In this document: piece by piece, positions 1-64,000 of the stretch
Numbering within the stretch: position 1 is the first letter of the stretch
Layout of the letters: every line of letters starts with the position of its first letter
Assembly (NCBI RefSeq): GCF_000423005.1
Contig: NZ_AUHD01000005.1
Span: forward strand, 186,001 to 250,000
Reading direction: 5' to 3'
Origin: Gelidibacter mesophilus DSM 14095
GTDB taxonomy: Bacteria > Bacteroidota > Bacteroidia > Flavobacteriales > Flavobacteriaceae
DNA length: 64,000 nucleotides
Notes under the pieces: model-generated
What the model was told of the DNA's origin: nothing
Seen by the model: the letters and a program-made list of their open reading frames with translations, nothing else
Databases searched by the model: none
Translations under genes and position numbers: made by a program

Positions 1-3000
1 CTGGATCTGTAATCATAAAGCATTTTGAAATGCCAATTGATGAGTTGAATCCGATGGTAACAAAACGTCTGGAAACTCGCTTCTCAGTAAAAGCCAGTTC
101 CGGTAACTTTTACTTTTTGACCTATAAATGGAACAGTGCTCAAACAGATGCTGTTTTGTTGGAAACTCGTTTGGATGAAAATATTGAAATTACTACAGCG
201 AATGGGTCTATAAGAAATCAAACGTGGACCTATCCAGGTGTTCAAGATTGTATCTCTTGCCATAATCCTGCAACAAAAGGAACTTTAGGCACTAGAACCC
301 GCTATATGAATTCTGATTTGACCTACCCAACCACCGGACTAACAGCCAATCAATTGGTCACCTTAAGTCATTTAGGAATTTTAGATGAACCCATTGACGA
401 TAATACTGTGTTGGGCTATCAGACCTACAAAGCTCTTGATGACACCAGTGCTAACTTGGATGATAAGGCAAGATCTTATCTCGATTTGAATTGCGCTTAT
501 TGTCACAGACCCGGAGGAACTGGAGAAAGAGCACAGTTTGATTTAAGACTTTCCAACAATTTAGTTGAAACAGGGTTGATGTACGCCGGAATAAATACGC
601 CTCTAGGAATTCCTGGGGAGAAGATAGTAGTAGGTGGTGATGCTTCAAAATCTATCCTTTACCATAGAACAGAGAGCATTGATCCTACGGTTGCGATGCC
701 TCCAATTGCTAAAAATGTAGTGGATCAAAAAGGGGTAGACCTCATTTTTGAATGGATAAACCAACTCGATCCCAATTATGAGGATCCAAGGATTAAGCCT
801 TCTACTTACATGGTTACAAACGTAGGCAGCAGTTTGGTAATGGATATCGCTGGGGTATCTCAGGCCAATTATGCCGATGTGCATCAATGGCAGTATGTTG
901 CTGGAGGTAATCAACAATTTATAATAACATCCGCAGGTGGTATTTATTATACGCTCAAAGCAGTTCATAGTAGTAAAAATATAGACGTTGCAGGTCAAGG
1001 TCAAGCTCCAGGAACTAATGTGATTCAATATGAAGAGAATGGTACGGATGCCCAATTATTTTCCTTTGACTATCTTGGAAATGGTCAATATGCCATAAAA
1101 AGTAAAGCGAATGGTCTCTATCTTGGAATAGAGAATAAGTCGGTGGTTAATGGCGGTAGTATTAAAACCTATGCCAATGATGGATCTGATTTTTTTAAGT
1201 GGACATTTACTGATTTATTGAACGTTCCAGTAACTGGAGTTTCCGTAACACCTGAGTCGGCAGGTGTATTCACAGATGAAACCTTTTCTTTAACTGCCTC
1301 GGTATTGCCTGTTAACGCTAGTGAACAGAATGTCCTGTGGTCTTCAAGTGATGAAACCGTTGCTACGGTAGATGGATTTGGAGTTGTTACCGGCATTAAT
1401 ATAGGCACTGCTACCATTTCAGCAACTACCGTTGAGGGCGCATTCACTGACGTTTCTCAGATAACCGTATACGCGGGTTCTACCATTGGTGCTTCTGTTT
1501 ACAACATAACCAACGTAGGCAGTGCATTGGATATGGGTGTTGCTGGGCAATCCTTAGATGATCTTGCGGATGTTATTCAATATATAGGTAGTTCAATTCC
1601 TGATCAGCGGTTTATTATAGCACCTGCTGGAGAGAATTATTATACGTTGAAGGCCGTGCATAGCAATAAAAATGTAGATGTGCTATATGCCGGACAAGAA
1701 CAGGGAACGAATGTAATACAGTACCTAGAAAATGGCACGGATGCTCAATTATTTTCTTTGGAATATCTTGGGGACGACAAGTACGCGATAAAGAGCAAAG
1801 TAAACGGACTTTATTTGGGAATAGAAAATAATTCAACAGATGTTGGGGCTAGCATTAAAACTTATGCCAATGATGGATCTGATTTCTTTAAGTGGACATT
1901 TACGGATTTAAGAGCAAATGATTGTATCGGGACCATTGTGGATCATACCGACCCAGTCGGTACTGGCACCATTACTGCAAGAGGAGAGATTGATATAGCA
2001 GAAAATAGATTCAAGGCCTTTGATAATAAAAAGACAGCTAATGATTTTAGTAAATGGTTAGACAACACAGGTGTTCCTAGTGCTAGCAATCCGAGCTTTA
2101 TTGCCATTGAGTTTGAAAGACCTCAATATGTAAATCAATTAGTAATTACAAGTGCTAATGATGAACCTGTCAGGGATCCTCAAAATTTTAGAATATTGGG
2201 ATCTAATGATGGTGCTTTTACGGAGTTGGGGAATTGGACGGGTCAGCAATTTTTCGCCCGTTACCAATCTAAACATTTAGTATTTAATAATACGACAGCT
2301 TACAAAACATATCGATTGGAAATTACTAAAAATCTTGGTAATGTAGCCATGACTCAATTGGCCGAGATAGAATTGTTGGGCTGTGATAGTGCGCCGGTAA
2401 GTACGACTTATACCTACAATAACGGTTGGTCACCTGCCGATCCGAATGGTATTACTTATGCTAATGATGTTATTGAAATCAATGCTGGAGCAGCAATAAT
2501 TTCAAATAATACGGTGTGTGATGTTTTAATCATTAACCCAGGAGCTGGTCTTACCATAAATAATGGTATAACGCTCACAACAAATACAGCAACATTAAAA
2601 TCGACATCGAAGTTGTATTCGAGTGTCATTGCTGATGGAACAATTGACGGAACTATAAAATATGAGCGATTTGTAAATGCTAACGCCAGCGCTGGCGGAA
2701 ATGATCTTATATCGCCGCCGCTTTCTGGTGAAATTTGGTCAAGTTTCTTAGTATCTGAAAGCAATGCTGCAGATCTGCTAGATAACGGTGCAACCAATCC
2801 AACAACTTATGCCTTTGGGCCTTTTGATAAGACTGCAGATGCATATGTAAATTATACCAGCGTTGAGCCTGAAGGTTTGGCATTAGCAAGTGGTGTAGGG
2901 TATAGAGCGGCAACTGATGTTGGAGCAACCTTAACTTTTACCGGCACAATTTTAAAAACTCAAATTGCAGTAGATATCGTAAATTCTGGGGCTATTTATT

Positions 3001-4022
3001 CTGATTGGAATTTAATAGGTAACCCGTATCCGTCATATTTAGACATGGCTTTATTTTTGTCCTATGGTTTAGATTCTGGTTCTAATCCAAGTGTTCGCAA
3101 TATAGATATTCTAGAGAATGCTTCCGGTATCTATGGGTATACAGGAGAGGCAACAGCCAACAAATGGAATGTAATTACATTAGCCAATGCAAGTGACAAA
3201 TTAATGGCGCCGGGCCAAGGCTTTTTTGTGGCCGCGAAGGCTGCCGATGTGGCGGCATATGACATTGTTTTTGATCCTTCGATGAGAGCAAATGGCACGG
3301 ATGATGATTTTATCCCGAATAGGAATGCGAATTCATTAACTTATTTAAAATTAAATGCAAATAAGGGCGATAAAAATTATACAACAGAGTTTTACTTTAA
3401 CCCTAAAGCTAGCTTAGGTCTAGACCATGGATACGATGGTAAAATTTTAGGTAATGTGGCACCTGGGTTTGCGCTTTATTCACATTTAGTGAAAGATGAT
3501 ACAGGACTCCCAATTGCTTTACAGGCCTTAAATCCATCAGATTTGGCCAATACAATAATTCCGTTGGGAGTTAATGCAAATAGAGGTGAACAAATTAGTT
3601 TTAGTATCAGTGAAACTACTTTGCCAAATGATGTTCAAGTTTATTTGGAAGATAAAGTTGCGAAGTCGTATACTCTATTAAATTCAAGTGATTATAACCT
3701 TACTCCAAATACGGAGCTAAGTGGCAAAGGCCGTTTCTATCTTCATATCTCATCAAAAACATTATCAATAGATGAAAATAACTCTGATAATTTATTGATT
3801 TATGCAACCGCAAATCCAAAATTATTAATCATTAAAGGACAGTTAAATGCAGCAACCATGGTAAATTTATATGATATCAATGGAAGATTGATTTTAAATA
3901 AAACACTAAATCAATCTGAATTGGTAAACAGTGTTGATATTTCAAGAATTGGAACTGGCGTGTATTTTGCAAAAGTATTTAATGAAAGTCAAATTAAAAC
4001 GCAAAAACTGATTATAAAATGA
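1..4022 (+). CDS. T9SS surface protein with diheme cytochrome c region (5' partial)
   Basis: The reading frame is open to the left edge (first full codon at 3), so the N-terminus is missing. Counting from the Met at 30, two CxxCH haem sites lie at C74/C77/H78 and C155/C158/H159 in a region resembling the SO_2930/HNE_0200 family of diheme cytochromes. Then follow a ricin-like module (about 260-397), a bacterial Ig-like BIG2 domain (about 399-482), a second ricin-like module (about 490-627), a discoidin/F5-8C-like domain (about 630-789), a long region shared with the next two genes, and a C-terminal T9SS type A sorting domain ending in KTQKLIIK. Inference: a cell-surface, carbohydrate-binding redox protein; in related proteins such a cytochrome follows a sugar dehydrogenase, which could lie off the edge. 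Its electron donor or acceptor is not shown. Confidence 0.85.
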   Translation, partial: GSVIIKHFEMPIDELNPMVTKRLETRFSVKASSGNFYFLTYKWNSAQTDAVLLETRLDENIEITTANGSIRNQTWTYPGVQDCISCHNPATKGTLGTRTRYMNSDLTYPTTGLTANQLVTLSHLGILDEPIDDNTVLGYQTYKALDDTSANLDDKARSYLDLNCAYCHRPGGTGERAQFDLRLSNNLVETGLMYAGINTPLGIPGEKIVVGGDASKSILYHRTESIDPTVAMPPIAKNVVDQKGVDLIFEWINQLDPNYEDPRIKPSTYMVTNVGSSLVMDIAGVSQANYADVHQWQYVAGGNQQFIITSAGGIYYTLKAVHSSKNIDVAGQGQAPGTNVIQYEENGTDAQLFSFDYLGNGQYAIKSKANGLYLGIENKSVVNGGSIKTYANDGSDFFKWTFTDLLNVPVTGVSVTPESAGVFTDETFSLTASVLPVNASEQNVLWSSSDETVATVDGFGVVTGINIGTATISATTVEGAFTDVSQITVYAGSTIGASVYNITNVGSALDMGVAGQSLDDLADVIQYIGSSIPDQRFIIAPAGENYYTLKAVHSNKNVDVLYAGQEQGTNVIQYLENGTDAQLFSLEYLGDDKYAIKSKVNGLYLGIENNSTDVGASIKTYANDGSDFFKWTFTDLRANDCIGTIVDHTDPVGTGTITARGEIDIAENRFKAFDNKKTANDFSKWLDNTGVPSASNPSFIAIEFERPQYVNQLVITSANDEPVRDPQNFRILGSNDGAFTELGNWTGQQFFARYQSKHLVFNNTTAYKTYRLEITKNLGNVAMTQLAEIELLGCDSAPVSTTYTYNNGWSPADPNGITYANDVIEINAGAAIISNNTVCDVLIINPGAGLTINNGITLTTNTATLKSTSKLYSSVIADGTIDGTIKYERFVNANASAGGNDLISPPLSGEIWSSFLVSESNAADLLDNGATNPTTYAFGPFDKTADAYVNYTSVEPEGLALASGVGYRAATDVGATLTFTGTILKTQIAVDIVNSGAIYSDWNLIGNPYPSYLDMALFLSYGLDSGSNPSVRNIDILENASGIYGYTGEATANKWNVITLANASDKLMAPGQGFFVAAKAADVAAYDIVFDPSMRANGTDDDFIPNRNANSLTYLKLNANKGDKNYTTEFYFNPKASLGLDHGYDGKILGNVAPGFALYSHLVKDDTGLPIALQALNPSDLANTIIPLGVNANRGEQISFSISETTLPNDVQVYLEDKVAKSYTLLNSSDYNLTPNTELSGKGRFYLHISSKTLSIDENNSDNLLIYATANPKLLIIKGQLNAATMVNLYDINGRLILNKTLNQSELVNSVDISRIGTGVYFAKVFNESQIKTQKLIIK

Positions 4023-4100
4023 TCTTTTAAACTGAAGAGTCAAATTGGCCATTTTGTAATGAGAATCTAAAATTTTCTTTAATAGCATTTTAGTGAGAGA

Positions 4101-4140
4101 AGGAGTGGAGCCGCAAGGCCTTCACTCCTTTATTTATAGA
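4101..4140 (+). terminator. Rho-independent terminator after first T9SS gene
   Basis: Arms AGGAGTG (4101-4107) and CACTCCT (4123-4129) pair and can be extended by three more pairs around a GC-rich loop; a T/A-rich run follows. It lies about 80 bp after the stop codon. Apart from this and the promoter at 4397, I see nothing in the 545 bp gap. Confidence 0.75.
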
Positions 4141-4396
4141 TCATAATCCTGCAAAGTGCATTCTAATAAAGTTTTATTAAATTTATAATCACGAGACTAA
4201 ATGTTTGCGATATCTAGTAAAATAAATGTTATAGGATTGGTATGACTTTGAATAGGTAAGAAACGAATTCAAAATTGGGATAAGAGACCTATTAAGTGCT
4301 TATTGAATTCAATTGTGACGAAATTTTCACTAGCAGTTCATCGAATATAAATTTATTTAACACGTATTTTATAATTATTTGCTTATGAATTTTATA

Positions 4397-4404
4397 TATA
4401 TTTG
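4397..4404 (+). promoter_or_regulatory. -7 promoter box (TATATTTG) of second T9SS gene
   Basis: The octamer fits the Bacteroidota -7 consensus TAnnTTTG. A TTG lies at 4379-4381, 15 bp upstream, shorter than the usual 17-23 bp. The predicted leader is long, about 155-160 nt. The same box, with a TTG at the same 15 bp distance, precedes the third T9SS gene. Confidence 0.5.
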
Positions 4405-4567
4405 TCGTTAAAAGTTATTTTTTTTGTCGATAAAATTAAGTTATTTGTCGGCGTAGGTTGAAAAATGGTTATGGGTTCCTCTTTATTTTTTTATATTTTA
4501 AAATCAAAGAAGACTATAAATTAACCTGTTATTAATACACTATTTTAACAATTATTACTCACAAATT

Positions 4568-7500
4568 ATGAAACAAAAATTACCTGTTATTTTTTCTCTA
4601 ATATTTCTATTAGGTCTCAACGGTTTTTCTAAAAACCTTGAAGAACTAGATATTTGGAGCACCCCAGTTTCTGTTGAATTAGAAGCTGTTGCTTTACTTA
4701 GTTTGACAGATGCTAAGTTGTATGTGTCCAATTTAAGCACTTCATCAGTAATTGAAAAAGCTCTTTTAAGTTTTGATGAGATTGATACCTATGTATCACC
4801 CGCTTGTCCGGAAGAAGGCCAGTCCTGTGATGATGGAGATTCAAATACTGTTAATGACGCCTTAGATGCTGACTGCAATTGTGTAGGTGTAGCAAGAGCT
4901 TTATCATGCGAAGATGTAGAGATAGCCTATCAAATTAATGATGGCATAAGAGTGAATGATGCAACAACAGTTACCGTTGGAGAAGGTGACAAAATTGCCT
5001 TATTCAGTAATTTAGAAAATTATACGGTTTCAGGTCCAGGCGGTATTGTTCCGGGTAACACCATCAACAATATCGGAACTAGTCAGGCTGGCGTTTATAC
5101 TGTAAATGGCACCTATAGGAGTGCATTACCAATGGCAGCACCAATTTTGCATTATGTATCAAGCCAAGAGACAGTTGCTGAAACAGCTCCAGCAACAAAT
5201 GCATTTGATGGTAGTAATTCTACATTCTGGCATTCACAATATTCTAATGATCCAGATGCGCCATATCCTCATGAAATTCAGATAGATATGGGTGCTGGCT
5301 CCGTATTATCTGGTTTCACGTATCTACCGCGTCAAGGAAATGCGAATGGGAGGATTGCTGGCTATGAGATCTATGTCAGTAATTCAACTACTGATTGGGG
5401 TGCGCCTGTAGCTCAGGGGGTTGTAGGAGGAACTGGAGTTAATGCACTATGGGAAAATAATGAAGATAGAAAAACTGTGAGTTTCCCTGCAAAACAGGGT
5501 AGGTACTTACGTTTTGTAGCCACAAGGCCGGCAAACAGTACTCATCCATGGGCAACTGCAGCGGATCTTACGGTTATTAGAGCAACAGGAGTCACGGCAA
5601 CAGCGAGTAGTTCGCAAGCTATCAATCCACCTTCATACGCTATTGACAATAATGATGGAACATTTTGGCATTCAAGATATACGGGTACTCCCCAGACGGC
5701 CTATCCTCATTATATTACATTAGATTTGGGGGTTAGTTCCAATGTGTCTGCTCTGGAGTATTTGCCACGTCAGGACGCAAATTCAAATGGTAGGATCTTA
5801 AATTATGAGATATATGTAGGGAACTCAATTGCCGAATTGGATGCTGCCACAACGCCGCTAACTTCAGGGACTTGGACGTATACCGGTACAGCAGCCCAGC
5901 AGAGAGTTTTAAAAACTGTTAATTTTACTGAGACATCAGGTAGATATGTACGCTTGTCAGCAACCCTAGCTGTAACAGATAGTAACGATGGATGGACTTT
6001 TGCTTCTGCAGCTAGAGTTCGTGCTGTCAGAACAAGCATCAATGTACCCTGTTCAAAAACCATCGCAATTAATGTAGATCCTATAGTTACTTACACCTAT
6101 ACAGATGGTGCCTGGGCTCCAGAAACCCCAATTGGTACAGCTACTGCAAATGATATTATTAATATTGCTTCAGGTAACGCAGTGATTTCCAATGACATGA
6201 ACTGTAATGCTTTAACGGTTAGTCCAGGAGCATCACTTACGGTAGATCCTGGAGTCATATTAACCACGAACACCACAGCTTTAGAATCGACATCCCTCAC
6301 TTATTCCAGTTTAATCTTAAATGGTACGCTTGAGGGTGAAGTGAGCTATTCGCGGTATACCAACGTTGTAGGAACCTTAGGAGCTGGAGGAGGTAATGAT
6401 TTGATTTCAGCACCTTTATCCGGTGTGGTTTTTGGGCCATTCGCTACTGCCAATACCGGTCTTCTTGCAGCATCAGGAGTGGCAAGAGCCTTTGCGCCTT
6501 ATAATACGAATGCTGGTGAATATCAAAATTATAATATTACAGATAATGTAGCTACCACCATTACTTCAGGCGCTGGTTTTAGGGCAGCAGCCACAAACGG
6601 CAACAATCTGATCTTTACAGGAACCGTTGCTAAAACTAATGTGGATGTTCCTATTTTGGATGTGGGATTAGGTAAGGCTTGGAACCTTATTGGAAATCCG
6701 TATCCATCTTATCTTGATTTTGACACCTTCTTTACTGCAAATTTAGATGAACTTAGAGCAGGCGAAGCTTATCAGGCCATTTACGGTTATAAAGGAAATA
6801 CAGGTGATTGGAATATTGTAAATAACGCAACATCCTCTGAATTTCCATTGATAGCTCCTGGACAAGGTTTCTTTGTAAAAGCTAAGATAGGTGGGGGCAG
6901 TATTCAATTTACGCCGGCTATGAGAAGGGTGGGTGATTCAGATGATTATATTGTAGGTAGATCTTCTAATTCAAATAAGGCCTTTAGTAAGCTTAAGTTG
7001 ATTAGTGCATCTAGAGCTGTTTCCACAAGTATTTATTTTATTGAGGGCACAACTAGGGGCTTGGATCCTGGTTATGACGCTGCCGCTTATGCTGCGACTC
7101 CTGTTGATTTTTCAATATTTACGAATTTATTGGAAGATGGTGACGGTTCAGGTCTCGATATCGCTATTCAGTCCTTACCTTATAATGATTTTAACGATGT
7201 CACTGTACCGTTGGGAATCAAGGCTAAAGCAAACACTGAATTGATTATAAGTGTTGATGACCTTTCAACAATACCTTCTCATATCAATGTGTATTTGGAA
7301 GATGTTCAGAATAAGACGCTTACTTTGTTGAACAATGATGTCTTTAGATTTACACCTTCAATAGATGTGAATAGTTCAGAACTTTTCAATGTCCATTATT
7401 CAGCTCGAACACTGTCAATTGGAGATATGCAGTTCAGTGATGATTTACGAATCTATACCACTACGTCACCTAAGACTTTATTTATTAAAGGCCAATTGAC

Positions 7501-7675
7501 AAAAGCTACAACAGCAAACTTATACGATATTCAAGGCCGATTGGTATTGAGCAAAGTATTAAATCCAAACAGTACAGAGAACACAATGGATATCTCAACC
7601 GTAAGTACTGGAGTCTATGTGGTAAAGGTCAATAGTGACAACCAAGTTAAAAAACAAAAAGTATTAATTAAATAG
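4568..7675 (+). CDS. T9SS-secreted protein with tandem discoidin domains
   Basis: 1035 residues. A signal peptide covers roughly residues 1-21. A cysteine motif CPxxGxSCDDGDxNTxND..CxC lies at 80-105; similar motifs recur in secreted Bacteroidota proteins. Two discoidin/F5-8C-like modules follow (about 185-340 and 340-495), each with a DxxxxTFWHS start and a YLPRQ..NGRI core. A conserved block near 505-600 (start TYTDGAWAP, then NDLISAPLSG) and a region with LIGNPYPSYLD and APGQGFFVKA is shared with both neighbours. The T9SS type A sorting domain covers about the last 80 residues. No catalytic domain is recognisable. Discoidin domains usually bind carbohydrate or other surface ligands, so adhesion or substrate binding is the likely role (inference). 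Confidence 0.85.
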   Translation: MKQKLPVIFSLIFLLGLNGFSKNLEELDIWSTPVSVELEAVALLSLTDAKLYVSNLSTSSVIEKALLSFDEIDTYVSPACPEEGQSCDDGDSNTVNDALDADCNCVGVARALSCEDVEIAYQINDGIRVNDATTVTVGEGDKIALFSNLENYTVSGPGGIVPGNTINNIGTSQAGVYTVNGTYRSALPMAAPILHYVSSQETVAETAPATNAFDGSNSTFWHSQYSNDPDAPYPHEIQIDMGAGSVLSGFTYLPRQGNANGRIAGYEIYVSNSTTDWGAPVAQGVVGGTGVNALWENNEDRKTVSFPAKQGRYLRFVATRPANSTHPWATAADLTVIRATGVTATASSSQAINPPSYAIDNNDGTFWHSRYTGTPQTAYPHYITLDLGVSSNVSALEYLPRQDANSNGRILNYEIYVGNSIAELDAATTPLTSGTWTYTGTAAQQRVLKTVNFTETSGRYVRLSATLAVTDSNDGWTFASAARVRAVRTSINVPCSKTIAINVDPIVTYTYTDGAWAPETPIGTATANDIINIASGNAVISNDMNCNALTVSPGASLTVDPGVILTTNTTALESTSLTYSSLILNGTLEGEVSYSRYTNVVGTLGAGGGNDLISAPLSGVVFGPFATANTGLLAASGVARAFAPYNTNAGEYQNYNITDNVATTITSGAGFRAAATNGNNLIFTGTVAKTNVDVPILDVGLGKAWNLIGNPYPSYLDFDTFFTANLDELRAGEAYQAIYGYKGNTGDWNIVNNATSSEFPLIAPGQGFFVKAKIGGGSIQFTPAMRRVGDSDDYIVGRSSNSNKAFSKLKLISASRAVSTSIYFIEGTTRGLDPGYDAAAYAATPVDFSIFTNLLEDGDGSGLDIAIQSLPYNDFNDVTVPLGIKAKANTELIISVDDLSTIPSHINVYLEDVQNKTLTLLNNDVFRFTPSIDVNSSELFNVHYSARTLSIGDMQFSDDLRIYTTTSPKTLFIKGQLTKATTANLYDIQGRLVLSKVLNPNSTENTMDISTVSTGVYVVKVNSDNQVKKQKVLIK

Positions 7676-7697
7676 TATTTAAAAAATAAATAACAAG

Positions 7698-7730
7698 AAA
7701 AGCTGTCCTGTATGGACGGCTTTTTTTATT
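7698..7730 (+). terminator. Rho-independent terminator after second T9SS gene
   Basis: Stem AGCTGTCC / GGACGGCT (7701-7708 with 7714-7721, one T-G pair) followed by a run of T from 7721. It closely resembles the terminator after the third T9SS gene. Between it and the promoter at 8034 (about 300 bp) I see no gene. Confidence 0.85.
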
Positions 7731-8033
7731 TATAACTATCGGGATTTGATGCTTTGCAGTACATCGATCCTAGAAAACCTGCTCAGTTTCCTTATGCTAA
7801 TAGAGTCTGTTGGTTTAATATCTTAAATACTTAAGAGGGTTAGTGTTAACGGATTTATAATACGTAGCAAAACTTACAACTATCATGCTGTTTAGATGTA
7901 CACTAATCAAATGGAAGGCCTTGACGAGAATGTAAGGATTTTATTGTCAGTGGTTTAGGTTATTATCTTTCCAAGGTGTCAAAAATAAATATATTTATTT
8001 GGTATTTATAAATACTTGGTAATGTATTATGTA

Positions 8034-8041
8034 TATATTTG
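8034..8041 (+). promoter_or_regulatory. -7 promoter box (TATATTTG) of third T9SS gene
   Basis: TATATTTG fits TAnnTTTG, and a TTG at 8016-8018 sits 15 bp upstream as in the paralogue's promoter. The predicted leader is about 140 nt. Both leaders end in an A/T-rich stretch with TTAACA-like sequence before the start codon. Confidence 0.5.
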
Positions 8042-8184
8042 CGACTAATTTCCATGCATGTTGTCGTTGAATATGAGCGTTTCATCGAAGGGAGTTGAAA
8101 AATTAATAATTTTTAAAATGCATCCGAGTGAGCAATGAGATTATTACAAGGAATACTATCTATTAACATTAATTACCCCAAATT

Positions 8185-11184
8185 ATGAAACTAAAATTAC
8201 CTATTATTTTTACTTTTTTATGTCTTTTAGGTCTCAGTGGTTTTTCTAAAAATCATAACGACCTAAATGTATGGAGCACCCCAGTTTCTTTTGAATTGGA
8301 GGCTGTTGCTTTACTAAATTTGCCGGATGCTCTTTTTTATGCGTCTAAAAATGAATTGAGTTTAGCTAAGGTTGAGTCGTATGTTGCGCCGCCTTGCCCT
8401 GTTGCAGGAACTTCTTGTGATGATAAAAATCCAAATACTATTAATGATGTAGCAGATGGCAACTGTAACTGTTCTGGGGTACCTATATCATGTGATGGTG
8501 CGGTTGTATCTTATGAGATAAATGCCGGTGACAGATTAAGTGGTGCTGCAACAGTTACGGTGGGTCAAGGTGAGGATATTACCTTATTCAGCAATTTGGA
8601 AAATTATACGGTTACAGGTCCAAATGGTATCGTTACAGGCGGAACCATTGCTAATATTGGATCTGCTCAAGCTGGAATTTATACTGTGAATGGCACGTAT
8701 AGGAGAGCAATATCAACGGCAGCTCCAATTGTGCAATATGCATCAAGCCAAGAGGGAACGGCTGAAGTAGCTCCTGCAACAAATGCTCTTGATGGCGATC
8801 CTGGTACCTACTGGCATTCACAGTATGGCAATGGAAATTTGGTTGGTTACCCTCATGAACTGCAATTCGATATGGGCGAAGGATCAGTATTATCTGGCTT
8901 TACCTACTTACCACGTCAAGGAACTTGTGATGGTTGTTCAAATGGAAGGGTTGGTAGTTATGAGATTTATGTTAGTAATTCAACTACGAATTGGGGTACT
9001 CCAGTAGCTAGAGGATTTGATGGAGGTACAGGAGCTAATGCACCATGGGGAAGTACTATGCTCTTAGAAACTGCTAATTTTCCTGCAAAACAGGGCAGGT
9101 ATTTACGTTTTGTGGCTATTTCACCAGCAACTGCAGGACAGCCTTGGGCAACAGCTGCGGAAATCACAGTGAAAAGAGTAACCGCAACAGCTAGTAGTGC
9201 TTTAGCGGCTAATCCTGCTTCAAACGCTAACGATAATAATACTAATACATTTTGGCAGACTGCTTCTGGTGCAACAGGTTCACCATTCATTACTTTAGAT
9301 CTGGGGATTGAATCGAATGTTACAGGACTTGAATATGTACCACGTCAGACCGGCACAGTTGGTAGGATTACAACTTATGATGTGTTTGTAAGTAATTCCC
9401 TTAGTGATTTTGGTACGCGGGTTGGTTATGGTACTTGGAGTTACTCTAATCCGACAAGTTTAAAATTAGCCGCTAATTTTATTGAAAAACGTGGTCGTTA
9501 TGTAAGACTGGTTTCCAAAAGTGGCACTGCTGCCACAGCAGCTGAGGTAAGAGCAATCAGATCAACGGTTAACATACCCTGCACCAAGACCATCCAAATC
9601 AATGTGGATCCTATTGAAACCTTCACTTTTACTGATGGCACTTGGGCACCACGTACTCCTATTGGTAATGCCACTTCCAATGATGCGATCTTGATTTCTT
9701 CAGGAAATGTTTTGATTTCCAGTAATATGACTTCTAATACTTTAACAATTAATCCTGGGGCTTCACTTACTATAGGCTCAGGGGTGACTGTAACTGCCAA
9801 TTCCACAACTTTAAAGTCAACATCAGTTTCTTATTCGAGTTTAATCTTAAATGGGTTACTTGAAGGTGTCGTGAGTTATGAGCGCTTTACAAATATTATC
9901 GGTACTTCCGCTAGTGGTGGTAATGATTTGATATCTGCTCCGTTAACGGGTGTGGTTTTTGGCCCTTTTGCAGCGGCCAATGCTAATTTAGCTGCATCTG
10001 GAATACAAAGAGCATTTGCACCATATGTTTTAGGTTTAGGCGCGTACAAAAATTATAACATTACAGATAATGTAATGACGACTATTACTTCAGGTGTTGG
10101 GTTCAGAGCCGCTACAACCAACGGAAGTAATTTGATTTATACGGGATCAGTGGCAAAAGCTAATGTGGACGTTCCTGTTTCCGGTGCCGTTGAAGGTAAG
10201 GCATGGAACCTTATAGGCAATCCTTATCCTTCTTATTTGAATGTAGGAGATTTCTTTTCACCAAATAACATCGCCCAATTAGAAGACAGCTATGTATCCA
10301 TTTATGGCTATAAAGGTAGTAAAAGTGATTGGGAAGTTTACAATTTAGCAAATAATAACGATGCACTTCTTGCTCCAGGACAGGGGTTCTTTGTTAAAGG
10401 GAAACCAGGTATGGGGATTGTGGAGTTTACACCCGCAATGCGACGCACAGGAAGTTCAGACGACTTTATCGCCGGTAGATCAAATACTTCAAAAGCTCTC
10501 AGCAAGCTTAAATTGAGCAGTCCGTCCAAAGAAGTATCCACAAGTGTTTATTTTATAGAAGGCACAACCAGAGGCTTGGACCCTGGTTACGATGCTGCTG
10601 TCTATGGCGCAACTGCTGTAGATTTTTCAATCTACACCAATTTGGTAAAGGACAATTCAAAACTTGATATCGCTATTCAATCTTTACCTTATGATGATTT
10701 CAACGGGGTTGTCGTACCCTTAGGAATTAAGGCTAAAGCCGGAACTGAATTGGTTATTAGCATTGACGACCTGTCGACAATACCATCCAATGTCAATGTG
10801 TATTTAGAGGATGTTGAAAATAAGACCCTTACACTCTTAAATATTAAAGGGTTTAGATTCACACCTTCTGTGGACATTAATAGTTCCGATCTTTACAAGA
10901 TCCATTATTCAGCTAGAACACTTTCAGTTGATGATATGCAGATGAATGACGATTTACGAATCTATACGACTGCAGCACCTAAGGCTCTTTTTGTTAAAGG
11001 TCAGTTGACAAAAAACACTACAGCAAGCTTATACGACATTCAAGGAAGATTGGTGTTGCGTAAAGTTTTAAATTCTAACAGTACTGAGAATAAAATTGAT
11101 ATTTCAACCATAAATACTGGTGTTTATGTGGTAAAAATTAATAATGATAACCAAGTTAAAACACAAAAAGTGATCATTAAATAA
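8185..11184 (+). CDS. T9SS-secreted discoidin protein, paralogue of preceding gene
   Basis: 999 residues, the same architecture as the 4568-7675 protein: signal peptide (about 1-21, starting MKLKLPIIF), cysteine motif CPxxGTSCDDxxPNTIND..CxC near 72-98, two discoidin-like modules (about 180-330 and 330-465), the shared FTFTDGTWAP block, the NDLISAPL and LIGNPYPSYL segments, and a T9SS type A sorting domain ending KTQKVIIK. Differences are spread over the whole length, so this is an old duplicate, not a recent copy. Its second discoidin module is shorter. It has its own promoter and terminator, so it need not be co-expressed with its neighbour. Function is unknown; a surface-exposed binding role is inferred. 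Confidence 0.85.
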   Translation: MKLKLPIIFTFLCLLGLSGFSKNHNDLNVWSTPVSFELEAVALLNLPDALFYASKNELSLAKVESYVAPPCPVAGTSCDDKNPNTINDVADGNCNCSGVPISCDGAVVSYEINAGDRLSGAATVTVGQGEDITLFSNLENYTVTGPNGIVTGGTIANIGSAQAGIYTVNGTYRRAISTAAPIVQYASSQEGTAEVAPATNALDGDPGTYWHSQYGNGNLVGYPHELQFDMGEGSVLSGFTYLPRQGTCDGCSNGRVGSYEIYVSNSTTNWGTPVARGFDGGTGANAPWGSTMLLETANFPAKQGRYLRFVAISPATAGQPWATAAEITVKRVTATASSALAANPASNANDNNTNTFWQTASGATGSPFITLDLGIESNVTGLEYVPRQTGTVGRITTYDVFVSNSLSDFGTRVGYGTWSYSNPTSLKLAANFIEKRGRYVRLVSKSGTAATAAEVRAIRSTVNIPCTKTIQINVDPIETFTFTDGTWAPRTPIGNATSNDAILISSGNVLISSNMTSNTLTINPGASLTIGSGVTVTANSTTLKSTSVSYSSLILNGLLEGVVSYERFTNIIGTSASGGNDLISAPLTGVVFGPFAAANANLAASGIQRAFAPYVLGLGAYKNYNITDNVMTTITSGVGFRAATTNGSNLIYTGSVAKANVDVPVSGAVEGKAWNLIGNPYPSYLNVGDFFSPNNIAQLEDSYVSIYGYKGSKSDWEVYNLANNNDALLAPGQGFFVKGKPGMGIVEFTPAMRRTGSSDDFIAGRSNTSKALSKLKLSSPSKEVSTSVYFIEGTTRGLDPGYDAAVYGATAVDFSIYTNLVKDNSKLDIAIQSLPYDDFNGVVVPLGIKAKAGTELVISIDDLSTIPSNVNVYLEDVENKTLTLLNIKGFRFTPSVDINSSDLYKIHYSARTLSVDDMQMNDDLRIYTTAAPKALFVKGQLTKNTTASLYDIQGRLVLRKVLNSNSTENKIDISTINTGVYVVKINNDNQVKTQKVIIK

Positions 11185-11206
11185 TAAAGAATATATTTAT
11201 AATAGG

Positions 11207-11237
11207 AAAAGCTGTCCGAAGGGATGGCTTTTTTTAT
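11207..11237 (+). terminator. Rho-independent terminator after third T9SS gene
   Basis: An AAAAGCTGTCC arm at 11207-11217 pairs with GGGATGGCTTTT (11221-11232, with wobble pairs) and runs into a T tract. Sequence and position match the terminator of the paralogous gene upstream. The remaining gap to the guaA promoter holds no gene I can support. Confidence 0.85.
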
Positions 11238-11564
11238 TTGAATCTATAGCAATGCTGACTATTCCCTGTATTTGCTGTAGCGGAAGACAATTTTGATGAT
11301 TAGGCGAAAATTTGATCTCGTCTATTGATTTTGATAGAAATTCATAATGAGAAAGAAGTCTGAATTCACTTTTTATTTTTATATATATTAATGCGATTGA
11401 TTTGAAGCAATTTACAATTTCCTTTGTTCGATAAGAGTTTTTTCTTCCATTGGTGCAGACCTTACGGGATTTAACCAAAACTAACTGTTATAAAATTCAA
11501 TATCTTTACACAAATTAATCAAAGAAATCAAGAGTCCAAAATTCGTCATTAGAAAATCAATTAC

Positions 11565-11572
11565 TACTTTTG
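11565..11572 (+). promoter_or_regulatory. -7 promoter box (TACTTTTG) abutting guaA
   Basis: TACTTTTG fits TAnnTTTG and ends only three bases before the ATG at 11576. If transcription starts the usual few bases downstream of the box, the guaA mRNA has almost no 5' leader. No TTG was found at the -33 position. Confidence 0.5.
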
Positions 11573-11575
11573 CGC

Positions 11576-13111
11576 ATGCAACATAATAAAGTCCTTATCC
11601 TAGATTTCGGATCGCAATACACACAGCTGATTGCGCGCCGCGTTAGAGAACTCAACATTTATTGTGAGATCTATCCTTTCAACAAAATACCATCAGATAT
11701 TGATAGTTTCAAAGCGGTCATTTTATCTGGAGGACCTTCGTCTGTAAGAGCAGAGAATGCCCCACATCCCGATTTGTCTAAAATTAGAGGTCATATGCCA
11801 TTGTTGGGGGTGTGTTATGGCGCTCAGTATTTGTCGCATTTTTCGGGTGGCTTGGTGGCTCCTTCTGATTCTCGCGAATATGGAAGAGCTAACTTAACCT
11901 ACATTAAGGTTAAGGAACCTTTATTTAATCACATTGATGCAGGTAGTCAAGTGTGGATGAGCCATAGTGATACCATTAAAAAATTGCCATCAAACGGATT
12001 GTTAATTGCCAGTACGAAAGATGTTGAAAACGCTGCGTTTGTAATTGAAGGAGAGCAAACCTACGGAATTCAATTTCATCCTGAAGTCTATCATTCTACT
12101 GACGGCAAGCAACTTTTGGAAAACTTTTTGGTCCATATTGCAAATTTAGAACAGGATTGGACCCCACAATCTTTTGTTGAAGAAACTGTTGAAGCTTTAC
12201 AAGAACAAATTGGTGATGATAAGGTTGTTTTAGGTCTATCTGGTGGCGTGGATTCGTCAGTAGCTGCAATTTTGCTTCATAAAGCTATTGGCACAAATTT
12301 GTATTGCATTTTTGTGAATAATGGTTTACTTCGTAAAAACGAATTTGAAAGTGTACTTTCACAATATGAGGGTATGGGTCTCAATGTAAAAGGTGTTGAT
12401 GCTTCGGCACGTTTTTTGGATGCCCTTGCCGGATTGAGCGATCCCGAATTAAAGCGCAAAGCTATTGGACGTGTGTTTATTGAAGTTTTTGATGATGAAG
12501 CGCATAAAATTAATGATGTGAAATGGTTGGCACAAGGCACTATTTATCCAGATGTTATAGAAAGTGTATCAGCAACGGGAGGCCCAAGTGCCACTATAAA
12601 GAGCCATCATAATGTTGGGGGATTGCCTGATTTTATGAAACTTAAAATTGTAGAACCTTTAAGAGCATTATTTAAAGACGAAGTACGGCGTGTTGGTGCT
12701 TCCATGGAAATGGATGCAGCTATATTGGGACGTCATCCTTTCCCTGGCCCCGGATTGGCCATTCGGATTCTAGGCGATATTACCGCTGAGAAAGTGCGTA
12801 TCCTACAAGAAGTGGATGCCGTATTTATCGACAATCTTAAAGCGTGGAATTTGTACGACAAAGTATGGCAAGCGGGAGCAATTTTATTGCCAGTAAATAG
12901 CGTGGGTGTTATGGGTGATGAGCGAACTTATGAAAAATGTGTCGCCTTAAGAGCCGTAGAAAGCACCGATGGAATGACTGCGGATTGGGTAAATCTACCT
13001 TATGAATTTCTGCAAAAAACCTCCAACGAAATAATAAATAAAGTAAAAGGCGTTAATAGAGTAGTGTATGACATTAGTTCAAAGCCGCCAGCAACGATCG
13101 AATGGGAATAA
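11576..13111 (+). CDS. guaA: GMP synthase (glutamine-hydrolysing)
   Basis: Converts XMP to GMP using ATP and glutamine, the last step of de novo GMP synthesis, in the cytoplasm. 511 residues, the usual length. The N-terminal class I glutamine amidotransferase domain shows the nucleophile C80 (GVCYGAQ) and the triad residues H168 and E170 (FHPE). The ATP pyrophosphatase domain carries the P-loop SGGVDS at 222-227, and the C-terminal dimerisation domain ends in KPPATIEWE, typical of GuaA. A TTG at 11570 is in frame, but it lies inside the -7 box; the ATG at 11576 gives the conserved [17 protein letters not shown] start. Monocistronic as far as seen. Confidence 0.97.
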
Positions 13112-13115
13112 TTAA

Positions 13116-13133
13116 TTCCTGCGAACACAGGAA
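13116..13133. repeat. small inverted repeat after guaA
   Basis: TTCCTG (13116-13121) and CAGGAA (13128-13133) form a 6 bp stem with a 6 base loop. No T run follows, so it is a weak terminator candidate at best. A second imperfect AATTCCT/AGGAATT pair lies at about 13190-13218. Confidence 0.5.
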
Positions 13134-13243
13134 GTCTGTAAGTTTAACGGAGTCAATCCCATCACTATTATAAGAATAAGAAGTTAAGAAATTCCTTTCT
13201 TCTTTTTTAAGAGGAATTATAACGGGAATATAAAACGATATCA

Positions 13244-15151
13244 ATGAAAAAACTCATTTTAATTTGTTTCATCACTTTGTCCTGCAGTTGGTTTGCCAAT
13301 GCGCAGAAATTTAAGCAACATACGGTTAAGCAAGGTGAAACGGTAGAGTCTATCGCAAAGAAATACCAAGTAACAGCTTCTGATATTTATGCTTTAAATC
13401 CGGATGCCAAAAAAAAACTGAGCATAAACGCAGTTTTGATTATTCCGAATACGGCTACTTTTTCTTCTGATGCGACCGAGGAAATTAAAGAGTTGACGGG
13501 TTATACATCCCATAAAGTAAGACGCAAGGAAACACTTTATAGCATATCAAAGGAATATAATGTCGAAATTGAGGATATAAAGAAGCATAACAAGCGCTTA
13601 TATTCAGAAAATTTAAGAAAAGGCGATCAAATTAGGGTCCCCAAGTACAAAACGGTGGTTTCGAAAGTGACGCCAAGTAGTGCCATTAAAACGTATACAG
13701 TTCAGCCAAAAGAAGGAAAATGGCGTGTGGCCTATAAATTTGGAATTACAGTTGCCGAATTGGAGACCATGAATCCTGGAATGAACGAGGTCTTACAGCC
13801 TGGAGACTTAATTAACGTGCCAAATTCAACGGATGAAAAAGTTATCGATGATAGTTTCAATTATTATACAGTTCAAAAAAGTGAAGGCTACTACCGTTTA
13901 AAAGTAAAACTAGGCTTGACTCAAGAGGATTTGGAAAAGCTTAACCCAGAACTGAAAATTGACGGACTAAAAGAAGGTATGGTTTTAAAAGTGCCGAATA
14001 ATGTAACCGTTGGAGAAGTGGCTGGTAGTGTTGATGCAACCAACCTGAGCACTAATTTAAGGAACTTAAAAACGAAACGAATTGCCGTCATGTTGCCGTT
14101 TCGTTTGAATAGAGTGGATACGGATTCGGTTCAAGAAGCTAAAGAATTGATTAAAACAGACACGCGCTTGTCCGTTTCTTTGGATTTTCATGCGGGCGTT
14201 TTGATGGCAGTTGATTCAGCCAAACAGTTAGGTGTTTCCACAAGATTAAAAGTTTTTGATACTGAGGATCAACTTGCTCAAATTTCTAAAATTTTGAACA
14301 GCAATGATTTTTCAAGCTATGATGCCGTTATTGGACCTTTAAGAGTAAATAATTTTGATCGCGTGGCTAGAGCGCTTGAGAAAGATCACATTCCAGTAAT
14401 ATCTCCTATAACCAAGCCAGAGCAGCTGTTTAACAATGTTTTTCAAACCGTACCTGATACTGAACTGCTAGAAAAGGCGATTATTCAATATGTAAAAAAT
14501 GATGCCTCGAGAGTCAATGTGGTCATCATCTCCGATCATTCTCAAAGCGCGCGCAGTAATCGATTGAAAGCTGAATTTGGAAATGCAAAACAAATCTTCT
14601 CTAGAAAAAATAAGGAAGGTCAGGATGCCTTTTATATTCTGGCGGCCGATTTAAACGGTGCTTTTGCAAGCGGAAAAAATTATGTCTTTTTAGAAACTGC
14701 CAATGAAGCCTTGGTATCAAATGTAACCAGTATGCTTAATGGGTTGACCAATAAGAATCAAGACATTGTTTTGGTTTCAACCAACAAAACGGATGCTTTT
14801 GAAGGTGCTAACGTGTCCAACTATCATCTTGCCAATCTGAAATTCCACTATCCATCTACAAATAAAAGCTTAAATTCAAGTCAGCCGAATAGCTTTGTCA
14901 AATCATACAAAAAGAAATATGGTGTTGAGCCCAATAAATTTGCTGCGAGAGGTTTTGATTTGACTTTAGATGTTCTTTTGCGACTGGCTTCTGATGAGGA
15001 TCTCTACAAGGCATCCAACAATTCAATTGAAACGCAGTATACAGAAAATAAATTTAGATATTCTAAGAAGTTGAATGGTGGCTATTACAACGAAGCTGTA
15101 TATATTGTAAAGTACACTCCAGAACTAACCATAGAAGAAGCAAAATTATGA
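13244..15151 (+). CDS. LysM-repeat protein with periplasmic-binding-protein fold
   Basis: 635 residues with a signal peptide (about 1-20, ending ANAQ). Four LysM-like repeats, which bind N-acetylglucosamine-containing glycans such as peptidoglycan, occupy about 25-70, 90-134, 150-192 and 207-252; the last two are divergent (TVQ instead of TVK near the start). From about 280 to the end it resembles type 1 periplasmic binding proteins (KRIAVMLPFRLN start, then GPLRVNNFDRVARALEKDHIPVISP split over two strands). Such PBP1-LysM proteins are common in Flavobacteriia and are probably peptidoglycan-anchored periplasmic proteins; the ligand is unknown. Its stop overlaps the start of the OsmC gene (ATGA), so the two are translationally coupled. 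Confidence 0.88.
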   Translation: MKKLILICFITLSCSWFANAQKFKQHTVKQGETVESIAKKYQVTASDIYALNPDAKKKLSINAVLIIPNTATFSSDATEEIKELTGYTSHKVRRKETLYSISKEYNVEIEDIKKHNKRLYSENLRKGDQIRVPKYKTVVSKVTPSSAIKTYTVQPKEGKWRVAYKFGITVAELETMNPGMNEVLQPGDLINVPNSTDEKVIDDSFNYYTVQKSEGYYRLKVKLGLTQEDLEKLNPELKIDGLKEGMVLKVPNNVTVGEVAGSVDATNLSTNLRNLKTKRIAVMLPFRLNRVDTDSVQEAKELIKTDTRLSVSLDFHAGVLMAVDSAKQLGVSTRLKVFDTEDQLAQISKILNSNDFSSYDAVIGPLRVNNFDRVARALEKDHIPVISPITKPEQLFNNVFQTVPDTELLEKAIIQYVKNDASRVNVVIISDHSQSARSNRLKAEFGNAKQIFSRKNKEGQDAFYILAADLNGAFASGKNYVFLETANEALVSNVTSMLNGLTNKNQDIVLVSTNKTDAFEGANVSNYHLANLKFHYPSTNKSLNSSQPNSFVKSYKKKYGVEPNKFAARGFDLTLDVLLRLASDEDLYKASNNSIETQYTENKFRYSKKLNGGYYNEAVYIVKYTPELTIEEAKL

Positions 15152-15549
15152 CCTCAAAAGTAGTTTACCTTGGCGATTTAAGAACCGAATGTACCCATAA
15201 TAAATCTGGAGATACTTTTATAACTGATGCACCTACAGATAATAATGGCAAAGGTTTGGCATTTTCGCCAACAGACACTGTTGCAACGGGATTGGCAAGT
15301 TGTATGATGACCGTTATGGGCATCAAAGCTAGAGATATGGGGGTTGAAATGAAAGGAACTACGGCTGAAGTCACTAAAATTATGGCTAGTGGTCCTCGAC
15401 GGATTTCAAAAATTGAAGTGGTTTTGGATTTGCCATTTCCGGCAGATGATAAAACAAAGACCATACTTGAAAATACAGCCAGAACTTGTCCTGTTTTTTA
15501 CAGTCTTCATCCTGATATAGAAAAGGATATCACCTTTAAGTGGGCTTGA
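15148..15549 (+). CDS. OsmC family peroxiredoxin-like protein
   Basis: 133 residues, normal for the OsmC/Ohr superfamily, which reduces organic hydroperoxides by a cysteine pair. The two conserved cysteines are visible: C52 in GLASCMMTVMG and C114 in ARTCPVFYSL. The start overlaps the preceding stop by four bases and the stop overlaps the next start (TGATG), so it is the middle gene of a tightly packed operon. A cytoplasmic role in peroxide detoxification is inferred from family membership. Whether it belongs to the OsmC or the YhfA-like branch cannot be settled by eye. Confidence 0.9.
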   Translation: MTSKVVYLGDLRTECTHNKSGDTFITDAPTDNNGKGLAFSPTDTVATGLASCMMTVMGIKARDMGVEMKGTTAEVTKIMASGPRRISKIEVVLDLPFPADDKTKTILENTARTCPVFYSLHPDIEKDITFKWA

Positions 15550-16133
15550 TGATTTACAGACTGTTTATTTCTTTAATGTTGGTTGTGCTATTTAAAGGAC
15601 AATCCACTACTGACGAAGTTTTAGAATGGCAGGAAAAACACCAACTTAAATGGTCGAATTTTCAAGGACAACCTAAAAGTCAAGGTGATGTTGTGGCTTT
15701 AACAGCTTCCGGAATTTCTTTTGAGTATGCTATCCATGAAGAAAATGGAAAAGCGGTGGGCTTTAGTTCAAAAGCCGAAGCGCATTTTTACCCACAACGT
15801 TCATGGGTTCACAAAGAAAGATCATCTGACCATATCCTCGCTCATGAGCAGTTGCATTTTGATATTACAGAAGTGCATGTACGCAAATTTAGAAAGGAAA
15901 TCTCACAATTAAACATTTCAAAACAGATCAAACAAAATTTGAACAGAACCTATCAGGGTATCAATAGAGACATGGCAGCCATGCAAAATATGTATGATTT
16001 GGAAACGAATCATTCAAGAGACACCATAGCTCAAGCTGTTTGGAAACAAAAGATTGAGAACGCTTTAGCCGACTACAGCGATTATAAAAAAACAGAAATA
16101 AGTGTTAGAACCCGACAAGAATTTTCTCATTAA
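15549..16133 (+). CDS. DUF922 family secreted protein with HExxH motif
   Basis: 194 residues from the ATG at 15549, which overlaps the OsmC stop. The first 17 or so residues form a signal peptide. The core matches DUF922 (LKWSNFQG.. to HILAHEQLHFDI), a family assigned to the zinc peptidase clan; the H99-E-Q-L-H103 motif is the classical zinc-binding/catalytic signature, but no substrate is known. GTG at 15540 and TTG at 15546 are alternative in-frame starts; ATG at 15549 is preferred because it leaves a compact signal peptide. Its 3' end overlaps the start of the DUF3820 gene by 32 bases. Confidence 0.8.
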   Translation: MIYRLFISLMLVVLFKGQSTTDEVLEWQEKHQLKWSNFQGQPKSQGDVVALTASGISFEYAIHEENGKAVGFSSKAEAHFYPQRSWVHKERSSDHILAHEQLHFDITEVHVRKFRKEISQLNISKQIKQNLNRTYQGINRDMAAMQNMYDLETNHSRDTIAQAVWKQKIENALADYSDYKKTEISVRTRQEFSH

Positions 16134-16332
16134 ACTTGCCCATACTAAGATGCCGTTTGGTAAATATGAAGGAAGGTTTCTCATTGATCTCCCTGAGTAT
16201 TATGTGGTGTGGTACCATAACAAAGGATTTCCTAAAGGTCAACTAGGGCTGATGCTTGCAACCGTATATGAGCTAAAACTAAATGGCTTAGAGAACTTAA
16301 TTCGAAACATAAAACAAAGGTATCCAAAGTAA
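16102..16332 (+). CDS. DUF3820 family small protein
   Basis: 76 residues starting at a GTG; the conserved core TKMPFGKYEGR, LIDLPEYYVVW and KGFPKGQLG is diagnostic of DUF3820 (quorum-sensing-regulated/PAS-like small proteins of unknown function). The next possible start, ATG at 16150, would remove the conserved helix before MPFGKY, so the GTG is preferred even though it puts the start inside the preceding gene. Cytoplasmic; no catalytic residues are known. Confidence 0.85.
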   Translation: MLEPDKNFLIKLAHTKMPFGKYEGRFLIDLPEYYVVWYHNKGFPKGQLGLMLATVYELKLNGLENLIRNIKQRYPK

Positions 16333-16366
16333 TGTTTTTAACTTTATCCCTAAAATTCGTTTCCAA

Positions 16367-17329
16367 ATGGATGCAACACCTGTTAAAAAATCTGAACATG
16401 TTGAAGAGAAATTCAAATTAAAACATCTTCCTTCATTATTTGTTAAAAGCTTTAAAGCTTGGAATGATGAGGATCCATGGCGGTTAAGCGCCGTTGTGGC
16501 GTATTATGCTGTATTATCTTTGCCCGGATTGATTGTGATTCTGATCAATATTGTTGGTTCCATTTGGGGGCCCGCGATTGTGCAAGGCCATTTGACCCAA
16601 GAAATTGGAGAAGCACTAGGACCGGATGCCGCAGAAATCATTAAAACGATGATTACCGAAACACTCAATACTGAGAAAAATATTATCTCTACACTAATTG
16701 GGATTGCCAGTATTATTTTTGGGGCTACTGGAGTGTTTTATCAATTGCAGATTTCTCTTAATAAAATATGGAAGGTCGAAGAAACGGAAAAATTCAGTTT
16801 CAGGAAAATGATTACAGACCGCGCCAGAAGTTTTGCCTTTATATTGGTGATTGGTTTTTTATTGCTCATTAGTTTTATTGTGACGGCAGTTTTGGGTGTA
16901 TTTAGCAATTATATAAAAGAGCTGTTTCCTCAAATTGTGCTCTATGTTGCTTATTTGTTGGATTTAGTTGTTTCCGTGGGAGTGGTTACCACGCTTTTTG
17001 CGCTGATGTTCAAATATATGCCAGACACAAAAATTAGATGGAAAACCGTTTGGATAGGTGCGTTTATCACTGCCCTTCTCTTTACACTTGGTAAATATAT
17101 ATTGGGTCTTTACTTTGGGACTGCCAACCCTGGATCTACTTACGGTGCTGCTGGAAGTATTGTTTTGATTCTACTTTGGGTTTCGTATTCCTGTCTTATT
17201 TTCTTTTTCGGAGCAGCATTTACGAGAGAGTTTTCAATAAAATACAGACATGATTCCCATACCATATCAGAAGTGCTCACTGAAATTGAGAATGAAAAAC
17301 GGACTTCTCAAAATAATCAATCGTCTTAA
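16367..17329 (+). CDS. YihY/BrkB family inner-membrane protein
   Basis: 320 residues with about six hydrophobic membrane segments. The family signature is seen as AWNDEDPWRLSAVVAYYAVLSLPGL near residues 31-55 (two stretches), then ATGVFYQLQISLNKIW and GSTYGAAGSIVLILLWVSY. Once thought to be RNase BN, the family is now regarded as membrane proteins of unknown, possibly transport, function. The C-terminus is a short charged cytoplasmic tail. It ends 36 bp before era. Confidence 0.9.
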   Translation: MDATPVKKSEHVEEKFKLKHLPSLFVKSFKAWNDEDPWRLSAVVAYYAVLSLPGLIVILINIVGSIWGPAIVQGHLTQEIGEALGPDAAEIIKTMITETLNTEKNIISTLIGIASIIFGATGVFYQLQISLNKIWKVEETEKFSFRKMITDRARSFAFILVIGFLLLISFIVTAVLGVFSNYIKELFPQIVLYVAYLLDLVVSVGVVTTLFALMFKYMPDTKIRWKTVWIGAFITALLFTLGKYILGLYFGTANPGSTYGAAGSIVLILLWVSYSCLIFFFGAAFTREFSIKYRHDSHTISEVLTEIENEKRTSQNNQSS

Positions 17330-17340
17330 AATTTAAAACT

Positions 17341-17348
17341 TATCTTTG
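17341..17348 (+). promoter_or_regulatory. -7 promoter box (TATCTTTG) of era
   Basis: TATCTTTG fits TAnnTTTG and lies 17 bp before the era start codon. No TTG at the -33 position was found. Confidence 0.5.
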
Positions 17349-17365
17349 TATAAATTATTCTAAAG

Positions 17366-18244
17366 ATGCATACAGCAGGTTTTGTAAATATTATTGGGAA
17401 TCCTAATGTTGGTAAATCAACATTGATGAATGCCTTTGTGGGCGAAAAATTATCAATCATCACATCTAAAGCGCAAACGACAAGACATCGGATTCTTGGA
17501 ATTGTGAATGGTGATGATTTTCAGGTGATTTTATCGGATACTCCAGGAATAATCAAACCGGCTTATGAACTCCAAGAGTCCATGATGGACTTTGTCAAAT
17601 CTGCCTTTGATGATGCCGATGTGTTAGTGTACATGGTCGAAATTGGTGAGCAGGAGCTTAAAGATGAGGCCTTTTTTAGAAAAATTACAAATTCTAAAAT
17701 CCCTGTGTTATTAGTGTTGAATAAGATTGACAAATCTGACCAACAACAGTTGGAAGCACAAGTGCAATTATGGACTGAAAAGGTGCCTAATGCAGAGATT
17801 TATCCTATTTCAGCCTTAGAAGGATTTAATGTTAAAGAAGTATTTGGTAGAATTATCGAATTGTTGCCAGAGTCGCCCGCATTTTATCCAAAAGATCAAT
17901 TGACAGACAAACCAGAACGGTTTTTTGTTAATGAAACCATTCGGGAAAAAATATTGATCCATTACAAGAAAGAAATTCCTTATGCGGTCGAAATTGATAC
18001 TGAGGAGTTTTTTGAAGAGGAAACCATTATAAGAATGCGATCGGTGATTATGGTAGAGCGCGAAACTCAAAAAGGAATCATCATTGGTCATAAAGGCGCC
18101 GCACTCAAAAGAGTAGGCGTGGAAGCTAGAAAAGATTTAGAACTGTTTTTTGGCAAACAAGTCCATTTGGAACTTTACGTAAAAGTTAATAAAAATTGGA
18201 GGAGCGACCAGCGGCAATTGAAACGTTTTGGTTATAATCAGTAG
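17366..18244 (+). CDS. era: GTPase Era, 30S ribosome assembly
   Basis: Era binds the 3' end of 16S rRNA and assists 30S subunit maturation. 292 residues, the normal length. The GTPase domain shows the P-loop GNPNVGKS (11-18), the switch region threonines (AQTTRHR), DTPG, and NKID. The C-terminal KH domain is seen at about residues 237-249 (GIIIGHKGAALKR), followed by the usual KNWRSD near the end. Der, a second ribosome-assembly GTPase, lies one gene downstream, with a small inverted gene between. Confidence 0.97.
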   Translation: MHTAGFVNIIGNPNVGKSTLMNAFVGEKLSIITSKAQTTRHRILGIVNGDDFQVILSDTPGIIKPAYELQESMMDFVKSAFDDADVLVYMVEIGEQELKDEAFFRKITNSKIPVLLVLNKIDKSDQQQLEAQVQLWTEKVPNAEIYPISALEGFNVKEVFGRIIELLPESPAFYPKDQLTDKPERFFVNETIREKILIHYKKEIPYAVEIDTEEFFEEETIIRMRSVIMVERETQKGIIIGHKGAALKRVGVEARKDLELFFGKQVHLELYVKVNKNWRSDQRQLKRFGYNQ

Positions 18245-18367
18245 GAAGTCTTTAGGTTGCAAGTATTTTTTAATTCAAATCTGCCTTCTCATTGTAGATG
18301 ATTTTTAAATAATTCGCTATGATACTTTGTGTCATAACTCGTACGCTCAGGTTATAGAGTGCTCGTC

Positions 18368-18874
18368 CTAAGCTATTCCATTGGTCTTTAGTGTCATTTC
18401 CATAAAATTATAAAGTCCATGCATTTCTGATTTTCCTTTGGCTCTTCCGTAGCGTCCTGCAAAATACAGTCCAAACCAGACAACAACCATAAATAACATC
18501 AATCCCATCGGAATTCCGTATGGATTATTTAAAGTCCAATGGGTATAAGTCCAAATCCCAAAAGCAATAAATAATCCAGCTACCAAAAAATGCAAGAATA
18601 TAAACATGGTCCATACGGTTGGATTAGGTCCAAATAAGCCATGGAGCATTGAGGTTTTGGCGTCAATTTCATTGATTTCCAAATGCAATTGCGGCGACCA
18701 AAAATGCTGTTCATGTTTCGGACGTCGGATAAAGACATGATCATCAACCCGTACAATCTTATAAGTTTCACAAGTTTTTTTAGAATCTTCAAAGATTTTT
18801 AAAACAGACGCATTGTCGTGGTTTAATTCTCTTTTAAATCGCGGTCTTAGGACAATTTCATTTGATATGGACAT
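18368..18874 (-). CDS. two-helix membrane protein between era and der
   Basis: 168 residues. The N-terminal ~85 residues are soluble and strand-rich (FKRELNHDN, IVRVDDHVFIRRP, HFWSPQLHLEI); two transmembrane helices follow (about 91-110 and 122-140); the C-terminus is short and polar. I know no function. Similar proteins sit in this place in other Flavobacteriaceae and are sometimes named GTP-binding protein, but no P-loop or other GTPase motif is present here, so that name seems inherited from the neighbours. It is transcribed against era and away from der. Confidence 0.75.
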   Translation of the reverse strand: MSISNEIVLRPRFKRELNHDNASVLKIFEDSKKTCETYKIVRVDDHVFIRRPKHEQHFWSPQLHLEINEIDAKTSMLHGLFGPNPTVWTMFIFLHFLVAGLFIAFGIWTYTHWTLNNPYGIPMGLMLFMVVVWFGLYFAGRYGRAKGKSEMHGLYNFMEMTLKTNGIA

Positions 18875-18927
18875 ACATATAATTAAAAGCGCTGAAAAAT
18901 ACTCTATTTTTTTTAGAATGGAAACAC

Positions 18928-18935
18928 TACCTTTG
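18928..18935 (+). promoter_or_regulatory. -7 promoter box (TACCTTTG) of der
   Basis: TACCTTTG fits TAnnTTTG and lies 17 bp before the der start codon, the same distance as in era. Confidence 0.5.
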
Positions 18936-18952
18936 CAAACAATTTAGAAGTC

Positions 18953-20257
18953 ATGAGTAATATAGTCGCAATTATAGGTCGTCCTAATGTAGGAAAATCA
19001 ACGTTATTCAATCGTTTAATCAAACGGAGGGAAGCAATTGTTGATGCAGTGAGTGGTGTGACCAGAGATAGGCACTACGGCAAGTCAGAATGGAATGGTC
19101 GCGAATTTACCGTTATTGATACCGGAGGGTATATTATTGGCAGTGACGATGTTTTTGAAGCAGAAATTGATAAGCAGGTCGAACTTGCTATTGATGAAGC
19201 CGATGTGATCGTTTTTGTGGTTGATGTAGAAACAGGTGTCACCGGCATGGATGAAGACGTTGCCAACCTGCTCAGAAAAGTAAAGAAACCCGTATTTTTG
19301 GCAGTCAATAAGGTGGATAATAATAAACGCGCAGAAGATGCTGTTGAATTTTATGCATTGGGATTGGGAGAATATTTCACTATTGCCAGTATCAACGGAA
19401 GTGGTACAGGAGATTTATTGGATGAGGTTGTAAAAGCCCTACCAGAACATGTAGAGGAAGAGGAAAGTGATTTGCCAAGATTTGCTGTAGTCGGTCGACC
19501 TAACGCTGGGAAATCATCATTCATAAATGCCCTTATTGGCGAAGATCGTTATATCGTAACCGATATTGCCGGAACTACAAGAGATTCCATTGATACCAAA
19601 TACAACCAATTCGGGTTCGAGTTTAACTTGATCGACACGGCAGGAATCCGTCGGAAATCAAAAGTCAAGGAAGATTTGGAATTTTATTCCGTAATGCGTA
19701 GCATTAGAGCCATTGAACATGCTGATGTGGTTTTATTGGTTCATGATGCCACACGTGGATTTGACGGACAGGTCCAAAATATATTTTGGTTGGCTGAACG
19801 CAATAGAAAAGGGATCGTCATTTTAGTAAATAAATGGGATTTGGTGGAAAAAGACACCAATTCTGTAAGAGATTACGAAAAACAAATCCGACAGGAAATG
19901 GAACCATTTACTGATGTTCCTATTGTGTTTATGTCGGTACTCAACAAACAACGTATTTTTAAAGCCATTGAAACCGCGGTTGAAGTATATAACAATCGCT
20001 CTAAGAAAATAAAAACGAGTAAGCTCAATGAGGTGTTATTACCAATAATTGAAAATTACCCACCGCCAGCATTAAAGGGGAAATTCGTAAAGATTAAATA
20101 CATCATGCAGTTGCCAACACCTCAACCACAGTTTGCGTTTTTCTGTAATTTACCACAATATGTCAAAGATCCCTACAAGCGCTTTTTAGAAAATAAATTA
20201 CGTGAGCACTTTGGTTTTCATGGGGTGCCAATAAGCGTTTACATGCGAAAAAAATAA
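18953..20257 (+). CDS. der: GTPase Der (EngA), 50S ribosome assembly
   Basis: Der has two consecutive GTPase domains and a C-terminal KH-like domain and is essential for 50S subunit biogenesis. 434 residues, typical. The first domain shows GRPNVGKS (9-16), DTGG and NKVD; the second shows GRPNAGKS near 181-188, [11 protein letters not shown] and NKWD. The end [15 protein letters not shown] is typical of the family. It has its own promoter box. Confidence 0.97.
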
Positions 20258-20352
20258 AAGTGAATTTTTTATAGTTTCTTTAAGGTAATTCGTACGATTT
20301 CTAGCTTATCTTGAATTTTTAAAGCTATTAATCATCATCGTCAATCAAACTA

Positions 20353-23133
20353 ATGAAGAAATTTCTATGCATTCTCGCATTATTATGCGCATGCGTGACC
20401 TTTTCGCAAGGTAACCCATTTAAAATTTCAGGCACTTTAATTTCAGAGACAGATCAATCACCATTAGAGTCGGCCACTGTTTATCTTGAATCTCCTAAGG
20501 ATTCTACGTTGGTCACTTATACCATATCAGATAAGAACGGTGCTTTTCTTTTGGACAATAGGACTTATGAAGATTCTCTAAACTTGATTGTTTCTTATAT
20601 CGGATTTGAAACCTTTACTAAAACTATCAAAATTGGGAAAGTCCCTATCCATTTAAATACAATTGCTTTAAAAACTGCCAATGTATTGGACGAGGTAATT
20701 GTAAGATCAAGAGCACCTATAACCATAAAAAAAGATACCTTAGAATTCAATGTTGCTTCTTTTAAAACCAAAAGAGATGCCAACGTTGAAGATTTACTGA
20801 AGGAACTTCCGGGGGTGGAGGTTGATGAAGATGGCGCAATTAAAGTTAACGGCAAGGAAGTCAGTCAGATTTTGGTCAATGGCAAACCTTTTTTTGGCAA
20901 TGACCCTACTATTACCACTAGAAATCTCACTAAGGAATTAATAGAGAAAATCCAGATTACCGATACAAAATCCAAAGCAGAAGCCTTCAGTGGAGAGAAG
21001 GGTACGAGTGAAAATAAAACGATCAACCTTACCATAAAAGAAGAAAATAATAAAGGTGTCTTTGGACGATTGTCTGCTGGAGGGGGTACTGATGATCGCT
21101 ACGAATATGCGGGTATGGTCAATATTTTTGATAATGAACAGCGACTGAGCGTTTTGGCAGGTGGTAATAATATTAATTCCTCAGGGTTCAGCTTTGGTGA
21201 AATAAGAAAAATGTTTGGTGGGGCAAGAAATATGTCATATAATAGCAGTGGTTCTTTCACTATTGATGGGCGCTCTTTTGGTGGAGGTCAAGGCATTACT
21301 ACCTCAAATACTGCGGGTGTAAATTATGCTGATGAGCTGGGAAAAGACAACGATCTTTCAGGAGATTATTTCCATTCTGGTAGCAATTCCAAAAATGCTA
21401 CAACTACAGCACGAGAGAATTTTTTACCAGATTCTAGATATTTTACAAATTCCTCTTCAAATTCAGTAAACGATACGGATAGCCATAGTGCGAATATGAC
21501 CTTTGATATAAAAATAGACTCTACATTGATGGTCAATGTGAGACCATCTTTTCGGTTTTCTGAATCTACAACTACTTTTGACAGACAAGAGAATTCGTTA
21601 GACGAAAATGAGGTTTTAACCAATCAGTCAGAAACCTCCTCCTTTGTAGAGACCATGGGAAAAAATTTTGGTAATAATCTGAATGTGACGAAGAGGTTCG
21701 GTTCGAAGGGCTCTTTTATAAGATTGCGTATAGATGCTGATGTGAGTGCTACCAATACTGACGATTATTTAAATTCTGAAACTAATATTTATGGTGATGA
21801 TCCTAATGATATTGTAAGAAAGCAGTTTACTGATGGCGAAAGAACCTCAAATATGTTAGATATGGGACTTACCTATAGAATGCCTTTGGACGCTAAAAAT
21901 TGGTATTTAGATTTCAGGTATGATTTTGACACAGATAAGAGTAGAGACTTTAGAAGCACCTTTGATTTTGATGAAAACTCTCAATCCTATGATGATTTCA
22001 ATACTGAATTGAGCACCAATTTCATCAACAAAAACCGTAGACACGCACCCAATGTTAGGTTGGTCTATAATACAGATAAAATGAGGTTCAGGTTGGGATC
22101 TGGTTACACGAATAGAACCATTGAAAATGCTGATAAATTACGTCCAGAATTGAGTTTGAAGCAAAGTTTCAACTTTTTGGAACTGAACGCCAATTTGAAT
22201 TATCGCTTCAGTCCAAAATCTTCTTTTGACGCCCGCTATGATAGTAGAAACGAAGCCCCTCAAATAGCTCAATTACAACCGTTTGAGGATGTGTCGGATC
22301 CTTTAAACACGATTACTGGAAATCCAAATTTGACACCTTCAAAACGTCATAACTTGAGTTTTAATTACAATAATTTTGATTATCAAAAGAGAACTGGATT
22401 TTATATGTATGCCAGCGCCAATCTTATTGAAGATAAGGTTGTGACAAAGTCAGTTGTGGATGAGGATTTTGTAAGAAATACAACGTTTACCAATGTTGAT
22501 GGCAATTATGGAATGAACATGGGGTCTAGCTACAGTAAGGACTTTAAATTGGATACTTTACAAACTATAAAAGTTCGTGTGGGCTTATCAGCTAATCTGG
22601 ATAACCAGGTCAATTTTAATAATGGGGTGGAATATGCCTCTGTCAGCAGTAGGCTTTTCCCTAGTTTGGACGTGACCTACACTTGGAAGAAGCTATTTGA
22701 AATTCGACCGAATTACCGCTTGTCCTATACCAATACCCGATATGATTTAGAGCATTTGGAGAATCGAAATTTTATGAGCCATAACCTAGGAATCAGAACG
22801 GCAACTTTTTTTCCGAAAAAACTGGAATGGCGAAATGACATCAACTTTACGTACAATCCGGACGTAGCCCAAGGTTTCCAGAAAAGTGCTTGGTTTTGGA
22901 ATGCTACTGTCGCCTATTCAGTTTTAAAGGACAATGGGACCATCACATTAAAAGTTTATGATTTATTAAATCAAAACACAAATGCCCAACGGACCACCAC
23001 TGATAACTATATTCAGGATTCCCAAAGTACTGTTTTAGAACAATATTTTATGTTGAGCTTTAGTTGGAAGTTTAATAGCCTTGGATCAAACAGTGGAGGT
23101 AGTAGTGCGCCACCACCGCCCATGATATTTTAA
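20353..23133 (+). CDS. TonB-receptor-like outer-membrane beta-barrel protein
   Basis: 926 residues. A signal peptide (about 1-19) is followed by a carboxypeptidase-regulatory-like domain (about 22-110, SGTLISETDQSPLESATVYL), a plug-like region (ELPGVEVDEDGAIKVNGKEV, VNGKPFFGNDP) and a large beta-barrel of the OMP_b-brl_3 type with many alternating polar/aromatic strands up to MLSFSWKFN. It ends in an unusual low-complexity tail GGSSAPPPPMIF. These proteins resemble TonB-dependent receptors, but a TonB box is not obvious and no SusD partner is adjacent, so the substrate cannot be stated. It stands alone between der and an oppositely oriented cluster. Confidence 0.85.
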   Translation: MKKFLCILALLCACVTFSQGNPFKISGTLISETDQSPLESATVYLESPKDSTLVTYTISDKNGAFLLDNRTYEDSLNLIVSYIGFETFTKTIKIGKVPIHLNTIALKTANVLDEVIVRSRAPITIKKDTLEFNVASFKTKRDANVEDLLKELPGVEVDEDGAIKVNGKEVSQILVNGKPFFGNDPTITTRNLTKELIEKIQITDTKSKAEAFSGEKGTSENKTINLTIKEENNKGVFGRLSAGGGTDDRYEYAGMVNIFDNEQRLSVLAGGNNINSSGFSFGEIRKMFGGARNMSYNSSGSFTIDGRSFGGGQGITTSNTAGVNYADELGKDNDLSGDYFHSGSNSKNATTTARENFLPDSRYFTNSSSNSVNDTDSHSANMTFDIKIDSTLMVNVRPSFRFSESTTTFDRQENSLDENEVLTNQSETSSFVETMGKNFGNNLNVTKRFGSKGSFIRLRIDADVSATNTDDYLNSETNIYGDDPNDIVRKQFTDGERTSNMLDMGLTYRMPLDAKNWYLDFRYDFDTDKSRDFRSTFDFDENSQSYDDFNTELSTNFINKNRRHAPNVRLVYNTDKMRFRLGSGYTNRTIENADKLRPELSLKQSFNFLELNANLNYRFSPKSSFDARYDSRNEAPQIAQLQPFEDVSDPLNTITGNPNLTPSKRHNLSFNYNNFDYQKRTGFYMYASANLIEDKVVTKSVVDEDFVRNTTFTNVDGNYGMNMGSSYSKDFKLDTLQTIKVRVGLSANLDNQVNFNNGVEYASVSSRLFPSLDVTYTWKKLFEIRPNYRLSYTNTRYDLEHLENRNFMSHNLGIRTATFFPKKLEWRNDINFTYNPDVAQGFQKSAWFWNATVAYSVLKDNGTITLKVYDLLNQNTNAQRTTTDNYIQDSQSTVLEQYFMLSFSWKFNSLGSNSGGSSAPPPPMIF

Positions 23134-23222
23134 TAGAATTATGATTGTTATACATTCATACTTTATAAGGGCATCAATTTTTTAAAAGCATGGGTTTTTA
23201 GAATTCGGTACAATAAATTTGA

Positions 23223-23609
23223 TTATTTATTTTGTGTGCTAACAGACCAATAATTTCCTGCATAATCCATGAAAGCACCCCTTGTGTCTGGATCGTCTTC
23301 TTTATTGATAGGTCTTTCCAAAAGAAGGCACTCATTTTCTATGGCTAAATCAAAGGTTTTAAAAACATCTAGAACATACATATGCAACATGGTGGTAACG
23401 GCAGGATAATCTTCTGTGCTGTCACTTATCATCACTATCGAATCGTCCAATTGGAGTTCTATATGCATTATGGAGCCATCTTCTCGTTCATAACGTCTTA
23501 ATTCCTTCGCTTCAAAAACGATTTTTAAAAGATCGACAAGTTTTTCCGCATCATCAACAATGAGATAGGGGGATAGTGAATTGTAGTTTTTTGGTTTATA
23601 TGAAGTCAT
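23223..23609 (-). CDS. VOC (glyoxalase/PhnB-like) family protein
   Basis: 128 residues from the ATG at 23609 (MTSYKPKNYN). The pattern is that of a PhnB-like vicinal oxygen chelate fold: SLSPYLIVDDAEKLVDLL, then MHIELQLDDSIVMISD and a C-terminal DPDTRGAFMDYAGNYWSV. The PhnB-like branch often lacks enzymatic activity. A longer frame opens at 23681, but its extra 24 residues are basic and aromatic, unlike the family, and are rejected. Single gene, no visible partner. Confidence 0.8.
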   Translation of the reverse strand: MTSYKPKNYNSLSPYLIVDDAEKLVDLLKIVFEAKELRRYEREDGSIMHIELQLDDSIVMISDSTEDYPAVTTMLHMYVLDVFKTFDLAIENECLLLERPINKEDDPDTRGAFMDYAGNYWSVSTQNK

Positions 23610-23784
23610 GATCGCATTGAAATAAAAGTTGAAATCGCAACTGAATTTAAATAATTTCTTGCAGATAGTACTGATTTTCAAAGATTATTAAATGGATATA
23701 GGAGAACTATTTCAACTAAAAATTAGAGACATCACTTCGTGGAATTTCTTAAATGTTGAATCATTGCCCTCTGAAGACGATTAT

Positions 23785-24651
23785 TTACCATCCTCCTGAA
23801 GCGCCGCCGCCGCCAAAGCCTCCACCGCCAAATCCACCTCCGAAACCGCCACCGCCTCCGAAGCCTCCACCAAAACCACCGCCTGAAGAACGACTGCCTC
23901 CACCAAAACCACCACGCCCTAAATTGCTCAGAATAATGGCGTCCCAAATACTGAAATCATTACCTCGGTTATTGCCTGGACCACTACCGCCGCCTTTATT
24001 GTTTTTGGAGATAGAAATCATAATGATGATGAAAATGATGAAGAGCAAGAAAATAAAACCAACAGGAAAACCTTCTTGAGTCCTATTCTCTTGACGCGTG
24101 CCTTGGTATTCTCCCGTCATCACCTCAAAAATGGCATCAGCGCCTCTATTTAGTCCGCCATTGTAATCATTTTGTTTGAAAAATGGAATGATATCACGCT
24201 CAATGATGCGTTTGGACATGGCATCTGTCAATAAATGTTCTACACCATAACCTGTGTTAATGGCAATTTTCCGATCATCTTTAGCCAATAAAATTAAGAT
24301 GCCGTTATCTTCTTGTTCCTGTCCAATACCCCATTTTTGGCCCCATTGCGCTCCTAAATAATTGATGTTCTCTCCTTGGGTAGAACTGATTATGGCCACT
24401 ACGATTTGTGTGGACGTTGTGTCAGAATATCGAATGAGTTTTTGCTCCAAACTATTTTTCTGACTTTCCGATAATAAAGGAGTAAACTGGTAAACACTGG
24501 TCTGCTCAGTAGTTTTTGCTGGCCTATCAGGAATATTAAACTGGGAAAATCCCACTTGGATACAGGATAAGGTCAATAATGCACTAAAAAGAAAGCGTTT
24601 AAAAACGCTTTCCTTAATATATAAATATTGATTGATTATTGAAGACTGCAT
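23785..24651 (-). CDS. TPM-domain membrane protein with glycine-rich tail
   Basis: 288 residues. A hydrophobic signal segment (about 20-37, after an unusually long polar start) precedes a TPM domain (about 55-175; EQKLIRYSDTTSTQIVVAII, GQEQEDNGILILLA, GYGVEHLLTD), a transmembrane helix (about 203-220), and a C-terminal tail of about 45 residues made mostly of glycine, phenylalanine and serine. TPM-domain proteins act in photosystem repair in plants and in envelope functions in bacteria; a phosphatase activity has been reported for some. It follows a second TPM gene with an 18 bp gap and LemA beyond that, a common trio. A terminator-like hairpin lies inside its signal-peptide region. Confidence 0.87.
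   Translation of the reverse strand: MQSSIINQYLYIKESVFKRFLFSALLTLSCIQVGFSQFNIPDRPAKTTEQTSVYQFTPLLSESQKNSLEQKLIRYSDTTSTQIVVAIISSTQGENINYLGAQWGQKWGIGQEQEDNGILILLAKDDRKIAINTGYGVEHLLTDAMSKRIIERDIIPFFKQNDYNGGLNRGADAIFEVMTGEYQGTRQENRTQEGFPVGFIFLLFIIFIIIMISISKNNKGGGSGPGNNRGNDFSIWDAIILSNLGRGGFGGGSRSSGGGFGGGFGGGGGFGGGFGGGGFGGGGASGGW
24591..24612 (-). promoter_or_regulatory. terminator-like hairpin inside start of TPM gene
   Basis: A perfect inverted repeat with 10 bp arms, GAAAGCGTTT and AAACGCTTTC, separated by two bases. In the - strand mRNA it is followed directly by five U, as in an intrinsic terminator, yet it lies in the coding sequence (codons about 14-20). It could reduce transcription from the LemA/TPM genes into this gene (inference). 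Confidence 0.5.
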
Positions 24652-24669
24652 GCTGCTTACTTAAATTTA

Positions 24670-25107
24670 TTATCCTATTGAAATATCATCAGGAATTTCG
24701 TTTTTATCTCCAGTTTCCCAAGGAAAGAAAGTTTCCAATTGCTTTCCTGCTTTTAAAATGCCATCAACTAACCCTTGTTTAAAATGACCTCTTTTAAAAT
24801 GCCCTTGCATAACATTTTTGGTGCTTTCCCAGAAATCATCATCAACAACATTATTAATGCCTTCATCCCCAAAAATAACAAAGGTTTTATCTTCTACGGC
24901 AACGTAGATCAAGACGCCATTTTGTAGTTTCGTATTGTCCATTTTAAGTAAATGAAACACTTCCAAAGCACGCTCATAAGGATCAATTTTAGAGGTCTTT
25001 TCAAGATGTACCCTTATCTCTCCTGAGGTGTTTTTTTCAGCCGATCTGATGGCTTCAATGACTTGCTTTTCGTCTTGTGCTGTAAGAAAATCTTCTGTTT
25101 TGGACAT
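24670..25107 (-). CDS. TPM-domain protein, short form
   Basis: 145 residues consisting of little more than one TPM domain (ENTSGEIRVHLEKTSK near 27-42, QNGVLIYVAVEDKTFVIFGD near 83-102, DDFWESTKNVM). No signal peptide or membrane helix is apparent, so it is probably cytoplasmic, in contrast to the following membrane-bound TPM gene. It lies between lemA (68 bp upstream) and the second TPM gene (18 bp downstream) and is likely co-transcribed. Function unknown; the linkage with LemA is conserved in Bacteroidota. Confidence 0.87.
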   Translation of the reverse strand: MSKTEDFLTAQDEKQVIEAIRSAEKNTSGEIRVHLEKTSKIDPYERALEVFHLLKMDNTKLQNGVLIYVAVEDKTFVIFGDEGINNVVDDDFWESTKNVMQGHFKRGHFKQGLVDGILKAGKQLETFFPWETGDKNEIPDDISIG

Positions 25108-25175
25108 TTCTCTATTTTCGTTTTAGAAATCTTAATTCTTTTAAAGCGTTGATAGCCTGAACTGATAAATGAAGA

Positions 25176-25775
25176 TTATTTGAAATCAAAATCCACATCG
25201 GGTGCCTTTTCCGCACCTGCATCAGCTTTGTAATAGCTCATGTCATCAAAATTAAAAAGACCCGCCAACACGCTATTTGGAAAAGTTTTGATGTGTTTGT
25301 TATAAGGTTCTACGTTACCGTTAAATCGATCTCTGGCGACATTGATCCTATTTTCAGTGCCTTCTAACTGTGATTGCAATTCTAAGAAATTTTGATTTGC
25401 TTTTAATTCTGGGTAACGTTCCACAGACACTAATAATCTTGATAAAGCGCCGCTCAATCCGCTTTGAGCTTGCTGAAATTGTGCCATGTTTTCTTCATTC
25501 AGGTTGCTGGCATCAATGGTTGTCGATGTTGCTTTAGCTCTTGCTTCAATAACGTCCGTTAAAGTACCACGTTCAAAATCGGCAGCACCTTGAACTGTTT
25601 TAACAAGATTACCGATAAGGTCATTACGACGTTGATAACTGCTTTCTACGTCACCCCAACTTCTGGTAGCCGTCTCCTTAAGTTCTACTGCGGTATTGTT
25701 AAAATTTTTGCCCCAAGAATAGAGTGCGAAAGCAATAAGAGCGATAATAATTACGGGAACGAGCCATTTTTTCAT
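25176..25775 (-). CDS. LemA family protein
   Basis: 199 residues. An N-terminal membrane helix (about 4-22) is followed by the helical LemA domain with the typical SSYQRRNDLIGNLVKTVQGA and ERYPELKANQNFLELQSQLEGT stretches (positions about 46-65 and 110-131). LemA proteins are envelope-anchored helical bundles of unclear function. It is the first gene of the lemA-TPM-TPM series, 12 bp downstream of a MerR-type regulator gene, so regulator and target may be co-transcribed. Confidence 0.92.
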   Translation of the reverse strand: MKKWLVPVIIIALIAFALYSWGKNFNNTAVELKETATRSWGDVESSYQRRNDLIGNLVKTVQGAADFERGTLTDVIEARAKATSTTIDASNLNEENMAQFQQAQSGLSGALSRLLVSVERYPELKANQNFLELQSQLEGTENRINVARDRFNGNVEPYNKHIKTFPNSVLAGLFNFDDMSYYKADAGAEKAPDVDFDFK

Positions 25776-25787
25776 GATATGTTGGTT

Positions 25788-26117
25788 TTAGAGTTGTGAT
25801 TTTATTTTTACAAGTTGTGATTTTATGTCTTCTAATTTACTTATAATATCAAAAGTGTTGAGCGCTTGTTGCTTGCCTTCTTTTAAATGTGTTTTTGCAC
25901 CCTCAAGAGTAAAGCCGCGCTGTTTCACTAAATGGTAAATGAATTTGAGGTTTTTAATATCCTCTGGGGTGAACTTACGATTGCCTTTGGCATTCTTCTT
26001 GGGTTTCAGGATGTCAAACTCCTTTTCCCAAAACCGAATTAGAGAGGTATTGACCTTAAAAGCCTTGGCTACCTCCCCAATGCCGTAATATCTCTTTTCT
26101 GGTAGATCAATGTGCAT
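25788..26117 (-). CDS. MerR family transcriptional regulator
   Basis: 109 residues. An N-terminal winged helix-turn-helix of the MerR type occupies about 9-80 (YYGIGEVAKAFKVNTSLIRF, then KNAKGNRKFTPEDI), followed by a short helical tail. No ligand-binding domain or metal-binding cysteines are present, so it is a minimal MerR protein; its signal is unknown. It begins one base after the stop of the M23 peptidase gene and is followed by lemA, so it could link control of envelope genes. Confidence 0.9.
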   Translation of the reverse strand: MHIDLPEKRYYGIGEVAKAFKVNTSLIRFWEKEFDILKPKKNAKGNRKFTPEDIKNLKFIYHLVKQRGFTLEGAKTHLKEGKQQALNTFDIISKLEDIKSQLVKIKSQL

Positions 26118-26118
26118 A

Positions 26119-27090
26119 TTAATCTAGGGATTGATTTTCTAAAGAAGCATGCTCCAATAATTTGTTATACTCTTCAGCAGATAAATTACCATAATAGAAG
26201 TTCATTGGATTGATGCGTTCGTCATCTTTAAAAACTTCGTAATGAACGTGAGGTCCTTGAGAGCGACCAGTGCTACCTACAAATCCTATTAAGTCACCGC
26301 GTTTTACTTTTTGGTTCACGCGCACGTTGTATTTATATAAATGGCCATAAAGAGTCACATAACCATAGCCATGGTCAATTCTAATATGATTGCCGTATCC
26401 TGTAGAGGCATTATCGGCTCTTTTTACGACACCATCTCCTGTAGCATATACAGGCGTACCTCTAGGAGCAGTAAAGTCCATCCCATAATGGAATTTTTTT
26501 ACTTTGGTAAAGGGATCGGTTCTATAACCATACCCTGAAGCCATACGTGTTAAATCTTCATTGCTGATTGGTTGAATGGCAGGAATGGAGGCTAGAAATT
26601 TTTCTTTGTCCGCTGCTAAGACCGCAATTTCATCTAAAGATTTGGATTGGACTACAATTTGTTTTTGTAAGATGTCCATTCGTCTATTGGACTCAATGAT
26701 AATTTTTGAATTATCAAAACCTTCCAAAGATTTGTAACGATTAACGCCTCCAAAACCTGCTTTTCGCTGTTCTTCCGGAATTGGATTCGCTTCAAAATAA
26801 AGACGGTAAATTGAATTGTCACGCGCTTCAACATTTGCCAAGACAGATTGGGCCTCGTCCATTTTTTTATTAAGCAATTGATATTGCAGCTCCATATGCT
26901 GAAGTTCTCTCGCTAAAGCACGCTCTTTAGGCGATTTGACAAATTGGCTGGCCAAAAACACAAATAAGAACGCAAAAAGTGCAGATCCTAAAAAAAAGAT
27001 AAAGGCATACTTTGCAGTATTCCTTTTTCTTCTCTCTATTTTCTTATAAGAGAGGGTTTCAGAATCGTAATAATATTTTACCTTACTCAT
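26119..27090 (-). CDS. M23 family metallopeptidase (membrane-anchored)
   Basis: 323 residues. A cytoplasmic N-terminus, one membrane helix (about 28-50), a coiled-coil-like region (about 55-85 and 125-165) and a C-terminal LytM/peptidase M23 domain. Zinc ligands are visible in HYGMDF (about 201-206) and HVHYE (about 283-287), with the intervening GHLYK. These residues indicate an active DD-endopeptidase that cuts peptidoglycan cross-links, acting in the periplasm. The start is chosen at the first ATG, giving a cytosolic N-terminus as in related flavobacterial proteins. First gene of a - strand series M23-MerR-lemA-TPM-TPM. Confidence 0.93.
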   Translation of the reverse strand: MSKVKYYYDSETLSYKKIERRKRNTAKYAFIFFLGSALFAFLFVFLASQFVKSPKERALARELQHMELQYQLLNKKMDEAQSVLANVEARDNSIYRLYFEANPIPEEQRKAGFGGVNRYKSLEGFDNSKIIIESNRRMDILQKQIVVQSKSLDEIAVLAADKEKFLASIPAIQPISNEDLTRMASGYGYRTDPFTKVKKFHYGMDFTAPRGTPVYATGDGVVKRADNASTGYGNHIRIDHGYGYVTLYGHLYKYNVRVNQKVKRGDLIGFVGSTGRSQGPHVHYEVFKDDERINPMNFYYGNLSAEEYNKLLEHASLENQSLD

Positions 27091-27104
27091 TACCTAATTT
27101 ATAC

Positions 27105-27112
27105 TATTTTTG
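27105..27112 (+). promoter_or_regulatory. possible -7 box (TATTTTTG) upstream of alaS
   Basis: TATTTTTG fits TAnnTTTG, in the 217 bp gap between the divergent M23 and alaS genes. It would give an alaS leader of about 190 nt. No clear -33 TTG, so this is a candidate only. Confidence 0.35.
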
Positions 27113-27307
27113 CAGCTTGAAAAGCCTGTTATAGGTCTGTAGACATCAACTAAACGAACAAACCTACAAAATATTTTATTTGTAAATTTAGTAAAAGTAA
27201 ATGATTATAGAATAAAGTAGGCGTACGATATGGAAACTTTAAAACAAATTTGTGATAAATTCCGTTGTACTGCCATTTAAATAGTAAACCGACATTAATT
27301 TATAGAA

Positions 27308-29920
27308 ATGAAATCTCAAGACATACGTTCCACTTTTTTAAACTTTTTTAAGGAGAAACAACATAGCATTTTACCATCTGCACCCATGGTTTTAAAGGAT
27401 GATCCTACTTTAATGTTCGTCAATTCGGGAATGGCACCTTTTAAGGAATATTTTTTAGGAATTGCAAAGCCTAAAAACAATAGAATTGCCGATAGTCAAA
27501 AATGCTTAAGGGTTTCTGGAAAACACAATGATTTGGAAGAGGTTGGCTATGACACCTACCATCATACCTTATTTGAGATGCTGGGCAACTGGAGTTTTGG
27601 CGATTATTTTAAAAAGGAAGCCATTTCATGGGCATGGGAATTATTGACTGAGGTGTATGGAGTAGATAAGGACATGCTTTATGTTACTGTTTTTGAAGGC
27701 AGCGAAGAAGATAAGTTGCCAATGGACCAAGAGGCTTATGACTTGTGGAAATCCTTTATTGCTGAAGACCGGATCTTGATGGGCAATAAAAAGGATAATT
27801 TCTGGGAAATGGGAGATCAAGGACCGTGTGGACCCTGTAGTGAAATCCATGTCGATATTCGTTCAGCAGAAGAGAAAGCAGCCGTTGATGGAAAGACCTT
27901 GGTCAATATGGATCATCCTCAGGTGGTGGAGATATGGAACCTTGTTTTCATGCAATACAATAGAAAAGCCAATGGTTCCTTGGAGGTGTTGCCGCAAAAA
28001 CATATTGATACAGGGATGGGGTTTGAACGCTTATGTATGGTGCTGCAAGGTGTGACCTCCAATTATGATACGGATGTTTTTACCCCGATTATCCGTGAGA
28101 TTGAAACGATTGCCAATAAACCTTATGGTAAGGATGAGGAGGTCGATGTTGCGATCCGTGTGATTTCTGACCATGTACGTGCAGTGGCATTTTCTATTGC
28201 AGACGGACAGCTGCCCAGTAATACTGGCGCGGGTTACGTCATCCGTCGAATTTTAAGACGGGCCATTCGTTACAGTTTTACATTTTTAGATCAAAAGGAA
28301 CCATTTATTTATAGGTTAGTGGAGGTGCTGAGTAAGAAAATGGGAGCGGCATTTCCTGAATTGAAATCGCAAAAACAGCTGATTGAAAACGTAATTAAAG
28401 AGGAGGAGCAATCATTTTTAAGAACTTTAGATCAAGGTTTGGTGCTATTGAACCGAATTGTGGAAGATTCTAAAACTGAGGTTATTTCGGGTGAAAAGGC
28501 GTTTGAGCTTTATGATACCTTCGGATTTCCTATTGATTTAACAGCATTAATTCTGCGGGAAAAAGGTTTGAAATTGGACGAAGCAGAATTTCATGTTGAA
28601 ATGAAGAAACAAAAAGACCGCTCACGTGCCGCCGGTGAAATGACCACAGAAGATTGGACCATTTTATCCGATGATGCGATTCAGGAATTTATAGGTTATG
28701 ACTTTCTTGAAACCAATGTGAAAATTACAAGGTTTAGAAAAGTGGTTTCAAAAAAGGATGGTGAAATGTATCAATTGGTGTTTAATCTTACTCCTTTTTA
28801 TGCAGAAGGAGGCGGACAGGTTGGTGACAAAGGCTATTTGACTGATAGTAATGGCGATATTGTTTATATTTTGGATACCAAAAAAGAGAACAACGTGGCG
28901 ATTCATTTTACTAAAAACCTACCTAAAAATCTTAACGCTACGTTCACGGCCTCTGTGGATGAAAAACAGCGCAGAAGAACGGAAGCTAACCACACGGCAA
29001 CGCACTTGTTGCACCAAGCCTTACGCGAAGTTTTAGGAGAGCATGTTGAGCAAAAAGGAAGTGCGGTGCATTCTAAATATTTACGCTTTGATTTCTCTCA
29101 TTTTTCTAAAATGACACCAGAAGAATTAACGGATGTGGAAGATTTTGTCAACGCACGTATCGACGGCAAATTAGCCCTTCAAGAACAGCGTAACATTCCT
29201 ATGCAAATGGCTATTGATGAAGGTGCCATAGCACTTTTTGGAGAAAAATATGGCGATACGGTGCGTACCGTGCGCTATGGAAATTCTTTTGAGCTATGTG
29301 GTGGTACCCATGTAAAGAATACCGGAGATATTTGGTATTTTAAAATTGTATCAGAAGGAGCGGTAGCTTCAGGAATCCGTCGTATTGAGGCCATTACCAA
29401 TGATGCGGTCAAATATTACTACCAAGAGCATGACCGTGCCTTTTTTGAAATCAAAGGACTTTTAAATAATGCGCAAGAACCGGTTAAGGCCATTCAGAAC
29501 TTACAAGCTGAAAATGCCGATTTAAAAAAGCAAATTGACAATTTATTAAAAGAGAAAGCAAAAAACCTTAAGGGTGATCTTCAAAATGAATTGACGCAGA
29601 TCAACGGAGTTCAGTTTTTGGCTAAAAAAGTAGATTTAGATGCCTCGGGAATTAAGGATTTGTCTTTTGAATTGGGACAGCAACACGATAATTTATTCTT
29701 GTTATTTGCTGCTGAAAAAGATGGAAAGGCTTTACTATCCTGTTATATTTCTAAGGAGTTGGTAGAAAGTAAAGGCTTAAATGCTGGTACTATTGTACGA
29801 GAATTGGGTAAACATATCCAAGGCGGCGGCGGCGGACAGCCATTCTTTGCAACTGCGGGAGGTAAGAATCCACAAGGGATTGAAAAGGCTTTAGAGGCTG
29901 CAGAGGGGTATTTGGAATAG
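27308..29920 (+). CDS. alaS: alanine--tRNA ligase
   Basis: Charges tRNA-Ala with alanine and edits mischarged serine or glycine. 870 residues, normal for the bacterial enzyme. The N-terminal class II catalytic core starts with [13 protein letters not shown]; the editing domain shows the zinc/substrate ligands NHTATHLLH near 561-569 and CGGTH near 664-668; the C-terminal DHHA1 domain contains [15 protein letters not shown]. All key motifs are intact. Flanked by divergent M23 peptidase and, downstream, by a repeat-rich patch with a decayed gene. Confidence 0.97.
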
Positions 29921-29970
29921 ATTATTTCGGAATGTGGATGGATTCCATTCCTTAAAAAGGTGCAATAAAG

Positions 29971-30000
29971 CTCTCGCAGAGTCGCGGAGTCGCAGAGAAA
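29971..30000. repeat. copy of GCGCCTCTGCGAGA-type repeat, inverted
   Basis: CTCTCGCAGAGTCGCGGAGT and the following bases read, on the other strand, as tandem CTCTGCGA/CTCCGCGA units. It is the reverse-oriented counterpart of the copies at 30167, 30571 and 30674. A further degenerate copy (CCTCCTGCGAGCAAAAA) is at about 30067-30088. Confidence 0.6.
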
Positions 30001-30166
30001 AGTTGAAAACACATTGATCTGAACTTAGATGAATATATTTGAATTATTAAATGCTTCATGCCTTTACGCCTCCTGCGAGCAAAAACTTTTATTATTGAAA
30101 ATGAGATTATAAATATTGAAGTATCTTAGTATAGGGACAATTAATAATCTCCATTAACTTTATACT

Positions 30167-30186
30167 TAGCGCCTCTGCGAGAAAAA
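30167..30186. repeat. GCGCCTCTGCGAGA repeat, copy 1
   Basis: TAGCGCCTCTGCGAGAAAAA lies just before the start of the decayed GxxExxY gene. Copies 2 and 3 follow that gene. Confidence 0.7.
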
Positions 30187-30194
30187 ACCAAACT

Positions 30195-30555
30195 ATGTCT
30201 GAAAATGAGATTTCTGGTATTATTATAGATGCTTGTTATCATAGTTATGTTGACTTGGGCCCGGGATTATTGGAATCGGTTTATTAAGAAATTCTATGTT
30301 ATGAGTTAAGAGCAAAAGGTCTATATGTTGAAGGACAAAAATCACTTCCCGTATTATGGAAGGACGTTTAACTTGAACTAGGTTATAGAACGAAAAGTAA
30401 TTGTGGAAATTAAGTCAGATGAAGAAATCCATCCAGTACATCCAAAACAGGTATTGACTTATTTAAAATTGACAGGTCTAAAACTTGGATGATTAATTCA
30501 CTTCAATAGCCCACTAATCAAAAAAGGAATCACAAGAATTGTAAATAATTTATAG
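30195..30555 (+). pseudogene. decayed GxxExxY family gene
   Basis: From the ATG at 30195 the frame reads MSENEISGIIIDACYHSY and DLGPGLLESVY, the hallmark GxxExxY motif, then hits TAA at 30285 and TAA at 30369. After ELGYR (about 30385) the reading frame changes by a small deletion and resumes as ERKVIVEIKSDEEIHP (from 30388), with a TGA at 30490 and the family-typical end LIKKGITRIVNNL to a TAG at 30553. Thus three in-frame stops and one frameshift are visible in an otherwise recognisable gene of about 120 codons. The family belongs to the PD-(D/E)XK nuclease-like fold (PF13366); function unknown. It is clearly not expressed as a full protein. Confidence 0.85.
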
Positions 30556-30700
30556 TATTGCTTTTATAAGACTTTGCGCCTATGCGCCTCTGCGAGAAAA
30601 TAATTTTAGCAGCGCACTAATCAAAAAATGGAATTACAAGCATAATATATAATTTTTAGTATTGCTGCATCAGACTTTGCGCCTCTGCGAGAAAAAAAAT
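30505..30700. repeat. duplicated gene tail plus repeat (two units of about 95 bp)
   Basis: The first unit (about 30505-30600) covers the end of the GxxExxY pseudogene (CACTAATCAAAAAA..., TAGTATTGC...) and a GCGCCTCTGCGAGAAAA copy at about 30571-30600. The second unit (about 30608-30700) repeats the same order with scattered differences (CACTAATCAAAAAATGGAAT, TAGTATTGC, ACTTTGCGCCTCTGCGAGA). The start of the GSCFA gene follows at once. Confidence 0.75.
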
Positions 30701-30705
30701 TGATA

Positions 30706-31662
30706 ATGAAACTACAAACCCAAATCCCATTTAAAAAACACACCGAAAATCTCATAGATTATCACTCTAAGGTCTTTTTGTTGGGCTCTTGTTTTGTAGA
30801 CAATATTGGTAGGAAACTCGATTACTATAAATTTCAGAGTCATCAGAACCCGTTTGGCGTATTATTTCATCCTAAAGCCATAGAAACATTGGTTTTAAGG
30901 GCTGTTGAAGATATTCTCTATAATGAAGAAGATGTATTTTATCATAATGAACAATGGCATTGTTTTGACGCCCACTCTCAGATGAGCCATAGCTCAAAAG
31001 AGGATGTGATTACCAATTTAAATGTACAACTGCAAATTACAAGACAACAGCTCAAAGACGCCAGCCATATTGTAATCACTTTAGGTACAGCATGGGTTTA
31101 CAGACATTATAAATCCAATTTACCAATAGCCAATTGCCATAAAATTTCGCAACAGAGTTTTAGAAAAGAGTTACTTTCCAATGACGAAATTACCGCTAGC
31201 CTTCAAAATATAAGAAGCAAAATTTTGCAGGTCAATACTAACGCTACGCTTATCTTTACACTGTCTCCGATCCGGCATGTTAAAGATGGATTTATAGAAA
31301 ACACCCTCAGTAAAGCACATTTAATTGCTGCTATTCACAATTTTATTGCCCAACCTTCTGAAATGGGAAGTTTCTACTTTCCGGCTTATGAAATCATGAT
31401 GGATGAACTCCGCGACTATCGGTTTTATACTGAGGATATGTTGCATCCTAATGCTACGGCCATCAGTTATATTTGGGAGAAATTTCAGAAGGTCTGGGTG
31501 TCTGAAAGTACTGTTGCGATGATGGCTGAGGTTGATGCTATTCAAAAGGGAATTGCGCACAGGCCGTTCAATCCCCAATCTGAAGCCCATGTCAATTTTT
31601 TAATACAACTGGAACTTAGAAAAAAAGCCCTTCAGAGGAAAATTGAGCATATTTCGTTTTAG
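30706..31662 (+). CDS. GSCFA domain protein
   Basis: 318 residues from ATG 30706 (a TTG at 30700 is in frame but lies in the A-rich end of the repeat). The family's name-giving motif appears as GSCFVDNIG at about 28-36, followed by NPFGVLFHP and, later, the conserved block with FTLSPIRHVKDGF and a C-terminal DMLHPN. The family has an SGNH/GDSL-like hydrolase arrangement: the serine in GSCF and the DxxH of DMLHP are candidate catalytic residues. The substrate is unknown. The gene starts directly after the repeat patch, so its promoter may lie within it. Confidence 0.87.
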   Translation: MKLQTQIPFKKHTENLIDYHSKVFLLGSCFVDNIGRKLDYYKFQSHQNPFGVLFHPKAIETLVLRAVEDILYNEEDVFYHNEQWHCFDAHSQMSHSSKEDVITNLNVQLQITRQQLKDASHIVITLGTAWVYRHYKSNLPIANCHKISQQSFRKELLSNDEITASLQNIRSKILQVNTNATLIFTLSPIRHVKDGFIENTLSKAHLIAAIHNFIAQPSEMGSFYFPAYEIMMDELRDYRFYTEDMLHPNATAISYIWEKFQKVWVSESTVAMMAEVDAIQKGIAHRPFNPQSEAHVNFLIQLELRKKALQRKIEHISF

Positions 31663-31742
31663 AAATTCTATAAGTGATCTTTAGTACCAGAGAGTATTGT
31701 TTAAGTTACTTTAAGTGATCTCTGAACTGACTGATTATGCAT

Positions 31743-32198
31743 TTATAACACCCGAACACTAGCAGGTACTAAGACGGTATAATCCCCATTGTTTCTGATG
31801 ACATCCCTAACAATGGACGATGAGATATAAGATGTACTTGCGGCAGTCAGCAAAAACACAGTTTCTATCTTGGATAGTTTTCTATTGGTATGTGCAATGG
31901 CTTTTTCAAACTCAAAGTCGGCAGGATTCCGTAAGCCTCTTAATATAAACTGTGCCTCAATTTCCTTACAAAAATCGATGGTCAAACCTTTATAGGTCCT
32001 TACTTTTACTTTGGGTTGATCTTTAAAGGCTTCTTCAATGAACTTCAAACGCTGCTCTAAAGAGAACATGTATTTTTTATCGGCATTGATACCAATAGCA
32101 ATCACCACTTCATCAAACACTTTTAAACCGCGATTGATGATATCATAATGACCTAGAGTTAGCGGATCAAAAGACCCAGGGAAGAGTGCACGTTTCAT
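31743..32198 (-). CDS. coaD: pantetheine-phosphate adenylyltransferase
   Basis: Transfers AMP from ATP to 4'-phosphopantetheine, the penultimate step of coenzyme A synthesis. 151 residues. The nucleotidyltransferase motif TLGH is at 14-17 within GSFDPLTLGH, and the C-terminal part has ISSSIVRD, the usual ISSTxVR motif. Length and motifs are complete. A -7 box (32243-32250) lies about 45 bp upstream, and ddl lies further upstream on the same strand. Confidence 0.96.
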   Translation of the reverse strand: MKRALFPGSFDPLTLGHYDIINRGLKVFDEVVIAIGINADKKYMFSLEQRLKFIEEAFKDQPKVKVRTYKGLTIDFCKEIEAQFILRGLRNPADFEFEKAIAHTNRKLSKIETVFLLTAASTSYISSSIVRDVIRNNGDYTVLVPASVRVL

Positions 32199-32242
32199 AA
32201 TATTTCCCCAGAAAAGGGCATCTCATTTTATAAGTTAGAACT

Positions 32243-32250
32243 CAAATATA
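32243..32250 (-). promoter_or_regulatory. -7 promoter box (TATATTTG) of coaD
   Basis: On the - strand the octamer reads TATATTTG, fitting TAnnTTTG, about 45 bp before the coaD start. It suggests that coaD has its own promoter separate from ddl. Confidence 0.45.
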
Positions 32251-32369
32251 ACTATTAATTGTGATTCATAAAGGCGTTCATTGTCTTTATAACAGTCGTC
32301 ATGAAGGAAGGAATGCCCTATATAAGTTTAAATATTCAAATCTATTGATTAATTAATCCTTCTGCATTT

Positions 32370-33347
32370 TTAATTCTTAAGGCATTCGTCAATCGCATTT
32401 CCAAATAAATCCGCTAAACTAATGCCAGCCGAGGCCGCTTGCTGTGGTAAAATGCTCGCTTTGGTCATTCCAGGTACAGTGTTGACTTCCAATAAATGGG
32501 GTTCGCCGTCCTTAAATATAAATTCGCTACGGCTGAAACCTTTCATTTTTAAAACTTCATACACCCTCTTGGCAACGGTTCTTACCTGTTCCTCTTGTTC
32601 CTCTGTCAATCGAGCTGGTGTAATCTCTTGGGATTCTCCCAAGTATTTGGCCTGATAATCAAAGAAATCATTATTGCTTACAATTTCAGTAATCGGAAGT
32701 ACGGTCACTTCACCTTTGTAAGTGATCACCCCCACGGATACTTCTACACCATCTAAAAAAGATTCAATAATCACTTCGTCATCTTCCTTAAAGGCAACTT
32801 CCAGCGCTTTATTAAAATCTTCTCTTTTATAAACTTTGCTGATGCCAAAACTACTTCCCGCCTTGTTCGCTTTCACAAAACATGGTAAGCCTACTTTAGC
32901 GATAATGGCATCTTCATCAATGGCATCGCCTAAATTCACGTAAAACGATTCTGCCGTTTTAATGCCATAAGGTTTTAAAGTGCTCAAACAATCCCGTTTG
33001 TTGAAAGTCAAGGCCGCTTGATACATATTGCAGCTGGTTTGTGGAATGCTCAACAATTCCAAATACCCCTGCATAAATCCGTCTTCTCCGGGCGTACCAT
33101 GAATGGCATTGAACACACAGTCAAAGGTTATTTTGATACCATCAACAGTTGCTGAAAAATCGTTTTTATCAATAGCATGTTCTTGGTTGTTGGGATCTAC
33201 ATAGACCCATTTATTTTTGAAAATATGAACGCGATGTGGACTGTATTTTGCTTGGTCAAGGGTTTCGTAAACTACTTGTCCGCTTTTGAGGGAAATTTCG
33301 AATTCGCTCGAAAAACCTCCCATGATGATGGCAATGTTTTTTTTCAT
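32370..33347 (-). CDS. ddl: D-alanine--D-alanine ligase
   Basis: Joins two D-alanines for the peptidoglycan stem peptide. 325 residues from the ATG at 33347 (MKKNIAIIMGG); a start at 33377 would add ten non-conserved residues. The ATP-grasp fold shows GGFSSEFEISLKSG at about 9-22, AIHGTPGEDG, the ATP-binding KANKAGSSFGISKV segment and the C-terminal LEVNTVPGMTKASILPQ. Divergent from the PASTA gene, as in other Flavobacteriaceae, where this neighbourhood (coaD, ddl, PASTA, rluD) is conserved. Confidence 0.95.
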   Translation of the reverse strand: MKKNIAIIMGGFSSEFEISLKSGQVVYETLDQAKYSPHRVHIFKNKWVYVDPNNQEHAIDKNDFSATVDGIKITFDCVFNAIHGTPGEDGFMQGYLELLSIPQTSCNMYQAALTFNKRDCLSTLKPYGIKTAESFYVNLGDAIDEDAIIAKVGLPCFVKANKAGSSFGISKVYKREDFNKALEVAFKEDDEVIIESFLDGVEVSVGVITYKGEVTVLPITEIVSNNDFFDYQAKYLGESQEITPARLTEEQEEQVRTVAKRVYEVLKMKGFSRSEFIFKDGEPHLLEVNTVPGMTKASILPQQAASAGISLADLFGNAIDECLKN

Positions 33348-33654
33348 ATCAATTTCCCACGGAAGTGGGAATCTCATTAATTTAGTTCATTCCTATTTTA
33401 TTGACCTATTTTGTAAAGTAGGTTAATAATTATTTTTCAAGAAAGTGGAACTCCAATTTAAGTTAATCTTTCTGATCACGATTATTAGAATACTTCGTGA
33501 GAAATCGCGAATCCTTAATTACCACTATTTCATATCATTTATTGCAATTACAATATATAGACATTTTAAAGGTTATATCTTCGCGAGTTCGCAACATATC
33601 TTCGCAAACAAAAATATCACATTAAAAGCAAAAGAAAAAACGGTTGTGTTTTTA

Positions 33655-33662
33655 TATATTTG
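33655..33662 (+). promoter_or_regulatory. -7 promoter box (TATATTTG) of PASTA-rluD operon
   Basis: TATATTTG fits TAnnTTTG, 19 bp before the start codon at 33682. No TTG at the right distance. The rest of the 334 bp gap between ddl and this gene holds nothing I can name. Confidence 0.5.
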
Positions 33663-33681
33663 TCACTTATAATAAATTTTC

Positions 33682-34245
33682 ATGAGTCTAATAAAATTTT
33701 TATCGAGCAAAGCTTTTCTAAAGCAAATTATTCTTGCTGTCGTGGTGCTCGTAGTGTTGTGTTTCTTAGTGTTGAAGTGGTTAGATTATAGCACCAATCA
33801 TGGGAGTTTTGTGACGGTTCCTGATTTGGCTGGAAAGACCATTGAAACCGCAGAAATTCAATTGAACGACAACCAATTGACCATGGAAATTCAAGATTCT
33901 GCCAATTACAATCCTAAATACCCAAAATACTCGGTTATTGAACAATATCCAAGAGCGGGAAGTCAGGTAAAAGAAAACCGAAAAATATATTTGATTCTAA
34001 ATCCATCAGGTTTCCGTAAAGTAGAAGTACCCATTGTTGTAGGCCGTACGTTCCGTCAGGCCAAACCAACCCTTGAAGCTATTGGTTTTGAGGTGGGAAA
34101 AATTTCCTATATAGACGATATCGGTTTAGATGAAGTGCAGTCCATTTCTTATGAGGGTAAAGCGGTCAATGCTGGCGATTTACTCCCAATGACATCCACA
34201 ATTGATGTGGTATTAGGTAATGGTAATAGAGGCGAAAACGAATAA
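33682..34245 (+). CDS. PASTA-domain membrane protein
   Basis: 187 residues. One N-terminal membrane helix (about 13-33) and two PASTA-like domains (about 44-110, VPDLAGKTIETAEIQLNDN, and about 114-180, VPIVVGRTFRQAKPTLEAIG). In Firmicutes and Actinobacteria PASTA domains sit on serine/threonine kinases or penicillin-binding proteins and sense muropeptides; here they stand alone with a membrane anchor. A role in sensing or organising the cell wall is inferred from the domain and from ddl next door. Its stop overlaps the start of rluD (TAATG). Confidence 0.88.
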   Translation: MSLIKFLSSKAFLKQIILAVVVLVVLCFLVLKWLDYSTNHGSFVTVPDLAGKTIETAEIQLNDNQLTMEIQDSANYNPKYPKYSVIEQYPRAGSQVKENRKIYLILNPSGFRKVEVPIVVGRTFRQAKPTLEAIGFEVGKISYIDDIGLDEVQSISYEGKAVNAGDLLPMTSTIDVVLGNGNRGENE

Positions 34246-35294
34246 TGACAGACAATACTCCCAATTTAGAAGAGCAGAATGATGATGAGTTGTATGAGCA
34301 TTATGCCTTTACAGCTGTAAAAGGACAGTCACCATTGCGTATCGATAAATATTTGATGAATTTTATCGAGAACGCAACGCGTAATAAAATTCAGGCTGCC
34401 GCCAAAAACGGTAGTATATATGTCAATGACCTTCCCGTAAAATCCAATTATAAGGTCAAGCCTTTTGATAAGATTCGGGTACTTTTTGAGCATCCACCCT
34501 ATGAGTTTTTGCTAACTCCAGAAAATATCCCACTTCATATTGTTTATGAAGATGATGATTTGCTCGTGGTCAATAAGGAAGCGGGTATGGTTGTCCATCC
34601 AGGACATGGGAATTATTCAGGCACGTTAATCAATGCATTGACCTATCATTTTGATAACCTGCCCAACAATTCCAGTAATAGACCCGGATTGGTCCATCGG
34701 ATTGATAAGGATACTAGCGGACTTTTGGTTATCGCTAAAACCGAAGCTGCCATGACGCATCTTGCCAAACAATTCTTTAATAAAACCAGTGAGCGTGAGT
34801 ATGTGGCCATCGTTTGGGGAAATATTGAAGCCGAGGAAGGCACTATTGAAGGCAATATTGGAAGACATCCAAAAAACAGATTGCAAAACACGGTATATCT
34901 TGAGGATGATGAGGACAAGGGCAAACCAGCCGTTACCCATTTTAAAGTTTTGGAGCGTTTGGGCTATGTTACTTTAGTGTCCTGTAAGCTAGAAACTGGC
35001 CGTACGCACCAAATCCGCGTGCATATGAAACATATTGGTCACACGCTTTTTAATGACGCCCGATATGGTGGCGATAAAATCTTAAAAGGAACCACCTTTA
35101 CTAAATACAAGCAGTTTGTTGACAATTGCTTTAAAATTCTACCACGGCAGGCATTACATGCTAAAACTTTGGGCTTTGTACATCCTACAACGGGTAAATT
35201 CATGAGCTTTGACTCTGAAGTGCCACAGGATATGCAGAATTGTATCGATAAATGGCGCCATTACGCCAAGCATCAGGATATGGATTTTGAATAG
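34245..35294 (+). CDS. rluD: RluA/RluD family 23S rRNA pseudouridine synthase
   Basis: 349 residues with an N-terminal S4 RNA-binding domain (about 25-85, RIDKYLMNFIENATRNKIQ) and a catalytic domain. The catalytic aspartate lies in HRIDKDTSGLLV (about 151-162). Conserved GRTHQIRVH follows near 248. RluD modifies uridines in 23S rRNA helix 69; the exact target of this homologue cannot be proved by eye. Translationally coupled to the PASTA gene. Confidence 0.92.
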   Translation: MTDNTPNLEEQNDDELYEHYAFTAVKGQSPLRIDKYLMNFIENATRNKIQAAAKNGSIYVNDLPVKSNYKVKPFDKIRVLFEHPPYEFLLTPENIPLHIVYEDDDLLVVNKEAGMVVHPGHGNYSGTLINALTYHFDNLPNNSSNRPGLVHRIDKDTSGLLVIAKTEAAMTHLAKQFFNKTSEREYVAIVWGNIEAEEGTIEGNIGRHPKNRLQNTVYLEDDEDKGKPAVTHFKVLERLGYVTLVSCKLETGRTHQIRVHMKHIGHTLFNDARYGGDKILKGTTFTKYKQFVDNCFKILPRQALHAKTLGFVHPTTGKFMSFDSEVPQDMQNCIDKWRHYAKHQDMDFE

Positions 35295-35349
35295 CCTTTA
35301 ATTTTTTAATAACATAAGTGGCTCTTTACAATTTCTTATTTTGGGCGTT

Positions 35350-35377
35350 ACCCTCTTTCAATAAATTTCCAGAGGGT
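35350..35377. repeat. inverted repeat ACCCTCT/AGAGGGT
   Basis: Arms at 35350-35356 and 35371-35377 with a 14 base loop, preceded by TGGGCGTT. The pattern GGGCGTTACCC...GGGT resembles an intergenic element I remember from other Flavobacteriia; the match rests on memory and may be chance. The 271 bp gap holds no other feature. Confidence 0.35.
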
Positions 35378-35565
35378 CAGGTGGTCACTACTCGCTCTCT
35401 TTGAGGAGCTCAACATGCCGTTCCACTCTTAACGCACGTGCTGAGATAGGCACAACTTTATGCTTAGCTAAAAATTTAAAATTTTAAAAGGAGTTGACGC
35501 AACCAATGCCAACTATTGGCATCTATCAAAAACATGTCTTTCCCTAATGTAAAAATTGACACATT

Positions 35566-36093
35566 ATGAGATCTAAAATTTATACTATTTCTATTTTTTT
35601 GCTGATTGGCACTTTAATGAGTTCTTGCGCTTCTGATGACGATTTAAGTTACCAAAATGATTTCCAAAACAGCCAAAAGGCGTGGTTGATTTTCAAAGAT
35701 AAATCTGAAGACTCCTATACATATACCATTGCAGGTGGTTCATGGGTAGGGTATTCATGGGAAACCAAAATCACGGTAAGCAATGGGAAGATAATTCAAA
35801 GACATTTCAACTATATTATGACGGAAGGTCTAAATGACCTATCTCAAGAAGAAATGGAATGGGTTGAGACTGGTGAAGATATAGGAAGTCATGAAAATCA
35901 GGGTGCTGATGCATTAACATTAGACGACATTTACAATAAGGCAGAAAATATATGGTTGATTAAAAGAGATCATGCAAAGATTTATTTTGAGACTGATACT
36001 AATGGATTAATAGCAACCTGTGGTTATATTGAAAACGGTTGTATGGACGATTGCTTTGTTGGAATTAAAATTAAGAGCATAGAAAGTTTATAA
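35566..36093 (+). CDS. hypothetical lipoprotein
   Basis: 175 residues with a lipoprotein signal peptide: LIGTLMSSC at about 14-22, followed by ASDDD. The mature part is acidic, contains NSQKAWLIFKDKSEDSYTY and, near the end, TCGYIENGCMDDCFVGIKI with three closely spaced cysteines that could form disulfides. I recognise no domain. It probably faces the periplasm or the cell surface. Convergent with nothing; yaaA follows 123 bp downstream on the same strand. Confidence 0.75.
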   Translation: MRSKIYTISIFLLIGTLMSSCASDDDLSYQNDFQNSQKAWLIFKDKSEDSYTYTIAGGSWVGYSWETKITVSNGKIIQRHFNYIMTEGLNDLSQEEMEWVETGEDIGSHENQGADALTLDDIYNKAENIWLIKRDHAKIYFETDTNGLIATCGYIENGCMDDCFVGIKIKSIESL

Positions 36094-36216
36094 AGCTGGA
36101 AGTTTTAAATTTTGCCTACCGCTTCGCTTTAAATTAATGAAAATTTGTTTCGTAACTTTACAAATTGAAAAGCAATCAATTTTAATATAAAGCAACCCAC
36201 TTTCGTTGGCATCATT

Positions 36217-36975
36217 ATGAAACTTGTCTTATCTCCCGCAAAATCCTTGGATTTTGAAACAGCATTACCCACAGAAAAAAATACGCAACCTGAATTTTTA
36301 AAACACTCAGAGCGCTTGAATAAAGTGCTTAAGAAAAAATCCGTCAAGGCATTATCAGACTTAATGAGCATATCTAAAGATTTGAGCCAACTCAATTATG
36401 AGCGCAATCAGGAGTGGGAAGTGCCTTTTACTAAAGAGAACGCTAGACCGGCAATCTATGCTTTCAATGGCGATGTGTATAGAGGGTTGGATGCCTATAC
36501 CATTCCAAAGTCGAAAATTGATAAGACACAGGATACAATAAGAATCCTTTCAGGACTATATGGTATTCTTAAACCTTTGGACTTAATTCAGCCTTACCGA
36601 TTGGAAATGGGCACTAAAATAAGTATCGGAAAAAGTAAAAACTTATATGAATTTTGGAAAAAGGACATTACCAAAGCTCTAAACAATGAATTGGAAGATG
36701 GTGAAGTATTCCTTAATTTGGCGAGTATTGAATATTTTAAATCGGTAGATACAAAAGTCTTAAAGGTGCCAGTGATGAATGTGGATTTTAAGGAATTGAA
36801 AAATGGTGACTATAAAACCATCGGGATTTATGCCAAATTGGCCCGTGGACTCATGGCACGCTACATCATAGATAATAATGTAGAGACATTAGATGCTATT
36901 AGAGGATTTGATTTAGAAAACTACCGATTTCATGAAAAGCTATCTAAAGAAAACACTTTAGTGTTTACAAGATAA
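36217..36975 (+). CDS. yaaA: peroxide stress protein YaaA (DUF328)
   Basis: 252 residues, normal for the family. Typical start MKLVLSPAKSLDFETALPT, then the conserved PAIYAFNGDVYRGLDAYT region, ILSGLYGILKPLDLIQPYRL, and the C-terminal VMNVDFKEL and ARGLMARYII stretches. In E. coli YaaA lowers free iron during hydrogen peroxide stress; a similar function is inferred here. The adjacent gene is the convergent small ribosomal protein THX. Confidence 0.93.
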   Translation: MKLVLSPAKSLDFETALPTEKNTQPEFLKHSERLNKVLKKKSVKALSDLMSISKDLSQLNYERNQEWEVPFTKENARPAIYAFNGDVYRGLDAYTIPKSKIDKTQDTIRILSGLYGILKPLDLIQPYRLEMGTKISIGKSKNLYEFWKKDITKALNNELEDGEVFLNLASIEYFKSVDTKVLKVPVMNVDFKELKNGDYKTIGIYAKLARGLMARYIIDNNVETLDAIRGFDLENYRFHEKLSKENTLVFTR

Positions 36976-37006
36976 CAGACTGCTGATAGAGATTAAAGCG
37001 AAGCGC

Positions 37007-37138
37007 TTAAGGTTTCGATTTCTTATCAATACTGATTTTTTCAAGTGTTGAAGGTCTTCTTTTAATCCTTAGACGTTTTACGCCATAAGATCCGCGTTGA
37101 ATTTTCCCGCGTCTTGTTTTTTTATCGCCTTTTCCCAT
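37007..37138 (-). CDS. 30S ribosomal protein THX
   Basis: A 43-residue gene. The translation starts MGKGDKKTRRGKI and continues QRGSYGVKRLRIKRR before a short tail ending KSKP. The start and high content of lysine and arginine match protein THX, which in Thermus stabilises a cavity at the top of the 30S head and is found throughout Bacteroidota. It is complete with ATG and TAA. It lies convergent to yaaA with 31 bp between the stops. Confidence is high because the GKGDKKTRRGKI start is distinctive. Confidence 0.88.
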   Translation of the reverse strand: MGKGDKKTRRGKIQRGSYGVKRLRIKRRPSTLEKISIDKKSKP

Positions 37139-37237
37139 TTTTTTAGTTTATTAGTTGTTAAAATGAACTAATTATTAAGATACTCAATATTTGTAACTTC
37201 AAACTCATATCTTCAGACTTTAATCATAATTTAACAG

Positions 37238-37960
37238 ATGTACTTTTACTTTATTATCGCTTTTCAAGGCTTTTGTATTTATCACCTATTTAAAAATAGG
37301 AACTCCTACTATTGGGTTTTCGCAATCGTATTTCTGCCGCTGGTGGGATGTCTTGCTTATTTGATCACTCAAGTTTTTAATAAAAAAGATGCAGAGAAAA
37401 TACAAGGTAATTTGACTACCATCTTGGATCCTTCCAAAAAAGTAAGAGATTTGGAACGAAAACTTGAATTTGCTGAAACCTATTTGAATAGGATCAATCT
37501 AGCAGATGCACTACTTGCTGCCCATAATTATCCCGAAGCCATCAAACAGTACCACATCGCTTTGGAGGATAAGACCCAAAATGATTTTTATGTAAAAGCG
37601 CAATTGATTAAAGCCTACTTTTATAACAAAGATTTTGATCAGGTTATTGCACTGAGTGAAGTTTCTGAAAGTCATAAGGAATTCGAGAAAACGGATGTTC
37701 CATTCCTTTATGGGATGGCCTTGGCCGAAAAAGGTAGAGGTGTTGAAGCAGAAAAGCAATTGCGATTGATTGATAGACCCTATTGCAATTATAAGGAGCG
37801 GTTGGCTTTGGCGAATTTCTTATTAAATTTAGAGAGACCTAAAGACGCCAAAGAAATCTTAGATGAGCTCCATGTTGAAATGCAAAACATGACAAAAATG
37901 AATCTGCGCCTTTATAGAACGACCATTCTAGAAGTGGAAAAATTGAGAAACAGTCTGTAA
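37238..37960 (+). CDS. TPR-like membrane protein
   Basis: 240 residues. Two hydrophobic segments (about 1-14 and 24-44) resemble a PLDc_N-like membrane anchor (NRNSYYWVFAIVFLPLVGCL). The rest is helical with TPR-type pairs (LADALLAAHNYPEAIKQYHI near 88-107, LIKAYFYNKDFDQVIALS near 120-137, LPFLYGMALAEKGRG region). Probably an inner-membrane protein exposing a cytoplasmic TPR domain. The partner is unknown. The next gene starts immediately after its stop codon (TAAATG), so the two are co-transcribed and probably translationally coupled. Confidence 0.8.
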   Translation: MYFYFIIAFQGFCIYHLFKNRNSYYWVFAIVFLPLVGCLAYLITQVFNKKDAEKIQGNLTTILDPSKKVRDLERKLEFAETYLNRINLADALLAAHNYPEAIKQYHIALEDKTQNDFYVKAQLIKAYFYNKDFDQVIALSEVSESHKEFEKTDVPFLYGMALAEKGRGVEAEKQLRLIDRPYCNYKERLALANFLLNLERPKDAKEILDELHVEMQNMTKMNLRLYRTTILEVEKLRNSL

Positions 37961-38692
37961 ATGTTTATTCATAAACATCCATATCCGCCATTTATTAAAG
38001 AGGATACCACCAAACTTATTGTGGGAACATTGCCGCCACCACGATTTTCAGTGGGGGAGCTGTTGGAAAAGGATGTCGATTTTTGTTATGGAAGTTATTT
38101 CAATTCCCTTTGGTTGTTTATTGACAAAATTTATGATCTGAATTTAAGATTTGACAATTCCGAAGAAGCAGTAGCTCAGCGCAAAGAGTTTTTAATAGCT
38201 CATAAAATTGGGATCTGTGATATTGTTGCCAGTGCCGAACGTGAAAAAATTGATGCATCCGATTTAGGGATGACCAACATTCAACTGCGAAATATCGTTG
38301 GATATCTCAAAGAGTTTCCCAATATCGATACCTTGTTATTTACTGGAGGCAATAGTAAAAATGGACCAGAATATTTTTTTAGAAAACATCTGAAAACTTT
38401 CGGATTGAAGTTGGATTTAGTTTCAAATGAAGTGCCACGAATTCACGAATTTGAACTTCCTAATACTCTCAATCGAGCAGAAGAACAAGCGCTTCCAAAT
38501 TCTGGTAATTCACCACAAGCGAAATCAAAGATTTTAAAAAGCCGAATCATTAAAACAGTATCCCTAACTTCGGGGTCTGGTGCTGCAAACATCTCTATTA
38601 GCAGAATGCCGCTCTACCAACATCTCAAAGCTAGAAATCCTGAGTTTAATACTTTTGATTTTAGGGTGTTGCAATACCGTGAGTTTATTTGA
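37961..38692 (+). CDS. uracil-DNA glycosylase family protein
   Basis: 243 residues. The N-terminal part has LIVGTLPPPRFSVGEL followed by YGSYFNSLW, as in the UDG-like fold used by DNA repair glycosylases; the middle segment has IGICDIVASAEREKIDASD and DTLLFTGGNSKNG, and the C-terminus has SGSGAANIS. In contrast to classic UDG there is no GQDPYH, so this is a distant family branch and its substrate is unknown. Role in base-excision repair is an inference. Directly follows the TPR membrane protein. Confidence 0.75.
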   Translation: MFIHKHPYPPFIKEDTTKLIVGTLPPPRFSVGELLEKDVDFCYGSYFNSLWLFIDKIYDLNLRFDNSEEAVAQRKEFLIAHKIGICDIVASAEREKIDASDLGMTNIQLRNIVGYLKEFPNIDTLLFTGGNSKNGPEYFFRKHLKTFGLKLDLVSNEVPRIHEFELPNTLNRAEEQALPNSGNSPQAKSKILKSRIIKTVSLTSGSGAANISISRMPLYQHLKARNPEFNTFDFRVLQYREFI

Positions 38693-38805
38693 GTTAACAC
38701 CGTATTTGAAAGTGTTAATGATAATCGTGGTAATGTTCTAATTTTCAAACCATCGTGAGTTTGTTGATTTCGACTTAACCATTCCCAACCCCACGAGAAC
38801 AAACT

Positions 38806-39600
38806 ATGAAAAAAATATTACAAATTAGCAATGGTATGGCACTCATTTCTACCATTACCATCAACTACCTGTCAAATACAGGAGCTATAAATAATACGAC
38901 CATAGGCGAAGTTTCAAAAAGCTTAAACACGTTGTTTACGCCTGCAGGGTATGCCTTTGCCATTTGGGGATTTATATATTTGCTCTTAATTGGTTTTATT
39001 GTGTATCAGGGCAGAAGCTTATTTGTAAAGGTGAGAGATGATGCATTTGTAATGGAAATAGGATGGTGGTTTGTCATTTCCTGTGTGGCGAATACAACTT
39101 GGGTGTTCTTATGGGTTTATGGCTATACGGGATTATCCTGTGTGTTTATATTTTTAATGCTTTTCTCTTTGCTGAAAATTGTCATGGACAATGCCATGGA
39201 ATTATGGGATGCGCCCATTTCGGTTATTGCTTTTTTATGGTGGCCCTTTGTGTTTTATAGTGGCTGGGTAACAGTGGCTAGTATGGCCAACGTATCCGCA
39301 TATCTAACAAAAATAGAATGGAATGGCTTTGGAATGTCCCCGGAAGCTTGGACCATTTTTATGATTATTGTGGCTTTGAGTGTAAATTTAATCGTCACCT
39401 GGACGCGCAATATGCGCGAATTCGCTCTGGTTGGCGCATGGGCACTCAGTGCCATTGCCTATAAGAATTATGAGCCGGAGATCACCATTGCCTATGTTGC
39501 CGGTTTTGCTGCGCTTGTTTTAATTGTGAGCAGTTTTGCTCATGGCTATATCAACAGAGCTACCAGTCCAATGGCAAAGTTGAAGGAGCATTTTCAGTAG
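38806..39600 (+). CDS. TspO/tryptophan-rich sensory protein-like membrane protein
   Basis: 264 residues with about seven hydrophobic segments. TspO-like features include LFTPAGYAFAIWGFIYLLL, and several tryptophan-rich helices (WWFVISCVANTTWVFLW, FLWWPFVFYSGWVTVA). TspO itself is near 160 residues with five helices, so this is the long variant found in Bacteroidota. Known family members bind porphyrins or cholesterol; nothing is known for the long form. Stands alone. Confidence 0.75.
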   Translation: MKKILQISNGMALISTITINYLSNTGAINNTTIGEVSKSLNTLFTPAGYAFAIWGFIYLLLIGFIVYQGRSLFVKVRDDAFVMEIGWWFVISCVANTTWVFLWVYGYTGLSCVFIFLMLFSLLKIVMDNAMELWDAPISVIAFLWWPFVFYSGWVTVASMANVSAYLTKIEWNGFGMSPEAWTIFMIIVALSVNLIVTWTRNMREFALVGAWALSAIAYKNYEPEITIAYVAGFAALVLIVSSFAHGYINRATSPMAKLKEHFQ

Positions 39601-39794
39601 TGCGAGCCCATTTCCTATGAGACAAACTTTAAGAATTGATACTGTTTAACAAGATAGGAAGGGAAATTCCAAAACGCTAAACCAGCAGTACCGATTTTTT
39701 AACCTGTTTTTAAATGATGGTGGTTTTGATTAACAGTTCTCTGTGTTCAACGAAAGTACAAGGTTACTCTACGTCGTTATAAAAAAAGACAGAC

Positions 39795-39813
39795 AAAAAC
39801 CCATAGGTTTTTT
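39795..39813 (-). terminator. weak terminator-like hairpin after small lipoprotein gene
   Basis: AAAAACC (39795-39801) and GGTTTTT (39806-39812) form a short stem; on the - strand a T-rich stretch follows after a few bases. The lipoprotein gene on the - strand ends eight bases before it. Confidence 0.45.
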
Positions 39814-39820
39814 ATAACTT

Positions 39821-40120
39821 CTAGAACCCTTTTCCAAAGAACTTAGAAATGTCAAAATAGTAGGCCACTTCTTCACCATCCAATTTTTTTAAGCTTAATA
39901 TATCATAGGGTTTGTTTTTATAATGAGAAAGTGACTGTCCTAACAATTGACACCCTTGACAGTCTTTTTTTACATACTCATATTCTTCAACAATACTGTT
40001 TACGATAACTGCTTTTTCATAAGTGCTTCCATCACGTTCATGTTTTGCTATATTTTTTGAAGAAGCACAAGAAAGTGCTAGAAAAACAAGCATGACGCCT
40101 ATAGTAATAAAATTTCTCAT
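39821..40120 (-). CDS. small lipoprotein, unknown function
   Basis: 99 residues from the ATG at 40120. The signal peptide ends at a lipobox LALSC (about residue 18), followed by ASSKN. The mature part has a CxxC pair in KKDCQGCQLLGQSLSHYKN and nothing else familiar. An upstream ATG at 40156 would add 12 polar residues before the signal peptide and is not chosen. Function unknown; the CxxC could be a redox or metal site but also a disulfide. Confidence 0.7.
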   Translation of the reverse strand: MRNFITIGVMLVFLALSCASSKNIAKHERDGSTYEKAVIVNSIVEEYEYVKKDCQGCQLLGQSLSHYKNKPYDILSLKKLDGEEVAYYFDISKFFGKGF

Positions 40121-40190
40121 AAGGATAGGTTTTTTAATGTTGGTTTTTTGAGGCAACTACAACTGTCGGCATATGATTCTCATTATAAAT

Positions 40191-41990
40191 TTAGGATTTC
40201 TTAGCCTTAAAAGTGCCGTTAGGTTGAATCAGGTTCATATCTTTAATAATGTCGTCAGTTTCTAAGAACTCAATTTTAAATCCGTCTGCAGCCTTAAATG
40301 AAAACTTGTGTTTTTCAGTAGGCATCAGTTCATATTCAGGTTGCCCAGGAACAAACAGATAGAGAACGTTCTCATTTTTAATATAGATTTTTAGTGTGGT
40401 GCCCATCAAATTATAATCGCCCACATACATTTCTAAATCTGCATTGCTAACCTCAATAGTGTTTGGCGAGCGTTTAAAGGCAATAGGTTCTAATGCTGCT
40501 TCAGTTTTCATGCTCACATTTATAATCTCACCACCATCACCGCTCGCAAAGTTTAATCGCATTTGTCCAGTTTCTGTAGTATCAATACCGGTTTTGGTCA
40601 CCTCAAAAGGTTCAAATACATCATAATGGTAGTGTCTTAAAAAAAGCTTTTTGCGTTTAAGAATTGCAAATAAGGAGTCGTTTTCAACTATAATATTAAA
40701 ACTGCCATAACCTGCATTCTCATAACTGCCCGTATAGTCCTGCTTTATATGGGATGGTTTTGTGTTCTTTATTTGGGTTGTCTTACTGTCTTCAAGTTTG
40801 AGCTCTTCCTGCATCTTTTTTGCTTTTTCTTGTGAGTCAATAAAGCGTTTGGTCCAGTCGGTTTTTTTACCTTCAAAGAAACGATCTGCTATGGTATTCC
40901 TCACAATGCCAGGAACTGAAGATCCGTTCTGATTGACCAAGACCACAATACCCAATTTATCACTTGGATAAAAAGCGACACTCGCTGAAAAACCATCGAT
41001 ATTGCCACCGTGTTCCACCCGATAGTGTCCTCTATAGGAGGTTTCCATCCACCCATAACCGTAGTTCGCAAAAAACATATCCGGATGATCTTCTTCAGGT
41101 AATGCAGCAGCCATGACCATTTGGGAACTGATAGCTTCATTAATGTAGATTTCAGGTAAAATCTCCTGGTCGTTGTGTTTTCCTTTGTTGATCCACATGT
41201 TTAACCATTTGGCCATATCATTGGCACTGCTATAAATGCTTCCTGCCGGACTCATCCCAGAAATGTCATAATAATCCATTTTGCTGATGACATTGCCCTT
41301 TTTAAGTTCGTAACCAAAAGCGACGTTATCACTTTTTTGCAATTCACTCAATAAGGTTTGTGAACGCGACATGCCCAAGGGCTCAAAAAATCTGCTTTTG
41401 ATATTTTTTTCCCAAGATTCACCGGTAATTTTCTCTGCAATAACTCCTTGTGCCAAAAACATAAAATTATTATAATGCCATTCCTGCCTTAAACCAGTAA
41501 TAGGTTCTTGATAGGCAATCCGCTCGATTAAGCTATCCTTATCGGCCGATGGAAACAAATACCAACTAAAATCATGACGAGGTAAACCCGTACTATGGCG
41601 CATCAAATCTTTGATGATGACTTGATTGTTTAGATTGTCATTATAGAATTTTAATTCGGGAATGTATTTTATGGGGCTGTCGTCAAAAGATAATTTGTCT
41701 TCCGCCCTTAATTGGCCCAATATGGCTGAAGTAAAAGCTTTCGTTGAAGAACCAATCGCAAAAAGCGTGTTGGCATCCGTGGGTACTTTATTTTCATAAT
41801 CGCTATAACCGAACCCTTTTGAGTAGATCACTTTATTACCATCAACAATGGCTACGGAAAAGCCAACGGCTTTAGTAGCCTCCAATACGGCATTGAGATC
41901 TTTGTCAAGGCCTTTAAGTCGCTTGTCGGTTTGTGCGTAAATGGATGGGAAAAGTGCGAGACATAAGATAAGACAGATGAACTTTTTCAT
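40191..41990 (-). CDS. serine hydrolase, beta-lactamase/PBP class C fold
   Basis: 599 residues. Signal peptide 1-19 (PSIYAQ). The penicillin-binding/class C beta-lactamase-like domain covers about 28-375: SxxK at S81-T83-K84 (GSSTK), YxN at Y173-N175 (WHYNN), and HGG in RVEHGGNIDGFS near 330. A C-terminal DUF3471-like extension (about 420-595) is made of beta strands. Such proteins are usually esterases or D-aminopeptidases, not antibiotic-destroying enzymes. Probably periplasmic or secreted. Single gene. Confidence 0.9.
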   Translation of the reverse strand: MKKFICLILCLALFPSIYAQTDKRLKGLDKDLNAVLEATKAVGFSVAIVDGNKVIYSKGFGYSDYENKVPTDANTLFAIGSSTKAFTSAILGQLRAEDKLSFDDSPIKYIPELKFYNDNLNNQVIIKDLMRHSTGLPRHDFSWYLFPSADKDSLIERIAYQEPITGLRQEWHYNNFMFLAQGVIAEKITGESWEKNIKSRFFEPLGMSRSQTLLSELQKSDNVAFGYELKKGNVISKMDYYDISGMSPAGSIYSSANDMAKWLNMWINKGKHNDQEILPEIYINEAISSQMVMAAALPEEDHPDMFFANYGYGWMETSYRGHYRVEHGGNIDGFSASVAFYPSDKLGIVVLVNQNGSSVPGIVRNTIADRFFEGKKTDWTKRFIDSQEKAKKMQEELKLEDSKTTQIKNTKPSHIKQDYTGSYENAGYGSFNIIVENDSLFAILKRKKLFLRHYHYDVFEPFEVTKTGIDTTETGQMRLNFASGDGGEIINVSMKTEAALEPIAFKRSPNTIEVSNADLEMYVGDYNLMGTTLKIYIKNENVLYLFVPGQPEYELMPTEKHKFSFKAADGFKIEFLETDDIIKDMNLIQPNGTFKAKKS

Positions 41991-42121
41991 GAGCTATTGG
42001 TTTTGGTGGATTACTTTATCAGTATTCTAATGTCTGGAAAAGTTACGTTTTTCAATGAAATAAAACATTCTCCCAAAACATAATTTATCTAAAATGTTTC
42101 GGGAGAATGTTAGAAGAGGTG

Positions 42122-43135
42122 CTATTTAGTAATGGTATGTTCCCAATTGGCACCACTAATATCTGTGATTTTTAAGGTGTAATTTCCTTTTGGAAGGTTT
42201 TTAATTACGTCATCCTTAAAATTGAGGTTGGCTTTTGCACCCAACGGAATAACTAAACTGTGCTTTCCTGGTTTGACCTTGGCAATATAATAATTGTCAA
42301 TGAGGTTCTTATCAATGCCTGCCAAATCATCTGGTTGATAGTCTATGACTTTATTTCCTTGAGTATCCGTCAAGGTAATTTCAATCATCCAAGCGCCGTA
42401 AACATCTACACCTTCCGTTCTGTAGACGTCAAATGAAAGACCGTTGGCATTTAATTGACCTTCGGAGATTTCAAGTTTTGGTTTGACTGATTTATTATGC
42501 AAGGTTCCCCAAACGCCGCCATGGAACATTTGGTTGGTATAGAGCGTCAATCCGAAAATAAAGAGGGCGCCCACCAGAACTACTTTTGGAAAGATGCGAT
42601 CTCTAATTGGTAAAATACCAGATCCTAACCATGCAAACCATTTCTTTTTAGTAAAGGCATAGTTCTTTTTCATTAGGTAGTTGTCCATTGAATATTTACC
42701 GCTCCCCGTAAAGAACAGCATATAGCCTGTGGCAATTCCAAGGACGCCAATTTGCCATTCATCCAAACAGGTGGTGCCAATCCAGCCCGAACCTAACAAG
42801 ATGCCCATGGCCAATCCGAAGACGCCAATACTCATGAGTCGGGTAAACAGACCAAGAATCATAAAGAGGCCAACAATACCTTCTATAATGGTAAAACCTA
42901 CCATGGCCAACCACAGTGCGTCTGGATTTTCAACTAAATATTGAATAATGGGTTTAATGCCCAAGGCATGGGGAAGGAAGTGGTTAAACTTCTCACCGAT
43001 ATAACCGGCAACTTCCGGATCTAATTTATTGTCTAAAATAATTCTTCTGTAAAAGGCTGAAAAGTAGGTCCAGCCTATGACCATTCTTACAGAAAGGGCT
43101 AATAGCCCAGCGTCGTTTTTAATAGGTAATTTCAT
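42122..43135 (-). CDS. fused DoxD-DoxA (thiosulfate:quinone oxidoreductase-like) membrane protein
   Basis: 337 residues from the ATG at 43135 (a TTG further upstream is rejected). The first ~180 residues have several membrane helices with a DoxX/DoxD pattern (LALSVRMVIGWTYFSAFYRR, and VEGIVGLFMILGLFTRLMS-like stretch). The C-terminal ~140 residues after FHGGVWGTLHNKS form a periplasmic beta-rich part like the small subunit DoxA. In Acidianus the two are separate proteins forming thiosulfate:quinone oxidoreductase; fused DoxDA forms are known in Bacteroidota. Whether this one oxidises thiosulfate is unproved. A small membrane-anchored gene lies 77 bp upstream in the same direction. Confidence 0.82.
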   Translation of the reverse strand: MKLPIKNDAGLLALSVRMVIGWTYFSAFYRRIILDNKLDPEVAGYIGEKFNHFLPHALGIKPIIQYLVENPDALWLAMVGFTIIEGIVGLFMILGLFTRLMSIGVFGLAMGILLGSGWIGTTCLDEWQIGVLGIATGYMLFFTGSGKYSMDNYLMKKNYAFTKKKWFAWLGSGILPIRDRIFPKVVLVGALFIFGLTLYTNQMFHGGVWGTLHNKSVKPKLEISEGQLNANGLSFDVYRTEGVDVYGAWMIEITLTDTQGNKVIDYQPDDLAGIDKNLIDNYYIAKVKPGKHSLVIPLGAKANLNFKDDVIKNLPKGNYTLKITDISGANWEHTITK

Positions 43136-43212
43136 TGTATTTATTCTCAAAAAGGGTTACTTATTTCTTTTGGCTAACTGTAGGAGTTAGCCTTGTTAAC
43201 TTAAGAAATGAG

Positions 43213-43572
43213 TTACAGATGAACCTTTAGGTTCTGATAGAGAATGTAATAGGGGATACGTGTTACGGAATTTGCGTTGCCCGTGAACATTGAGGTTTGT
43301 TGTAGCGAAAGCTCAAGGCCAATCGCAGTGAGTTGCGGTTTGGGGTCAATAAATGCAGGAGAAATTTGATGTATAGTCTTTGTGACCGCAGATACCGATT
43401 CTATATCTTCATAAACTTGGCAAACACTTTTGTTTGAAACTTCGGTTTGTGGAATTTCAAGAGCTGTCTGTACCGAGTTTCTAACCTTACAAGGTGAAAG
43501 TAGCAAAAGAAATATGAGCCCAACTAATGAGGCTAATGTCGCTGCTTTTCTTATGTGTAGTTTTTCTTTCAC
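43213..43572 (-). CDS. small membrane-anchored protein upstream of doxDA
   Basis: 119 residues starting at GTG (43572), five bases after a -7 box. One hydrophobic segment (about 10-28, LASLVGLIFLLLLSPCK) is either a membrane anchor or a signal peptide. The rest is unfamiliar, with one conserved-looking NSVCQVYED. No domain recognised. Probably co-transcribed with the DoxDA gene, so possibly a partner. The absence of any other start codon supports GTG. Confidence 0.6.
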   Translation of the reverse strand: MKEKLHIRKAATLASLVGLIFLLLLSPCKVRNSVQTALEIPQTEVSNKSVCQVYEDIESVSAVTKTIHQISPAFIDPKPQLTAIGLELSLQQTSMFTGNANSVTRIPYYILYQNLKVHL

Positions 43573-43576
43573 GCGG

Positions 43577-43584
43577 CAAAGATA
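43577..43584 (-). promoter_or_regulatory. -7 promoter box (TATCTTTG) before small doxDA-linked gene
   Basis: On the - strand TATCTTTG fits TAnnTTTG and ends four bases before the GTG start at 43572, as in guaA. This suggests a nearly leaderless transcript. Confidence 0.5.
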
Positions 43585-44068
43585 GCCTTATTTTTGACTT
43601 TTGGAGATATGCTATTGTTTGATGTTTTTATTACTTGATATATCCTACATAATAATTGTTTCATAGAAAAACTGTAAAGTGCTAAAGGCCAAATTCCAAC
43701 TGAATATTTAGTGGAAATTTTTGAAGTATTGAGGAGATACTAATTTTTTAATATCAATTTAGAATTAGTGAATTCATTGAATACGTGAAAAAAATCAATC
43801 ACGATATCCTCATGGTAAATAAACTTTGAGTTTCTTGGCAAAAGAAGTTGTTTCACAGAGTGAAGACACAACGAAGAGTTTGATTATATGAGGAATTGTA
43901 GGTAATAATTGAAATTATTAAATCTATGAAATTCCTGTCTCTTAAAATAGTGTCATCAGCGGTCCATAAGGCTTCTAAGATTTTAGGCACCGAAAGCCGA
44001 AAGCAAACTGCTCTATGGAAATGATTGGTTAATTGGAGATTTCATATTATTAGTACTGTTGGCAAAAG
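43585..44068. other. gene-free gap of 484 bp
   Basis: Between the doxDA-linked gene and the end of the gamma-glutamyltransferase gene. AT-rich; I find no reading frame, RNA or clear terminator that I can support. Confidence 0.5.
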
Positions 44069-45766
44069 TTAGTACCCTACAGCACCGCCGTCCGGACTCG
44101 AAGAATCCGATGCCCCAATAAATACGTCAGCATCGGTAGGAATTAAAATTCCCATTAACCTTCCTAGATTTGTTGTTTCTTTGGTGGTGTGTCCCATGTG
44201 CTCCAATGCTTTTTGGGTATCAGGAGACATTAAATCTTTTTCAAAAGTCAGTTCATTTGGAAACCATTGATGGTGGATCTTCATAACTTCAATGGCTTTT
44301 TTAATAGGCATTTCATATTCAATGACATTCAAAATTGTTTGGAAAACGGTATTAATGATCGTTCTTCCTCCTGGGCTTCCAATTACGAGGTAGGGTTTTC
44401 CGTTTTTGGTGACAATGGTGGGACTCATGCTGCTTAACATTCTTTTTTCTGGTTGGATGATATTTGGATTGGTGCCAATTAACCATCCACTGTTTGTATA
44501 GCCAGGTTGCGGATTAAAATCGCCCATTTCATTATTAAAAATAAATCCAAGTTTTGGCGAACCCAATCCTGAGCCATAAGATTGCTCAAGAGTATAAGTG
44601 AGCGATACGGCATTTCCCGCTTTATCTACTACCGATAGATGCGTGGTGTTTTTACCATCATAAAGCTGTCCAAATTTTAAAGAATCGCTTGGAGAGGCTC
44701 TATTTTGATCAATATTTTGGTAGCGCATTTTAGCAAATTCCTTTGAAGTCAATCGGTCCAATGGCATCTCCAGATTAAAATCGGGGTCGCCCAAGTGTTC
44801 CGCTCTATCCGCAAAAGCGCGACGCATGGTTTCAGCAACCAAATGCACATATGGGGTTGAATTAAAGGCAATAGAGTCTAAATTGGCCTGTTCCATGATG
44901 TTCAACATCTCAATTACGGCAACACCTCCTGAACTTGGTGGTGGCATGGCTACGATGCCATATTCCTTGTAAGTTCCGGTAAGTGCTTTACGTTCTACGG
45001 CTTCATATTTACTCAAATCTTCCAGGGTAATGATCCCACCATTGGCCTTCATGAAATCGGCTATTTCTTTGGCCACACTGCCTTTATAAAACCCGTCTTT
45101 CCCCTTATCTCTAATCAGTTTTAAGGTCTTTGCCAAATTTTTTTGGACCCATACTTCGCCAAATTTGGTCAGTTCACCGTTTGGCTTTTTATAATAATCC
45201 TTTAAGAATTGAGGTTGGGTACTGGTAGCAGAATTGAAATTCTTTGCATGTTCTGAAAGAGCGTAAGAAAGCACCACACCTTTTTCAGCTAAATCTACTG
45301 ACGGCTGCACCAAATCCTTCCAAGGCAGAACGCCATATTTTTCATGCGCCAAATATAATCCGGCAACAGTGCCTGGAACACCAACGGACTTCAGACCTTG
45401 ATGATTGCTGCCAGGAATTAAATTTCCAGAATCATCTAAATACATGCCTGCAGTAGCAAGCAACGGCGCTTTTTCTCTAAAATCGATGGTTGTGGAAGTG
45501 CCTGTAAGATCTGAATAAACAAGGAATCCGCCGCCACCGATGTTTCCTGCTTGTGGATGCGTTACAGCAAGCGCAAATGCGGTAGCAATAGACGCGTCAA
45601 TTGCATTTCCGCCTTTCTTGAGGATTTCAGTGCCAACTTGTGATGCCACGGAATTATCTGAAACCACCATGCCATTTTGAGCATAGGTTTGCGCAAAACT
45701 ATGGTTTGAGAAAATAAATGTCGCTAAAAAAAGAACCAGGATAAAAGAGATTTTAGTTTTTTTCAT
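44069..45766 (-). CDS. ggt: gamma-glutamyltransferase
   Basis: 565 residues from the ATG at 45766, with a signal peptide (about 1-26, NHSFAQ). The enzyme cleaves the gamma-glutamyl bond of glutathione and related peptides and is made as a precursor that cuts itself. The site is seen as TTHLSVVDKAGNAVSLTYT; the nucleophile would be T374, the first of the two threonines. The oxyanion/gamma-glutamate-binding stretch MLSSMSPTIV and GSPGGRTIINTV are present. Periplasmic or secreted. Start chosen at the second Met, which leaves a clean signal peptide. Confidence 0.95.
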   Translation of the reverse strand: MKKTKISFILVLFLATFIFSNHSFAQTYAQNGMVVSDNSVASQVGTEILKKGGNAIDASIATAFALAVTHPQAGNIGGGGFLVYSDLTGTSTTIDFREKAPLLATAGMYLDDSGNLIPGSNHQGLKSVGVPGTVAGLYLAHEKYGVLPWKDLVQPSVDLAEKGVVLSYALSEHAKNFNSATSTQPQFLKDYYKKPNGELTKFGEVWVQKNLAKTLKLIRDKGKDGFYKGSVAKEIADFMKANGGIITLEDLSKYEAVERKALTGTYKEYGIVAMPPPSSGGVAVIEMLNIMEQANLDSIAFNSTPYVHLVAETMRRAFADRAEHLGDPDFNLEMPLDRLTSKEFAKMRYQNIDQNRASPSDSLKFGQLYDGKNTTHLSVVDKAGNAVSLTYTLEQSYGSGLGSPKLGFIFNNEMGDFNPQPGYTNSGWLIGTNPNIIQPEKRMLSSMSPTIVTKNGKPYLVIGSPGGRTIINTVFQTILNVIEYEMPIKKAIEVMKIHHQWFPNELTFEKDLMSPDTQKALEHMGHTTKETTNLGRLMGILIPTDADVFIGASDSSSPDGGAVGY

Positions 45767-45913
45767 AATGCTGTTTATATGTTGCAATGGAGTGTGTGTT
45801 GAATTATATTCAAACTCCTAATTTAGGAAATAATTATTCCAATATATAGTTTTTGTGACAATGTTGATGTCAGTGCTTGTATAATTACAATATGGGAGGT
45901 AATAAATGCATTT

Positions 45914-46954
45914 CTAATTCAATTTAAAAACAGCCATCACATTTTTATGATCCGTGGGCCAAATGCCTTCGGGCGTTTCAATAGGATCGTCAGAGGTTTC
46001 CAATTGGCGTTTGTTACCCACAATAGAGCCTTTAGGACCGATGATTTTAACCTCTATAAGTTCTAGTTCTTTGGATGGCAAATAAAAAATATAATCAATC
46101 CGATCTCTGTCGTCAGCATCTGGCGCCCAGGCTAATTTTTCAAGAGGCACCAAAGGGGTGTCGGCTGGAAAAGTAAATCCTGGATGGCTTACGGGGTCTG
46201 GAAAAAGTTTGCGATAAGCGTCGATAAATCCTGCCTTGTCCAGTTCTAAGGTATTGTGCCAAGGCATCACCACACCGTTATGGTCGTAGAGGTCTTTTGT
46301 GGTTGCTGTCCAGTCTAAAAATGAGGCCTCATTAAGATCGCCACCCAAAATTACAAGTCGGCCTTGTGATTTCTCAACCATGGCATCTGCAATAAATGCG
46401 CTAACGGCTTCATCTCGCATAGAGGCTAAATTATCGGTAGCAATGGTTAAGGAATCAGTAACTATAGTGTCCAGCTTTTTCCAGGTAGAACTGTCATATC
46501 CTCTGGGTAAATAAATACTGCAATGTCTATAATCGAGATGGGCACTATAAAAGGCAATTTCAGCACTTTCGATTTTTAGGACTGCTTTTGTAATAGAGCC
46601 TTGGTCATTTTTTACAGGAAACACTGCTGTTTGGGAAAGAATGGGATAACGCGAAAGAATACCAGAATCTTCACTGCGTTCTGAATAATAGGTATGACCA
46701 CGTTTTTCCAAAGCAGTTACCAATCGTTCTGCCAGACTTTTATTGTCGTAATTTCTTACCTCGCTCAAAGCTATTAGGTCAGCATCGGTGCGAATAACTT
46801 CGTCAATAATCGCATCAAAACCATCGGGAACGATGGTGCCTTCTTGCCAAATATTAAACTGTAATACTTTTAGAGATTGTTCTTGCTGTGCAACACAGCA
46901 AAATGTGAAATACATAAAAAACAAAATAAATAGACAATATGCGTTTCTAGACAT
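45914..46954 (-). CDS. secreted endonuclease/exonuclease/phosphatase (EEP) family protein
   Basis: 346 residues with an N-terminal signal peptide (about 1-22, CVAQQ). The EEP fold is shown by LKVLQFNIWQEG (start), DLIALSEVRNYD, YSAHLDY, VILGGDLNEASF (magnesium ligands) and the end WPTDHKNVMAVF with the catalytic Asp-His pair. The family includes DNases, sphingomyelinases and inositol phosphatases, and the substrate cannot be read from sequence. Export plus an adjacent SusCD locus suggest scavenging of an organic phosphate (inference). Confidence 0.88.
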   Translation of the reverse strand: MSRNAYCLFILFFMYFTFCCVAQQEQSLKVLQFNIWQEGTIVPDGFDAIIDEVIRTDADLIALSEVRNYDNKSLAERLVTALEKRGHTYYSERSEDSGILSRYPILSQTAVFPVKNDQGSITKAVLKIESAEIAFYSAHLDYRHCSIYLPRGYDSSTWKKLDTIVTDSLTIATDNLASMRDEAVSAFIADAMVEKSQGRLVILGGDLNEASFLDWTATTKDLYDHNGVVMPWHNTLELDKAGFIDAYRKLFPDPVSHPGFTFPADTPLVPLEKLAWAPDADDRDRIDYIFYLPSKELELIEVKIIGPKGSIVGNKRQLETSDDPIETPEGIWPTDHKNVMAVFKLN

Positions 46955-47148
46955 TGTAAATGAAATTTAATGACTGGTAGAAAGGTAATGCTAATTTTTT
47001 AATCTATTAACGTCATGATTTTTGAGGTACTAATAACGATGTCGAGGTTTGTGCAGATTTCTAATTAGTTTTAAAGAAATACTTCGGTTGTTAATACTAT
47101 TAATTCCAATTCTTAGATTGGTTTTATGATGTTTGAGAAAAATTATCT

Positions 47149-47928
47149 CTAATTTTTAAATGCATGGTTAGGTTTGTAATCAATCAACCAAAAATTTACT
47201 TTTAAACTGTTTAACAGTTCATATTCCATGCGCACAAAACCATAGATTGTTGAAAAATAGCTTTTTAGTTTGGTCTCTCCAAGCTCTGATTTTGCTGAAC
47301 TTTCAATAATATAACACTCGATATCGCCAACGCCAGATTTAAGAACTTCCATTGCCGTGACTTTATAATGGTAGGAGAGCAGTAAATGGCCTTCCCATTT
47401 CCCCCATAATTCATTTCCCCAAGGTTCTCCAATCAACATTTTATCCGACCATTCAGTACCAACCATCAGCGGTTTTTTTATAAATGGAAATGGGGCGGTT
47501 TCCAAAGCATTAAAAAATCCGGTTCGGATAGGGTGGAGCCAAATGTTTTTGGAATTATCTACAAGTCCTGTTGAACTCATGCCTCTAGAAAGTGGTTCCT
47601 GAATATATGAGATTTCAGTTTGACCTTTATTGGTTCTCTCAGCATCTGAAACTTGTTGTACAATCAATCGGATCTTGTCTACTTCAATGTTCTTGGTCGT
47701 TGAGGTTACTAGCTCAAAATCGGTACTGGCAAACATACCTTTGTTTCTTTTGAGTTTTAATTTTTTGCCATGCTGGATAATTTCATAATTGAAAACATAA
47801 TTGTTCCCAACTCTATACACTTCATTATTGGCATCAACCTCTCCCGCTTCAATAATTACCGAGCCATACTGTTGGGCAGCTCCAATTTGGAAAACTATCA
47901 GAAATAGCAAGGTCAATTTTAGGTGCAT
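47149..47928 (-). CDS. secreted protein of unknown function
   Basis: 259 residues with a signal peptide (about 1-18, FQIGAAQQ). Beta-rich, with stretches such as YGSVIIEAGEVDANNEVYRVG and GEWGNELWGKWEGHLLLSYH-like repeated aromatics. No domain recognised; a lipocalin- or DUF3108-like fold is possible but not shown. It lies between the EEP gene and the terminator of the susCD pair; whether it belongs to that locus is uncertain. Confidence 0.7.
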   Translation of the reverse strand: MHLKLTLLFLIVFQIGAAQQYGSVIIEAGEVDANNEVYRVGNNYVFNYEIIQHGKKLKLKRNKGMFASTDFELVTSTTKNIEVDKIRLIVQQVSDAERTNKGQTEISYIQEPLSRGMSSTGLVDNSKNIWLHPIRTGFFNALETAPFPFIKKPLMVGTEWSDKMLIGEPWGNELWGKWEGHLLLSYHYKVTAMEVLKSGVGDIECYIIESSAKSELGETKLKSYFSTIYGFVRMEYELLNSLKVNFWLIDYKPNHAFKN

Positions 47929-48203
47929 TGTAACTATTTTAAATGAGAATGGACAGATATTTTAAAGATAACGAAATTAAATATTTGAAAGCGTTCCCAA
48001 AAGAAAATAACCTGAAATGATAAGTTCTGCTAAGTTTTTGAAAAGTCATTTCGTATTCTGGTTTGTTTCTGGAGAATTTCTTAGATACGAAATTCATCGC
48101 TGCTTTTTTGAAGACGATAGGGGTCTACTCTCTTTAGGGGTTCCTTTTTTAATTGCTTTTTGATTGGAATTGTGATGACATAACTCTTGGAATTTAAAAA
48201 TAA

Positions 48204-48234
48204 AAAGAGCCAACTTTTTGAAAGTTGGCTCTTT
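48204..48234 (-). terminator. strong rho-independent terminator after susD
   Basis: Perfect 14 bp stem: AAAGAGCCAACTTT (48204-48217) and AAAGTTGGCTCTTT (48221-48234) with a three base loop; on the - strand it runs into TTTTTATTTTT. It lies 24 bp after the susD stop and closes the susCD operon. The remaining gap to the next gene (to 47929) shows nothing further. Confidence 0.9.
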
Positions 48235-48257
48235 AGTAAATTCTAATGTGATCGTTA

Positions 48258-49754
48258 TTAGTTAGAAGTATTCCACCATAATGGTGTTTTTAAGCGAATT
48301 AAAGGATCGTTTGGAGGCATGTTTAGGTAATTTCGATCTTCCTCGTTATACTCGTACATCATTCCCTGAATCCATTCATCATCACCAGGAAATATGTCAA
48401 GATTGACATTAACTGGTCTTTTTAAACCGGGATAGATCTCATCACTGTAGTCCATTCGTCGCATATCCACCCATGTTTCTGGATTGAGCATATTGGCAAT
48501 ATACTTTTGAACCATGATGGAGGATAAATTGATTTTGGTTGGACCAACTTCTGTATCCAACAAGGCCAAATAAGCAGTCATCTCGCTCGTTGGAACGTTT
48601 AGTTTTTGCATATCAGCCTGAACACCTTCTTTAAATGCAGCATAAGCACCTGGCAAATCATTTTTTCTGAAACGAGCTTCTGCTTCAATAAACTTTACCT
48701 CACTATAGGTAAACATATAAGTAGGTGCGGTTGGACTTGTATAAAATCCGCCGTTTCCTTTTGAATAGTTGTCTCCAGAATCTCCATCCAGTCCACGGCC
48801 TACATCTAGACCAACATAGCCTCCATTAACCGCTTCAGGAACAATAATCGATAATCTAGGATCCTCAACTGCTACTTCTAAATCCAACGGATTTTTCAGA
48901 AGGTTGACAAAAAACGTTGAAAAATATCTGAATCGAGAAGATCCATACCCACCTTCGGCAAATGGTTGTCTTTGGTTTTCAGCTTCACCACCTACAAAGT
49001 CTTGTTGTGCATTTAAAGCATTGGAATTGATTCCAGCTTCGCAGGCTGCAATAATAGCATCGGCGTCATAGGCCATATCTCCTGAAGTTTTCTTACTTAA
49101 GTGATTTAAGTAACGCGCTTTTAAGGATTTTGCGAATCGGATCCACTTTTCTTGATCGCCTTCATAAAGCACATCGCCACTCTCAACATTAAGTCCGATT
49201 GGACTTGAAAGTTGAAGTTCTAAAACAGCTTCGTCCAATAGTCTGAAAATAGTTTTATAAGCTTCTTTTTGAGTCACAAATTTAGGTGTAATGTTCATAT
49301 TGGATTCACCATCATAAGTGTCTTCCGTTACAATATCACCATATTGATCTGTGGTCATCCCAAAAATATAGGCCCGCAATATTTTGCCTACAGCGGTATA
49401 ATTTGGCGCATCATACTTTTTGCCCAATACAATCAAATCGGCCGTATTTGGCAATCCGTACACATAAGCGTTTTGCCATAAAAAGTAGCGCCCGGTAGTA
49501 AAATTGTTGGTCCACGAGTTAGATTCATAGGCAGCTGTGTGATGTGCTGCGTACTGTGTAACCCCTATTATTTCTCTCGCACCTCTATATTGGGCCGTAC
49601 CTGTCGTGTTTTCAATAGCTCCTTGTATTCTGAACTGTGGCGCTAATGAAGTTGTTGTAGGAGCAGTTACTGAACTGTTAACATCAAAGTAGTCTTCACT
49701 ACATGACGTTGCCATTACTGCTAATGCAATGCATGTATATTTTAAAATTTTCAT
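48258..49754 (-). CDS. SusD/RagB-like outer-membrane lipoprotein
   Basis: 498 residues with a lipoprotein signal peptide (lipobox MATSC at about 14-18, followed by SEDYFD, typical of SusD). Sequence features fit the SusD-like_2 branch: TSLAPQFRIQGAIENT, YFLWQNAYVYGLPNTADL, LRAYIFGMTTDQYGDI and a helical TPR-type body, ending with a long loop region. SusD proteins sit on the cell surface and hand substrate to the SusC channel. Starts 12 bp after the susC stop codon, so co-transcribed. Substrate unknown. Confidence 0.93.
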   Translation of the reverse strand: MKILKYTCIALAVMATSCSEDYFDVNSSVTAPTTTSLAPQFRIQGAIENTTGTAQYRGAREIIGVTQYAAHHTAAYESNSWTNNFTTGRYFLWQNAYVYGLPNTADLIVLGKKYDAPNYTAVGKILRAYIFGMTTDQYGDIVTEDTYDGESNMNITPKFVTQKEAYKTIFRLLDEAVLELQLSSPIGLNVESGDVLYEGDQEKWIRFAKSLKARYLNHLSKKTSGDMAYDADAIIAACEAGINSNALNAQQDFVGGEAENQRQPFAEGGYGSSRFRYFSTFFVNLLKNPLDLEVAVEDPRLSIIVPEAVNGGYVGLDVGRGLDGDSGDNYSKGNGGFYTSPTAPTYMFTYSEVKFIEAEARFRKNDLPGAYAAFKEGVQADMQKLNVPTSEMTAYLALLDTEVGPTKINLSSIMVQKYIANMLNPETWVDMRRMDYSDEIYPGLKRPVNVNLDIFPGDDEWIQGMMYEYNEEDRNYLNMPPNDPLIRLKTPLWWNTSN

Positions 49755-49766
49755 AATTGTTATTTT

Positions 49767-52700
49767 TTAAAATCTAAATTTTAAACCAAAATCGATTCCT
49801 TTCACATTCGGAGTTCCAAGATTATCAATGTTCATGGAACCAGCGCCAGCAATACCAGCACCAAATGTATTGACTTCAGGATCTACACCGCTGTAATTGG
49901 TAATCGTAAATAAATTACGGCCAGTTACATAAAGTTCTAAACCGGTTAATGAGAATTTCTCTAAAACATCGGTTGGAAATCTATAGGATAAAGTTACATA
50001 TCTCAGCCTTGTGAATGAACCATCTTCAACGAAATTCTCAGAATTTTGTGAATAATAATTTTGGTAGTAGTTCTGATCTTTTTCTACCGGAACGGTATTC
50101 GTATTTCCGTCGACATCAACGCCTGGCAACACTACCATTTCATTTCTGCCATCAATGGTGTTGGTGCTGAGACCGTAATAGGCCAATGCTGATTCCGTTG
50201 CATTGTAAACATCGCCACCTTGCACGAAGTCCAATAAGAATGACAAGTTGAAGTTTTTATAGCCTACAGAATTCGAAATGCCCAAGGTCCAATCTGGCGA
50301 TCTATTCACGTCATCATAAGTTTGGTCTGTTAATGTTGGCAACCCATTGGAATTGATGATGACATCACCATTTTCATTTTTTACTGGGCGCTTTCCACGC
50401 AATCCAAATAATGAACCATTCAAAATAGCGGCTCCAGCAGCGGAGTTTCTAAACGTCCATGAATCAGAAAGGTAAACTTCAGACAGGAAGCCAGGTAATT
50501 CTTTTACCTTACTTTTATTGGTGCCAAAGTTGAAATCTAAATTCCAATTTACTTTGGAAGTTTTAGGAAGCATTTGTAGTCTTAACATGGCTTCAACACC
50601 GCTGTTGGTAATGGAACCACCATTTAAGGTTGCATAAAATGTTCCTGTAGTTGGCGGGACTCTAATGTCTCTTAAAATTTGATTATCAGAGGTACTGGTG
50701 TAATAAGTGAAATCCAATCCTATGCGGTTTTGAAAAAAACGAATGTCGGTTCCTATCTCAAAACTGTTAGTAAATTCAGGCTCCAGATTAGGGTTTCCAA
50801 CGTTAACCCCATTCCACGTATAAGCTGAACTTGCCAATCCATTGATATTTGTTCCTAAAGAACTTTCTAAGGCTCCAATTGGTGCATCTTTACCAACTTG
50901 GGCCCAAGTAGCTCTTAGTTTAAAATAAGTTAAGCCTTTGTCAGAGGTAATATCATTACCGTAAACTTTGAATAAATCACTGACTACGGCAGACATCCCT
51001 ACAGATGGGTAAAAGAAGGATCTCTTATCCTGTGGAAGGGTTGATGACCAGTCATTTCGCCCGGTTAGGTTTAAAAATACGGCGTTTTTCCAGCCAAATT
51101 TTACTTCTCCAAAAAGCCCTACGATTCTTTTTCTTGTAATCAACTCTGAAATCGTTTGATTTTCTTTAAGGATATTTCCAATACTATAAATTCCAGGTGC
51201 CAGAAATGAGGTACCAGAGGTGTAAGTGGTTCTCACATCGAGTTCTTCAACAGAATTACCGATCATCCCGTCAAAGGAAAAATCTTCAGTGATGTTTTTT
51301 TGATAGGTTAAAAAGATGTTGGAAGTTAAACGTGTATGGTCTTTTTCATATTGACTGATATAACCATCTTCCCTATTTTCTATAAAAGAACCATCTCCTG
51401 TAATTTTCTTATTAAACTCAGTGTAGTTATCCGTTCCTATTTTATAAGATAAATTAAAATCATTTAAGAACTTATAGTTCAGGCTTATAACACCAATTAA
51501 CCGTTTAGTTTCATCGGTATTAGGGCTGTTGTGGACACTCCAATAAGGATTGTCGAATTGTTGGTCTAAAAAAAATGATTTTTGAGAGCCGTCTTCATTT
51601 AAATAATCTTTGGCATTGACATCACCAGGATAGGCCAACAAACTACCAAAGCTACTCCCGGAGGCATTCCCTTGCTTACTGCTGGAAATATCCGTAGTGA
51701 TATAGTTTGCGGAGATGCCAACCGTAAAATTATCGGTAACATTAGAATTCGCATTTACCTTGAATGATGTTTTATCATAACTCGTGCCTTCTATGACCCC
51801 TTTTTGTGATAAGTCGCCAATGGACATATAAATATTACCTTTTTCAGTTCCTGAAGAATAACTCACGTTATGATTTTGGGTGGTGGCCGATTTATAAAAA
51901 TCTTCAATATTATTATATATTGGTGTGCCTGCAGCTATCGGTAATCCAAATGATAACGGCGATTCTGGATCATAAGTGATACCAGCTGTAGTTCTAATTT
52001 GGGCACCTTTCCCATAAGTGGTTTGAACGTCAGGCGTGCCAATAACTTTGTCTGAAGAGATAGAGCCGGAATAGGTAACTGTGCTCACACCAGCTTTTCC
52101 TCTTTTGGTAGTGATGATCACGGCACCACCGGCAGCTTGAATACCGTATAATGCAGCGGCTGCAGGTCCTTTAAGAACAGAAACGCTCTCAATATCTGCA
52201 GGGTTGATGTCAGAAGCCCTGTTGGTGCTTGCTACTTCTAAACTAGAACTCGTAGAGTTGTCAATAGGAATTCCGTCAACCACAAATAAAGGTTGATTGT
52301 TGCCTGTAATAGACGATCCTCCCCGAATTAAAATAATAGAGGAAGAGCCCGGAGCACCACCAGAATTTGTGACCGTCACCCCAGAGACTTTACCCTGAAG
52401 ACCATTAACCATATTGTTCTGGTTACCTTCAAGAAGAGCGTCAGACTCTACAGCCTGTACAGCATAGCCTAATGCACGCTTCTCTTTTTTAATTCCTAAA
52501 GCTGTAATGACCACTTCGTCCAGCACATCACCAGGTTCAAGAGAAACATTCAATGATCCTGTGGAGGGGGCTTTAATTTCTTTGGTCTGATAACCAATAT
52601 AAGAGAATACAAGGGTAGAATTTGCTTCGGCTTCAATAACATAATTGCCATCAAAATCCGTTACGGTGCCCACTGAGGTTCCCTTAATAAGTACACTAGC

Positions 52701-52823
52701 GCCAAGCAAAGGTAAATTGTCGTCGCTTGATTTTACAGTTCCAGTAACTTTTATGCTTTGGGCAAACGCGCTTTGCGCAAAGCATAAAACGACCAGGAAA
52801 TGCATAAAAAATTTTCCTTTCAT
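49767..52823 (-). CDS. SusC/RagA-like TonB-dependent outer-membrane channel
   Basis: 1018 residues. Signal peptide (about 1-21, FAQS), a carboxypeptidase-regulatory-like domain (about 24-105, VTGTVKSSDDNLPLLGASVL), a plug with the family-typical VNGLQGKVSGVTVTNSGG and ILIRGGSSITGNNQPLFVVDG, and a barrel ending KGIDFGLKFRF. It imports a substrate bound by the SusD partner with energy from TonB. It is transcribed away from the DeoR-type regulator, with a 221 bp intergenic region holding the promoter and a phased repeat. Lack of adjacent glycoside hydrolases means this is not a standard polysaccharide utilisation locus. Confidence 0.95.
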   Translation of the reverse strand: MKGKFFMHFLVVLCFAQSAFAQSIKVTGTVKSSDDNLPLLGASVLIKGTSVGTVTDFDGNYVIEAEANSTLVFSYIGYQTKEIKAPSTGSLNVSLEPGDVLDEVVITALGIKKEKRALGYAVQAVESDALLEGNQNNMVNGLQGKVSGVTVTNSGGAPGSSSIILIRGGSSITGNNQPLFVVDGIPIDNSTSSSLEVASTNRASDINPADIESVSVLKGPAAAALYGIQAAGGAVIITTKRGKAGVSTVTYSGSISSDKVIGTPDVQTTYGKGAQIRTTAGITYDPESPLSFGLPIAAGTPIYNNIEDFYKSATTQNHNVSYSSGTEKGNIYMSIGDLSQKGVIEGTSYDKTSFKVNANSNVTDNFTVGISANYITTDISSSKQGNASGSSFGSLLAYPGDVNAKDYLNEDGSQKSFFLDQQFDNPYWSVHNSPNTDETKRLIGVISLNYKFLNDFNLSYKIGTDNYTEFNKKITGDGSFIENREDGYISQYEKDHTRLTSNIFLTYQKNITEDFSFDGMIGNSVEELDVRTTYTSGTSFLAPGIYSIGNILKENQTISELITRKRIVGLFGEVKFGWKNAVFLNLTGRNDWSSTLPQDKRSFFYPSVGMSAVVSDLFKVYGNDITSDKGLTYFKLRATWAQVGKDAPIGALESSLGTNINGLASSAYTWNGVNVGNPNLEPEFTNSFEIGTDIRFFQNRIGLDFTYYTSTSDNQILRDIRVPPTTGTFYATLNGGSITNSGVEAMLRLQMLPKTSKVNWNLDFNFGTNKSKVKELPGFLSEVYLSDSWTFRNSAAGAAILNGSLFGLRGKRPVKNENGDVIINSNGLPTLTDQTYDDVNRSPDWTLGISNSVGYKNFNLSFLLDFVQGGDVYNATESALAYYGLSTNTIDGRNEMVVLPGVDVDGNTNTVPVEKDQNYYQNYYSQNSENFVEDGSFTRLRYVTLSYRFPTDVLEKFSLTGLELYVTGRNLFTITNYSGVDPEVNTFGAGIAGAGSMNIDNLGTPNVKGIDFGLKFRF

Positions 52824-52852
52824 AATAAGTGAGTTTTGATAAAGTTATGTAT

Positions 52853-52860
52853 CAAATATA
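52853..52860 (-). promoter_or_regulatory. -7 promoter box (TATATTTG) of susCD
   Basis: On the - strand TATATTTG fits TAnnTTTG, giving a leader of about 25 nt. No TTG exists at the -33 position; instead the 11 bp repeat block begins 19 bp upstream. Confidence 0.6.
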
Positions 52861-52879
52861 AATGAATATTTTAGAAACC

Positions 52880-52934
52880 GCATAAAATATGCATAAATAA
52901 TGCATCTATTACGCAATAAAAGGGCATTTTGATT
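52880..52934. repeat. five 11-bp phased direct repeats (GCA every 11 bp)
   Basis: GCA occurs at 52880, 52891, 52902, 52913 and 52924, exactly 11 bp apart; units read GCATAAAATAT, GCATAAATAAT, GCATCTATTAC, GCAATAAAAGG and GCATTTTGATT. The first unit occupies the position of the missing -33 element of the susC promoter. All repeats face the same side of the helix, as expected for a protein array. A likely operator for the divergent DeoR-type protein (inference). Confidence 0.75.
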
Positions 52935-53044
52935 AGTTAATCCGTAATTATAAGAGCAAAGACATGCATTTATAAATTGAGATTCTTAAATATTTAAATT
53001 TTATTATTACTTTTCAGAAAATTTGAATAAAAGTTATAGTGTGA

Positions 53045-53794
53045 ATGAAAAAGAATGATAGGCAGCAACTTATAATCGACATGGTAATGTTGCAGCGAAA
53101 AGTGCTTTCTGATCAATTGTCGTTAGAATTAAATGTTTCTGGTGATACCATTAGGAGAGATTTGAATGAATTGGATGACAAGGGCATGTTGACCAAAGTT
53201 CACGGCGGTGCGGTTTCGTCAATTCAAAAATTATTTCACTACAATGAGAATGCTGTTTTTAATAGAGAGAAAAAGAAAATGATTGCTGCTAAGGCTGTTC
53301 CTTTATTAGAAGAAGGCATGGTGGCAATTTTGACTGGGGGTACTACCAATCTCGTATTTGTTAGCAACTTACCGAAAGATTTGAAGGCCACAATTTATAC
53401 GTTTAGCTTAGAGATTGCCTTGCAACTGACCGATCATCCCAATATCGAAACTATTTTTATTGGCGGAAAAATTCGTAAGAAATCAATGGTAGCCATAGGG
53501 ATTGATGTCTTTCAAAATCTATCAAGGGTCCATGCCGATATTTGCTTTATTGGCGCAAGTGGTATTACTTTAAATGAAGGAATTACAGATGAAGGTTATG
53601 AAATTGCGCTAATTAAAAAAGCCATGATTGAGGCTTCAGATAAGGCAATTTCCTTGATCACGTCCAACAAGCTTAGTATAAGGCACAACTACTCTGTCTG
53701 TCCACTTTCTGAAATTGATGTGATTGTGACAGATTTAAATGCCGATAATACACTGTTGGATGCTTATAGAATGGAGGAGCTTTTGATTTTGTAA
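53045..53794 (+). CDS. DeoR/GlpR family transcriptional regulator
   Basis: 249 residues. An N-terminal helix-turn-helix (about 5-58, with SDQLSLELNVSGDTIRRDL and HGGA) and a C-terminal sugar-phosphate-sensing domain (about 75-245; ILTGGTTN, GGKIRKKSM, FIGASGI, SNKLS). DeoR proteins normally repress sugar or nucleoside genes and respond to a phosphorylated sugar. Divergent from susC, so it is the natural regulator of susCD and of itself. The sugar is not known. Confidence 0.93.
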   Translation: MKKNDRQQLIIDMVMLQRKVLSDQLSLELNVSGDTIRRDLNELDDKGMLTKVHGGAVSSIQKLFHYNENAVFNREKKKMIAAKAVPLLEEGMVAILTGGTTNLVFVSNLPKDLKATIYTFSLEIALQLTDHPNIETIFIGGKIRKKSMVAIGIDVFQNLSRVHADICFIGASGITLNEGITDEGYEIALIKKAMIEASDKAISLITSNKLSIRHNYSVCPLSEIDVIVTDLNADNTLLDAYRMEELLIL

Positions 53795-54001
53795 TGATGA
53801 TAGGGAAGGAGCAATTTAATGGCAACTAAGATATATTAAATTTTACGAAGTCTTCCAATTCTTAAAGATGCGTTGGTCTAATTCGCAAACTGCTTCACGA
53901 ATGTAACTTGTGTTCAGTCTGTTTTTGAAGCCCAGCAGAACCTCTGTTCGTCTGGCTCACTTAATGGCGTTGGGTAAATATGGTATTTAAAATATAGCAT
54001 T

Positions 54002-54334
54002 TCATTCAAACTCTCGGAACCCGTATTCTTTAATCGCATCCAAATCATTTACACTGATTCTTCCGATTATCCTTTTTCCACTTAAACAAAAACAGGCATT
54101 ACAGAGTTGTGGCGTTCCATTGGTGTCGATTTTCACGTTGTAGAGTTCAATATCTAAATCATCAAGATATTCAATTATTACGTCTGCTAATTCTTTATCA
54201 GTATCAGGATAGCCCCAAGAATCGAAACAATAGGTTTGATTGTATAAAACAAGAACACCATCATTTAAGTCATCATCTTTAGAGCAGCTCCATACGGTTA
54301 TTCCAACGGTTATAATTAAAAGGAGGTTTTTCAT
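54002..54334 (-). CDS. small hypothetical lipoprotein
   Basis: 110 residues with a lipobox (GITVWSC at about 11-17) followed by SKDDD. The mature part contains two cysteine pairs, including PQLCNACFCLSGKRI, so it may be disulfide-bonded. No family recognised. It lies on the same strand as two other small genes and the beta-lactamase, but intervals of 98-207 bp argue against a single operon. Confidence 0.65.
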   Translation of the reverse strand: MKNLLLIITVGITVWSCSKDDDLNDGVLVLYNQTYCFDSWGYPDTDKELADVIIEYLDDLDIELYNVKIDTNGTPQLCNACFCLSGKRIIGRISVNDLDAIKEYGFREFE

Positions 54335-54432
54335 GATTATTTGGTTTTCTCAATTATATGTTACTGTTCAGGCTGTGATCTAGCGCGCCCAGAGCCATTC
54401 CAGTTATATGCTTCCTAAATCAGGCCGTGACT

Positions 54433-55017
54433 TCAATAAGGTCTAAGAAATTTTTTACTTGCTGAGAGGTCAATGTCCATAAGATAACTAAGTTCTGCCC
54501 ATTCTACGACGTCATAATTTTCAAATTTATTTTTCCATTCAAATTCCTTTCCTTCTGGAACTTTGAACCTTATAATGCCACTATTCAAATCTATATTGTG
54601 ATTACCATTCAATTTGAATTCGGTCATAGATACCAGCCAATCTTGTTGGTATTTGAGGTTGTGCATGTCAAAAAGTTTTGGGAATAGCCATATTTGGTTC
54701 GTCTTTTAATGTAAATAACCTGATACAAACCAATCTAGACCGTCGTTGGTGTAACTTTTAGCGTTCAAATTATCTAAAATGAACTGTAGGTTTTCAGATG
54801 GCAGTTCAGATGTAAAGGACAAGGAGCTGATGTTATCAACTTCGAGCTCAAATTGATTGATGAAATTAAATAGATTTTGGATTTCTGTTCCACTCTTAAG
54901 CCCAACGGATACTTCTCCGGCGACAAACTCTCGGGTGTTTTTATCGGAATCATCAGATGAACATGATGTTAAAATTCCTATGATTGCTAAGAGAATAAAT
55001 GCTTTTTTCATAATCAT
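54433..55017 (-). pseudogene. lipoprotein gene split by one in-frame stop
   Basis: From 55017 the frame encodes a lipoprotein (MKKAFILLAIIGILTSC, then SSDDSDKN), with VAGEVSVGLKSGTEIQNLF in the middle, and stops at a TAA (54706-54708) after SGYLH. The same frame continues with no further stop through KTNQIWLFPKLFD and LVSMTEFKLNG to the stop at 54433. The continuation reads as a natural end of the same protein (acidic, SYLMDIDLSASKKF). One base change, probably from a sense codon, explains the break. Two starts, ATG at 55017 and at 55011, are equally possible. Confidence 0.75.
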
Positions 55018-55103
55018 CTTTTGCTAATAGATTCATTTTATGTGGTTTGGTTGCGTCAAAATTCTGACTAATTTTTTTAGTACAAGAAAAGTCAGAGCAT
55101 CAT

Positions 55104-55943
55104 TTATTTCAGGAGATTCAATCTTTTAAAAGCAAGAAGTGTTAAATCTGACCTTTGTTTTATAAATAAATCAACATCAAATTCTTCTTGAGGTTCCAAA
55201 TTTGTGGCAAATATATAAGTGGTGCTCTTTATTTCAATATATCCAACAAACCACCCATTGTAGTGTCCATTCTCATTTGAAAGCCCCGTTTTTCCGCTGA
55301 GTTTATATTGGTCAGTTTCCTCAATACGCATAATATGTTTCATTATTTTTTCTGTTCTTCCCGCAATTGGAAGTTCAGAGTTGTAGAGTCTTTTCAAGAA
55401 GTCGATTTGTTGCATTTGGCTAATTCGGGATTGGCCAACCAACCAGAATGTGTCAATATGTAGTGCGTCGATTGTTAAGTTTCCGTAGTTTAATTTATCA
55501 ACGTAATTATTCATCCGTTTAACGCCTATTTCTCTGGCTACTTCTTGATAGCAAGGTACACACGACCACTGAAAAGCGTTTTTCAAAACTAAATCCTGTT
55601 CCCAGTTTTTTGACCATTTCTTTTCCCCATCCCATTTGAAGATAGTGCTGTCACTTTCAATCACACCGGTTTCAACACCTATAATTGAATTAGGGATTTT
55701 AAACGTTGAGGCTGGCAAATGTCCCATACTTGCCCATTTAAAGTCATTTGAATAATAGCGATCCTCGTTTAAATCATAAATTAAAATGGAACCTGCAACT
55801 TTAGAAGAGTCAAGGATGGCTTGCAATTCTGGTTTCAGGATATGCGTTTTGACGGAATTATCGATGTTTAAAGGTTCTGCTTCTTGCTTTTCTTTGCAAG
55901 AAATCAATAGGGCTAGAAGCACGATTAGTGTTGTTAAACGCAT
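55104..55943 (-). CDS. class D beta-lactamase (OXA-like) lipoprotein
   Basis: 279 residues. Signal peptide with a lipobox LLISC (12-16). All class D motifs are present in order: S79-T-F-K82 (STFK), S127-C-V129 (the SxV motif), Y153-G-N155 (YGN) and K218-T-G220 (KTG), with W167 in the usual position near WLVG. This pattern indicates a functional serine beta-lactamase with K82 as the carbamylated lysine. Unlike most OXA enzymes it is a lipoprotein. Its spectrum cannot be inferred. Not flanked by insertion sequences or integron parts, so it looks like an intrinsic gene. Confidence 0.92.
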   Translation of the reverse strand: MRLTTLIVLLALLISCKEKQEAEPLNIDNSVKTHILKPELQAILDSSKVAGSILIYDLNEDRYYSNDFKWASMGHLPASTFKIPNSIIGVETGVIESDSTIFKWDGEKKWSKNWEQDLVLKNAFQWSCVPCYQEVAREIGVKRMNNYVDKLNYGNLTIDALHIDTFWLVGQSRISQMQQIDFLKRLYNSELPIAGRTEKIMKHIMRIEETDQYKLSGKTGLSNENGHYNGWFVGYIEIKSTTYIFATNLEPQEEFDVDLFIKQRSDLTLLAFKRLNLLK

Positions 55944-55981
55944 TTTGAATTATAAATTGTTAGTGTGTGTTTGGTTGTCTA

Positions 55982-56683
55982 TCACGCTGATATTTCCGCT
56001 TGCCAATATTCATAGCTTTTCACTTCTCCGTCGTCCATCTTAAAGTCATATGATATGAGATTGGCTTCACAAATTTCAAAGTCGATTTTATATTTAAAAA
56101 GCTCTCCGTCATAAGAAAATGTGTGATATTCTCCATTTTCTCCACATAAATCAATTCCTACAGGTAGTGATTTAACAAATGCGCTATCTATCTCTTTGCC
56201 AATAAAACTCTGGTCTAATTTGTCTGCTTGTGTTACAATAATTTTTGTCTTAATTCCTGATTTCAGAAACTCGTGCATGACTTCTTCGGACGTCTTGCCC
56301 CAAAGTGGTTCAACAACTTCAATTCCTAAAGGATGAAGTTTGCTTTCTCGATACAACTTTACATCTGCCAAAAAGATATCCCCAAAAATAAAATGAGTTA
56401 CCCCTTGATTTTTAAAATGTCTGATTGCTTCGGCCATTCCTTCTTCATAGGTTTTTTTGCCCTCTGAAAGTGGTACAGAATAAAGCGAGATTCCAATGCT
56501 GTCAGCTTGTTTTAATAAGAATTTTAGAGGAATAGCGTGAATCGACGATGTCAATGTATCTTGGTTGATTGTTGTCAATAGTGAAACAACCTCAAGTTCG
56601 TTTTCTTGAAGTGTCTTTAGAAGTGCTAATGCAGAATCTTTTCCGCCACTCCAATTAAATACTGCTTTTTTTCTTTCTGTCAT
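55982..56683 (-). CDS. Dph6-like ATP-pyrophosphatase
   Basis: 233 residues. The PP-loop S12-G-G-K-D-S17 follows KAVFNW, as in the diphthine--ammonia ligase/ATP-pyrophosphatase (DUF71) family. Further conserved pieces: HAIPLKFLLKQADSIGI, FGDIFLADVKLYRE, PLWGK and LCGENGEYHTFSYDG. In eukaryotes and archaea the enzyme makes diphthamide, but bacteria lack that modification in elongation factor 2, so a different amidation or cobalamin-linked role is likely. Lies 38 bp upstream of the beta-lactamase gene on the same strand, so co-transcription is possible. Confidence 0.88.
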   Translation of the reverse strand: MTERKKAVFNWSGGKDSALALLKTLQENELEVVSLLTTINQDTLTSSIHAIPLKFLLKQADSIGISLYSVPLSEGKKTYEEGMAEAIRHFKNQGVTHFIFGDIFLADVKLYRESKLHPLGIEVVEPLWGKTSEEVMHEFLKSGIKTKIIVTQADKLDQSFIGKEIDSAFVKSLPVGIDLCGENGEYHTFSYDGELFKYKIDFEICEANLISYDFKMDDGEVKSYEYWQAEISA

Positions 56684-56884
56684 AGTTTCTCTTGCTCGGG
56701 TTGCTCTTATTTATATTTATGTGTACTGTCCTGCCGGAACGTCCCAGACATCTGCGCTTATCAAGTACCAATTGGAAAATTCTTGTTATTTTTAAGTAAG
56801 ACGGATTTGGTAATTGCTTATCCATATTAGGTGCAGTTTTGTGTTATTTCAGTCGTGTTACAATTCTACAATTCCAATATTATG

Positions 56885-57474
56885 TCATTTTAAATAGGGA
56901 AGTAAAAGATAACTTGCTTTGGCTGGAATTGAATATTCATATCTTTTTTTTCTTATTTTATGCCATTGCTGATTTGATATTTCTCCCAAATATATACTGT
57001 CAATTTTTTTCATCAAAATCAATGCTTTGGCAATTCCTTTTAGAGTTGTTAAATAAGATATTCTATGTTCTGCTTGATGTTCATCCCAAGTTGGAGGTAA
57101 ATGCTTGTGGCTTATAAATTGATTTCTATTGATCTTAAAGTGATTATCTTTAATAAACTTTTCGAAATCTTTGAATTCGGATTCCAATGATTTTACCTTG
57201 CTAGTGGCAAAAAAGAAATTTACTTTTCCATAGCTTTTATGACTTAATTCGGACAATCTTGATATTATTTCGCTTTGAATTTTTTTTTAATTAGATTTAT
57301 CTTGTTTAATTCTTGGTTTGTTCTATTTTCCATTAAATTATCAGTTTGTAATTCATTGCTTAAAACATAGAAATCACGCATTAAAGTCCAAGACTGAATG
57401 ATTTCTCCAACTTCTCCTCTTAAATTAGATATTACATTTTCAGTTTCGGTTCTTTTAAATATAGATTTACCCAT
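56885..57474 (-). pseudogene. hypothetical gene frameshifted in an A9 run
   Basis: The first frame runs from the ATG at 57474 (MGKSIFKRTETENVIS) to a stop after KKKFKAK at 57265. The second frame covers 57256-56885 (start SELSHKSYGKVNFFF). Between them is a run of nine A (T9 on the + strand at 57280-57288). If one A is added, the first frame reads on through IQSEIISRLSELSHKSYG, joining two helical stretches smoothly, for one protein of about 195 residues. Neither half has a known domain. Either a real indel, a sequencing error or a slippage site. Confidence 0.65.
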
Positions 57475-57665
57475 TTAATTCAAATTGCAACTAACATTTA
57501 GACACACACAGTACATATCTTTTTTATATTCATATAATTTCTCAAATTCCATCCTCGAAAATAATATAAATGAACCGTATATCCTATAATTGACTCCACC
57601 AACGGCTCAGTCTGCCTCTAATCAAAAAAACCATCCTCAAAACTCCAAACCCCATAAATTAGCTG

Positions 57666-57673
57666 TATTTTTG
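57666..57673 (+). promoter_or_regulatory. -7 promoter box (TATTTTTG) of DEAD-box helicase gene
   Basis: TATTTTTG fits TAnnTTTG, leaving a leader of about 50 nt before the ATG at 57730. Confidence 0.5.
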
Positions 57674-57729
57674 CACAAAATTTAAAGGAGTGACCTAAAT
57701 TCATAGTGTTTGCTTCGTAAACACATTTT

Positions 57730-59010
57730 ATGTCATTTAACTCATTAGGATTATCTGATGCTTTGCTTAAAGCAGTCAGCAAACAAGGCTATACATCGCC
57801 TTCACCAATTCAACAAAAAGCCATTCCGTTAATTTTAGAAGGAAAAGATGTCTTAGCATCGGCACAAACGGGAACGGGTAAAACAGCAGGTTTTACACTG
57901 CCACTATTACAACTTTTATCACAAGGTCAACCTTTGCGCCAACGCCCAGTGCGTGCTTTGGTATTGACCCCAACCCGTGAATTGGCGGCACAGGTGTATC
58001 AAAACGTGAAGCAATACAGTACTTTTTTAGACATTAGAAGCACCGTTATCTTTGGAGGTGTCAACCAAAACCCGCAAGTAGCAACGCTTCGCAACGGTGT
58101 GGACGTACTGATTGCCACACCAGGACGTTTGTTGGATCTGCATAATCAGCGCTTATTGTCTCTCGCCAACGTTGAGATTCTCGTATTGGATGAGGCCGAT
58201 CGTATGTTGGATATGGGCTTTTTGCGGGATATCAAAAAAATAATGGCCATCATGCCAGCAAAACGTCAAAACCTTTTGTTTTCGGCAACGTTCTCGAAGG
58301 ATATCAAAGCCCTTGCAAATGATATTCTTAATCATCCGGTATTGGTAGAAGCAACTCCTGAAAACACAACGGTGGATGCGATCGACCAACAGGTCTATCG
58401 TGTTGCTAAAGGTTTAAAGCCTGATTTATTGGTGAAATTGATTTCTGATGGCAATTGGGAACAAATCTTGATTTTTACGCGTACCAAACACGGCGCGAAT
58501 AAATTGACGAAAAAACTGATCGACAATCGAATTAGCGCCATGGCCATCCACGGAAATAAAAGTCAAGGTGCTAGAACCAAAGCCTTAGACGGCTTTAAAA
58601 GAGGAACGGTGCGTGCCTTGGTGGCAACTGACATCGCAGCGCGCGGATTGGATATTCCATTATTGCCACACGTAGTCAATTTTGAACTTCCTAATATCGC
58701 TGAAGATTATGTACATCGAATTGGTAGAACCGGAAGGGCAGGCGCCAGTGGCTTGGCCGTTTCATTGGTAAGTGCAGATGAAACAAGCTTCCTTCGTGAT
58801 ATCGAAAAACTAATAGGGGAACGGATTCCGGTAGAAATCGTAGAAGGTTTTGAACCAGATCCAAATGCATCTACAGAGCCAATCAAACAAGGACAAGGAC
58901 GTGGCAATAGGCCAAAATCGAGTAGGTCAACAACTTCTAAAAAGTCGAATTCTGGTAGTCAAAGCTCTGGTAATTCCAATAGAAACAGAAATAGGAATAG
59001 ACGGAATTAA
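57730..59010 (+). CDS. DEAD-box RNA helicase, RhlE-like
   Basis: 426 residues. Motifs in order: the Q motif ([13 protein letters not shown] near 21-33), motif I AQTGTGKT (45-52), [16 protein letters not shown] at 154-157, SATF, then the C-terminal helicase part with RGLDIP and [10 protein letters not shown]. The last ~45 residues are a basic/serine/asparagine-rich tail ([11 protein letters not shown] end) that likely binds RNA. The [11 protein letters not shown] start is RhlE-like. Role in ribosome assembly or cold adaptation is inferred from the family. Confidence 0.95.
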
Positions 59011-59109
59011 TAGTGAGGATGAATTTGTAACGAAAGTGACAAGTTCAAACGTAATTTTAACCGAGTTCACAAAAAATACGAAAAAGAAACGATAAAAGAG
59101 AACCTTCAA

Positions 59110-59325
59110 ATGTTGACTCCAACTTTAAAAGATAAAATAATTGCCGTTTGTGAGGCAAAGATTGCTGCAAAAGGTACAAACGTTGGTTTGTCCTTTTATG
59201 CATTCTTTGCCAACAAAAATGATAATCCCGAAATGTTAATGGAAGCTGCCACGTGGTGGATACAAACGCACCAGTTGGATCATTTTGAGAAGGCGGTGAA
59301 GATATTGGCAATGGTGAAGGGTTAA
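59110..59325 (+). CDS. small conserved hypothetical protein
   Basis: 71 residues, helical (MLTPTLKDKIIAVCEAKIAA, AFFANKNDNPEML, ATWWIQTHQLDHFEKAV). No domain known to me. It follows the helicase gene by 99 bp, a distance compatible with co-transcription, but I see no direct link. No alternative start is better. Confidence 0.6.
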   Translation: MLTPTLKDKIIAVCEAKIAAKGTNVGLSFYAFFANKNDNPEMLMEAATWWIQTHQLDHFEKAVKILAMVKG

Positions 59326-59331
59326 GAGGAT

Positions 59332-59363
59332 TCTCTGGCAGAGCCGCGAACGCGCAGAGTGAC
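59332..59363. repeat. diverged copy of the CTCTGCG repeat
   Basis: TCTCTGGCAGAGCCGCGAAC and the following GCGCAGAGTGAC align with the inverted copy at 29971-30000, with a few changes. It lies seven bases after the small gene's stop. Confidence 0.45.
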
Positions 59364-59599
59364 ATTCTAAAATCCAAATTCAAATTATCAAATTACAGGT
59401 TTTTCAACAATCAATCAAAGACGAAACTCCAAATTATAGAAGAATTGTCTGAAGATTTTTTAATTTAGCAGTCAATGCCAATCAACGTTCTGTTTTTTCA
59501 GTATAAGATTTAAAAATTGTTAAAACATATCTTATTTGTTAGTCCGAAATCTTTAACACTTTTAGAAACGAGAAACGAGAAACAAGAAAACTCCAAAAC

Positions 59600-59818
59600 A
59601 TGCAACCCAATAATCCATTACACGGTGTAAAACTAGAGCAGATCATCAATGAATTGGTGGCGCATTATGGATGGGAATATATGGGCAGCATTATTAAAAT
59701 CAAGTGTTTTAATGAAGATCCATCAGTGAAATCCAGTTTAAAGTTTTTGAGACGTACGCCTTGGGCACGAGACAAAGTGGAAGTCATGTATTTAAGAATG
59801 TTACAAAAAAAACGCTAG
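59600..59818 (+). CDS. VF530 family protein (DUF2132)
   Basis: 72 residues. The pattern [34 protein letters not shown] and [20 protein letters not shown] is diagnostic of the VF530/DUF2132 family, small helical proteins whose structure resembles DNA-binding proteins; function unknown. Complete; ATG at 59600 is the only reasonable start. Alone in its direction here. Confidence 0.9.
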
Positions 59819-59922
59819 AATTCTACGGGTTTTCCTATCTCCATAATGTCGTCAGTATTTAGCGCTTTTAGGGTTAGAACATCAGGTGTGGTAGCCATAC
59901 GCACTATCTTGAACTGCGAAAA

Positions 59923-60190
59923 TCAAAGAAAACTTCCTCTTAAATATGGAATATGCGTAATGCGATAAAACCAGCCACTTTTTCCTGTATCATGAAGCTT
60001 TCTGATCTTTAGCGCCAAAGTAAGACTAATGAAAATAAACCAAAATAAACAGAAGGTTTCAGCCGCTATAATTCCCGCTAAAAATGCGAGGAGAATGATG
60101 ATCAGGATATGAAAGAAATAAATACCCGATAGTCCGTCCGTCTTGTGTAAAGTCGGATTTTTTTTTGATGGCGTCTAAATACCAGTGCAT
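59923..60190 (-). pseudogene. DUF805-like membrane gene frameshifted in an A9 run
   Basis: From the ATG at 60190 the first codons read [10 protein letters not shown], then a run of nine A (60158-60166 on the + strand as T). Removing one A lets the frame continue as [12 protein letters not shown] and through two hydrophobic stretches ([14 protein letters not shown] and [15 protein letters not shown]) to [13 protein letters not shown], the typical DUF805 motif, and a stop at 59923. The total is 268 bases, one more than 89 codons. Its C-terminus is shorter than usual, so the gene may also be truncated. The remaining 59819-60274 region shows nothing else. Confidence 0.6.
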
Positions 60191-60274
60191 AAGAGGTTGG
60201 ATGTGTTGCGGCAAATGCTAAACTAAAAAGATTTCTGATTCATCAACTCAAATCATCCGGAATTAGATGAACGG

Positions 60275-61114
60275 TTAATTTTCTTTATACGGATAGATGA
60301 GTTTAAAGGTGTCGTTAACGCTTTGATGCAAAATGGTCGCATGATTTTCATTTGGTAAAAACAGAAATTCTGCTTTGAGATTTGGCTTTCCCGAGTTTTT
60401 CAGAAGATTGGCTAAACTTTTCGCTTCCCGCTCCATAACCTCGCCTTCCGTCCCTACCGAAACATAGACGTTTACTGGCATCTTTTGATGGGCACCCAAA
60501 AACATTTTGGCATCTCTAAGTAGCGTTTCGTTATCCCACCACAAACTTGGACTGACAATTATATAATCCGTAAAAAGTTTAGGTCTTTTGAACAGTATTT
60601 CTGTGGCGAGCAAGCCACCCAAAGATTGTCCGATGATCATTTTTTGTGCATTGGTTGAATAATTCGCTGTGATAAAAGGCTGCACTTCGTTTTCTATAAA
60701 GTCAATAAACTTCCTGGAACCTCCAGTGGTTGGGAAGTCCATTTTCAACTTCTTATCCATGGTAGGAAAAGTAAAATCTCTTTTCCTGTCGATATTTGCA
60801 ATCCCCACCACTATAGTTTTAGGCATATTCATCTGCAAATTAAAAAACTGAACTAAGCCCACTATATGTATAAAATCTTCATGCATACTGCCATCCAAAA
60901 CATAGATTACTGGATGTTTTAAGGTGTCCGAAACTTTATAGCCGTCTGGCAAATAAATGTTGAGTGTTCTTGACTCTGATAGAATTTTTGAATCGATGTT
61001 GATCACTTCACCAATGGTTAATGGTGTTTTGGAACTTTCCTTTAAAGTAGACTGTGCTTCCGCAGATGTTAGGCCAATGGTAATTAAAAGAAATGTGATG
61101 TAAAGATATTTCAT
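60275..61114 (-). CDS. secreted alpha/beta hydrolase (esterase D/IroE-like)
   Basis: 279 residues with a signal peptide (about 1-20, TSAEAQ). The nucleophile motif G162-Q-S164-L-G166 is followed by GLLATEILFKRP and SPSLWWDNE; the C-terminal histidine is likely in NENHATILHQS. The family includes enterobactin esterases and S-formylglutathione hydrolases; export and the SLWW block favour the siderophore-esterase (IroE-like) branch, but the substrate is not shown. Single gene. Confidence 0.85.
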   Translation of the reverse strand: MKYLYITFLLITIGLTSAEAQSTLKESSKTPLTIGEVINIDSKILSESRTLNIYLPDGYKVSDTLKHPVIYVLDGSMHEDFIHIVGLVQFFNLQMNMPKTIVVGIANIDRKRDFTFPTMDKKLKMDFPTTGGSRKFIDFIENEVQPFITANYSTNAQKMIIGQSLGGLLATEILFKRPKLFTDYIIVSPSLWWDNETLLRDAKMFLGAHQKMPVNVYVSVGTEGEVMEREAKSLANLLKNSGKPNLKAEFLFLPNENHATILHQSVNDTFKLIYPYKEN

Positions 61115-61472
61115 TATTGGGATTGTTTAAATGGATTTGTATTTGTAGAAACGTCCCAAATATAATGTATTGATGGGGTTTTAATGCGGTTTTTAACTTT
61201 TTGAAATAGGAATTTCACATCTATTTCTTAGACACGGATGATATCAATTTACTATTCTTTAGAGGTAGATTCCACAAATTATACGGATTTAATGATCTCA
61301 CTAATTTTAAAGAATGATTTAGAAAGCAATTTGGAGCGATGTTCATCCTGAATTCAACAATTTTACAGATTGTATTTATTAAAAACTGAACGCCATCTTT
61401 AATGATAGACAGCGCTAGTCTTAATTCTTGATTCCAGAAGTCCCGATTTTTCGGGACGATCTTAAAGTTTTT
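61115..61472. other. gap with hairpin GTCCCGA/TCGGGAC
   Basis: A 7 bp stem at 61440-61446 and 61451-61457 with a four base loop lies 16 bp beyond the stop of the - strand gene at 61473. No U tract follows on that strand, so it is a weak terminator or a small repeat. The rest of the 358 bp gap holds no gene that I can support. Confidence 0.5.
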
Positions 61473-62132
61473 CTAATCTTCGTCCTCCTCAAAAAACGCA
61501 ATAGTGGCATCAAACTCAGCATCTTTAAACTCATCGCGGCTGATCCAATATTCAGAAGTAGTCATGATATAAGAATTGTCTCCCGTAGATTTTAATTCCC
61601 ATACAATGTCCTTGGCTTCATCAAAGGCTTCTTTTCCCGCCAATTGGTCGGCATACAAACGTTTGATGACGTTGTTGTTGGCCAAGGTTTGGTCCAAAAT
61701 TTTTAAGATGGCTTCTTTGGTGATGTCTTGGTTGGGCGTTATTTCAAATTCGATAATTGTGGCCTTTGCACTCGGAAATGTTCCGTTATAGGCTTTATGC
61801 AACAATTGGTTGATATTAAAAAGCTGATGGTGCAAACTAATATCACTGTATTCTTCAGAAATCTTATCGAGCAACATATCGTGCGACATCTGGTCAATTT
61901 GCCCTTCATTTAAATGCGCTGACAATTTATAATCCAAGAGTATTGCAGCGGCTTCATGGCCCTCATAATCGGAGATGGCCATAAAAAGCAGTTCTTGGAG
62001 CTCTTCCGGTTTTGAGTTTTGGGCATCCGGGAAACCAAAACGCTCCAAAAGTTCTATATAATCGGCATTCGTCCATGCCTCTTTAAATTCTTCAACAGTT
62101 TTTACACTATTGATAATGATATGATAAGTCAT
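61473..62132 (-). CDS. hypothetical protein linked to GNAT-nitrilase gene
   Basis: 219 residues, acidic, mainly helical in the first half (EEFKEAWTNADYIELLERFG, PEELQELLFMAISDYEGHEA) and beta/helical in the second (TIIEFEITPNQDITKEAILK). No signal peptide, so cytoplasmic. No domain is known to me. Its start lies two bases after the stop of the GNAT-nitrilase gene, so the two are co-transcribed and may work together. Confidence 0.7.
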   Translation of the reverse strand: MTYHIIINSVKTVEEFKEAWTNADYIELLERFGFPDAQNSKPEELQELLFMAISDYEGHEAAAILLDYKLSAHLNEGQIDQMSHDMLLDKISEEYSDISLHHQLFNINQLLHKAYNGTFPSAKATIIEFEITPNQDITKEAILKILDQTLANNNVIKRLYADQLAGKEAFDEAKDIVWELKSTGDNSYIMTTSEYWISRDEFKDAEFDATIAFFEEDED

Positions 62133-62134
62133 AA

Positions 62135-63655
62135 TTACTTCTTTTTTAATTCAAATAAATCTTTTCTTCTGTCTTTCAAATTTCTAACGCTACCAAATTG
62201 GTTCAGCTCTCTTAAAAGATCAATATCCACATCAGCAATGAGGATCATTTCGGAATTCTGTGTGGCTTCTGCCTTTACCCCATTGGTAGGAAACGCAAAA
62301 TCACAAGGTGTAAATACGGCAGATTGCGCGTATTGAATGTCCATATTTTGAACATTCGGCAAATTACCTACGCTTCCTGCAATGGCGACATAGCATTCGT
62401 TTTCAATGGCTCTGGCTTGTGCGCAATGGCGGACTCGAGAAAAACCGTTTTGAGTATCGGTTAAAAATGGTACAAACAAGATATCCATGCCTTCATCTGC
62501 CAAAATACGACTCAATTCAGGAAACTCCACATCATAACAAATGAGGATGCCAATTTTGCCGCAATCGGTGTCAAAAGCTTTCAACACGTTGCCACCAACC
62601 ATGCCCCAAACTCTGGCCTCATCTGGTGTGATATGTAATTTTTCAAAACGTTCTGTGCTACCATCCCGTCGGCATAAATAACCCACATTAAAAAGTTGGC
62701 CATCTACCACTTCCGGCATACTGCCGGTTATGATATTGATATTGTAAGAAATAGCAAGTTTTGAAAAACGCTGTACCATTTCTGGAGTATGCTTTGCCAA
62801 TTCTCTGATGGCTTCAGGAGTTGATAAGTGATTGTTTCCCGCCATTAATGGGGCGTTGAAAAACTCAGGAAATAATGCAAAATCACTTCGATATCCAGAA
62901 ACAGAATCAATGAAAAATTCAGCTTGCTGCATCATTTCTTCAATGTCTTTATACAATCGCATTTGCCATTGTACCAATCCGAGGCGTACAACCTTCTTGA
63001 TGGTGGTTGCCTTTTTTGATTTTTTCTCGTAGTAAATATTACTCCATTCCAACAACACCGCATAATCCTGGGAAGAAGCATCACCTTCGAGATAATTTTT
63101 CAGAATACGTGTGGGATGGAAATCATTGGAGATTTGGAAATTAAGCACGGGATCATGAATTTCCTTACGTCGTACCTTATCGATGTATTGTTTGGGTGTT
63201 AATGTATCTGCAAATTTGTGATAGTTGGGAATGCGGCCACCAAATGCCAAACCTCTCAGGTTTAAACGTTCACACAGTTCTTTGCGATAGTCATACAAAC
63301 GTCGTCCCAATCTTAAGCCTCTGAATTCTGGTTTAATGAACACATCAATTCCGTAAATCACATCGCCGTTGTTATTATGGGTGCTGAAGGTGTAATTTCC
63401 CGTAATGTCTTTATAGGTATGGTTGTCATCAAATTGATCATAATCAACGATAATACTCAAAGCGCAACCTGCAATTTGATTGTTTATTTTAATGACCACC
63501 TGACCTTCTGGAAACTCTTCGGTCAGTTTTTTAATTTGATGCTCTTGCCAGAAGGCATCAGGCATTGTGGTATAAGAAGCAATCATCGCTTCTTTTAACT
63601 CTTGGTAATCTTCTAGGTTTAAATATTTTAATTCGATATTTTCAATGTCTTCCAT
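62135..63655 (-). CDS. GNAT acetyltransferase-carbon-nitrogen hydrolase fusion
   Basis: 506 residues from ATG 63655 (a TTG at 63667 is possible). The N-terminal GNAT domain (about 1-165) has VFIKPEFRGLRLGRRLYDYR, the acetyl-CoA-binding R/QxxGxG/A region. The C-terminal nitrilase-superfamily domain (about 225-480) shows the Glu-Lys-Cys triad in FPEFFNAPL, EKLHITPDEARVW and GILICYDVEFPE. Known as a bifunctional family in Bacteroidota; it may acylate and hydrolyse an amide, but the substrate is unknown. Cytoplasmic. Followed at once by an unknown co-transcribed gene. Confidence 0.93.
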   Translation of the reverse strand: MEDIENIELKYLNLEDYQELKEAMIASYTTMPDAFWQEHQIKKLTEEFPEGQVVIKINNQIAGCALSIIVDYDQFDDNHTYKDITGNYTFSTHNNNGDVIYGIDVFIKPEFRGLRLGRRLYDYRKELCERLNLRGLAFGGRIPNYHKFADTLTPKQYIDKVRRKEIHDPVLNFQISNDFHPTRILKNYLEGDASSQDYAVLLEWSNIYYEKKSKKATTIKKVVRLGLVQWQMRLYKDIEEMMQQAEFFIDSVSGYRSDFALFPEFFNAPLMAGNNHLSTPEAIRELAKHTPEMVQRFSKLAISYNINIITGSMPEVVDGQLFNVGYLCRRDGSTERFEKLHITPDEARVWGMVGGNVLKAFDTDCGKIGILICYDVEFPELSRILADEGMDILFVPFLTDTQNGFSRVRHCAQARAIENECYVAIAGSVGNLPNVQNMDIQYAQSAVFTPCDFAFPTNGVKAEATQNSEMILIADVDIDLLRELNQFGSVRNLKDRRKDLFELKKK

Positions 63656-63717
63656 GGTGTGATTCAATCTTGGTTGGTTTTCTGCAAAGATAGTCGTTTG
63701 GACATCTTCATTTTGTT

Positions 63718-64000
63718 TTATTTTAAAGTCTTAATACCTTCGTAAGCTACAATGGCCACGGCATTGGCAAGGTTTAAACTGCGCACATGTGGACTAAATA
63801 ATGGTATTTTGTAAAGATGTGCTTTATGGGATTCAAGAATAGTTTTGGATAGACCTACAGACTCCTTTCCAAAAACTAAAAACAAATGATCCTCAAATGG
63901 AATGTCCCAATAGTCTTTGTCGCCATGACTTGATAGAAATGCCATTTTTTTATCGTGATGTTCCTCAAAAAAGATGGCGACATTGTCATAGGTGCGAATG
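63718..64000 (-). CDS. trmL: tRNA (cytidine(34)-2'-O)-methyltransferase TrmL (5' partial)
   Basis: The gene runs off the right edge; the frame is open from 64000 (reading RTYDNVAIFFEEHHDKKM) to the stop at 63718. The SPOUT-methyltransferase hallmarks are in the visible C-terminal part: VFGKESVGLS and the knot motif IPLFSPHVRSLNLANAVAIV. The enzyme methylates the wobble position of tRNA-Leu. The N-terminal part is missing, but the C-terminal motifs are diagnostic of the family. Confidence 0.88.
   Translation of the reverse strand, partial: IRTYDNVAIFFEEHHDKKMAFLSSHGDKDYWDIPFEDHLFLVFGKESVGLSKTILESHKAHLYKIPLFSPHVRSLNLANAVAIVAYEGIKTLK

Follow-up and report, generated by a model that had tools for sequence, protein, structure and literature searches.

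Operators built from short direct repeats have been described for DeoR-family regulators before. The motifs of RhaR, a DeoR-family protein that occurs in Chloroflexus aurantiacus as well as in other lineages, are direct repeats of 10-11 bp, and the passages that deal with its binding report that four tandem sites are bound in gel shift experiments, that L-rhamnulose releases the protein and that the authors term it a repressor (PMC3870299). For Caldicellulosiruptor bescii, the passages on LacI and DeoR sites place them over promoters or 5' UTRs and interpret them as repressor sites (PMC8579813).

We analyzed a 64,000-nucleotide stretch of DNA from Gelidibacter mesophilus DSM 14095 (the window), in which a DeoR-family regulator gene and susC diverge from an intergenic region that carries a helically phased array of GCA boxes. 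The operator of Bacillus subtilis IolR, another DeoR-family member, resembles this array in being made of tandem direct repeats, there of an 11-mer, and differs from it in word and genes. With the RhaR operators, as far as the passages on them go, the array shares the protein family, the imperfect 10-11 bp direct repeats and the position beside the regulator gene, RhaR having four tandem sites upstream of its own; it differs from them in its word (TGCA/GCA here, TCGAAA there) and in its genes, RhaR going with rhamnose genes and no SusCD in that account, whose passages do not describe sites in fixed register to a Bacteroidetes -7 box (PMC3870299). With the DeoR-type sites of C. bescii it has the overlap with promoter elements in common (there also 5' UTRs), and with the site of AxgR, a protein assigned to the DeoR family in one passage and to AraC in another, the tandem repetition; those sites, in contrast, belong to Firmicute promoters and to other genes (PMC8579813). 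Since DeoR operators made of 10-11 bp direct repeats are already in print, what we describe is a known type of control on a new gene set and, therefore, a new DeoR regulon. In a limited survey of the literature we recognized no DeoR operator beside SusC, NamZ or NagX in Flavobacteriaceae, nor did we recognize the TGC/GCA word, the SusCD/NagX/NamZ targets or the -7 register. The register between TGC/GCA boxes and the -7 box would provide a readable cis-code for the SusCD loci and murein amino-sugar loci of Flavobacteriaceae, which predicts targets directly.

The intergenic region (52824-53044) has susC on the minus strand on one side and the regulator gene on the plus strand on the other. susC (49767..52823), the presumed target, encodes a SusC/RagA TonB-linked outer membrane protein of 1018 aa (TIGR04056, 6.7e-200) and is followed on the minus strand by the gene for a susD-like lipoprotein (48258..49754, PF12771), gene 2 of the presumed operon. 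The regulator (53045..53794, plus strand, 249 aa) belongs to the DeoR family by its HTH_DeoR domain (PF08220, 1.6e-15; 57.0 bits, cut-off 21) and its DeoRC domain (PF00455, 3.4e-39; 134.8 bits, cut-off 31.8). It stays below the cut-off of all 10 NCBIfam models that it matches (GlpR, SrlR, AgaR, UlaR, FucR and others; best score 149.5, cut-off 300), four of which name a repressor and one an activator, the other five being neutral.

Five GCA boxes at 52880, 52891, 52902, 52913 and 52924 form the core of the array (52880..52926, no strand assigned). As the preliminary description stated, they are all present and exactly 11 bp apart, the first lies exactly 19 bp from the susC -7 box at 52853-52860, and the units are A/T-rich and mostly GCAT (4/5, the fifth being GCAA). 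The 4.43 Mb genome contains this five-fold pattern a single time and its reversed control not at all. Dinucleotide shuffles of 52824-53044 never reproduce such a run (0/2000), a run being defined as at least four copies of a trinucleotide with at least two G/C at one fixed period between 4 and 30 bp, and GCA at 11 bp is the sole run of this kind in the real region. The array extends beyond the five boxes first noted, as a pair at 52956 and 52966 is also in phase: all seven intergenic GCAs share a common 10.75-bp phase (R 0.977), which 0/5000 random placements reproduce. When the window is scanned for phased clusters, the GCA array comes out on top with a score of 5.25; the second scores 2.8 and lies within coding DNA.

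A search of nine genomes of the genus, including our own, finds a DeoR relative in all nine and an ortholog of the regulator in four. The orthologs of G003, G008 and G006 are 83%, 82% and 78% identical to that of the window, and in all three genomes a divergent susC (about 85-88% identity) stands beside deoR and is followed, as judged by eye, by an ORF of 498-499 aa with a start like that of the susD-like gene. In the alignment of the four loci, boxes 1, 2, 4 and 5 keep their GCA unchanged in 4/4, most adjacent intergenic and spacer columns being variable, and the susC -7 box together with its 19-bp distance to box 1 is likewise identical in 4/4. Thus the phasing, for which the preliminary description had looked to such an alignment, is kept in 3/3 orthologous loci, and it recurs in paralogous ones. 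Box 3 (52902), however, is intact in the window only. The five repeats that had been claimed do exist there, but to treat them as five equal units is too strong, because the middle one is dispensable in three orthologs. The 0/11/33/44 pattern of boxes 1, 2, 4 and 5 adjoins deoR in all four ortholog-bearing genomes of the nine. It has three more matches (in G003 and G004, both less A/T-rich, and as the other-strand reading of the array in G008), and since its reversed control also matches three times in the nine genomes, the pattern alone has background.

The predicted susC -7 box, CAAATATA at 52853..52860 on the minus strand, where it reads TATATTTG, agrees with the flavobacterial sigma-A consensus TAnnTTTG, which in the passages on F. 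psychrophilum spans -12 to -5 (PMC9723704). If the susC -7 box takes these same positions, the row of GCA boxes begins at -33. Its first base lies 37 nt before the susC ATG. All -7 boxes in this analysis are consensus matches, and the susC promoter itself is read from the sequence. Among 35 upstream regions of relatives, 300 bp each, 21 have one CAAAnnTA -7 box for the divergent gene, while 14 are without one. A TGC/GCA box lies at 19 or 20 bp from 16/21 of these target boxes; at the remaining five, the TGC/GCA nearest that place is found at 17, 21, 22 or 24 bp. The control, drawn from 464 kb of the own genome, consists of 82 TAnnTTTG boxes that precede ORFs (83 minus the window's own susC); six of them have a box at 19 or 20 bp.

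Entire rows of boxes were scored by a lattice test. It demands boxes in at least three of the spacer groups 19-20, 30-31, 40-42 and 51-52 bp, the first group being obligatory, counted from a -7 box within 130 bp of the start codon; its genes are mechanical ORFs of at least 100 aa, spurious ones included. In loci of the DeoR subfamily the lattice is found at 15/21 susC, 7/12 nagX, 4/26 deoR and 1/316 other ORFs, and this sole match among the other ORFs is a NamZ gene. Control stretches of the own genome yield 1/357 other ORFs and 0/1 susC, and none of the 82 control -7 boxes is accompanied by as many as three lattice boxes. ORFs that have a -7-like box at no more than 130 bp number 19 for susC, 9 for nagX, 20 for deoR and 128 for the others, compared to 129 others in the control. 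Shuffled susC upstream regions give a mean of 0.024 and a maximum of 1/21. The 15 lattice susC promoters span six genera by genus code; related genomes are not independent, and the geometry may have spread partly through duplications of deoR that included its upstream region. The spacer groups were picked after the single-box test, which for target genes saw only TTTG-ending boxes upstream of deoR. At 11/15 lattice susC promoters, all of them paralogous, the -7 box ends in A rather than G; scored on TTTA-ending boxes, these eleven therefore fall outside the choice of spacer groups. The lattice entry of L041 names a TTTA box too, yet its TATATTTG also qualifies. Allowing TTTA gives more opportunities for a match, and the control stretches were scored identically. 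The strict lattice is missing from 6/21 susC, 5/12 nagX and 22/26 deoR genes, the window's deoR among the latter; by eye, the non-lattice susC genes of L046, L111, L114 and L116 do have TGC/GCA boxes, at another distance or with a degenerate box. Because TGC/GCA boxes keep a recurrent distance to the -7 box, singly as well as in the lattice, we follow the preliminary description in placing box 1 at the -33 site. At 19 bp it overlaps the elements of the promoter predicted for susC, as tandem-repeat DeoR operators overlap those of their targets.

TTG at -33 is an element of the flavobacterial sigma-A promoter, and none is found at this place upstream of susC, as had been noted. To read its absence as a special sign was mistaken, since most sampled TAnnTTTG boxes are also without TTG: it occurs at spacers 17-22 of 0/27 boxes in the window and six loci (shuffled mean 2.3; the four orthologous susC promoters are included in this sample), and at spacers 19, 20 and 21 of only 4, 1 and 6 among the 82 own-genome boxes. 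The missing TTG is therefore ordinary, and the unusual feature is a TGC box that takes the -33 place and whose distance recurs. Around the 82 own-genome boxes, TGC itself is found 2, 3, 1 and 2 times at spacers 18, 19, 20 and 21. A stricter set of 70 boxes has it 6 times at spacers 18-21 and 4 times each at spacers 6-9 and 10-13; a TGC variant of the -33 element is therefore no more than a weak hint.

A wider family search covered 397 genomes at E 1e-70 and found relatives in 22. In 31 non-orthologous upstream regions, each 170 bp long, two GCAs lie 10, 11, 21, 22, 32 or 33 bp apart 68 times, compared to three times for six out-of-phase distances, where shuffling leads one to expect 6.1 and 5.7, respectively. 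A GCA pair at 10 or 11 bp is present in 20/31 of them (shuffles average 2.1). L005, which duplicates the locus L002 (the G008 contig), was excluded from this sample and from the single-box spacing sample, as were the GlpR-like L017-L019. In a phased-cluster scan of six related loci, every match is intergenic and beside deoR or susC, with arrays in L041, L042, L043 and L044 and none, at the threshold of the scan, in L045 or L046. L118, from another genus, has the layout of the window, namely five boxes 11 bp apart, with 19 bp between the first and a -7 box TATATTTA. By eye, some paralogous susC promoters contain an inverted pair AAACACGCA...TGCGTGTTT, or something near it, with a central box; the boxes could therefore be direct repeats of the self-complementary TGCA or half-sites of nested dyads. 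The recognition-helix stretch SxDT[IV]RRD is found in 35/35 relatives among the matches listed, whereas the three GlpR-like paralogs have SAVTIRKD in its place. Like the window, two paralogs of this GlpR-like group in the genus (L017, L019) combine a repeated word with one-turn and two-turn phasing, GAAAC occurring at -100, -90 and -70 relative to the start of the match (10- and 20-bp steps); unlike the window, they have another word and another recognition helix. No GAAAC is found upstream of the third, L018. The gene divergent from L017 looks like glpD by eye.

The own genome has a paralogous deoR-susCD-NamZ locus (L044, G000:C1:692000-711000) with arrays at 11367-11455 and 12111-12145, before deoR and before susC; the 870 bp between its two genes give no NagX match at E 0.01. 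Several paralogs adjoin a NagX-like gene, one of which was scanned and reaches 164 bits with NF046061, below the cut-off of 480; L110 (G003) has NagX fragments only. NamZ (PF07075) is found in the paralogous loci L044, L046 and L115. These NagX-like and NamZ neighbors point to murein amino sugars. TGCA-N6/7-TGCA was also tried for finding regulon members in the own genome, where it gives 49 and 37 sites per strand; as reversed controls yield 29 and 24, it is too unspecific for a regulon list. Some of these pairs lie in the own paralogous locus.

Judging from these features, the array is very probably the operator of a DeoR-family regulator that switches import genes. We propose that 52880-52968 serves the adjacent regulator at 53045-53794, which would line up on the TGC/GCA boxes along one face of the DNA, neighboring protomers being one helical turn apart. 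Since the boxes lie on one side of the helix and share their word with paralogs that have a near-identical recognition helix, cooperative binding of DeoR would be the simplest account, and repeats of 10-11 bp period that adjoin the regulator gene are what tandem direct-repeat DeoR operators look like. The multimeric, helically phased site that had been suggested beside a DeoR-type regulator is thus supported by the two Pfam domains and the conserved phasing. What is observed comprises the array and its conservation, the link to the DeoR subfamily and the recurrent -7 register; for the window's DeoR we infer binding, repression and a ligand. With some reserve, we favor a cooperative operator that most likely represses susCD until a ligand releases the protein. 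In the absence of inducer, DeoR would most likely fill -33 to about -78 and exclude RNA polymerase from susCD, and a sugar or sugar phosphate in the DeoRC domain would release it. Competition between the protein and sigma for -33 would explain the fixed distance by itself.

The same geometry could belong to an activator, a reading that we regard as possible yet rather doubtful: DeoR, bound at -33 and upstream in class II geometry, would replace the -33 element and, together with its ligand, hold RNA polymerase on susC. Activator sites often lie, like these rows of boxes, at a recurrent distance on the upstream side of the -7 box, and both the box at 19 or 20 bp (16/21 target boxes, 6/82 controls) and the lattice at 15/21 susC promoters fit this. 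The A-ending -7 boxes of the 11 paralogous lattice promoters could mean weak cores that need help, and the activator among the matched NCBIfam models is that of the L-fucose operon (E 1.2e-24, below its cut-off). However, a fixed register is also expected if the protein and sigma compete for the -33 bases, the window's susC -7 box is fully consensus, and the tandem DeoR operators in the passages of the literature considered here are repressor sites (PMC3870299, PMC8579813). The preliminary description had seen a pointer to an activator in the phasing, but since 10-11 bp DeoR direct repeats are known, including one bound by a named repressor, phasing alone is no argument for it. We are slightly more skeptical of the general proposal that a DeoR-type protein acts as a surrogate -33 element in Flavobacteriaceae and recruits RNA polymerase to susCD, to nagX and sometimes to its own gene, and hold the same doubt about its corollary that, for this purpose, the TGCA boxes keep locked distances of 19-20, 30-31, 41 and 52 bp to the -7 box. 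If true, it would give SusCD loci a class of activator that departs from the repressor function usual in the DeoR family.

The own paralogous DeoR (G000:C1, 60% identical) might read the array mainly or in addition, which would put susCD into a murein amino-sugar regulon: the two systems share word and phasing, their recognition helices are similar, and the paralogous locus has NamZ and those of its relatives also NagX. We consider this unlikely, as the array adjoins its own DeoR in 4/4 orthologous loci, and box flanks and array types are unlike between the two groups by eye. That the GCAs merely punctuate phased A-tracts, which would form an intrinsically bent upstream element, is very improbable, even though the units are in helical phase and rich in A/T. 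Among the lattice susC promoters, an A4 or T4 tract is present in only 16/31 spacers between boxes, and it is the letters of four boxes that are kept in the orthologs, most spacer letters being variable. Finally, the loss of box 3 from the orthologs would suit a chance periodicity, but this we hold to be hardly conceivable and reject: the single occurrence in the genome, the 0/2000 shuffles, the 0/5000 placements, the lattice shuffles, the conservation of the pattern in four genomes and the same layout in another genus all speak against it.

The pair at 52956 and 52966 (52956..52968, no strand assigned), with its 10-bp step, is possibly meant for deoR and may damp this gene itself; G003 has the pair, G008 and G006 do not. 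A weak candidate for a deoR -7 box, TACTTTTC at 53008..53015 on the plus strand, was read by hand and has the same letters in G003. The pair lies 50 and 40 bp upstream of it, near the 41/51 register seen elsewhere at some promoters of nagX and deoR. In the strict test no -7-like box is found for the window's deoR. Autoregulation of deoR in the window is thus possible, and the case for it is weak because the strict lattice is absent there.

Downstream of susCD the window contains genes for a gamma-glutamyltransferase and an endonuclease/exonuclease/phosphatase-family protein (44069-46954, minus strand). By eye, one or the other again adjoins susCD in G008 and G006, and neither does in G003; this gives a hint as to the substrate. 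On the other side of the regulator gene, 55104-55943 on the minus strand encodes a small protein that looks like a lipoprotein, carries a penicillin-binding transpeptidase domain (PF00905) and, by its STFK motif, resembles a class D beta-lactamase.
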